Of a DNA stretch of 39,533 bases, positions 1 to 39,533 are shown piece after piece. The position numbers and the translations under genes were made by a program. How positions within the stretch are numbered: position 1 is the stretch's first letter; the number at the start of each line of letters is the position of its first letter. Source of the DNA: a virus; the IMG/VR virus record IMGVR_UViG_3300021602_000422, positions 1-39,533 of that record; one strand, written 5' to 3'. A model generated the notes under the pieces. That model did not search any database. It was not told the DNA's origin and was given only the letters and a program-made list of their open reading frames with translations.

Positions 1-2
1 GC

Positions 3-1128
3 TGGTCTGGTACAAGCGGCGAAAGCGGTTTTAGTGGAACAAGCGGAACAAGTGGCTGGTCTGGCACATCAGGCGAAAGCGGAACAAGCGGCTGGTCTGG
101 TACAAGCGGCGAAAGCGGAACAAGTGGCTGGTCTGGTACAAGCGGAACAAGCGGAACAAGCGGCTGGTCTGGTACAAGCGGAACAAGCGGAACAAGTGGT
201 TGGTCTGGTACAAGCGGAGAAAGCGGCTTTAGTGGAACAAGTGGTTGGTCTGGCACATCTGGCGAAAGTGGCTTTAGTGGAACAAGTGGCTGGTCTGGTA
301 CATCTGGAACAAGTGGTGTAAGTGGCTGGTCTGGTACATCTGGCGAAAGTGGCTTTAGTGGAACAAGTGGCTGGTCTGGAACAAGCGGTATATCAGGTGC
401 AAGCACTAGTGGCTGGTCTGGCACAAGTGGCGAAAGCGGCTTTAGTGGCACAAGCGGTTGGTCTGGTACAAGCGGAACAAGCGGAACAAGTGGCTGGTCC
501 GGCACAAGTGGCGAAAGCGGCTTTAGTGGAACAAGCGGCTGGTCTGGCACATCTGGCGAAAGTGGCTTTAGTGGAACAAGTGGCTGGTCTGGTACAAGCG
601 GAACAAGTGGCTACAGTGGAATAAGTGGCTGGTCTGGAACAAGTGGCTGGTCTGGAACAAGTGGAACAAGTGGAACAAGTGGTTGGTCTGGTACATCTGG
701 AACAAGTGGAACAAGTGGCTGGTCTGGTACATCTGGTGTAAGTGGTTGGTCTGGAACATCTGGAATAAGTGGCTGGTCTGGTACATCTGGAACAAGCGGT
801 GTGAGTGGCTGGTCTGGAACAAGTGGAACAAGTGGTTGGTCTGGAACATCTGGAATAAGTGGAACAAGTGGCTGGTCTGGAACAAGTGGAACAAGTGGCT
901 ACAGTGGAATAAGTGGCTGGTCTGGAACAAGTGGCTGGTCTGGAACAAGTGGAACAAGTGGTACAAGTGGAACAAGTGGCTGGTCTGGTACTTCTGGTAC
1001 ATCAGGAACAAGTGGCTATAGCGGTTGGTCAGGTACTTCTGGTACATCAGGAACAAGTGGCTATAGCGGTTGGTCAGGTACTTCGGGAATAAGCGGGTAT
1101 AGTGGCATAAGTGGCTTCTCTGGGTCGT
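3..1128 (+). repeat. Tandem 9-nt (Gly-X-Ser) repeat array
   Basis: About 125 consecutive Gly-X-Ser codon triplets, with higher-order units such as Thr-Trp-Thr-Glu positions. Serine is written as both AGT/AGC and TCT/TCA, but the local units are close to identical, which points to recent expansion by slippage or unequal recombination. Assemblers may collapse or expand this stretch. Confidence 0.9.
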
Positions 1129-2252
1129 CATCTGGTTTACCAATGACATTCAGCACCAACACCACTAACGGTGTAGGAATGAACAACGGCGGAGTTAGAT
1201 TTAATAACGCTAATTATACATTGGTTACAACTCTATGGATAGAAGATGCTGATAATAATGGAACTACATTAGGGGCATATTTAAATACTCTTGGCGCTGG
1301 CGATACTATAGATTTCAAACAACAATCAACTGATTCAGTTTATGCACGCTATGTAATAACAACTAATACAGATAGTGGTGCCTATCATACATTTGTAGTC
1401 ACATATGATGTTGCCCAAGGTGCGTTCTCAAACGGTACTCTAATAAGAATGTCACACGAACATATCGGTATAAGTGGTTGGTCTGGAACAAGCGGTACAA
1501 GTGGAACAAGTGGCTACAGTGGAATTAGTGGCTGGTCTGGTACAAGCGGCGTAAGTGGCTGGTCTGGTACAAGCGGCGTAAGTGGCTGGTCTGGTACAAG
1601 CGGCGTAAGTGGTTGGTCTGGCACAAGCGGCGTAAGTGGCTACAGTGGAACAAGTGGTTGGTCTGGAACAAGCGGCGAAAGCGGAACAAGCGGCTGGTCT
1701 GGTACAAGCGGCGAAAGCGGTTTTAGTGGAACAAGCGGAACAAGTGGCTGGTCTGGTACATCTGGAACATCTGGTACAAGTGGCTGGTCTGGTACATCTG
1801 GAACTTCAGGAACAGCAGGGCCTTCCACATTAATAAATGCAACAGCACAAGTTTCAGGCACATATTATGTTGTTGGTATAGCATCAACAGGGTCGAATCA
1901 AACAGCGAGTGCGGTAACTGCGACACCTATCAACTTTGATGCTGCAAATGGTCAACTGAATGCAGTTATATTTAATACAACATCGGACGAGACACAGAAA
2001 ATTAACATATCTTTCATTAAAGATGCGTTTGGTACGATAGATAAATTGCAAGGTGTAGAATTTAATTGGAAACTTTATGGCGGCAACAAATCAGCCGGAA
2101 TCATTGCTCAACAATTAGAACCTATTTTACCTCATCTTGTTTCTATCGATAAGGACGGGTTAAAAAGTGTCAACTATGCTGGCCTGACAGGGTATTTGAT
2201 TGAAGCTATCAAAGAACTCGGTGCAGAAATTAAAAATTTACAGAATCGATAA
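3..2252 (+). CDS. Collagen-like tail fibre with C-terminal S74 chaperone (5' end outside window)
   Basis: The reading frame is open from the left edge, so the start lies outside; 749 residues are visible. Residues 1-375 are an uninterrupted Gly-X-Ser triplet array (X mostly Thr, Trp, Glu, Tyr, Ile, Phe, Val). A globular segment of about 110 residues (nt 1135-1470), a second Gly-X-Ser array (nt 1470-1815) and a C-terminal domain follow. The last ~100 residues contain TTSDETQK, matching the Ser-Asp autocleavage site of S74 (endosialidase-type) intramolecular chaperones, then an [10 protein letters not shown] segment and a terminal helix typical of that family. S74 domains trimerise phage fibres and are then released. 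The all-Ser third position with no Pro is unlike animal collagen but is known in T4-like phage structural proteins. Two other frames are also open here only because of the 9-nt repeat. Confidence 0.9.
1470..1815 (+). repeat. Second Gly-X-Ser repeat array
   Basis: Shorter array in the same fibre gene, placed between the globular insert and the S74 domain. It has four near-identical 27-nt units around nt 1540-1640 (Gly-Thr-Ser, Gly-Val-Ser, Gly-Trp-Ser), which indicates local duplication. Confidence 0.85.
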
Positions 2253-2275
2253 ACTAAAAACTATGTTTTAATCGG

Positions 2276-2283
2276 CATAAATA
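2276..2283 (+). promoter_or_regulatory. Late-promoter-like box CATAAATA
   Basis: Matches 7 of 8 positions of the T4 late consensus TATAAATA, 25 nt before the ATG at 2309. A hairpin (AGGGT/ACCCT, 2285-2300) and an AAGGA Shine-Dalgarno (2301-2305) lie between box and start. The recurrence of this box across the window supports it. Confidence 0.6.
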
Positions 2284-2308
2284 TAGGGTTATTACACCCT
2301 AAGGATTT

Positions 2309-5300
2309 ATGAAGAAGTATAGTATAGTTATTCCTACCTATAATCACTGCGATGATTTATTAAAGCCCTGTCTAAACTCGATATTAGAATATACTGATAT
2401 GGAGGAGGTTGAAATAATTATATCGGCTAATGGTTGTACTGATAATACAGCAAGTTATATAATTAATTTAAATAATCCTAATATAACATTAGTTTGGACA
2501 GACGATGCAGTAGGTTATACTCGAGCCACTAATATAGGTATTAAACAATCGACAGGAGAATTTGTCATATTATTAAATAATGACACTGTTCTTATGCCAC
2601 AAGTTAAAAATAGATGGTTAAATCTTCTTGCATCACCTTTTACAGATGATAAGGTCGGTATTACGGGGCCTGTGAAATTTGATTGGGATTGTGGTGGACT
2701 TAGATATGATGCAATGGCTTTCTGGTTAGTAATGATCAGACGAGAAGTATTTGAGAAGATAGGCATATTAGACGAAATATATTCTCCGGGTATGGGAGAA
2801 GACGGGGACTTCTGTATAAGAGCAACTACAGCAGGATATATATTAGTTAGTGTACCTGAAGATGTGGTAGGCCATTTCGATGTAGGTATAGAAAATCTTA
2901 ATTTTCCCATATATCATGCAGGTAACGGTACTTTCGCAGACAACAACGAAGAAAAAGATGCCATCATACTACGAAATAATAAGATATTAGTAGAAAAATA
3001 TGGTTGTAAAGAAAAACTAATAGATGTAACAATTATTATACCTACCTATAATCATTTCGAAGATGCATTTAAGCCGTGTATAGATGCTATTCTTAAAAAT
3101 ACAGATTTATCCAATAAAGAAATTATTGTTGTGGCTAATGGATGTACTGATGGTACTCGGGCATATCTAAACGAGCTGAAAGAAAAAGTTAATTATATAT
3201 GGTTTAATGAACCGCAAGGAGTAATTCGAGCATATAATGCAGGAATTCAGCAAGCTCTTGGGAAATATATAGTTACAATAGATAACGACTCTATCTTATT
3301 AGGCCAACCTGTTGATCAATGGATAGACTTATTAAAAGCACCGTTTGCAGATCCTACAGTAGGCGCATCGAGCCCTTTTGCAAATGATTATGCAGGGTTG
3401 GATCTGGTATTACATGCAGGATGTACGATGTATAGGGCAGATATACTGAGACAAGTAGGGATGTTTGATGAAGTATATAATCCAGGATATTTTTCTGATT
3501 CAGATTTATCGATGAAAATATGGAGAGCCGGCTTTAAGTGTGTAGAAGTGCCAGAGTATAACCCTAATAAGAAGTATGAAAACGGAGTATATAGTATAAA
3601 TTTCCCAGTTTATCATACAGGTCAAGTGCAGACAATGAATAAATTTACTGATCGAGCAATAGTCGAGAAAAATAGACGAATTTTATATGGCCGATATAGT
3701 AAAAAGAAGTATAGTATAGTTATTCCTACATATAATCATTGTGACGATTTGCTCAAACCGTGCATCGAATCAATTATCCAATATACCGATACAGATAATT
3801 TAGAAATCATTGTTGTAGCAAACGGATGCACCGATAATACCCGAGAATATATAGACAGTTTAGGTGACTTTATTAAATTAATTTGGGTAGATGAGGGCAT
3901 CGGATATACAAAGGCAACAAATTTAGGAATAAAGGCTGCAACCGGCGAGTATGTAATACCGCTTAATAATGATACAGAGTTCTTAATTCAAGCAAAAAAT
4001 GATTGGATAAATTTATTAGTGGCTCCTTTTTCGGATCCTAAGATGGGTTTAACGGGTGTCAAAGAAAACTACGACCCTTATGCAGATGCAAATTTCTTAA
4101 TATTCTTCTGTGTAATGATACCTAGAAGGTTATTTGAAGAGATAGGCTACTTAGATGAAATTTTTAGTCCAGGATACGGAGAAGATATAGACTTTACCTT
4201 GCGGGCAGTAAAAGCAGGTTATTTGTTTAAGAGTGTTAATACAGATTTTTATCAAGATGGTAAAAGGTGTACCACTTATCCTATATGGCATAAAGATAAT
4301 AAGACATTCGGCGAAATACCTGAATATGGTAATGTGATTGTTGGCAGAAATAGTAAAATTTTAGCAGAAAGGTATGGAAAGAAGATGAGAAAATATAGTG
4401 TTGTTATTCCCACATACAATCACTGTGAAGATTTGTTAAGACCTTTGATTCGTAGTATTATGCAATATACTATACCGTATAATATAGAATTTATTATTGT
4501 TGCAAATGGCTGTACAGATAATACTAAAGAATTCGTAGAAAACTTAGGTGCACCATTTAAATTAATTTGGTCGGAAGAAGCAATAGGGTACACACGAGCA
4601 ACTAATTTAGGTATTAAAGCAAGTGATTCAGAATTTATTATTTTATTAAATAACGATACTGAGTTATTGCAGCAAGAAAAAAATGCATGGATAGATATAT
4701 TAACAGCACCTTTTGCAGATGAAACAGTAGGCATGGTGGGTCCGTTGCAGATGCACGATAATTATTCAAATCATGATGTATTAATATTCTTCTGTGTTAT
4801 GATTCGTAAGAAACTTTTCGATGAATTAGGGTTACTTGATGAAATTTATTCACCGGGTGGTGGAGAAGATATTGATTTTACAATTAAAGCTCAAAAGGCT
4901 GGGTATAAAACATTATCGACATCTACTCCTGTCTATAGTACAACAGCATCTACTAATGTTGGTGATTTTCCTATATGGCATAAAGATAATCAGACATTTA
5001 AAGATATACCGGAATATACAAAGAGTATAATTAAAGTAAATGGATTATTAAATTGTAAACGATATAACGATAATATTAAGTTAAATTTAGGTTCGGGCGG
5101 AGTAGATTATCCAGGCTTCTTATCGGTAGACTTATATGATAAGCGTGCAAATATTCCGATGGACATAATTAAATTAGATTTTAATGATAATTCTGTTTCG
5201 GAGATTATGGCATCGCATGTTTTTGAACATTTAAATCCGTATCACTCGGTAGATATATTGAAGGAATGGTTAAGAGTACTGAAACCTGGAGGTAAGTTAT

Positions 5301-6247
5301 CTATGGAGATGCCCGATATTGAAAGATTATGTAAGAGTTTCTTAGCAGAAACAAATTATTATGGTAAGATGGGTATATTAAATGCTGTATACGGTAGTGT
5401 AAATACAACATCAGAAGGCGGCCCAGACAATATCACAAGTCCTCATTTATTCGGGTGGTGGCCAGACTCACTGCAGGGGCATTTACAAGCAGCTGGATAT
5501 GTGGATATTAGTTTTCCACCCGAACAATGGCCGCATCCGCATAATAATCTTCGAGTAGAAGCTTATAAGCCTGCATCAATTATAAATAGAGAAAGTTTAC
5601 GAGTTCAAGAACCGGGAAGTTATGTCGAGATTTTCGAAGAGAATAACTATGGTATAGAAGTAAGTGATGTTCGTGGTAAAACAGTTATTGATATAGGCGG
5701 AAATTTAGGAATGTTTGCATTATCGTGCATAGAAAAAGGTGCTAACCGTGTCATTACTGTAGAAGCACAACCTGTTATATTTAATTTAGGCTTATTAAAT
5801 AATATAGCAGGATACCCTGCCATAGAACCGCTAAATTATGCAGTGTATGATACAGACAGAGAAATGGTTCATATACTGAATGCACATGTAGGATCTATGA
5901 TAGGAGGTAGTGAAGGTGATTTAGTAGAAACAATTACTTTGGCAACTTTATTGGATAAGTGTAATATACATGATAATAATACTGTATTAAAAATGGACTG
6001 TGAAGGTTCAGAGTTTAATATTCTATTAACGAGCAGTGCAGAATTATTAAGGCGATTTACAGTGATAACCATGGAAATACATGGTGATACTAATCCTGAT
6101 CCAAAATATAAAGACTTAGATCTAATAGAAAGAAAGATGATAGAAAGTGGGTTCTCTAAAGTAAAAAGGGGAAGGATGTATCTCGACCAGCCCGGAGAAT
6201 CCAGAAGATGGGATAATGTTTTTACAGAAAAGTGGGTGCGTATATGA
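2309..6247 (+). CDS. Multidomain enzyme: four GT2 glycosyltransferase domains plus two methyltransferase domains
   Basis: 1312 residues. Four GT-A (GT2-like) modules start near residues 1, 240, 467 and 693, each opening with an IVIPTYNH-type strand and carrying an NND/DND acidic motif and an ED motif near the end of the module. From residue ~925 a class I SAM methyltransferase begins (LNLGSGG; HVFEHL). From ~1105 there is an FkbM-type methyltransferase (VIDIGGNLGMF; LKMDCEGSE). The start has an AAGGA Shine-Dalgarno 4 nt upstream and a late-type box. It overlaps the next gene by ATGA. Multi-GT chains usually assemble a defined oligosaccharide stepwise, and the methyltransferases may cap or methylate it. 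Module 2 has diverged in its acidic motif (DNDS). Substrates cannot be read from sequence. Confidence 0.9.
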   Translation: MKKYSIVIPTYNHCDDLLKPCLNSILEYTDMEEVEIIISANGCTDNTASYIINLNNPNITLVWTDDAVGYTRATNIGIKQSTGEFVILLNNDTVLMPQVKNRWLNLLASPFTDDKVGITGPVKFDWDCGGLRYDAMAFWLVMIRREVFEKIGILDEIYSPGMGEDGDFCIRATTAGYILVSVPEDVVGHFDVGIENLNFPIYHAGNGTFADNNEEKDAIILRNNKILVEKYGCKEKLIDVTIIIPTYNHFEDAFKPCIDAILKNTDLSNKEIIVVANGCTDGTRAYLNELKEKVNYIWFNEPQGVIRAYNAGIQQALGKYIVTIDNDSILLGQPVDQWIDLLKAPFADPTVGASSPFANDYAGLDLVLHAGCTMYRADILRQVGMFDEVYNPGYFSDSDLSMKIWRAGFKCVEVPEYNPNKKYENGVYSINFPVYHTGQVQTMNKFTDRAIVEKNRRILYGRYSKKKYSIVIPTYNHCDDLLKPCIESIIQYTDTDNLEIIVVANGCTDNTREYIDSLGDFIKLIWVDEGIGYTKATNLGIKAATGEYVIPLNNDTEFLIQAKNDWINLLVAPFSDPKMGLTGVKENYDPYADANFLIFFCVMIPRRLFEEIGYLDEIFSPGYGEDIDFTLRAVKAGYLFKSVNTDFYQDGKRCTTYPIWHKDNKTFGEIPEYGNVIVGRNSKILAERYGKKMRKYSVVIPTYNHCEDLLRPLIRSIMQYTIPYNIEFIIVANGCTDNTKEFVENLGAPFKLIWSEEAIGYTRATNLGIKASDSEFIILLNNDTELLQQEKNAWIDILTAPFADETVGMVGPLQMHDNYSNHDVLIFFCVMIRKKLFDELGLLDEIYSPGGGEDIDFTIKAQKAGYKTLSTSTPVYSTTASTNVGDFPIWHKDNQTFKDIPEYTKSIIKVNGLLNCKRYNDNIKLNLGSGGVDYPGFLSVDLYDKRANIPMDIIKLDFNDNSVSEIMASHVFEHLNPYHSVDILKEWLRVLKPGGKLSMEMPDIERLCKSFLAETNYYGKMGILNAVYGSVNTTSEGGPDNITSPHLFGWWPDSLQGHLQAAGYVDISFPPEQWPHPHNNLRVEAYKPASIINRESLRVQEPGSYVEIFEENNYGIEVSDVRGKTVIDIGGNLGMFALSCIEKGANRVITVEAQPVIFNLGLLNNIAGYPAIEPLNYAVYDTDREMVHILNAHVGSMIGGSEGDLVETITLATLLDKCNIHDNNTVLKMDCEGSEFNILLTSSAELLRRFTVITMEIHGDTNPDPKYKDLDLIERKMIESGFSKVKRGRMYLDQPGESRRWDNVFTEKWVRI

Positions 6248-7209
6248 TTTTATGTTCCGTTGCAACAAGAGGTAGATATGAAACTACCTTACCTATGACT
6301 ATTATGGCTATACTCAATCAAACAAAAAAGATTGATAAACTCGTGATATTCGACGATAATGATAATCCAATCGATGTAAGAAGTATAAAGATATATCAAT
6401 ATCTATTTGAGATAATGAGGGAAAAGAATATAGATTGGGAATGGGTCTATGCTCTTAAGAAAGGCCAACATTTTAGTCACGATATGGCCAATAAAATGGG
6501 ATTCGAATGGGTATTACGAATAGACGATGACTGTATGCCTGAACCCAATGTATTAGAAACACTATTTTCTTATATAGACGATAGTGTAGGTGCAGTAGGT
6601 GGCGCTATATTAACTCCCCCTTTCACTCCTTGCATAGGAGTAACAGGTAAGATAGAAAATATAGACGATGAACCAAGCATACAATGGGATTATATAAAAG
6701 AAGTAAAAGAAGTAGATCATTTGCACTGTTCTTTTTTATATAGGGCAGGGATACAGGATTATAATTTAGCATTATCCCGTGTTGCCTACAGAGAAGAAAC
6801 ATTATTTACGTATGGATTAAAGAAACGCGGTTATCGTATTCTTGTTGTGCCGAATGCAAATATATGGCATCTGAAAGATAGATTTGGCGGCGTAAGAACA
6901 GAACAGAAAGCATTATTTGATGCAGACGAAGTTATTTTTAGAAATACATTATCTTTTGATAAAAGGCAAATAGTAGTGCTCGATAATGGTATAGGTGATC
7001 ACATTGTAGCGAAACATTTTATTTCTAGACTGAAAGATCCAGTTATATTCTCCTGTTATCCGGAAGTTGTACCAGGAAGAAGTATACAAGAAGCTAAGAA
7101 TTTATTCGGAAGTTTAGATGAATACAACATATATCGTAAAATGGACGAATGGAAGTGGACCGGATCATTACTCTCTGCATTTGAAAAAATGTATGGGCTC
7201 GATAAATGA
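6244..7209 (+). CDS. GT2-like glycosyltransferase with C-terminal GT9 N-terminal-half domain
   Basis: 321 residues from the ATG at 6244, which overlaps the upstream stop by 4 nt; a GTG 12 nt upstream is less likely because every junction in this operon uses ATGA. Residues 1-230 are GT-A with an IDDD motif (94-96) for nucleotide-sugar/metal binding and a late H-L-K-D segment. Residues ~240-321 (VVLDNGIGDHIVAKHF) resemble the N-terminal Rossmann half of GT9 heptosyltransferases, not a GT2 tail. The matching C-terminal half of a GT9 is encoded separately at 7886. Acceptor and donor are unknown. Confidence 0.8.
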   Translation: MILCSVATRGRYETTLPMTIMAILNQTKKIDKLVIFDDNDNPIDVRSIKIYQYLFEIMREKNIDWEWVYALKKGQHFSHDMANKMGFEWVLRIDDDCMPEPNVLETLFSYIDDSVGAVGGAILTPPFTPCIGVTGKIENIDDEPSIQWDYIKEVKEVDHLHCSFLYRAGIQDYNLALSRVAYREETLFTYGLKKRGYRILVVPNANIWHLKDRFGGVRTEQKALFDADEVIFRNTLSFDKRQIVVLDNGIGDHIVAKHFISRLKDPVIFSCYPEVVPGRSIQEAKNLFGSLDEYNIYRKMDEWKWTGSLLSAFEKMYGLDK

Positions 7210-7889
7210 AAGTATCAATTGTAATACCGGCATACCGGCCGGCCGCATTATTAGAAGGTTGCTTAAGAGGAATAATAGATAATACTAATTTATCTGATAT
7301 AGAAATTATCGTAGTCTGCAATGGGAGCGACATAGAAAGTGCCCAATTAGTTGTAAATTTAGGCGAACCGTTCAAACTCGTATGGTGCAGAGATGCTATA
7401 GGGTTTACTAAAGCTACTAATATGGGCCTTAAATTGGCAACTGGCGATTATGTAATTATTATGAATACTGATGCACATTTGTTAAATTATTATGATAAAG
7501 ATGCATGGCTCAATAAATTAATAGAACCATTTAAGGATAGTAAGATAGGCATAGCGGGCGTAGGAATAATGTGGACAGAGTTCGGAATGTTTTTACCTTT
7601 CTTCTGTACAGCAATAAGAAGATCTTTGTTTGATGAGATCGGCATATTAGATGAAAGATTTAGTCCGGGCTATTCCGAAGATGCAGATTTTTGCTATCGT
7701 GCAGTGAAAGCAGGGCATAACATAGTTCAGGTCGATAATATACATGTAAATGAAAACAATCCGGCTATGTCTGTCACCGATTTCCCCATACACCATATGG
7801 GCGAACAATCCTTTGTCGATAAGACTGAGAGGCTAGCACACATAGAAAAGAATTACGCATTACTTAAAGAAAAGTGGACAAAAAAATGA
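7206..7889 (+). CDS. GT2 glycosyltransferase
   Basis: 227 residues, a single GT-A domain beginning VSIVIPAYRP, with NTDAH at about residues 87-91 in the DxD position and EDADF near 158. It is closely related in layout to the modules of the 1312-residue protein (same LIEPFKD and DERFSPGYSEDADF style), so it probably arose from the same duplicated module. It is joined by ATGA overlaps on both sides and so is translationally coupled. Confidence 0.88.
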   Translation: MKVSIVIPAYRPAALLEGCLRGIIDNTNLSDIEIIVVCNGSDIESAQLVVNLGEPFKLVWCRDAIGFTKATNMGLKLATGDYVIIMNTDAHLLNYYDKDAWLNKLIEPFKDSKIGIAGVGIMWTEFGMFLPFFCTAIRRSLFDEIGILDERFSPGYSEDADFCYRAVKAGHNIVQVDNIHVNENNPAMSVTDFPIHHMGEQSFVDKTERLAHIEKNYALLKEKWTKK

Positions 7890-8317
7890 TAATAATTTCC
7901 CCTTACGCAAAAGCATTACTAAATGGGCAAGAGAACCCAAAAAACTACCCTTACTGGTCTGAACTAATTGCAATGATTAAAGAACCGATCGTTCAAATCG
8001 GGGTAGAAGGCGAAAAACAGTTAGTTGAAGATTTTAGAAAGAATCTATCTCTCACGGATTTAGCATCACTTGTTAAAGAGTGCAGAACTTGGGTAAGTGT
8101 AGACAGCTTTTTCCAACATTTTTGTTGGGATCTTAATAAACCCGGGGTTGTTATTTTCAGTCAATCAGATCCTCTAATTTTCGGACATAAAGAAAATATA
8201 AATTTACTGAAAGATAGAAAATATTTAAGAGAAAAGCAGTTTTGGCTATGGACACAGACTGACTATGATATCAATGCTTATGTTTCGCCAGAGGAAGTTT
8301 TTGATAAAATAAGATAA
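7886..8317 (+). CDS. GT9 (heptosyltransferase-like) C-terminal half
   Basis: 143 residues from the ATG at 7886, which overlaps the upstream stop; a GTG 12 nt earlier is possible. It contains the C-terminal GT-B half of GT9 enzymes: an IISPYAK strand, VQIGVEGE, a SLTDLASLVKEC helix and VSVDSFFQHFCWD, the usual [VS]DS-x3-H donor-binding segment, then GVVIFSQSDP. The N-terminal half is absent here but is found at the end of the 6244 product, with a GT2 gene between them. The two pieces may act as a split enzyme or may be remnants. A full-length GT9 occurs at 16000. Confidence 0.75.
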   Translation: MIIISPYAKALLNGQENPKNYPYWSELIAMIKEPIVQIGVEGEKQLVEDFRKNLSLTDLASLVKECRTWVSVDSFFQHFCWDLNKPGVVIFSQSDPLIFGHKENINLLKDRKYLREKQFWLWTQTDYDINAYVSPEEVFDKIR

Positions 8318-8320
8318 ATA
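8313..8320 (+). promoter_or_regulatory. Late-promoter-like box GATAAATA
   Basis: Overlaps the stop codon of the preceding gene and lies about 90 nt before the repeat fibre gene at 8411. The leader between them holds no other gene. Confidence 0.55.
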
Positions 8321-8410
8321 CTTGTTGACGAGTTCCCTGGAGCGAAGATGTCATATGGTGTGAGGTACATCGTGTAGGCAATTATTTGACTCCATAGTGA
8401 GAGAAATAAT

Positions 8411-11400
8411 ATGTCAATTAATGTATGCGGCAATATCATATTGCCAAACTCGAATGGTAATGCGCGTGGTGAAGTTGCCATAGGAGTAGGTGTTGGACTT
8501 GCAACAAGCACTGGCACGAATAATCTTGCTATTGGCTGTTCGGCTTTGTCGGCCAACACTACTGGTAGTAACAACGTTGCTATCGGTTGCTGTGCCTTGT
8601 ACGCATCAAACGCCACTGGTAATAACATCGCCATTGGTGCTGACGCTGGTAAGTCAATTACAACCGGCACTGATAACACTGTCATTGGCTCCTTGGTTGG
8701 TGCAGCAGGCTGCGTCTGTACTCTCCTTCTAGGTGCAGGTACTTGTGAACGGATTAGGGTTGACAACGGTGGTCTGTACGTCAATAACGCAGGCCCTTAC
8801 CCGACGTCAAGTAGTCCGAGTCTTACAGCCACGTACAACAACCTAGGGATTGGCACTGGCGCATTGGCGTCCGTTACGACAGGCGCTAACAATCTTGCGA
8901 TTGGCATCGGTGCTCTGTGCAAGAATACTACTGGCATCAATAACCTAGCCATAGGATACCTGGCGCTCAACAAAAATACCACAGGCAGTAATAACTTCGC
9001 CCAAGGATACCAGGCGCTCACATCTAACACCTCTGGCAGTAATAACTTCGCCTCCGGATGCCTGGCGCTCAACAAAAATACCTCTGGCAACTATAACACC
9101 GCTATAGGATGCCAGGCGCTCTACAACAACACCACCGGCAGTCATAACTTCGCCCAAGGATACCAGGCGCTCTACAACAACATCACAGGTTATAATAACC
9201 TAGCCATAGGATGCCAGGCGCTCTACAACAACACCACCGGCAGTCATAACTTCGCCTCCGGATACCTGGCGCTCTACAACAACACCACAGGTTATAATAA
9301 CCTAGCCATAGGATACCAGGCGCTCTACAACAACACCACAGGTTATAATAACCTAGCCATAGGATACCAGGCGCTCTACTGCAACACCACAGGCAGTAAT
9401 AACTTCGCCCAAGGATGCCAGGCGCTCTACGGCAACACTACAGGCAGTAATAACACCGCCCAAGGATTCCAGGCGCTCAACAAAAATACCACAGGCAGTA
9501 ATAACTTCGCCCAAGGATGCCAGGCGCTCTACAACAACACCACCGGCAGTCATAACTTCGCCCAAGGATACCAGGCGCTCAACAAAAATACCACCGGCTG
9601 TAATAACTTCGCCCAAGGATGCCAGGCGCTCTATGGCAACACCACCGGCAGGCACAACTTCGCCTCCGGATACCTGGCGCTCAACAAAAATACTACAGGC
9701 ACTGATAACTTCGCCCAAGGCTACCTGGCGCTCTACGCCAACACCACCGGCAGTCAAAACACCGCCATAGGACACAGTGCGCTCTACTGCAACACCACAG
9801 GCAGTAATAACTTCGCCCAAGGATGCCAGGCGCTCTACAGCAACACTACAGGCAGTAATAACACCGCCATAGGCTACTTTGCGCTCTACTGCAACACCAC
9901 AGGCAGTAATAACTTCGCCCAAGGATGCCAGGCGCTCTGCAGCAACACTACAGGCAGTAATAACACCGCCATAGGATACTGGGCGCTCACATATAACACC
10001 TCTGGCAGTAACAACACCGCCCAAGGATTCCAGGCACTCAAATGCAACACCACTGGCAGTAATAACTTCGCCCAAGGATACAAGGCGCTCTACTACAACA
10101 CCACCGGCAGTAATAACACCGCCCAAGGATACAATGCGCTCTACTGCAACACCTCTGGCAGTAACAACTTCGCCCAAGGAAACTCGGCGCTCAACAAAAA
10201 TACCACCGGCTGTAATAACTTCGCCCAAGGATTCCAGGCACTCAAATGCAACACCACTGGCAGTAATAACACCGCCATAGGATGCCAGGCGCTCTACAAC
10301 AACATCACCGGCAGTAATAACACCGCCCAAGGATACAATGCGCTCTACTGCAACACCTCTGGCAGCTATAACACCGCTATAGGATGCAAGGCGCTCTACA
10401 ACAACACCTACGGCATTAGTAACTTCGCCCAAGGCTACTTTGCGCTCTGCAGCAACACTACAGGCAGTAATAACTTCGCCTCCGGATACCAGGCGCTCAA
10501 CAAAAATACCACCGGCTGTAATAACACCGCCCAAGGCTTCCAGGCGCTCTACGCCAACACCACCGGCAGTAATAACACCGCCCAAGGATACCGGGCGCTC
10601 TTCTACAACATCACCGGCAGTAATAACACCGCCCAAGGATACAATGCGCTCTACTGCAACACCGGCAGTAATAACACCGCCCAAGGATTCCAGGCGCTCT
10701 ACTACAACACCGGCATCAATAACCTAGCCATAGGATACCGGGCGCTCTACAGCAATACCACAGGCAGTAATAACTTCGCCCAAGGATGCCAGGCGCTCTA
10801 CAACAACACCACAGGCTGTAATAACTTCGCCCAAGGATGCCAGGCGCTCTACAACAACACCTACGGCTGCGGCAACACCGCGATAGGTTATGGTGCTTTG
10901 TGCAAAAATACCACAGGCTGTTATAACACCGCTCAAGGAAACAGGGCGCTCTACAGAAATACCACAGGCAGTAATAACTTCGCCTCCGGATCCCAGGCGC
11001 TCTACGGCAACACTACAGGCAGTAATAACACCGCCATAGGATACCGGGCGCTCTACAACAACACCACAGGCTGTAATAACTTCGCCCAAGGATGCCAGGC
11101 GCTCTACAGCAACACCTCAGGCTATAATAACTTCGCCCAAGGATACAAGGCGCTCTACGGCAACACTACAGGCACTGATAACATCGCTATTGGTTGTTGT
11201 GCTGGATACACCGTTAATGGCGGTTCAAATAATATCCTTATAGGCGGCTGCGCTCTCCCATTAGCAGCAGCCTGCTCCAATACCATTACTCTTGGTAACG
11301 CCAGCATAGCGACTATCCGTGCCCAAGTAACTAGCATTACGGCGCTATCTGACGCACGTGACAAGAAGGACATTGTTGACATCCCACTCGGGCTGGACTT

Positions 11401-11677
11401 CATCCGGCAGATTCGCCCCGTGAAGTTCACGTGGAACATGCGGGATGGATCAAAAGTTGGTCAAGGTTACGCCGGATTCATTGCCCAAGAACTCAAGCAA
11501 GCTATGGATTACCATCAGGTAAGGGACTGGCTTGAACTTGTGATCTCCAACGAAGACGAATCACGTTATGAAGCTGCACCTGGTAAGCTCTTACCAGTGA
11601 TGGTAAAGGCTATCCAGGAACTGGCAGAAAAGAACGATGCATTGGAGAAAAGAATCGCCATTCTTGAAGCTTCATAA
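8411..11677 (+). CDS. Giant YadA-head-like repeat fibre with C-terminal S74 chaperone
   Basis: 1088 residues. After ~160 residues there are roughly 45 copies of a 17-residue unit of the form GSNN-x-A-x-G-x-x-AL-x-x-NTT, the NxAxG pattern of left-handed beta-roll YadA heads and many phage fibres. The C-terminus has SDARDKKDI, the S74 Ser-Asp cleavage motif, then FIRQIRPVKFTW, GFIAQELKQA and a terminal coiled helix. Probably a trimeric receptor-binding or long tail fibre. The gene is much richer in C and G than its surroundings (CTC, GCC and ACC codons), which suggests import as a block. An ATG with a weak AGAG upstream opens it. Trp occurs only near the end and Cys is frequent inside the repeats. 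Confidence 0.92.
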   Translation: MSINVCGNIILPNSNGNARGEVAIGVGVGLATSTGTNNLAIGCSALSANTTGSNNVAIGCCALYASNATGNNIAIGADAGKSITTGTDNTVIGSLVGAAGCVCTLLLGAGTCERIRVDNGGLYVNNAGPYPTSSSPSLTATYNNLGIGTGALASVTTGANNLAIGIGALCKNTTGINNLAIGYLALNKNTTGSNNFAQGYQALTSNTSGSNNFASGCLALNKNTSGNYNTAIGCQALYNNTTGSHNFAQGYQALYNNITGYNNLAIGCQALYNNTTGSHNFASGYLALYNNTTGYNNLAIGYQALYNNTTGYNNLAIGYQALYCNTTGSNNFAQGCQALYGNTTGSNNTAQGFQALNKNTTGSNNFAQGCQALYNNTTGSHNFAQGYQALNKNTTGCNNFAQGCQALYGNTTGRHNFASGYLALNKNTTGTDNFAQGYLALYANTTGSQNTAIGHSALYCNTTGSNNFAQGCQALYSNTTGSNNTAIGYFALYCNTTGSNNFAQGCQALCSNTTGSNNTAIGYWALTYNTSGSNNTAQGFQALKCNTTGSNNFAQGYKALYYNTTGSNNTAQGYNALYCNTSGSNNFAQGNSALNKNTTGCNNFAQGFQALKCNTTGSNNTAIGCQALYNNITGSNNTAQGYNALYCNTSGSYNTAIGCKALYNNTYGISNFAQGYFALCSNTTGSNNFASGYQALNKNTTGCNNTAQGFQALYANTTGSNNTAQGYRALFYNITGSNNTAQGYNALYCNTGSNNTAQGFQALYYNTGINNLAIGYRALYSNTTGSNNFAQGCQALYNNTTGCNNFAQGCQALYNNTYGCGNTAIGYGALCKNTTGCYNTAQGNRALYRNTTGSNNFASGSQALYGNTTGSNNTAIGYRALYNNTTGCNNFAQGCQALYSNTSGYNNFAQGYKALYGNTTGTDNIAIGCCAGYTVNGGSNNILIGGCALPLAAACSNTITLGNASIATIRAQVTSITALSDARDKKDIVDIPLGLDFIRQIRPVKFTWNMRDGSKVGQGYAGFIAQELKQAMDYHQVRDWLELVISNEDESRYEAAPGKLLPVMVKAIQELAEKNDALEKRIAILEAS
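8900..11190 (+). repeat. Tandem 51-nt coding repeats of the YadA-like fibre
   Basis: About 45 direct copies of a 51-nt unit encode the 17-residue motif. Variants alternate Phe-Ala-Gln, Thr-Ala-Gln, Thr-Ala-Ile and Leu-Ala-Ile at one face, and two copies are shortened by one residue (near 10660-10710). Copy number may vary between relatives or be mis-assembled. Confidence 0.9.
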
Positions 11678-11702
11678 AAGCTAATAACTTATACTATATC
11701 AT

Positions 11703-12611
11703 ATGAACCCCCAAGGTGGCACCGAGCTTCTTTACTCCAATTTGAAAAAATATGTAGGGGTAAATTGGTCAACCAACATCAATTTAATATTGAGTGTTTG
11801 TCATCAGAGCATGATCGTTCCTGACAAGACGAACATTCTCTGGCAACATCTCCATACAGATCAGGCCGCCATAGCCGGAATGTATGACCAAACCTTCATT
11901 GATTCCATTCAACAATTTGTTTATGTTAGCAACTGGCAACGTCAACAGTATCAGGAGAAGTTCAACATCTCCCATGCTAACAATCTTGTAATCAAGAATG
12001 CCGTTGAACCTATTGAGTTCAGGGATAAACCAAATGACAGACTACGGCTAATCTACACATCAATGCCAAATCGTGGGCTCGATGTGTTACTGGACGCCTT
12101 TACATTGGTTAACAGAGATGTGGAATTGATAATATACTCATCAAACATCATCTACGGAAATGGCTACCACAACCTGATCGGAAAGCAGAATGATCAAATG
12201 TTCAATCGTGCCAGAACGATGAAGAATGTTTCATATCGAGGATACGCCACGAACAAAGCAGTGCGCCTCGCTCTCCAATCTTCCCATATTCTGGCATACC
12301 CGAGTACCTTCGAGGAAACAAGTTGCCTGGCGGCAATTGAGGCGGGTGCAGCCGGATGTAAGATAGTAACTACTCGACTCGGTGCCTTACCGGAAACATG
12401 CGGGAAATATGCCACATATGTGTATTCAGATCGGAAAATTTTGGTTGAACAATATGCACAGGCACTTCAGGAAGCGATTGACAACTACCAAAATAACATG
12501 TATACTTTGAAGGAACAATCGGATTGGTTTAACGAGCAATACTCGTGGAAGAATAGAAAGAAAGAATGGGAAATCCTATTACAAGTTACCACTCCACCGA
12601 ATATAGGATAG
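11703..12611 (+). CDS. GT4-family (GT-B) glycosyltransferase
   Basis: 302 residues. It opens directly at the glycine-rich PQGGTEL acceptor loop, so the first beta strand of a typical GT4 is missing, and no in-frame start exists further upstream. The donor domain has IYTSMPNRGLDVLLDAF, VSYRGYATN and the EETSCLAAIEAGAAG segment, equivalent to the E-x7-E retaining motif. No good Shine-Dalgarno is visible. Its composition is intermediate between the fibre before it and the AT-rich genes after it. The 3' end overlaps the next gene by 46 nt. Confidence 0.88.
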   Translation: MNPQGGTELLYSNLKKYVGVNWSTNINLILSVCHQSMIVPDKTNILWQHLHTDQAAIAGMYDQTFIDSIQQFVYVSNWQRQQYQEKFNISHANNLVIKNAVEPIEFRDKPNDRLRLIYTSMPNRGLDVLLDAFTLVNRDVELIIYSSNIIYGNGYHNLIGKQNDQMFNRARTMKNVSYRGYATNKAVRLALQSSHILAYPSTFEETSCLAAIEAGAAGCKIVTTRLGALPETCGKYATYVYSDRKILVEQYAQALQEAIDNYQNNMYTLKEQSDWFNEQYSWKNRKKEWEILLQVTTPPNIG

Positions 12612-13198
12612 GTTATGTGTTGGACCTTCTGGGCGTCCGTAGACAGAATTCGAACCACAGAGTTATAGACATAGGTGGAACCATTAACGGGTGGTCAGCG
12701 CCCGTTGTTGATCTGGTGATTGACATCAATCCCGGACCAAAAACTATCCAAGTTGATATTTGCGACCCGGCGGCTTGGGAACCGGTTCTGAACTTGGTTG
12801 AACAACAAGGAAAATTCGACTATGCCATTTGTGCCCATACTTTGGAAGATGTATATGATCCGTTCATTACCCTGAATATGCTGCCAAAGATTGCCAAACG
12901 CGGCATCATAATTACACCGAGTATTCGAACCGAGTTAAGTAATGTGGAGAGTTCTTTTTATCTAGGATACATCCATCACCGTTGGTTGTTCAGTTCAGAG
13001 AATAACGAGATGTTAGTCATCCCCAAACTTGGTATGTTAGAAGCGTTAGCCAGAAACAAAATGGTATATGAGAAAGACATTGAGGAAATTTGGTACGAGT
13101 GGGAAGATACTATATCTTATAAAATCTTCATGAATAACTACTTAGGCCCCGATTCCAAAACAGTAGTGAAGCATTATAGTAAATTGATAGATATATGA
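12566..13198 (+). CDS. SAM-dependent methyltransferase-like protein
   Basis: 210 residues. HRVIDIGGTINGWSAP resembles motif I (VxDxGxxxG), and DLVIDINPG and IQVDICDP resemble motifs II and III, followed by FDYAICAHTLEDVYDP as in methyltransferase type 11 proteins. The ATG lies 46 nt inside the preceding gene with GAAAGAAAG upstream; no shorter ATG in frame is plausible. It ends with an ATGA overlap into the next gene. The substrate is probably a glycan or lipid-linked sugar, by context only. Confidence 0.7.
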   Translation: MGNPITSYHSTEYRIGYVLDLLGVRRQNSNHRVIDIGGTINGWSAPVVDLVIDINPGPKTIQVDICDPAAWEPVLNLVEQQGKFDYAICAHTLEDVYDPFITLNMLPKIAKRGIIITPSIRTELSNVESSFYLGYIHHRWLFSSENNEMLVIPKLGMLEALARNKMVYEKDIEEIWYEWEDTISYKIFMNNYLGPDSKTVVKHYSKLIDI

Positions 13199-13911
13199 AA
13201 AAAGTAATGATTGGAACACCGTGTTATTCGGGAAATTTAGATGTCTGGTATGTGAATTCGCTATGTAATACGATTAAAATGTCGTATGAAAAAGATATTG
13301 AAATTACTCCTATGTGGATCAGTTTCGATGCCCTATTACAACGGGCCAGAAACGACACAATTGATGTTGCACTACAAATGGGCGTAGATGAATTAATTTG
13401 GATAGATAGTGATATCGAGTGGCAACCTGAATGGTTTTTTAAGCTTCTGAATTATGACGTTGACGTAGTAGGTGGCACCTATCGAAAGAAAGGTGATAAA
13501 GAAGAATATGTTATCAGACAATTGTCCAAACGTCCACCTGCCGATAACAGTTTGATAGAAGTAGACGGGCTCGGCACGGGATTTGTACGAATGAGTCGTA
13601 AAGCAATGCAATATTTATGGGATACTTCTAAATCTTATATTGATCCTAAAGATAATAAAGAGCGTCGAATGATATTTGATGTAGTCATCGAAAATGAAAG
13701 CTTAGTCAGCGAAGACATACATGCCTTTAATAAATTAGCAGCTGGGGGATTTAAGATCTGGCTCGATCCTTCCATGACATGTAATCATATAGGGCCGTAT
13801 AAATTCAAAGGTGATTTCTTACCTTGGTATAAGCAGGGAATGTTAAGTCCTGGTAAACTAATCGAACCAGCAATACTATCTAAAACTTTTTTACCTACAC
13901 GACAATTATGA
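13195..13911 (+). CDS. GT-A glycosyltransferase-like protein
   Basis: 238 residues beginning KVMIGTPCYSG, with LIWIDSDIEW (DSD, metal/nucleotide-sugar site) near residue 66, VVGGTYRKK after it, and a GFVRMSRKA segment that fits the acceptor half of GT-A enzymes seen in phages and in Anp1-like families. ATGA overlaps couple it to both neighbours. AT-rich codon use returns here after the GC-richer block. Confidence 0.75.
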   Translation: MKKVMIGTPCYSGNLDVWYVNSLCNTIKMSYEKDIEITPMWISFDALLQRARNDTIDVALQMGVDELIWIDSDIEWQPEWFFKLLNYDVDVVGGTYRKKGDKEEYVIRQLSKRPPADNSLIEVDGLGTGFVRMSRKAMQYLWDTSKSYIDPKDNKERRMIFDVVIENESLVSEDIHAFNKLAAGGFKIWLDPSMTCNHIGPYKFKGDFLPWYKQGMLSPGKLIEPAILSKTFLPTRQL

Positions 13912-14363
13912 TTCCTATTATCAACGTAGATCGAAATTGCAATGGCTGCACTATTTGTTGTGACGGGTGGGCCACTGGTGTTGCTCACGGTCATAAGTTC
14001 TTTCCGGGCAGAAAATGTCATTATGTCAGTGAATCAGGATGCACTATATACGAAGATCGTCCGGTACAACCCTGTAAGAACTTTAAGTGTGTCTGGTTAA
14101 CTGATCACACTATTCCGGAATGGCTTAAACCTGATCTGTCAGGTGCATTATTGGCAAACGAAACATTAAACGGAACAAAATTTATTACAGTGAAAGAGAC
14201 AGGTAAACAACTAAATGTAAATGTGTTATCCTGGCTAATTCATGCATATCAAACAGGGATTATCATTAATATGAGATACGAATTGGATGGGGGATGGAAT
14301 TTTGTAGGCACACCTGAATTTCTAAAGATGATGTCTGGTAATAAACAGGAAAAGCAATTATGA
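13908..14363 (+). CDS. YkgJ-like zinc/iron-chelating Cys-cluster protein
   Basis: 151 residues. The N-terminus carries CNGCTICC, then GRKC, SGC-TIYEDRP and PCKNFKC, the CxxCxxCC pattern of the putative zinc- or iron-chelating YkgJ/UPF0153 family. The C-terminal ~70 residues match nothing I recognise. Enzymatic role is unknown. In the cassette it sits between a glycosyltransferase and a sulfotransferase, joined by ATGA overlaps, so it may modify a protein or sugar substrate, but that is inference from position. Confidence 0.7.
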   Translation: MIPIINVDRNCNGCTICCDGWATGVAHGHKFFPGRKCHYVSESGCTIYEDRPVQPCKNFKCVWLTDHTIPEWLKPDLSGALLANETLNGTKFITVKETGKQLNVNVLSWLIHAYQTGIIINMRYELDGGWNFVGTPEFLKMMSGNKQEKQL

Positions 14364-15157
14364 ATAAAACGTTTATAATGTTATCAGGTATTCCGCGATC
14401 CGGGTCGCAAGTATTAGCATCTATGTTAAATCAGCATCCGTCAATACACGCATCTACCACTTCACCGGTGGTAGATTTACTTGATATCATAAACACTAAT
14501 TGGGGAAGATTATCATCGGCATTAATAAATCCGCATCCTAACCAGTATAATAATATTATTACAGGTATGATTGATGGCGCATACCAGCATATCGATAAAC
14601 CAGTAATAGTTGATAAAAATAGAATATGGCCGAGATACAGCGAATTAATGAAAGAATCATTAGGTTATAAACCAAAGATTATTTGCACAGTTAGGCATAT
14701 TCCGGAAGTATTAGCATCTTATATTTTACTAATAGAAAAGAACAGTCACAAAATTACATATATTGATCAGGATTTGATTGATCTTAAATTACCTATCAAT
14801 AATAAAAATAGATGTAAAATACTTTGGGAAAAATATATAAATTCCCCATACACAAGCCTTAGAATGGGATACAATGCAGGACACGCAGATTTATGTATTG
14901 TAAAATATAACGATATAGTAAATAATAGTCAAGAAACAATGAATAAAATTACTAATTTTATTAATTTAGATCCTATTACTGTTGACACATCGTCATTACA
15001 ACCTATGGCTGAAAATGATAGCTATCACGGCGGATTAGAGGGGTTGCATGATGTAAGACCTGTTATGAAACGAATAAGCCCACCTGCTGAAGTAGTGATA
15101 GGTAAAGAATTGATGAAATTATATACTGATATGAAATTGGACTTTTGGAATATATGA
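14360..15157 (+). CDS. Sulfotransferase (PAPS-dependent)
   Basis: 265 residues. LSGIPRSGSQVLASML at residues 7-22 is the 5'-phosphosulfate binding loop of P-loop sulfotransferases; ICTVRHIPEVLASY is the 3'-phosphate-binding segment. The C-terminus includes a GLHDVRP segment like the GLHTVR of the homologue at 18625, suggesting a shared phage family. Likely transfers sulfate to a sugar or tyrosine; the acceptor is unknown. It is coupled by ATGA at both ends. Confidence 0.85.
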   Translation: MNKTFIMLSGIPRSGSQVLASMLNQHPSIHASTTSPVVDLLDIINTNWGRLSSALINPHPNQYNNIITGMIDGAYQHIDKPVIVDKNRIWPRYSELMKESLGYKPKIICTVRHIPEVLASYILLIEKNSHKITYIDQDLIDLKLPINNKNRCKILWEKYINSPYTSLRMGYNAGHADLCIVKYNDIVNNSQETMNKITNFINLDPITVDTSSLQPMAENDSYHGGLEGLHDVRPVMKRISPPAEVVIGKELMKLYTDMKLDFWNI

Positions 15158-15324
15158 GATGGATTTTACCTGACGCAATAATTAACGAGAATATATCTTA
15201 TTATCGTGCTCGTTTAGAAAAAGAGCAGTGCCCTAAAAAACAAGAAGAATATCGTAAGGTATTAGAACTACTATCCAAAGGTATATTATTTGAAGATATG
15301 CCACAAGCAAAAAAGAATATATGA
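15154..15324 (+). CDS. Small 56-residue protein
   Basis: An ORF of 56 codons starting at ATG 15154, which overlaps the sulfotransferase stop (ATGA), and ending in an ATGA overlap with the next gene at 15321. Being locked between two coupled genes is good evidence that it is translated. The product is charged and helix-prone (MRWILPDAI, RLEKEQCPKKQEEYRK) with no membrane segment. Function unknown; possibly a small partner of the neighbouring sulfo- or methyltransferase. Confidence 0.75.
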   Translation: MRWILPDAIINENISYYRARLEKEQCPKKQEEYRKVLELLSKGILFEDMPQAKKNI

Positions 15325-15968
15325 TTTTACAACCATTTGCTAATCGATTTAATATATTGAAAAATAACAATATACATATTCAATATGTTCTTGATATTGG
15401 CGCTTATCGCGGAGATTTTACAGAAACTGTGAAATCAATTTGGCCAACTGCAATAATTAGGCAAATAGAAGCTGACGAAAGACAAAAACAATGGTTACAA
15501 GATAACGCTATTATTTCATTACTCGGTAATAAAGAATCCGACTCAGAAAATTTTTATACTTTATCGCAGGATAAAATAACTACCGGAAGTTCGATTTATA
15601 AAGAAATGACCAGACATTATACTGAGTCAACCACTTTGGTATTTAAGAAACCAATGACTACAATAGATGCACTTGACAAGATTTATAATTTTTATGGTAA
15701 TTGGCGCGAATTAGGATTAGTAAAGATAGATACCCAGGGGTCAGAATTATTAATTTTAGATGGTGCAAAAGAATTTTTGTTAAAGAAAGCACCGAAATAT
15801 ATTTTACTCGAATGTTCAGTGATTCAATATAACATCGGCGCCCCTTTAATAGCAGAAGTAATTGCATATATGAATTCGATAAATTATCGAATTAAAGATG
15901 TGTTTGATTTATCATATAATGAGAAGAATATATTACAGCAAACCGATATGTTATTTGAAAGATTATAA
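15321..15968 (+). CDS. FkbM-family methyltransferase
   Basis: 215 residues. VLDIGAYRGDFT is motif I of SAM methyltransferases, RQIEADERQ the acidic motif II region, and LVKIDTQGSELLILDGA the hallmark of FkbM enzymes, which O-methylate sugars and polyketides. Similar in type to the last domain of the 1312-residue protein. ATGA-coupled start. Confidence 0.88.
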   Translation: MILQPFANRFNILKNNNIHIQYVLDIGAYRGDFTETVKSIWPTAIIRQIEADERQKQWLQDNAIISLLGNKESDSENFYTLSQDKITTGSSIYKEMTRHYTESTTLVFKKPMTTIDALDKIYNFYGNWRELGLVKIDTQGSELLILDGAKEFLLKKAPKYILLECSVIQYNIGAPLIAEVIAYMNSINYRIKDVFDLSYNEKNILQQTDMLFERL

Positions 15969-15973
15969 TAGCA

Positions 15974-15981
15974 CATAAATA
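15974..15981 (+). promoter_or_regulatory. Late-promoter-like box CATAAATA
   Basis: Lies 18 nt upstream of the ATG at 16000, with an AGAGGA Shine-Dalgarno between, a normal late-gene arrangement. Confidence 0.6.
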
Positions 15982-15999
15982 CAGAATTAAGAGGATAAC

Positions 16000-16929
16000 A
16001 TGAAAAAAATATTTTTTATTGACGGCGGCGCTGGCCGCGTGGTAGCCGCAATACCTGCTTTATTAAAGTATGGTAGATTAAATCCGACCGCAGACTGGGC
16101 GGTATTAGTGGCTGGGTGGGATTATTTATTTTGGGGTATTCCAGAACTACAAGACAGAACATACGGGCTTGATACAAAAGGTTTATTCGATAATGTTGTA
16201 AAAAATGCCGATCAAATTATTACTCCAGAGCCCTACAGGAATCCGGCATACTTCAAACAAGAAATATCGTTAGTACAGGCATTCGATAGAGAAATAAACA
16301 ACACAACAGATCATAGCGACCTCGGTGTACCACATTTAGTTTTTAATAAACAAGAACAGTTGGTAGCAACGAGTACACTTAAAGATTTAAAAGCAGCTCA
16401 AAAGAAACAGAAGACTGTAATATTTCAGCCTTTCGGTCGAGGTGCTAAGATCGATAAAGAATTAATATTTGACGAAGAATCTCGCAGCCTTAGTCAGAAA
16501 GATTATCTAACATTAGTTAAGAAGTTAGCATTGCGCTACAATATGATATTTTTCGGTGAACCAGATTTTCAACTTAAAGAAGATGTATATGCTGCAAAAT
16601 ATACGTGTGATTTACGACAATGGGGGGCGTTGATACAAGGTGCTGATTATTTTATCGGCTGCGATAGTGTAGGACAACATTTAGCAAGATCCGTAGGTAC
16701 ACCGGGTACAGTGATATTCGGTTCAACATTCCCTGTAAATACATCTTATCCGGATTATTTTCAAATCTTAGATAAAGCAACACATAAGAAATATGCAGCT
16801 ATTAGAATAGCAGGGCTCGACGTTTCGTTAGCAAACAGGTTAAACGAATCGACAATGACATTCACTGATAAAGAACTGAACGATATGTTTATTGCAATAT
16901 CGAACGATATAGATAGGAAAACAAAATAA
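16000..16929 (+). CDS. GT9 (ADP-heptose:LPS heptosyltransferase-like) glycosyltransferase
   Basis: 309 residues. The N-terminal Rossmann half opens IFFIDGGAGRVVAAIPALLKY, the GGxGD-like loop with Asp replaced by Arg. The C-terminal half has VIFQPFGRG and YFIGCDSVGQHLARSVGTPGTVIFG, the donor-binding D-S-x-x-x-H segment of GT9. Length fits the family. AGAGGA Shine-Dalgarno. The next gene starts on its stop codon (TAATG). Confidence 0.82.
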   Translation: MKKIFFIDGGAGRVVAAIPALLKYGRLNPTADWAVLVAGWDYLFWGIPELQDRTYGLDTKGLFDNVVKNADQIITPEPYRNPAYFKQEISLVQAFDREINNTTDHSDLGVPHLVFNKQEQLVATSTLKDLKAAQKKQKTVIFQPFGRGAKIDKELIFDEESRSLSQKDYLTLVKKLALRYNMIFFGEPDFQLKEDVYAAKYTCDLRQWGALIQGADYFIGCDSVGQHLARSVGTPGTVIFGSTFPVNTSYPDYFQILDKATHKKYAAIRIAGLDVSLANRLNESTMTFTDKELNDMFIAISNDIDRKTK

Positions 16930-18632
16930 TGGCATACGCAGTAATGGGGATAAATCCATCCCACAATGGATCAGCAGCCTTGGTTGTTGATGGCGAACTT
17001 CTGTTTTATGCAGAAGAAGAACGATTTAGCAGAATGAAATACGACGGTAATCCGTTTAGGGCAATGCTACATATTCTTGTAAATCATGCAGTAGATGAAT
17101 TAGTGATCGGCGGAACAGATCCGAATTTAGCACAATTACCGTGGACAGGGGAGGATGCATACAGCGCTCTTGTTCGAAAATTTAACCCCAATGTTAAAAT
17201 TACAAAACTTGGTAATTTACATCACTTAGGCCATGCAACAACTGCATTTTATAATTCGGGATTCGATACGGCAGCAGCAGTTATTGTAGATGGTGCCGGA
17301 TCTGTTCATAGAGAACAAATTGGTGAAAATGGCCCGACTATTGCAGGGTACGAGACTGAAACAATTTATCAGTGCTCTTATCCGCACGAGTTTAATGCTG
17401 TATATAAGCGTTACTCAGACGGCGGAACAGGAACTCACTACGATAATGGAATTCAGGAATTTGACAGCACTGTCACTATTACTAAAGCATATGAGGCAGT
17501 TACCGATTACTTAGGCTTCGGATTTATTGAAGCAGGTAAGACAATGGGGTTGGCACCATACGGGGTTCCAGACGAATCTATTCCGCCGTTCTTTATAAAC
17601 GGTAAAGGCAATAAGAATCTATTGATGCCATTTTACCCTGCTGGTGCTCGCATTGATGAAGATAGATTCCCATATTTAAAGAGATTTGGAAATCAGCAGG
17701 AATGGCACAATGATTTTACTCTTGTTAGAGACCAAGATAAGAATTTAGCATATAGGGTACAACAAGAAACAGAAATTCAGGTTATGGAACTTATTCAGAA
17801 AGCGATAGACATAACAGGTGAAACAAATATTGTTATATCTGGCGGCTTTGCATTAAATTGTGTCGCCAATTATAAGTTTATAAAACAATTTCCTAATATT
17901 AAATTTTACGTCGATCCTATCGCACACGATGGTGGCACATCGATTGGGTTAGCCCAATATGTTTGGCGTCAAAAATCAACAGACACGGTTGCTCGTCCGT
18001 TAAAGTCTGTGTATTTGAGTGCACCACCAAACTATGATCAACTTAGTATGGCACAGCAATCTACACAGAACTTAGTTGTGGAAGACACGACAGTTGATGC
18101 AGTAGTTGATTTAATCGCCCAAGGAAATATTGTTGCCCTGTTTCAGGGCCTGGCGGAAGGTGGTCCACGAGCGTTAGGTAATAGAAGTATTTTATTTGAC
18201 CCACGTCGTCCAGATGGTAAGGATATTGTAAATGGTGTAAAACATCGTGAGTGGTTTAGGCCGTTTGCAGGAACAGTGTTGCAAGAACACGCAGCAGAAT
18301 GGTTCGAAATGGCTGGATTAGAAGAATCTCCTTTTATGATGTATGCGGTAGATGTAAAGGCAGATAAGGTTGATTTAATACCTGCCGTAACACACGTTGA
18401 CAATACTTGTCGCGTACAGACTGTTACTAAAGAACAGAATGAAAAATACTATGAACTAATCGATGCATTTTATAAGAAGACTGGCGTACCGGTATTGTTT
18501 AATACGAGTTTTAACCTGGCAGGTCAACCCCTTGTTGATTCTGTGTTTGATGCATTAGTGACGCTATATAACTGTGATATAAAGTATATCTATATGCCGG
18601 ATATTGGGAAACTGGTAACAAAGAATGTCTAA
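16929..18632 (+). CDS. NodU/CmcH-type carbamoyltransferase
   Basis: 567 residues, normal length for the family. N-terminal Kae1-like domain: GINPSHNGSAALV, AEEERFSR, the HHLGHA metal-binding histidines, VDGAGS and GLAPYG. C-terminal YrdC-like carbamoyl-AMP domain: EGGPRALGNRSIL and NTSFN. These enzymes use carbamoyl phosphate and ATP to place O-carbamoyl groups on sugars or antibiotics. In this cassette the likely acceptor is a glycan made by neighbouring glycosyltransferases. It starts 1 nt into the previous stop and overlaps the next gene by 8 nt. Confidence 0.93.
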   Translation: MAYAVMGINPSHNGSAALVVDGELLFYAEEERFSRMKYDGNPFRAMLHILVNHAVDELVIGGTDPNLAQLPWTGEDAYSALVRKFNPNVKITKLGNLHHLGHATTAFYNSGFDTAAAVIVDGAGSVHREQIGENGPTIAGYETETIYQCSYPHEFNAVYKRYSDGGTGTHYDNGIQEFDSTVTITKAYEAVTDYLGFGFIEAGKTMGLAPYGVPDESIPPFFINGKGNKNLLMPFYPAGARIDEDRFPYLKRFGNQQEWHNDFTLVRDQDKNLAYRVQQETEIQVMELIQKAIDITGETNIVISGGFALNCVANYKFIKQFPNIKFYVDPIAHDGGTSIGLAQYVWRQKSTDTVARPLKSVYLSAPPNYDQLSMAQQSTQNLVVEDTTVDAVVDLIAQGNIVALFQGLAEGGPRALGNRSILFDPRRPDGKDIVNGVKHREWFRPFAGTVLQEHAAEWFEMAGLEESPFMMYAVDVKADKVDLIPAVTHVDNTCRVQTVTKEQNEKYYELIDAFYKKTGVPVLFNTSFNLAGQPLVDSVFDALVTLYNCDIKYIYMPDIGKLVTKNV

Positions 18633-19512
18633 AAAGTATAACTTCATCTCGGGGTTGCCGCGTTCCGGCACTACTTTATTAAGCACAATCTTAAATCAAA
18701 ATCCACGATTTAGTGCAGGCATAAGCGACCCATTAGAGATGTATGTTAATAGTGTTATAAAAGATACTAGTACAGCGGTAGGTATGGAAGCAGCAGTCCC
18801 TATTCCAAAACGTAAAGAGATCATAAAAGGGCTTTTTGATAGCTTTTATAATGATAGTAATGAGGTATGCTTTAATACAAATCGCGGATGGTCTGCTAAT
18901 ACCGCTTTACTCTCTGATTTATTTCCTGATTTTAAGATGATTGTTTGCCTACGTGAAATACCGTGGATATTAGATTCTTTCGAACAGCTAAACTCGAAAA
19001 ACCCGTATACTGTAAAGCCTTTATACCATCATCAGCAATTGGGTACTGTATACGAGCGTTGCGGTATGTTGATGGGAAATATGCCGAATTTCGGTGGATA
19101 TGTAGCCGGCCCGCTTGCGAATGTTAAGCAGTCTATGTTCAGCAATGAGAGACAGCATATATGCTATGTTGAATACGACACGCTCGTGAAACATCCCTTA
19201 AGTACTATACAACAGATTTATACTTTCTTAAATGAGCCTTATTTTGATCATGATTTTAATAATGTAGAAGCATCTTATGATGAATTCGATGAACAAACTA
19301 AAATCATTGGATTGCATACAGTTAGGAAGAAGATAGAGTTTAGGCAACGGCAAACTGTTTTGCCGTCTGATTTGTGGACACAATATGAATCCAGTAGCTT
19401 TTGGAAAAACAATTTCGAGCAATCAAAGAAGATGTTAAACTGGATACAATCTTCATCAAAGATAAATACATTCATACCGTCTACCCAAAGTATAATAGGT
19501 CGACAACTTTAA
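18625..19512 (+). CDS. Sulfotransferase (second copy)
   Basis: 295 residues. SGLPRSGTTLLSTIL (residues 9-23) is the PAPS 5'-phosphosulfate loop and IVCLREIPWILDSF the 3'-phosphate segment; GLHTVRKK near the C-terminus parallels GLHDVRP in the copy at 14360. It overlaps the carbamoyltransferase by 8 nt and so is co-expressed with it. The last ~25 residues are variable. Two sulfotransferases imply more than one sulfated position. Confidence 0.85.
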   Translation: MSKKYNFISGLPRSGTTLLSTILNQNPRFSAGISDPLEMYVNSVIKDTSTAVGMEAAVPIPKRKEIIKGLFDSFYNDSNEVCFNTNRGWSANTALLSDLFPDFKMIVCLREIPWILDSFEQLNSKNPYTVKPLYHHQQLGTVYERCGMLMGNMPNFGGYVAGPLANVKQSMFSNERQHICYVEYDTLVKHPLSTIQQIYTFLNEPYFDHDFNNVEASYDEFDEQTKIIGLHTVRKKIEFRQRQTVLPSDLWTQYESSSFWKNNFEQSKKMLNWIQSSSKINTFIPSTQSIIGRQL

Positions 19513-19529
19513 TTAAAGGAAATAATATA

Positions 19530-19844
19530 ATGACAACATTATCGAAAGCATATGTAGTTGCGCCCGCAGCGCCAGCAGTCACCGTTACTGATTTTTCAGT
19601 AGTAGATGTTCAAGAAAACTATGGTTATCAACCAGCAAATGTAGATCTTGATGCCCCGGGAATGAGGGAAAATTATGGCCGCGGCCAGAAAAATTCAGTC
19701 CAGGCAGTTATTTCGTTACCGACCACTCCGCCGACTCTTCGTACTATTATGGTATGGAAAGATGCAGAGTACCTGGCAGTTCGCGGAATATGGACAGATG
19801 ATACGATGAATGCCGCAATCAAGGCTATATTAGAAGCTGAATAA
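19530..19844 (+). CDS. Hypothetical protein, 104 residues
   Basis: Starts at ATG 19530 with AAAGGA nine bases upstream; in-frame codons further upstream lie inside the previous gene and are unlikely starts. The Ala/Val/Pro-rich beginning (YVVAPAAPAVTV) has no charged signal-peptide start. The product is mostly beta-prone with a C-terminal helix (NAAIKAILEAE). I recognise no family. As the last gene before a promoter-rich non-coding stretch, it closes the glycan cassette. Confidence 0.7.
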   Translation: MTTLSKAYVVAPAAPAVTVTDFSVVDVQENYGYQPANVDLDAPGMRENYGRGQKNSVQAVISLPTTPPTLRTIMVWKDAEYLAVRGIWTDDTMNAAIKAILEAE

Positions 19845-19848
19845 CCAG

Positions 19849-19877
19849 TTGACACCTATCTAAGAAGGTGTTAGAAT
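19849..19877 (+). promoter_or_regulatory. Sigma70-type promoter 1 of the 20 kb array
   Basis: TTGACA (19849-19854), 17-nt spacer, TAGAAT (19872-19877). The spacer carries an inverted repeat ACACCT-N8-AGGTGT overlapping the -35, a plausible operator. It lies 5 nt after the stop of the 104-residue gene and points into a gene-free stretch. Confidence 0.75.
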
Positions 19878-19944
19878 GATTTTTGTAATAGATTTTATGG
19901 TGGGCACTAAATAGACACAGTGCATTCAACGATAGAGACGACGG

Positions 19945-19973
19945 TTGACACCTATCTAATATGTTGTTACAAT
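19945..19973 (+). promoter_or_regulatory. Sigma70-type promoter 2 of the array
   Basis: TTGACA (19945-19950), 17-nt spacer, TACAAT (19968-19973). The first 9 nt of its spacer repeat those of promoter 1, so the two are recent duplicates. Confidence 0.75.
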
Positions 19974-19980
19974 GACAGAA

Positions 19981-19988
19981 GATAAATA
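19981..19988 (+). promoter_or_regulatory. Late-promoter-like box GATAAATA
   Basis: Sits just downstream of sigma70-type promoter 2, at about its expected transcription start. No gene follows within 300 nt, so any transcript would be non-coding or reach the small ORF at 20293. Confidence 0.4.
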
Positions 19989-20035
19989 AAAATGTAGCAA
20001 AATATATCTGTCTCTAAGAAGATAACTGAAATGAC

Positions 20036-20064
20036 TTGACAGGTTACTATAATTGTGTTAAACT
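20036..20064 (+). promoter_or_regulatory. Sigma70-type promoter 3 of the array
   Basis: TTGACA (20036-20041), 17-nt spacer, TAAACT (20059-20064). The predicted RNA begins near 20071 and folds: GTAGAT (20071) can pair with ATCTAC near 20134, enclosing a CTGGC/GCCAG hairpin. Confidence 0.65.
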
Positions 20065-20189
20065 TGCTACGTAGATTAAGATGGTGTCTATAGTGGGTCT
20101 GGCGAAATACTTGCCAGGTTTGAAAGAGATGTAGATCTACACTTACTATTCATTATTTTAGATAGATTATGCTTCGAATGATAGGATGG

Positions 20190-20218
20190 TTGACATATAG
20201 ACATCTATATAGTACACT
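20190..20218 (+). promoter_or_regulatory. Sigma70-type promoter 4 of the array
   Basis: TTGACA (20190-20195), 17-nt spacer, TACACT (20213-20218). The spacer contains TATAGA-CA-TCTATA, another inverted repeat in operator position. It is followed at once by a late-type box, so the same leader could be read early and late. Confidence 0.7.
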
Positions 20219-20233
20219 GATTACTTGGTAGAT

Positions 20234-20241
20234 GATAAATA
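20234..20241 (+). promoter_or_regulatory. Late-promoter-like box GATAAATA
   Basis: Lies 51 nt before the ATG of the 51-residue ORF at 20293 and downstream of sigma70-type promoter 4. Confidence 0.5.
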
Positions 20242-20292
20242 ACTTTATGTAAGCAGGTGCTTGCATAACTAACTTTAATTGGAATTTTTGAA

Positions 20293-20448
20293 ATGGCTTT
20301 ATTTAACTTGAAACAGACGCAACTGGTGGCACAGCCCTCCATGCATCTCTGTGCAGGTTATTGGGTCGGGTTTACATCAATGCCAGCGGGTAATAGTGAA
20401 CGTGATACAATTAAAACGGCTTCTTTCTATAAGGAGACTGGGAACTAA
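20293..20448 (+). CDS. Possible small protein, 51 residues
   Basis: ATG at 20293, stop TAA at 20446. The product starts MALFNLKQTQLV and contains a Trp/Tyr-rich centre. It sits between a promoter pair (sigma70-type and late-type) and a strong terminator at 20478, which is the layout of a transcribed unit, but the Shine-Dalgarno is poor and no family is recognised. It could be a non-coding RNA that happens to have an open frame. Confidence 0.45.
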   Translation: MALFNLKQTQLVAQPSMHLCAGYWVGFTSMPAGNSERDTIKTASFYKETGN

Positions 20449-20477
20449 GAAAAAGTAACCAGCAAATTTATAAAAAG

Positions 20478-20507
20478 AAGCCGCTCAGGAAACTAAGCGG
20501 CTTTTTT
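20478..20507 (+). terminator. Rho-independent terminator
   Basis: AAGCCGCT pairs with AGCGGCTT (20478-20485 with 20496-20503) around a 10-nt loop, followed by a run of T. The A-rich left flank would give a T-rich tail on the opposite strand, so it may work in both directions and separate the promoter array from the minus-strand endonuclease. Confidence 0.9.
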
Positions 20508-20543
20508 GTTGATCGCTGTGAAGCGTGACGTTAGTTAGTGTGA

Positions 20544-20602
20544 AGTACTCCAGAAACGAGATCTGGTCCCCGCACTTAAAACATGGGGAGAATGGGCGTA
20601 CT
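20544..20602. ncRNA. Structured RNA candidate, three-way junction
   Basis: AGTAC (20544-20548) pairs with GTACT (20598-20602), enclosing two perfect hairpins: CCAGA/TCTGG (20550-20566) and TCCCC/GGGGA (20567-20589). This is a compact three-way junction in a gene-free region. Strand and function are unknown. Confidence 0.45.
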
Positions 20603-20645
20603 GAAGCATAAAACTTATGGAGATAACATAGGGAGTAAGAATCAG

Positions 20646-20687
20646 GTTAGGGTATCGACCCTAACATATCTAGCAGAAATGCTAGGT
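20646..20687. ncRNA. Twin hairpins, one with GAAA tetraloop
   Basis: GTTAGGGT/ACCCTAAC with an ATCG loop (20646-20665), then an 8-bp stem ATCTAGCA/TGCTAGGT (one G-U) capped by GAAA (20668-20687). Perfect stems and a GNRA loop indicate selected RNA structure. Confidence 0.5.
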
Positions 20688-20761
20688 ATTATAAAACAAT
20701 ATTGATTAGTGAATCAGAGGTGCCATCCAGCGTTGAAACATTATTGATATTGTTTTATAAT
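20688..20761. repeat. 15-bp perfect inverted repeat
   Basis: ATTATAAAACAATAT (20688-20702) is the exact reverse complement of 20747-20761, with 44 nt between containing a small TGATT/AATCA hairpin. It lies 16 nt beyond the 3' end of the minus-strand GIY-YIG gene, so it may be that gene's transcription end, an operator or the edge of the mobile unit. Confidence 0.6.
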
Positions 20762-20777
20762 GCCTATTATAAAAAGA

Positions 20778-21398
20778 TTAAACTTTTTTCTTATGTTTTT
20801 TTCCTAAATTTGTCTTTTTATACTTTCTCCCCATATACCATCCGTTGGTCTTGTAGGAATCGAGTTGCTCTAACGGAACATATAAAGATTTCATCTCAAC
20901 ATCATTTGAAATCCATTTGTGAAATGATGCAGGGTTTATAAAAGTAGGCGATTGAAAAAACATTTTGCCTTCACTTACTAATTTTTTAGAAGAAGTTGAT
21001 AGTTTCTTTGATACTTCTCCTCGATAAACGGGATCATTCTTTAATTTGGCAGATTTAATTAATGATGCTTCTTTTTGTTGACCGGGTTTATGACCCTGAT
21101 TAGGTAAAGAGTTAATATAAGAAAAAGAGCCAGATCCTCCCTCTATGATATTATAGGTATTAGGTAGATTTACAAAATCGTGATTTACAATTTCTGCTTC
21201 TTTATCGAACATTTCTTGCTCAGCATTGAAAAATTCTAAAATTTCTTTTGTAAAATTTTCTATACCATATTTTTTAATAGCACGATTAATGTTTATTCCA
21301 GATCCAAAATAGTTATCATTCATATTAGTTGTTTTATGAATGCCTATATAGATTTTATTATTGATGTTGTTTATGATTTTGTAGAGATAGTAATACAT
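20778..21398 (-). CDS. GIY-YIG homing endonuclease
   Basis: 206 residues. The N-terminus has YYYLYKIIN and KIYIGIHK (the GIY and YIG strands) and NYFGSG, followed by a helix ending KEAEIVNHDF, as in Seg-type phage endonucleases. The C-terminus (KWISND..., NGWYMGR) is a small module shared with the HNH enzyme at 30181 (CWVCNID..., NGWVKGR), probably a DNA-binding unit. AAAGGA Shine-Dalgarno and a perfect TATAAATA box lie directly upstream on the minus strand. It is placed at the left edge of the tRNA array, as expected of a gene that spreads into or protects that region. Confidence 0.9.
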   Translation of the reverse strand: MYYYLYKIINNINNKIYIGIHKTTNMNDNYFGSGININRAIKKYGIENFTKEILEFFNAEQEMFDKEAEIVNHDFVNLPNTYNIIEGGSGSFSYINSLPNQGHKPGQQKEASLIKSAKLKNDPVYRGEVSKKLSTSSKKLVSEGKMFFQSPTFINPASFHKWISNDVEMKSLYVPLEQLDSYKTNGWYMGRKYKKTNLGKKHKKKV

Positions 21399-21414
21399 TT
21401 TGTTTCCTTTATTG

Positions 21415-21422
21415 TATTTATA
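21415..21422 (-). promoter_or_regulatory. Late promoter TATAAATA (minus strand)
   Basis: Exact T4 late consensus 16 nt upstream of the GIY-YIG start on the minus strand. The expected start would give a leader of only about 10 nt that overlaps the Shine-Dalgarno. Confidence 0.6.
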
Positions 21423-21452
21423 CGGTATCGGGGATGGTTTATACTAATTTAG

Positions 21453-21547
21453 ATATTAAAACATATTACAGACCCGAAGGGATTACGAATTAAGCGTAAT
21501 CAGATCCTTAAATGGAACCTGGGAATAGGCGTAGTATGTTTTAATAT
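21453..21547. ncRNA. Stem-enclosed RNA element A (17-bp outer stem)
   Basis: Positions 21453-21469 pair with 21531-21547 (17 bp, one G-U). The interior contains a 7-bp hairpin GATTACG/CGTAATC with a 7-nt loop (21481-21501). The outer arm is identical over 17 nt to element H at 31948. No gene or complete tRNA is present. Confidence 0.5.
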
Positions 21548-21604
21548 ACACATTCGGAACCAAATGGGAGTGAAAAGTCCGTGGCAGAGTGTGTAGAATT
21601 ATTT

Positions 21605-21691
21605 GGTGTAGCGATACAGTTGGAGAGGTATGATGGGCTGTAACCCCGTTTCCGTAAGGATGAGTAGGTTCGAATCCTACGTGCACCACCA
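21605..21691 (+). tRNA. tRNA-Tyr(GTA)
   Basis: Class II layout with long variable arm. Acceptor GGTGTAG with GTGCACC (one mismatch), D stem ATAC/GTAT, anticodon loop CTGTAAC, T arm GTAGG/CCTAC with canonical TTCGAAT loop; CCA encoded. Confidence 0.88.
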
Positions 21692-21760
21692 AGAAGCCGC
21701 GTTAGGAGATGCGATTATCAGTAGAAATCTACCCATCGGGTGCGATGCCTGTTTTAATGT

Positions 21761-21808
21761 TGGGGTGAATGGTGTTTACAGCGGGTTCGATTCCCGCATG
21801 GTCCACCA
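21761..21808 (+). pseudogene. tRNA fragment (5' Trp-like end fused to a T arm)
   Basis: GGGGTGAATGGTGTTTA resembles the start of the Trp tRNA at 28405, joined without anticodon arm to a perfect T arm (GCGGG, TTCGATT, CCCGC) and an encoded CCA. The acceptor halves do not pair, so this is a deletion product. Confidence 0.6.
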
Positions 21809-21810
21809 AA

Positions 21811-21943
21811 AGTGTTCTCCGAAGTGACTAGGAATTGAGGCGGTCATCGAGTTGAGGGTTCCGGAAGAAACAGCCGGGTAAGAAGTGTATACAACCTCCT
21901 TTAACCGACCAGTGAGGTGACTGGATGAGAAGCACAGAATACT
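21811..21943. ncRNA. Stem-enclosed RNA element N
   Basis: AGTGTTCT (21811-21818) pairs with AGAATACT (21936-21943). The interior includes a CCAGT/ACTGG hairpin. No gene or tRNA can be placed inside. It has the same size class of outer stem as the other inter-tRNA elements but a larger interior. Confidence 0.35.
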
Positions 21944-21983
21944 TTTGATGGGCCAAGGTTGGATCCTGCTCCTAGGGCGAACG

Positions 21984-22012
21984 GTCGGGTTCGATTCCCG
22001 CCCACTCCACCA
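21984..22012 (+). pseudogene. tRNA 3' fragment
   Basis: T arm (CGGG, TTCGATT, CCCG), seven acceptor bases CCACTCC and encoded ACCA. No matching 5' acceptor strand (GGAGTGG) lies within tRNA distance upstream. Confidence 0.55.
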
Positions 22013-22021
22013 AACAATTTA

Positions 22022-22107
22022 GGTCGTCTATACCGTTAAGGAGACGGTCCGGACTGTAAATCCGGCGCTTAAAAGCTCTGTTGGATCGTTACCAACGTCG
22101 ACCACCA
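22022..22107 (+). tRNA. tRNA-Tyr(GTA), second copy with ATCGTTA T-loop
   Basis: Acceptor GGTCGTC/GTCGACC (one mismatch), anticodon stem CCGGA/TCCGG with loop CTGTAAA, class II variable arm (GCTT/AAGC), T stem GTTGG/CCAAC perfect, CCA encoded. The T-loop is ATCGTTA instead of TTCRANY, swapping the usual T54-A58 pair for A54-T58. Confidence 0.85.
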
Positions 22108-22126
22108 AGATACTCTATCTTAAACA

Positions 22127-22170
22127 GTTGCACATTGGTTAAGGTAGGAAAGGTAGAGTGCAACCTACCT
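22127..22170. ncRNA. H-type RNA pseudoknot
   Basis: Stem 1: GTTGCAC (22127-22133) with GTGCAAC (22158-22164). Stem 2: AGGTAG (22142-22147) with CTACCT (22165-22170). The two stems interleave and would stack directly, forming a classical H-type pseudoknot of 7 and 6 bp. Confidence 0.6.
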
Positions 22171-22208
22171 GAGAGATATGGCAAATCTAGTTTAGTCCTA
22201 GTAGTTCG

Positions 22209-22256
22209 TTGTCTGAAACTGACAAGCACCATTAATCAGTAGATCCTGTACTGATT
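22209..22256. ncRNA. Two hairpins following the pseudoknot
   Basis: TTGTC/GACAA with a 7-nt loop (22209-22225) and AATCAGTA/TACTGATT with a 7-nt loop (22234-22256). With the pseudoknot they make a ~130-nt structured stretch between two tRNAs. Confidence 0.45.
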
Positions 22257-22280
22257 TAAAAGAAAAAGGATCACATATAT

Positions 22281-22366
22281 GGGCTTTGGGACTGCTGGGG
22301 TGGTCGCCGGTTTTGCAAGTCGGTTCGCGGAAGCACAGATGAGTTCGATTCTCATAAGGTCCACCA
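22281..22366 (+). tRNA. tRNA-Ala(TGC) with long variable arm
   Basis: Acceptor GGGCTTT/AAGGTCC (two G-U), D stem GACT/GGTC, anticodon loop TTTGCAA (TGC), T arm ATGAG/CTCAT with TTCGATT, CCA encoded. The ~15-nt variable region is unusual for Ala, and the anticodon stem has adjacent G-U pairs, so identity is less certain than the fold. Confidence 0.65.
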
Positions 22367-22373
22367 AGTTTAC

Positions 22374-22419
22374 GGGGCGTACAATAGTTACTATATGTTA
22401 TACATACCATGCTCCACCA
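22374..22419 (+). ncRNA. 46-nt mini-tRNA-like RNA with CCA end
   Basis: GGGGCGT pairs with ATGCTCC (7 bp, two G-U) followed by ACCA, but only 28 nt lie between and no D, anticodon or T arm can be drawn. Similar to the mini element at 32101. Either a deletion remnant or an acceptor minihelix. Confidence 0.5.
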
Positions 22420-22426
22420 ATTTTAA

Positions 22427-22482
22427 AGAATGCGTTCTGCAAATATAAAAATTCAACTTTTAATTGAAAAATAAGCATTCTG
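22427..22482 (+). ncRNA. tRNA-like element B, anticodon loop UUU (Lys)
   Basis: Outer stem AGAATGC (22427-22433) with GCATTCT (22475-22481). Inner hairpin TTCAA/TTGAA (22452-22468) with 7-nt loop CTTTTAA, a canonical anticodon loop for Lys UUU. There is a CTGCAA segment after the 5' arm and GTTTTAAT after the 3' arm. No D or T arm and no CCA. Confidence 0.6.
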
Positions 22483-22493
22483 TTTTAATTTTA

Positions 22494-22572
22494 GGGGGTA
22501 GGGACTGCATGGTGTGGTCGCTACACTGTCAATGTAGAGTTCAGGTCGGATCGTTACCGATTATCCCCGCCA
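22494..22572 (+). tRNA. tRNA-Asp(GTC) with ATCGTTA T-loop
   Basis: Acceptor GGGGGTA/TATCCCC, D stem GACT/GGTC, anticodon stem CTACA/TGTAG with loop CTGTCAA, T stem GTCGG/CCGAT enclosing ATCGTTA, G discriminator, CCA encoded. Confidence 0.87.
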
Positions 22573-22580
22573 ATTTTCAA

Positions 22581-22637
22581 AGACTACCTACAGCAATTTA
22601 AAAAATTCACTGTAAATGAAACCAAATGTGTAGTCTG
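22581..22637 (+). ncRNA. tRNA-like element C, anticodon loop GUA (Tyr)
   Basis: Outer stem AGACTAC (22581-22587) with GTAGTCT (22630-22636), CTACAGCAA after the 5' arm, hairpin TTCA/TGAA (22606-22620) with loop CTGTAAA, identical to the loop of tRNA-Tyr at 22022. GTTTTAAT follows. No CCA. Confidence 0.6.
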
Positions 22638-22647
22638 TTTTAATATT

Positions 22648-22722
22648 GCCCTTGTATCCTTAGTGGTAGAGGTCCTGTTTTGTAATCAGGGTGTGTGGGT
22701 TCGATTCCTGCCTGGGGCACCA
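22648..22722 (+). tRNA. tRNA-Thr(TGT)
   Basis: Acceptor GCCCTTG/CTGGGGC (one mismatch), anticodon arm CCTGT/TCAGG with loop TTTGTAA, T arm GTGGG/CCTGC with TTCGATT, CCA encoded. Confidence 0.85.
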
Positions 22723-22742
22723 AATTTAATGAAAGATATATT

Positions 22743-23060
22743 ATGGAAGAATGGGAAAAATTGATGCATAAAAGTACAGATGCATCTTGGAAAGCTGCTA
22801 AATTCGCACAAAAATTAAAAGACCATAAACAACAATATCCCGAATTTATCATCGAACGTGTTGCAGAATGGTTTTCAAATCAAGACCATAAATACCAAGG
22901 TAAATTAGTGTATGAGAAAATTACTGATATAACTAAAGGGTTAAGAAAAATTAAATATCGTACAGAAGCTGAAATACAAGCGGAATGCGATTATAATGCA
23001 CAATTTTACAAAGACATCAAACCACAATATGATAAAGATAAAGATCCATATGGTGGCTAA
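22743..23060 (+). CDS. Hypothetical protein, 105 residues
   Basis: ATG at 22743, directly after the Thr tRNA; an in-frame codon upstream would lie inside the tRNA. Highly charged, helical (MEEWEKLMHKSTDASWKAAK; KIKYRTEAEIQAECDYNAQF) and ending DKDKDPYGG. No signal peptide or known domain. The weak Shine-Dalgarno (GAAAGA) suggests low expression. Small charged proteins between phage tRNAs are common and mostly uncharacterised. Confidence 0.7.
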   Translation: MEEWEKLMHKSTDASWKAAKFAQKLKDHKQQYPEFIIERVAEWFSNQDHKYQGKLVYEKITDITKGLRKIKYRTEAEIQAECDYNAQFYKDIKPQYDKDKDPYGG

Positions 23061-23068
23061 TTTTTCGA

Positions 23069-23130
23069 TTTAAGTATAAGAGTGTTACTGACAATAACAA
23101 CAAACAGGAGTATTGAACCTGCTACTTAAA
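23069..23130 (+). ncRNA. tRNA-like element M, anticodon loop GAC (Val), D-armless
   Basis: Outer stem TTTAAGTA (23069-23076) with TACTTAAA (23123-23130). Perfect 5-bp hairpin TGTTA/TAACA (23083-23099) with loop CTGACAA, a canonical Val GAC anticodon loop, then a CAGG/CCTG arm in T-arm position. No D arm, no CCA. Confidence 0.55.
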
Positions 23131-23141
23131 AACAATTATAT

Positions 23142-23217
23142 TCTCTAATAGCTCAGTTGGTAGAGCAAGTGGCTGTTAACCACTAGGTCCGAGGTTCGAG
23201 CCCTCGTTGGGGAGCCA
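23142..23217 (+). tRNA. tRNA-Asn(GTT)
   Basis: Acceptor TCTCTAA/TTGGGGA (7 bp), D arm GCTC/GAGC, anticodon stem AGTGG/CCACT with CTGTTAA, T arm CGAGG/CCTCG with TTCGAGC, G discriminator, CCA encoded. Confidence 0.93.
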
Positions 23218-23277
23218 AGTCAGTCTTAGAGGTTGGGTGAAACCTTCGAGCAATATGAGAAGCATTGCATGATTTAT

Positions 23278-23355
23278 TCCGCAGAACCTAAGTATGGACA
23301 TAGGCCTGGCTGTTAACCAGAGATTAATTAGGATCGTTACCTAAGTGCGGAGCCA
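23278..23355 (+). tRNA. tRNA-Asn(GTT), second copy with ATCGTTA T-loop
   Basis: Acceptor TCCGCAG/GTGCGGA (one mismatch), D stem CCTA/TAGG, anticodon CTGG/CCAG with loop CTGTTAA, T stem TTAGG/CCTAA enclosing ATCGTTA, CCA encoded. As for Tyr, the array holds one copy with a standard T-loop and one with the variant. Confidence 0.85.
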
Positions 23356-23361
23356 AGATAT

Positions 23362-23412
23362 GTTTAGTTAAGTATAACTAGTGGACTTTGAATCCATTCT
23401 ACCTAACTAAAC
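23362..23412 (+). ncRNA. tRNA-like element I, anticodon loop UUG (Gln)
   Basis: Outer stem GTTTAGTTA (23362-23370) with TAACTAAAC (23404-23412), 9 bp. Inner hairpin GTGGA/TCCAT (23381-23397) with loop CTTTGAA, identical to the loop of tRNA-Gln at 26328. No D arm, T arm or CCA. Confidence 0.6.
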
Positions 23413-23421
23413 AAATTTTAT

Positions 23422-23501
23422 CTCCGATTCGCCTAGTCTGGTCGATGGCAGCACGTTTGGGGCGTGATATAACGAGAGTTCGAATCCCTCATCGGAGACC
23501 A
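23422..23501 (+). tRNA. tRNA-Pro(TGG)
   Basis: Acceptor CTCCGAT/ATCGGAG perfect, anticodon stem CACG/CGTG with loop TTTGGGG, T-loop TTCGAAT (one T-stem mismatch), CCA encoded. Confidence 0.87.
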
Positions 23502-23506
23502 TTTTT

Positions 23507-23584
23507 CTGTGTGTAATGTCAATCTGGTAGACGGCCTGGTTTGGAACTAGGAGGCTGTAGGTTCAAATCCTATCACGCAGACCA
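23507..23584 (+). tRNA. tRNA-Pro(TGG), second copy
   Basis: Acceptor CTGTGTG/CACGCAG, anticodon stem CCTGG/CTAGG with loop TTTGGAA, T arm GTAGG/CCTAT with TTCAAAT, CCA encoded. Confidence 0.85.
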
Positions 23585-23591
23585 ATTTTAA

Positions 23592-23665
23592 CTCCGTGTA
23601 CATCAATGGCAGACTAGCTGGCCCGGAACCAGAAGACGAAGGTTCGATTCCTTCCGCGGTGACCA
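23592..23665 (+). tRNA. tRNA-Pro(CGG) with C33
   Basis: Acceptor CTCCGTG/CGCGGTG (one mismatch), anticodon stem CTGG/CCAG with loop CCCGGAA. Position 33, almost always T, is C. T arm GAAGG/CCTTC with TTCGATT, CCA encoded. Confidence 0.8.
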
Positions 23666-23673
23666 AAACAATT

Positions 23674-23747
23674 CCCTTCGTAGCTCAGTGGTAGAGCATT
23701 CGACTGATAATCGAACGATGCAGGTCCGATTCCTGACGAAGGGACCA
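23674..23747 (+). tRNA. tRNA-Ile(GAT)
   Basis: Acceptor CCCTTCG/CGAAGGG perfect, D arm GCTC/GAGC, anticodon TTCGA/TCGAA with loop CTGATAA, CAGG/CCTG T stem with TCCGATT loop (T55 replaced by C), CCA encoded. Confidence 0.92.
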
Positions 23748-23763
23748 TTTTAGAAAGTAAGGT

Positions 23764-24003
23764 ATGGAAATAATAGGTTGGATAGGCAGTATATTACTTG
23801 CCTTATGTGCTGTACCACTCGCGTGGGAATCGTACAAACAAAAACACTCAAAGGGAATATCTAACTTATTCTTAACAATGTGGTTGGTCGGTGAATTACT
23901 GACAGCCGCATATGTGCTACCAAAACAAGATTATCCGTTACTTTTTAACTATGGATTAAACATTGCTTGTTTAGTTGTTGTAGTTAGATATAAATTTAAA
24001 TAA
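23764..24003 (+). CDS. SemiSWEET/PQ-loop-like small membrane protein
   Basis: 79 residues with three hydrophobic segments (roughly 3-22, 34-52 and 57-75), the size and topology of a single SemiSWEET triple-helix bundle. The first segment ends VPLAWESYKQKHSKGISN, matching the PQ-loop pattern (Pro, then charged residues, then K-x-x-x-[IL]S) but with Ala-Trp in place of Gln. SemiSWEETs are dimeric sugar uniporters of the inner membrane. An AAGTAAGG sequence lies almost touching the ATG. It abuts the Glu tRNA at 24005, whose first base is 2 nt after the stop. Function in a phage is unknown. Confidence 0.7.
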   Translation: MEIIGWIGSILLALCAVPLAWESYKQKHSKGISNLFLTMWLVGELLTAAYVLPKQDYPLLFNYGLNIACLVVVVRYKFK

Positions 24004-24004
24004 T

Positions 24005-24079
24005 GTCTCTATCGGCTAAAGGTAGGCCGGCAGTCCTTCAAACTGCAAATCGTGAGTTCAATTCTCCGTAGAGACGCCA
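24005..24079 (+). tRNA. tRNA-Glu(TTC) with C33
   Basis: Acceptor GTCTCTA/TAGAGAC perfect, D stem GGC/GCC, anticodon GCAGT/ACTGC with loop CCTTCAA; position 33 is C. The T stem is weak (about 3 bp) with loop TTCAATT; CCA encoded. Confidence 0.78.
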
Positions 24080-24084
24080 TTTTC

Positions 24085-24177
24085 GGGCTACCTAAGGTAT
24101 TATAATCATGCAAACTGCTTGAAATTCACACGCTATGCAGCATGTTTGGGATCGTTCGATTCGATCTAAGCCCACCA
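24085..24177 (+). pseudogene. Degenerate or atypical tRNA-like gene
   Basis: GGGCT pairs with AGCCC, a perfect T arm GATCG/CGATC with TTCGATT and an ACCA end are present over 93 nt, but no anticodon stem closes. The middle instead offers two competing long pairings (CATG, CTGC and CAAAC, TGC with their partners). A class II Ser tRNA gone astray is possible. Confidence 0.5.
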
Positions 24178-24183
24178 TTTTAT

Positions 24184-24259
24184 GGGTCGTTGACAGAGCG
24201 ACAGATGTACCCGGCTCTTACCCGGTTTTAGGAGGGTTTGACTCCCTCGCGGCCCACCA
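24184..24259 (+). tRNA. tRNA-Lys(CTT)
   Basis: Acceptor GGGTCGT/GCGGCCC, anticodon CCGG core with loop CTCTTAC, T stem GAGGG/CCCTC with loop TTTGACT, CCA encoded. The T-loop lacks the usual C56 and instead supplies a -35 hexamer for the next gene. Confidence 0.82.
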
Positions 24260-24266
24260 GTATAAT
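24238..24266 (+). promoter_or_regulatory. Sigma70-type promoter inside tRNA-Lys
   Basis: TTGACT (24238-24243, in the T-loop), 17-nt spacer covering the tRNA 3' end, TATAAT (24261-24266). The expected start falls at the ATG of the HNH gene at 24272. Confidence 0.7.
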
Positions 24267-24271
24267 ATAGT

Positions 24272-24760
24272 ATGAAAAATTTATCTCAAGGCGGATGGTC
24301 ACAGGAATCAAAAGATTCGTGGAAAGTGAAATATCGGGCCACATGTGAAGCTAAACTAAAACTCCGTAGTTTTGATAATCTCGGTCATTCTAAGAAAAGA
24401 GAAAGAATCTTTGAGGAACAGAACTATTGCTGTAATAAGTGTAATTTATCTGAATGGTTAGGTGAACCAATTCCGTTAGAGATGGAACATATCGATGGCA
24501 ATAGGAAAAATAATCTTAGAGAGAATTTAGAAGGATTATGTCCAAATTGCCATGCTCAAACACCAACATATAAGAATAGAATGAATAAGAGTATTGGAAA
24601 GCAAATATATTCCGATAATCAAATTATAGAAGCATTGCAGAATAATATTTCTGCCTATTCAGCAATGAGGTCTCTAGGGATGAATCCACACGGTGGTCAT
24701 TATATAAGATTTAGAAAAATTATTAAGAAGTATAATTTAGAATTAGGTTATACAGTTTAA
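24272..24760 (+). CDS. HNH homing-type endonuclease 1
   Basis: 162 residues. CCNKC, LEMEHIDGNRKNN, NLEGLCPNCHAQTPT form the zinc-bound HNH core (residues ~50-105). The C-terminal ~55 residues (DNQIIEALQNN..., AMRSLGMN) look like the helix-turn-helix shared with the enzymes at 25710 and 30181. No Shine-Dalgarno; a near-consensus promoter ends 5 nt before the ATG, so the mRNA may be leaderless. It sits between tRNA genes. Confidence 0.9.
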   Translation: MKNLSQGGWSQESKDSWKVKYRATCEAKLKLRSFDNLGHSKKRERIFEEQNYCCNKCNLSEWLGEPIPLEMEHIDGNRKNNLRENLEGLCPNCHAQTPTYKNRMNKSIGKQIYSDNQIIEALQNNISAYSAMRSLGMNPHGGHYIRFRKIIKKYNLELGYTV

Positions 24761-24770
24761 CCCTTTATCG

Positions 24771-24826
24771 CCGGTCCATACAATTCCTGCAATTCTTATT
24801 GCATATTGCATGATAAGACCGACGTC
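24771..24826. ncRNA. Stem-enclosed RNA element J
   Basis: CGCCGGTC near 24771 pairs with GACCGACG ending near 24824 (7 of 8 bp), enclosing a TGCAA/TTGCA hairpin with a 6-nt TTCTTA loop. It has no CAGCAA segment and is a weaker member of the inter-tRNA elements. Confidence 0.35.
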
Positions 24827-24832
24827 CAATAT

Positions 24833-24948
24833 GTCGCTGTCGTCTAAAGGTAGGACAACTAAAAGGCTATCCTGATAAGGATACTTACAGCAACTCTATT
24901 TCCATCACAAGGAGTTGATCCGGTGTTCGATTCCCGGCGGCGGCACCA
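24833..24948 (+). pseudogene. tRNA gene interrupted in the anticodon region
   Basis: Acceptor GTCGCTG/CGGCGGC, D stem GTC/GAC and an imperfect T arm with TTCGATT and CCA are present, but 116 nt separate the ends. The centre holds TATCC/GGATA, then AGGATAC-TT-ACAGCAA, the 5' signature of the inter-tRNA elements, then CAACTC/GAGTTG. It looks like a tRNA invaded by, or fused with, such an element. GAT (Ile) can be read in the TATCC loop but is not reliable. Confidence 0.5.
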
Positions 24949-24949
24949 T

Positions 24950-24978
24950 TTGACAATACGGATTAATTATACTATTAT
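24950..24978 (+). promoter_or_regulatory. Sigma70-type promoter before the 80-residue gene
   Basis: TTGACA (24950-24955), 17-nt spacer, TATTAT (24973-24978), then TAAAGGA and ATG 25000. It begins one base after the CCA of the interrupted tRNA. Confidence 0.8.
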
Positions 24979-24999
24979 TGTTCGATATAAAGGACTACA

Positions 25000-25242
25000 A
25001 TGTATAATGTAACATTAACAAAAGTACTAGGCGGTGACAGAGTAAGGACCGATATAGTAACTGGTACCTGCGTAGATTACCCAATTATTGGCGAATCGTT
25101 TGCTATGGTATCGGAGTCGCTTACCTTTGGGCTCGACCTGAGAATTGTAAGAACAAGCACTGTAAAAAGTATTAAAGAAGAAGATAATATGATTATCTTT
25201 GAAACAGAAAATTCAACATATAAGTTGATAGTCATAGAATAA
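25000..25242 (+). CDS. Hypothetical protein, 80 residues
   Basis: Good Shine-Dalgarno (AAAGGA) and its own near-consensus promoter, so likely an early gene. The predicted fold is a small all-beta barrel (YNVTLTKVLGGDRVRTDIV; TVKSIKEEDNMIIFETENS; YKLIVIE) as in SH3-like phage proteins. No family is recognised with confidence. Its stop lies one base before the Gly tRNA. Confidence 0.78.
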   Translation: MYNVTLTKVLGGDRVRTDIVTGTCVDYPIIGESFAMVSESLTFGLDLRIVRTSTVKSIKEEDNMIIFETENSTYKLIVIE

Positions 25243-25243
25243 T

Positions 25244-25319
25244 GCAGGTAAGGTGTTTACGGATACACATTAGTCTTCCAAACTAAAATAGCCCAGATCG
25301 TTACTGGCTACCTGCTCCA
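25244..25319 (+). tRNA. tRNA-Gly(TCC) with ATCGTTA T-loop
   Basis: Acceptor GCAGGTA/TACCTGC perfect, D stem GTGT/ACAC, anticodon TTAGT/ACTAA with loop CTTCCAA, T stem CCAG/CTGG enclosing ATCGTTA, T discriminator, CCA encoded. Confidence 0.88.
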
Positions 25320-25431
25320 AAATTCATGCCTTAAAACTTTAGTAGGTATCATAGGCGCGTAACCATTCCGTAATGACCGGACGAGGATAGAGGAATGATA
25401 GACTTACCATATGTGTAGCATAAACCAAATG

Positions 25432-25480
25432 CACTCGTATCAGCAATGATACAAACCTGTTACTAGTCGAATGACGAGTG
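25432..25480. ncRNA. Stem-enclosed RNA element K
   Basis: CACTCGT (25432-25438) pairs with ACGAGTG (25474-25480), with AT-CAGCAA after the 5' arm. An alternative fold is a perfect GTATCA/TGATAC hairpin with a GCAA tetraloop (25437-25452). The rest of 25320-25533 shows no gene or complete tRNA. Confidence 0.4.
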
Positions 25481-25533
25481 GGAGAAGATTTCGGGTTTGG
25501 ACCGTTCACATCGCTGGGAAGTCAATTTATTAT

Positions 25534-25609
25534 ATCCGAATAGCTCAACTGATAGAGCACTTGCTTGATAGGCGAGCGGTTGTAGGTTTGATTCCTACTT
25601 CGGATACCA
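25534..25609 (+). tRNA. tRNA-Ile(GAT), second copy
   Basis: Acceptor ATCCGAA/TTCGGAT perfect, D arm GCTC/GAGC, anticodon CTTGC/GCGAG with loop TTGATAG, T arm GTAGG/CCTAC with TTTGATT, CCA encoded. Confidence 0.87.
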
Positions 25610-25616
25610 CAGTTAT

Positions 25617-25694
25617 GCGGGTGTAGTGCAATAGGTAGGAGACAGCGGATTTAAAATCCGAACAGTGTGGGTTCGAATCCCATCACCCGTACCA
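25617..25694 (+). tRNA. tRNA-Leu(TAA)
   Basis: Acceptor GCGGGTG/CACCCGT (G-U first pair), anticodon CGGA/TCCG with loop TTTAAAA, T arm with TTCGAAT, CCA encoded. The variable loop is much shorter than in normal Leu tRNAs; its sister is the CAA copy at 32018. Confidence 0.82.
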
Positions 25695-25709
25695 AATTAG
25701 AAAGATATT

Positions 25710-26159
25710 ATGTCGAGTAGAAAAAAGTGTCCCACTTTAGTATTTGTGGTAAATTCTGAATCACACGACGACACAGTTAAGAGTCATTTTTTGCCTCTTG
25801 TAGAATATAAGTGTGTTATATGTGGTATGTCGTCTCATAATGGTGAACCGTTAACATTACAGCTCGATCATATAAATGGCGTTCATACAGATTGCAGATT
25901 CGAAAATTTGCGACTCTTGTGTCCTAATTGCCATTCTCAGACACCCACTTTTGCAGGTCGACAGAACTGGAAAAACATTGTAGTCACTGATGCAGACTTG
26001 ATTTATGCACTAGAGATATGTAAAACAGTTACAGCAGCTCTTAGGCACGTTAAGATGGATACAGGGCGAATCGAATATTATGCCCGAGCAAATTATCTAA
26101 TTGATACTCACAAAATTATAGTTGGATGTAGAAAAGACACATTTAACACCTTTTTCTAA
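25710..26159 (+). CDS. HNH homing-type endonuclease 2
   Basis: 149 residues. YKCVIC, LQLDHINGVHTDCR, NLRLLCPNCHSQTPTF is the zinc-supported HNH core (residues ~34-85). The C-terminal helices (DADLIYALEICKTVTAALRHVKM) match the putative DNA-binding part of the enzymes at 24272 and 30181. AGAAAG precedes the ATG. Its stop overlaps the first bases of tRNA-like element D. Confidence 0.9.
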   Translation: MSSRKKCPTLVFVVNSESHDDTVKSHFLPLVEYKCVICGMSSHNGEPLTLQLDHINGVHTDCRFENLRLLCPNCHSQTPTFAGRQNWKNIVVTDADLIYALEICKTVTAALRHVKMDTGRIEYYARANYLIDTHKIIVGCRKDTFNTFF

Positions 26160-26241
26160 GAATTCTTCCAGCAACAACCTTATGGTTAAAATTGGTTCAA
26201 CTCCAATCGGATCTGTAACAGGATCTGTTATAAGAATTCTG
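26159..26241 (+). ncRNA. tRNA-like element D (cloverleaf, no CCA)
   Basis: Outer stem AGAATTCTT (26159-26167) with AAGAATTCT (26232-26240). Inside are CCAGCAA, then three hairpins: AACC/GGTT, ATTGG/CCAAT with 7-nt loop TTCAACT, and TAACAG/CTGTTA. GTTTTATT follows the 3' arm. The middle loop could be read as an anticodon loop (CAA) or as a displaced T-loop. Confidence 0.5.
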
Positions 26242-26253
26242 TTTTATTTCTGA

Positions 26254-26316
26254 AGAGTGCTTCCAGCAAACTTAAAAATTTCAAAACCATTATCTTTGAA
26301 AAGAAAAAGCACTCTG
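26254..26316 (+). ncRNA. Stem-enclosed RNA element E
   Basis: Outer stem AGAGTGCTT (26254-26262) with AAGCACTCT (26307-26315), CCAGCAA after the 5' arm, inner hairpin TTTCAAA/TTTGAAA (26279-26301) with a 9-nt loop, GTTTTAAT after the 3' arm. Same architecture as B, C and F but no anticodon-like loop. Confidence 0.5.
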
Positions 26317-26327
26317 TTTTAATTTGT

Positions 26328-26402
26328 TCGGGATTTGTCATCTGGTGATGACATTACGCTTTGAACGTAAGAAGGAGAGTCCGATCCTCTCATCCCGTGC
26401 CA
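26328..26402 (+). tRNA. tRNA-Gln(TTG)
   Basis: Acceptor TCGGGAT/ATCCCGT (first pair mismatched), D stem GTCA/TGAC, anticodon TTACG/CGTAA with loop CTTTGAA, T stem GAGAG/CTCTC with TCCGATC, G discriminator, CCA encoded. Confidence 0.87.
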
Positions 26403-26408
26403 CCGAAT

Positions 26409-26483
26409 CTCGCTGTAGAACAATGGATAGTTCCTTAGTTTGCGAAACTAAAAACCTGGGCTCGAATCCCAGCAGCGGGTCCA
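26409..26483 (+). tRNA. tRNA-Arg(GCG)
   Basis: Acceptor CTCGCTG/CAGCGGG, D stem GAAC/GTTC, anticodon TTAGT/ACTAA with loop TTGCGAA, T arm CTGGG/CCCAG with CTCGAAT, CCA encoded. GCG is an uncommon Arg anticodon in bacteria, where ACG (inosine) is the rule. Confidence 0.87.
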
Positions 26484-26497
26484 AATAGATGACAAAT

Positions 26498-26505
26498 GAT
26501 AAATA
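26498..26505 (+). promoter_or_regulatory. Late-promoter-like box GATAAATA, 4 nt before ATG
   Basis: Ends only 4 nt before the ATG of the zincin-like gene, which has no Shine-Dalgarno; compatible with a leaderless transcript. Confidence 0.6.
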
Positions 26506-26509
26506 ACAA

Positions 26510-27505
26510 ATGCGATCTTACGAAATTATAAATGAATCAATAAGTTTTACTAAATATGCCGGCGGTACACGAGATGATATTGTTAGTGGTATAATAAGGG
26601 GTGTAGAAGTTATTGGTGATCAAAAAAATCTGTATATGGATTATTTGCCACAAATCGTGTCGTATAATACACTTAAAATACCTAAATTTTTAAAAGATTT
26701 AAATTTAGATGTAGGTAACACAGCAGCTAATCTTATTCGCGAAGATTTAGGTCGCAGAGCCACGGATATTGTGATAGATAATAATATTACTAATAACCCT
26801 GTCTGGGTAATTTTTGATAATACAAGCACTGCTCGTGGCGCCACTCTTGCAATATCTAACCGACCTCTCATTAAGATAATAGATCTCATTATACGAAATC
26901 TAATAGAAACTGTAAATCAGAAGCAGATACCCAATAATAAAAAATCTGGAAATAGGGCAGATATAGTTCAATATTCTAATTCAGAATTATTTGATAAATT
27001 ATTTATATTGATGAAAGAAAGAAATCTTATCATGTCTTATATAGAACAACCCGATATTCGCAATGCAATTGACGAGTTAGTTTCGAATTTTATTCACGAG
27101 ATGGTGCATATTAGACAAAATTATATTCAATTTTTAAACAAAAGATATGATCCAGAGTACAGGAGTTATTTAGACAAGGAAAAAGGCGAATTTAATACAT
27201 TGGCAAGATATAAATCAGATAAAACTGCGCGTTATATGGAACTATATAGGGCCAGCCCGCAGGAGATAACTGCCTTTTCACATATGGCAGCACTAGATGT
27301 AATTAAAAGTTTTGGATTAAATACAAACAATCTTACCGATATACATATACCGCCAAATAAAGAGGTGCTCAGTAAAGTGGTCGAGCATGTCAAAAAATAT
27401 TACAATGCGCCCGAAACTTTTGAAGAAAAAAAAGTATATAACAGGTATATAAAACAAACTTATCTAGAAGTAGAAGAATACCTCAATCATATTAGACAAA
27501 ATTAG
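26510..27505 (+). CDS. Zincin-like (HExxH) protein
   Basis: 331 residues. FIHEMVHIRQN (near residue 200) is an HExxH zinc-metalloprotease helix; a downstream PQEITAFSH about 50 residues later could supply the third ligand. The first ~190 residues match no domain I know. No signal peptide, so probably cytoplasmic or virion-borne. The ATG is immediately preceded by a late-type box and lacks a Shine-Dalgarno. Protease activity is inferred only from the motif; a role in capsid maturation, lysis or host-protein cleavage cannot be told apart. Confidence 0.7.
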   Translation: MRSYEIINESISFTKYAGGTRDDIVSGIIRGVEVIGDQKNLYMDYLPQIVSYNTLKIPKFLKDLNLDVGNTAANLIREDLGRRATDIVIDNNITNNPVWVIFDNTSTARGATLAISNRPLIKIIDLIIRNLIETVNQKQIPNNKKSGNRADIVQYSNSELFDKLFILMKERNLIMSYIEQPDIRNAIDELVSNFIHEMVHIRQNYIQFLNKRYDPEYRSYLDKEKGEFNTLARYKSDKTARYMELYRASPQEITAFSHMAALDVIKSFGLNTNNLTDIHIPPNKEVLSKVVEHVKKYYNAPETFEEKKVYNRYIKQTYLEVEEYLNHIRQN

Positions 27506-27551
27506 AATCAACAGCAGATTAGATGTTATTCCTTTAATCTAGAGCAAGTTT

Positions 27552-27593
27552 TATCAGTGTAAACACTGAGTCTATCAGTATAAATACTAGTAT
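27552..27593 (+). promoter_or_regulatory. Tandem palindromes with embedded late promoter TATAAATA
   Basis: Two adjacent 21-nt units. The first contains CAGTGT-AA-ACACTG, the second CAGTAT-AA-ATACTAG. The second includes an exact T4 late box (27579-27586). More palindromes follow before the ATG at 27665 (TAGTAT/ATACTA with CCC/GGG, and TTAACG/CGTTAA). A regulated promoter with paired operators is likely. Confidence 0.55.
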
Positions 27594-27664
27594 GAGACCC
27601 CAAAAGGGATTATACTAACATTAACGCAACAACATAAATGTTACGTTAACATAAAGGAGTTTAT

Positions 27665-28366
27665 ATGAAAACACAACGCAAAATTTTAGTAGTAGATGAC
27701 GATCCAGTAGTAGGTAAGAGCTTTGAACGTGTATTGACCAGCAAAGGTTATGCAGTTATTAATTGCCATAGTGGCGAAGAGGCACTTGCTAAATTAAAAA
27801 CAGAAGAATACGATGCAGTATTTACTGATTTGAAGATGCCGGGTATGGATGGTATTGAAGTTGCTACGCAAGTTAAGGCAAACCAACCCTGGATGCCCGT
27901 TGTAATCGTAACAGGTTATGGTTCTCCGGTATACGAAGAACGTGCTGCTAATATCGGTGTATCGGACTTTATGCGTAAGCCACTCTCACCAGAAATGATC
28001 GAGGAGAGTGCAGAAAGAGCAATGAGTCAAAAAGAAGCTATCGTAGAAGCTTTTATTCAAGAGATTGCAGCGGTAGATGTAGTGGCGCCGACAGCAGCTG
28101 AAGAGCCGCGCTGGAAAGACGTAGCATTATTTATGGCAGCACCATTTATTGGTTTGTTATATGCAATGTTCTTACCGTTGGTCGGTTTAGGTATGCTGGC
28201 TATGGTTGCATATAAAGCTTTTGCGAAAACAAAAGCATTCACTACAGTTAAGAATGTAGGCTTATTTATTGCTTCTCCATTTATCGGTTTAGCATATGCA
28301 ATAACTCTTCCGTTTATCGGGATTGCTATGTTGGCTTATACAGGTTATAAAGCTGCAACAAAATGA
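27665..28366 (+). CDS. Response-regulator receiver domain fused to two membrane-hairpin repeats
   Basis: 233 residues. Residues 1-125 are a CheY-like receiver with all key residues: acidic pair (VVDDDP), phospho-acceptor Asp in FTDLKMPGMDG, conserved Thr in VIVTGYG and Lys in MRKPLS. After a linker come two tandem ~45-residue repeats with the same hydrophobic pattern, each opening with AAPFIGLLYAM- or ASPFIGLAYAI-type residues and ending in an aromatic/basic K-A segment, likely two membrane hairpins. AAAGGAG Shine-Dalgarno 6-7 nt upstream. Likely bacterial in origin; response regulators are rare in phages. It may intercept phosphoryl signals at the membrane. No DNA-binding or enzymatic output domain. 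Confidence 0.85.
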   Translation: MKTQRKILVVDDDPVVGKSFERVLTSKGYAVINCHSGEEALAKLKTEEYDAVFTDLKMPGMDGIEVATQVKANQPWMPVVIVTGYGSPVYEERAANIGVSDFMRKPLSPEMIEESAERAMSQKEAIVEAFIQEIAAVDVVAPTAAEEPRWKDVALFMAAPFIGLLYAMFLPLVGLGMLAMVAYKAFAKTKAFTTVKNVGLFIASPFIGLAYAITLPFIGIAMLAYTGYKAATK

Positions 28367-28371
28367 CAGAC

Positions 28372-28394
28372 AGTTAGCGATAAATACGCTAACT
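28372..28394. promoter_or_regulatory. Perfect hairpin with late box in the loop
   Basis: AGTTAGCG/CGCTAACT (8 bp) encloses the 7-nt loop ATAAATA; with the preceding G this is GATAAATA at 28379-28386. It sits just after the response-regulator stop and before tRNA-Trp. It could be a transcription end, a late promoter, or both. Confidence 0.55.
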
Positions 28395-28404
28395 ATAAAA
28401 TTTA

Positions 28405-28478
28405 GGGTGAATGGTGTAATGGCAGCACCGCGGTCTCCAAAACCGTCAGTCAAGGTTCGAGTCCTTGTTCGCCCGCCA
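28405..28478 (+). tRNA. tRNA-Trp(CCA)
   Basis: Acceptor GGGTGAA/TTCGCCC, anticodon GCGGT/ACCGT with loop CTCCAAA, T stem CAAGG/CCTTG with TTCGAGT, G discriminator, CCA encoded. Confidence 0.93.
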
Positions 28479-28516
28479 AACAATTAGGTAAATAGCTTCA
28501 ATTATAGGGGATGAAT

Positions 28517-28873
28517 ATGAGCGAATATTGGGGCTATCATTTAATGCTTGACACAGCAGGGTGTAACGAAAACATAGCAAGCGCAGGTCAAATAAAGAAA
28601 TTTGTTAAAGAACTTGTGCCAGCAATTGATATGGTTGCACACGGTGAACCTATGATTGAGTATATGCTACCCGGCGATCCTAAACAAGGATTCAGTCTAA
28701 TACAACTTATTGAAACAAGTAATATATGTGCTCACTTTGTCGAACCTAATAGCACAGCATACTTTGATATATTCTCTTGTAAAGAATTTGATCCGCAGAT
28801 TGTGCGTGACATGATTCAAAAATATTTTGCACCAACATCAGTAAAAGAACATTTCCTGCATAGACAGGCTTGA
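28517..28873 (+). CDS. speD: S-adenosylmethionine decarboxylase-like protein
   Basis: 118 residues from ATG 28517, which has AGGGG six nt upstream; an ATG 6 nt earlier sits on the Shine-Dalgarno. WGYHLMLDTAGCN matches the start of class 1 AdoMet decarboxylases. TSNICAH aligns with the processing region, with Ser as the future pyruvoyl residue (preceding residue Thr rather than Glu), His in the catalytic His place, and FSC the catalytic Cys. The family decarboxylates AdoMet to supply aminopropyl groups for spermidine; phage copies are known, including in marine T4-like phages. Polyamines neutralise packaged DNA. Activity is likely but not certain given the altered cleavage site. Confidence 0.75.
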   Translation: MSEYWGYHLMLDTAGCNENIASAGQIKKFVKELVPAIDMVAHGEPMIEYMLPGDPKQGFSLIQLIETSNICAHFVEPNSTAYFDIFSCKEFDPQIVRDMIQKYFAPTSVKEHFLHRQA

Positions 28874-28879
28874 TAAATA
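28872..28879 (+). promoter_or_regulatory. Late-promoter-like box GATAAATA
   Basis: Overlaps the stop of the AdoMet decarboxylase-like gene and lies about 70 nt before tRNA-Phe. Confidence 0.45.
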
Positions 28880-28946
28880 ATGCATGGATCATGTATTATT
28901 AAATTGTCTTAAATTAGTCTTACGCCGTTTATATCTAAAAATTAAC

Positions 28947-29022
28947 GCAACTTTAGCAAATGTGGTCATTGCGCTGGCGTGAAGTCCCAGACAAACAGGT
29001 TCGATCCCTGTAGGTTGCACCA
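28947..29022 (+). tRNA. tRNA-Phe(GAA)
   Basis: Acceptor GCAACTT/AGGTTGC, D stem GCAA/TTGC, anticodon CTGG/CCAG extended by a C-C mismatch with loop GTGAAGT, T stem ACAGG/CCTGT with TTCGATC, CCA encoded. The loop edges (G32, T38) are atypical. Confidence 0.75.
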
Positions 29023-29083
29023 TACATAGTACACTTTTAGTAGCTACCTACTACATATTTTGACAGCATTTTGCGGTAAATAT

Positions 29084-29091
29084 GTTATAAT
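29084..29091 (+). promoter_or_regulatory. Extended -10 promoter (TGT-TATAAT region)
   Basis: TATAAT at 29086-29091 is preceded by TG one base away. A TTGACA at 29060 is 20 nt upstream, too far for a standard spacer. Likely drives the PEP-CTERM gene. Confidence 0.5.
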
Positions 29092-29113
29092 GGCACAAAG
29101 GAAGTATTTAAAC

Positions 29114-29584
29114 ATGAAAAAACATTTTATTTTAGCAGCCGTAATTGCTGCTGCGGCATTATTGGGGTGTCACGAAGCTAAAGCTGATACAAAGGCATTT
29201 GATCAAGTTACTCAAGACAGCCTCGGAACATATAATCCGTTGGGTGGTGCATGGATTTACAAAGGCAATGTGCAGGGTACATTCGATAATATTTTTACCT
29301 TTCATACCAATCAAGATTTGAATTTAGAAGCTTCGTTTGGTTCAACATGGGGTACACTTAATTTTCAAAGTTCGATCGACAGCCACACGCTTACTGACAA
29401 CTATGGTGTGTTACATCTGACTGCAGGCGATCATACATTCGATGTGCATGGAGATTCGGGATTATATGGTTCGGGATACAATGCTAAGATCTTAGTTACG
29501 CCTGTGCCAGAGCCGGAAGGTTGGGCAATGATGCTTGCAGGATTAGGATTATTCGGGTTTGTTGCCCGTCGAAAAACAAAATAA
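29114..29584 (+). CDS. PEP-CTERM-sorted exported protein
   Basis: 156 residues from ATG 29114 (AGGAAG upstream; in-frame codons before it overlap the promoter). N-terminus MKKHFILAAVIAAAALLGC is a signal peptide with a lipobox-like LLGC and also a possible AKAD type I site. The middle is a Gly/Thr/Phe-rich beta domain of about 100 residues. The C-terminus PVPEPEGWAMMLAGLGLFGFVARRK is a textbook PEP-CTERM signal (VPEP, hydrophobic helix, Arg-rich end), recognised by exosortase for sorting and cell-surface or exopolysaccharide attachment. No exosortase gene is in the window, so host enzymes would be used. Rare in a phage; probably taken from the host. Confidence 0.88.
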   Translation: MKKHFILAAVIAAAALLGCHEAKADTKAFDQVTQDSLGTYNPLGGAWIYKGNVQGTFDNIFTFHTNQDLNLEASFGSTWGTLNFQSSIDSHTLTDNYGVLHLTAGDHTFDVHGDSGLYGSGYNAKILVTPVPEPEGWAMMLAGLGLFGFVARRKTK

Positions 29585-29668
29585 GCCCCGGTGATGGAAC
29601 GGTTTACATAGCGGTCTAAGAAGCCGTCCCCGAAAGGGTTGCGAGTTCGAATCTCGCCCAGGGCACCA
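29585..29668 (+). tRNA. tRNA-Leu(AAG)
   Basis: Class II. Acceptor GCCCCGG/CCAGGGC (one mismatch), anticodon GCGGT/GCCGT with loop CTAAGAA, variable arm CCC/GGG, T stem GCGAG/CTCGC with TTCGAAT, CCA encoded. It begins directly after the PEP-CTERM stop. A34 in a Leu tRNA is unusual in bacteria. Confidence 0.82.
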
Positions 29669-29672
29669 AACA

Positions 29673-29735
29673 GAATTTGCAATTGACGTCAAGGCTCCCG
29701 CTGCCACAATGACAAAGCGGAACATTTGCAAAAAG
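29673..29735. ncRNA. Stem-enclosed element between Leu and Met tRNAs
   Basis: TTTGCA on the left pairs with TGCAAA on the right, enclosing a CCGCT/AGCGG hairpin. No gene lies in 29669-29808. Function unknown. Confidence 0.35.
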
Positions 29736-29808
29736 CATGGTAGTAAGTCTACAAGGTGATAAGTAACTAAAGTCGTCCGAAGAGTAAAATCGAGGGTGCA
29801 TTAATTAT

Positions 29809-29879
29809 TGCGGGGATGCAAGTGCTCGTCCAGTCTCATAAGCTCGGTCTTTCAGGCGCGATTCCTGACCCCGCATCCA
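29809..29879 (+). tRNA. tRNA-Met(CAT) (elongator or Ile2)
   Basis: Acceptor TGCGGGG/CCCCGCA perfect, anticodon loop CTCATAA with a 4-of-5 stem, T stem TCAGG/CCTGA with atypical loop CGCGATT, CCA encoded. The D arm is weak. Because this phage uses ATA codons heavily, one of its CAT tRNAs probably reads AUA after lysidine modification. Confidence 0.7.
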
Positions 29880-29884
29880 GTTAC

Positions 29885-29962
29885 AGCAGCGTGGAGCAGC
29901 TTGGTAGCTCGTTAGGCTCATAACCTAAAGGTCGTTGGTTCGAATCCAACCGTCTGCATCCA
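29885..29962 (+). tRNA. Initiator-like tRNA-fMet(CAT)
   Basis: TGGAGCAGCTTGGTAGCTC is the initiator D region with the A11-T24 pair. First acceptor pair mismatched (A-A), as expected of initiators; acceptor GCAG-CG/CG-CTGC with one bulged T. Anticodon TTAGG/CCTAA, loop CTCATAA; it lacks the three G-C pairs of bacterial initiators. T arm GTTGG/CCAAC with TTCGAAT, CCA encoded. Confidence 0.8.
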
Positions 29963-30021
29963 GTTTTAGGTATACATCGGAGGCGAAAGCTGTAGATAAT
30001 GTTCCTACCTTTATTGAATTT

Positions 30022-30092
30022 TATATAGTAGCGTAACGGCAGCGTACCAAGCCACACAGCTTGGGGGTGGGGTTCGATTCCCTCTATCACTA
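30022..30092 (+). pseudogene. Degenerate tRNA without CCA
   Basis: A D-like arm, a CCAAGC/GCTTGG hairpin and a T arm (GGGG, TTCGATT, CCC) follow each other, but the acceptor halves pair over only four bases, T33 is absent and the end is TATCACTAAA with no CCA. Confidence 0.55.
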
Positions 30093-30101
30093 AATGTTTA
30101 T

Positions 30102-30125
30102 GCCCAAGTAGTGCAATTGGTAGAG
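30102..30125 (+). pseudogene. 5' half of a split tRNA
   Basis: GCCCAAG plus a D arm very like that of tRNA-Leu at 25617. The acceptor bases pair perfectly with the 3' half at 31059-31065. Between the halves lie the HNH gene and a complete Leu tRNA. Confidence 0.7.
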
Positions 30126-30155
30126 TCGTATTTATTTATATTTTACTCTACCGAT

Positions 30156-30163
30156 GATAAATA
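30156..30163 (+). promoter_or_regulatory. Late-promoter-like box GATAAATA
   Basis: Followed by AAAGGAG and ATG 30181 of the HNH gene; preceded by a 7-bp hairpin GGTAGAG/CTCTACC that begins inside the split tRNA. Confidence 0.6.
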
Positions 30164-30180
30164 ATATAAAGGAGAACTTT

Positions 30181-30948
30181 ATGTTATGCGATTACGGATG
30201 CGGGAATGAATCAAAATTTGTAATGTCTTCGGGAAAAAATTGTTGTTCTGCACGATATAATTCTTGTCCGGCACTAAGAAAGAAAAATTCTAATAGTATA
30301 AAACAAGCGCACAAAGATGGGCGTATTCCGGGATGGAACGATCATCCGCAGGAAGTGTGCAATAGATCCCACGCAAAAGGGATTTTAAAAGAAAACGATA
30401 ATACATTTACTTATAATGGCAAAGGGAATCATAAAGGACTACTCATAAGAGAAAGAGGGCATGTATGTGAATCTTGTAAAAATACTGAATGGTTAGATAG
30501 CCCAATTCCACTAGAACTTGAGCACACCGATGGCGATAATAACAACAATACAAAAGAAAATTTAAAACTGTTATGTTGTAATTGCCATGCTCTTACGCCT
30601 ACATGGCGTCGCCGAAAATTGACGGTATATAATAATTGTAAACATACTGATGCTACAATGAAAGACGCAATATTATCGTCATATAATATGTATGAAGCAT
30701 TACGCCTATTAGAATTAAAGTGGGGTAGTCATTCTACTCTTGAACGTGTAATGAAAGAATATAAAATTTCATTCAAAACTAAAGAAATAAAGACTCGTAT
30801 GCCATACGGCGATATTAAGAATTCACAATATAATACATGTTGGGTATGTAATATAGATTTGAAATGTAATAAGAAGATAGAAAACAACGAATTAGCAGAA
30901 TATTTAATTAACGGATGGGTTAAGGGTAGAGTGATGTTATTTAAATAA
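30181..30948 (+). CDS. HNH homing-type endonuclease 3 inserted in a tRNA gene
   Basis: 255 residues from ATG 30181, chosen for its AAAGGAG Shine-Dalgarno; an earlier in-frame ATG overlaps the promoter box. Order: N-terminal zinc-finger-like Cys cluster (CDYGCG, CC), HNH core (CESC, LELEHTDGDNNNN, LLCCNCHALTPTW), the shared helix-turn-helix region (EALRLLELKWGS), and a C-terminal CWVCNID, INGWVKGR module shared with the GIY-YIG enzyme at 20778. It separates the two halves of a tRNA. Confidence 0.92.
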   Translation: MLCDYGCGNESKFVMSSGKNCCSARYNSCPALRKKNSNSIKQAHKDGRIPGWNDHPQEVCNRSHAKGILKENDNTFTYNGKGNHKGLLIRERGHVCESCKNTEWLDSPIPLELEHTDGDNNNNTKENLKLLCCNCHALTPTWRRRKLTVYNNCKHTDATMKDAILSSYNMYEALRLLELKWGSHSTLERVMKEYKISFKTKEIKTRMPYGDIKNSQYNTCWVCNIDLKCNKKIENNELAEYLINGWVKGRVMLFK

Positions 30949-30958
30949 TACAAATTTT

Positions 30959-31042
30959 GGGCCGCTGACATATGCAAATCTGGTACAGCTACTACGTTTA
31001 GACCGTAGGTTTTTCCGAGTTCGAATCTCGGGCGGCCCACCA
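30959..31042 (+). tRNA. tRNA-Leu(TAG)
   Basis: Acceptor GGGCCGC/GCGGCCC perfect, anticodon CTACG/CGTAG with loop TTTAGAC, T stem CCGAG/CTCGG with TTCGAAT, CCA encoded. The variable loop is short for Leu. It lies inside the insertion that splits another tRNA. Confidence 0.86.
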
Positions 31043-31045
31043 TTA

Positions 31046-39533: not shown

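Follow-up and report, generated by a model that had tools for sequence, protein, structure and literature searches.

We found that a tailed phage of the IMG/VR collection encodes a PEP-CTERM protein, and we read it, with a probability of about 0.6, as a phage-owned exosortase substrate for which the host pathway provides display, either on infected cells or within the EPS. The sequence analysed, hereafter the window, is a stretch of 39,533 nucleotides (virus record IMGVR_UViG_3300021602_000422, classed as linear). It is a fragment of a tailed phage, with tail-fibre genes, glycosyltransferases, HNH endonuclease genes and 30 tRNAs predicted by ARAGORN. The PEP-CTERM tag is used by certain bacteria to address their own proteins to the cell surface or slime. 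Since the phage product bears this address tag, phages probably place a protein of their own at these sites. A second copy emerged from a scan of 2.9 million virus contigs with the pattern PEPE..[WY]AM..LAGLG, which yielded 14 contigs; one of them, G011 (also L012; IMGVR_UViG_3300021602_000471, 44.5 kb), carries a full-length homologue that is 63% identical.

The gene lies on the plus strand (29114..29584), with an ATG start at 29114 and a stop at 29584, and encodes 156 amino acids; its annotation draws on profile matches, the G011 homologue and purifying selection. A ribosome-binding-site-like GGAAG is found 9 nt 5′ of the ATG (29100..29104, plus strand), and an upstream TTG at 29060, included as a start in the list of the ORF finder, was judged less likely. 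As read from the sequence, residues 1–24 form a signal peptide (29114..29185, plus strand; cleavage at AKA|D), the N-terminus being MKKHFILAAVIAAAALLGCHEAKA|DT, and by inspection the window and G011 copies both possess one. Residues 25–130 (29186..29503, plus strand) make up an ectodomain that a low-confidence AlphaFold model predicts to be beta-rich. The C-terminus of the protein is VPEPEGWAMMLAGLGLFGFVARRKTK, and the PEP-CTERM sorting tail (29504..29575, plus strand) consists of VPEPEGW, a hydrophobic helix and RRK. When all six reading frames of the record were searched, TIGR02595 matched at exactly 29504..29575 with 22.3 bits (E 1.4e-5; cut-off 16 bits), while the same model gave no match in 14 control genomes; the protein also scored 32.9 bits (E 6e-8) against PF07589, whose cut-off is 20.7 bits. 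Having the PEP motif, the hydrophobic helix and the basic end, with both curated cut-offs exceeded, the product is a PEP-CTERM protein, as the first-pass annotation had proposed along with the signal peptide. The "Arg-rich end" of that annotation corresponds to RRKTK, which is basic and in the expected place, but short.

The AlphaFold model, built from two input sequences (mean pLDDT 57, low confidence), contains an N-terminal helix, mid-protein strands and a C-terminal helix at residues 136–155; a second structure model, likewise from two sequences, had a mean pLDDT of 53. A Foldseek search with the former returned scattered beta proteins at TM 0.2–0.4 and was discarded as evidence, and a sequence comparison with solved structures gave a best match at E 0.13, the rest being worse. 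Within the signal peptide of the window copy, residues 16–19 (29159–29170) read LLGC, resembling a lipobox, and the G011 homologue is without Cys. This Cys could direct N-terminal lipidation, which is not known to us as usual in the PEP-CTERM class and which we counted against our preferred reading. A signal peptide and a C-terminal helix would by themselves yield the topology of a protein that stays in the inner membrane and faces the periplasm, for instance blocking incoming DNA, with a tail that serves as a plain anchor and escapes exosortase processing. We consider this unlikely, as the most conserved segment of the protein is the tail including the PEP motif, for which a plain anchor has no need.

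The gene sits inside the tRNA cluster, between tRNA-Phe (gaa; 28947..29022, plus strand, found by ARAGORN and the Rfam search) and tRNA-Leu (aag; 29585..29668, plus strand, found by ARAGORN only and below the Rfam gathering score), the latter beginning 1 base past the PEP-CTERM stop codon. Nearby are an S-adenosylmethionine decarboxylase gene (28511–28873) and a gene with a response-regulator domain (27665–28366), in whose product the receiver domain is followed by a C-terminal half containing a pair of similar hydrophobic segments. Also within the cluster, 32166–32933 encodes a papain-family cysteine protease (PF00112, E 1e-17); G011 contains no counterpart of either the response-regulator gene or the protease gene. 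A palindrome, AGTAG-N4-CTACT (29039..29052), occurs upstream of the PEP-CTERM gene and again upstream of the G011 homologue, its first base preceding the ATG by 75 nt in the window and by 63 nt in G011. In both phages it is preceded by TAGTACA, the whole element spanning 29027–29059 of the window and 7338–7370 of L012. The palindrome is the sole exact match within each contig; allowing one mismatch, the window has two matches, as many as were reached in 17 of 100 shuffles. The shared TAGTACA...AGTAG-N4-CTACT is possibly an operator or a hairpin. A TTGACA and a TATAAT upstream of the gene are 20 nt apart, compared with the 16–18 of the scanner, and promoter-like sites in the scan were at chance level; we claim none.

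G011 is collinear with the window across the tail-fibre and glycosyltransferase block, where corresponding proteins are about 60–91% identical (about 58–62% for the repetitive tail-fibre proteins). Its PEP-CTERM homologue lies within a cluster of 33 tRNAs (ARAGORN): 6 nt lead from the stop codon to the start of an Rfam tRNA (7868 to 7874), and the nearest called upstream tRNA ends at 7203, 210 nt 5′ of the ATG. Just upstream of the homologue, L012 7204–7332 is a tRNA-like, apparently interrupted stretch ending GTTCGATTCCCGGCGTCTCCACCA, called by neither ARAGORN nor Rfam. The AdoMet decarboxylase gene is common to the two phages and several other neighbours differ; by eye, two ORFs at L012 157–859 resemble IscA- and IscU-type iron-sulphur assembly proteins. 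Because a collinear phage contig has a full-length homologue in its own tRNA cluster, the gene is not a host contaminant. Some PEP-CTERM matches in the virus collection may belong to prophages or to flanking host DNA, only some of the high-GC contigs from the pattern scan having been checked; for a gene placed within a phage tRNA cluster in both contigs, host contamination or mis-assembly is hardly credible.

Comparison of the window and G011 copies gave a saturated pS of 0.83, a pN of 0.24 and a pN/pS of 0.29. The sorting tail was the most conserved segment (79% identity, pN/pS 0.16), followed by the ectodomain (64%, pN/pS 0.26), and the signal peptide was the least conserved (24% identity). 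The G011 copy has the higher GC3 (0.44, against 0.33 for the window copy), just as its contig has the higher overall GC (46%, against 39%). Because synonymous sites are saturated, pN/pS is low and GC3 follows the GC of each phage, we read the gene as long-resident and maintained. The homologue at the corresponding site in G011 and purifying selection strongest on the tail bear out the earlier proposal that the phage itself encodes this protein. The surroundings, with HNH endonuclease genes, many tRNAs and neighbours that differ between the window and G011, would also suit host-derived cargo of a recombination-prone tRNA/homing-endonuclease region that is useless to the phage, and PEP-CTERM proteins are common in Burkholderiales. 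We regard such an origin as quite unlikely, given that the gene is intact past synonymous saturation and that no close cellular source was found. Conservation greater in the tail than in the ectodomain, together with an ectodomain that matches nothing known, is what might be expected of a decoy, which would occupy the host exosortase, lower the display of host PEP-CTERM proteins and EPS attachment, and so aid infection or release. The ectodomain is itself conserved, which a decoy would not require, and we hold this explanation to be improbable.

The intact window protein scored 70.7 bits and the G011 copy 64.0 bits against NF038126 (FxDxF family PEP-CTERM, NCBIfam; whole-protein cut-off 50 bits). 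We did not file the ectodomain as FxDxF, because both copies lost the match (none at E<=1) once the tail was removed; another PEP-CTERM protein, L005, also passes this model, with 56.9 bits over residues 124–190, mostly in its C-terminal third. No known family matched the ectodomain without the tail; it thus offers no hint of function, a point against our preferred reading. The best E reached by an ectodomain-only profile was 0.015 among 399 Burkholderiales genomes and 0.021 among 349 from the phylum, such that about 750 genomes gave no cellular homologue, and none was found on plasmids. At this sensitivity, these negative searches suggest that the displayed part is phage-specific, whereas the sorting tag is one that cells have too. 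The first-pass annotation had called for homologues in both phages and host genomes; a full-length one was found in a phage contig, G011, and in the cellular genomes searched the ectodomain had none.

Among 17 contigs with the glycosyltransferase gene of the window, most of them fragments, only G011 had a PEP-CTERM match (1/17), because of which the gene looks accessory in this phage group; we counted this, too, against our preferred reading. Contig G007 (286 kb, with a tail sheath gene) encodes a PEP-CTERM protein scoring 60.5 bits against NF038126, which matched only itself among the virus contigs; its gene has a tRNA on one side and a permuted tmRNA on the other. The permuted tmRNA (Rfam RF04321, 89.3 bits) was located beside the PEP-CTERM gene at L033 1154–1419 (IMGVR_UViG_3300045974_000132, a 286-kb myovirus contig). 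PEP-CTERM proteins of another type (PEPxxWA) were present in contigs L096, L097, L099–L103 and L105–L107, here termed soil-type from our impression of the contigs, and L096 has two in tandem (8700–9407 and 9423–10115). All four soil-contig proteins tested passed TIGR02595, and three passed NF035944 at its cut-off of 35 (L107, 38.7; L096, 35.5 and 36.0), that of L103 falling below it at 32.6. A tail fibre was among the other proteins scanned in L107 and in L103; L107 also has proteins for virion structure and DNA ejection and an endolysin. Because the PEP-CTERM proteins of G007 and of the soil contigs are distinct from that of the window, the number of phage lineages with this trait is three or more. 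A tblastn search of 50,697 phage records gave no credible PEP-CTERM match: the window protein hit isolate phages only by chance-level Staphylococcus matches (E 0.6), and neither a soil-phage protein nor a consensus tail matched any. No near-identical phage genome was found for window positions 1–25000. Such a display strategy was unseen in the phage records searched, and a literature search of titles and abstracts found no paper describing phage-encoded PEP-CTERM proteins. We tentatively suggest, with the odds somewhat against it, that several unrelated groups of uncultured phages, all infecting bacteria with exosortase, display their own proteins on infected cells or in the EPS via the host PEP-CTERM/exosortase pathway as a general strategy.

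No exosortase match at E<=1 was obtained in the window, G011, G007 and five other phage contigs, several of which are fragments. By contrast with these phages, cells with a strong FxDxF-family match usually had the enzyme: among the 399 Burkholderiales genomes such a match (E<=1e-12) was present in 68, of which 64 also gave one to exosortase (Fisher P about 1e-23, genomes counted irrespective of relatedness). On both grounds, the exosortase is most likely supplied by the host. The nearest cellular tail that we found, 81% identical over 27 amino acids, belongs to an Azonexaceae MAG whose genome has two exosortase matches. This family distribution and tail similarity point to a host that is probably an exosortase-bearing betaproteobacterium. 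The first-pass annotation had stated that the host must have an exosortase; its ground for refutation, plausible hosts that lack the enzyme, did not hold at the level of the order, and dependence on a host exosortase is most likely, the host being itself deduced.

We propose that the infected cell would export the protein through Sec, that the helix and basic end at its C-terminus would retain it in the inner membrane, and that the host exosortase would then cut at the PEP motif, so that the beta-rich ectodomain would end up either on the outside of the cell or within the host exopolysaccharide. Once displayed, the protein would most likely benefit the phage by altering the envelope or the EPS of the cell that it infects. 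As to its use, our first guess is superinfection exclusion or receptor masking and our second a change in EPS or aggregation; superinfection exclusion and EPS remodelling are both plausible. The first-pass annotation, which our results support in part, had likewise suggested surface display, perhaps for superinfection exclusion or biofilm change. Published work connects exosortase and PEP-CTERM proteins with flocs, EPS and attachment to surfaces (PMC9850573, PMC12188702, PMC11980579), both EPS and surface attachment being treated in PMC12188702 and PMC9850573. If our reading is true, phages exploit a bacterial pathway of protein sorting and EPS attachment, which would connect infection with the structure of flocs and biofilms where environmental bacteria employ this pathway. 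Exosortases would also gain phage-encoded substrates for study, and any virus contig with a PEP-CTERM gene would hint at an exosortase in the host.

The window protein shares an exosortase tag with PepA (NF033554; Zoogloea and Aquincola), a flocculation-associated protein required for flocs (PMC9850573), but its score of 32.1 bits falls short of the required 80, and it is not a member of that family. Its three-part C-terminal tag recalls that of the MYXO-CTERM substrates of myxosortase, which a membrane protease sorts to the surface (PMC11980579), whereas the window tag lacks the invariant Cys and, at 12.8 bits, stays below the cut-off of 20. With the FxDxF family it has in common its length, signal peptide and PEP-CTERM tail; it differs in being phage-encoded and in owing its NF038126 score to the tail, the FxDxF motif being degenerate in the phage copies, where it reads FDNIF (window) or FNNQY (G011). 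Among the envelope proteins with which phages bring about superinfection exclusion, such as T5 Llp, T4 Imm and Sp, and P22 SieA, we know of none that uses a PEP-CTERM tag. If our guess of superinfection exclusion is right, the window gene would resemble theirs as a phage gene acting at the host envelope, a likeness for which we claim no sequence relation.
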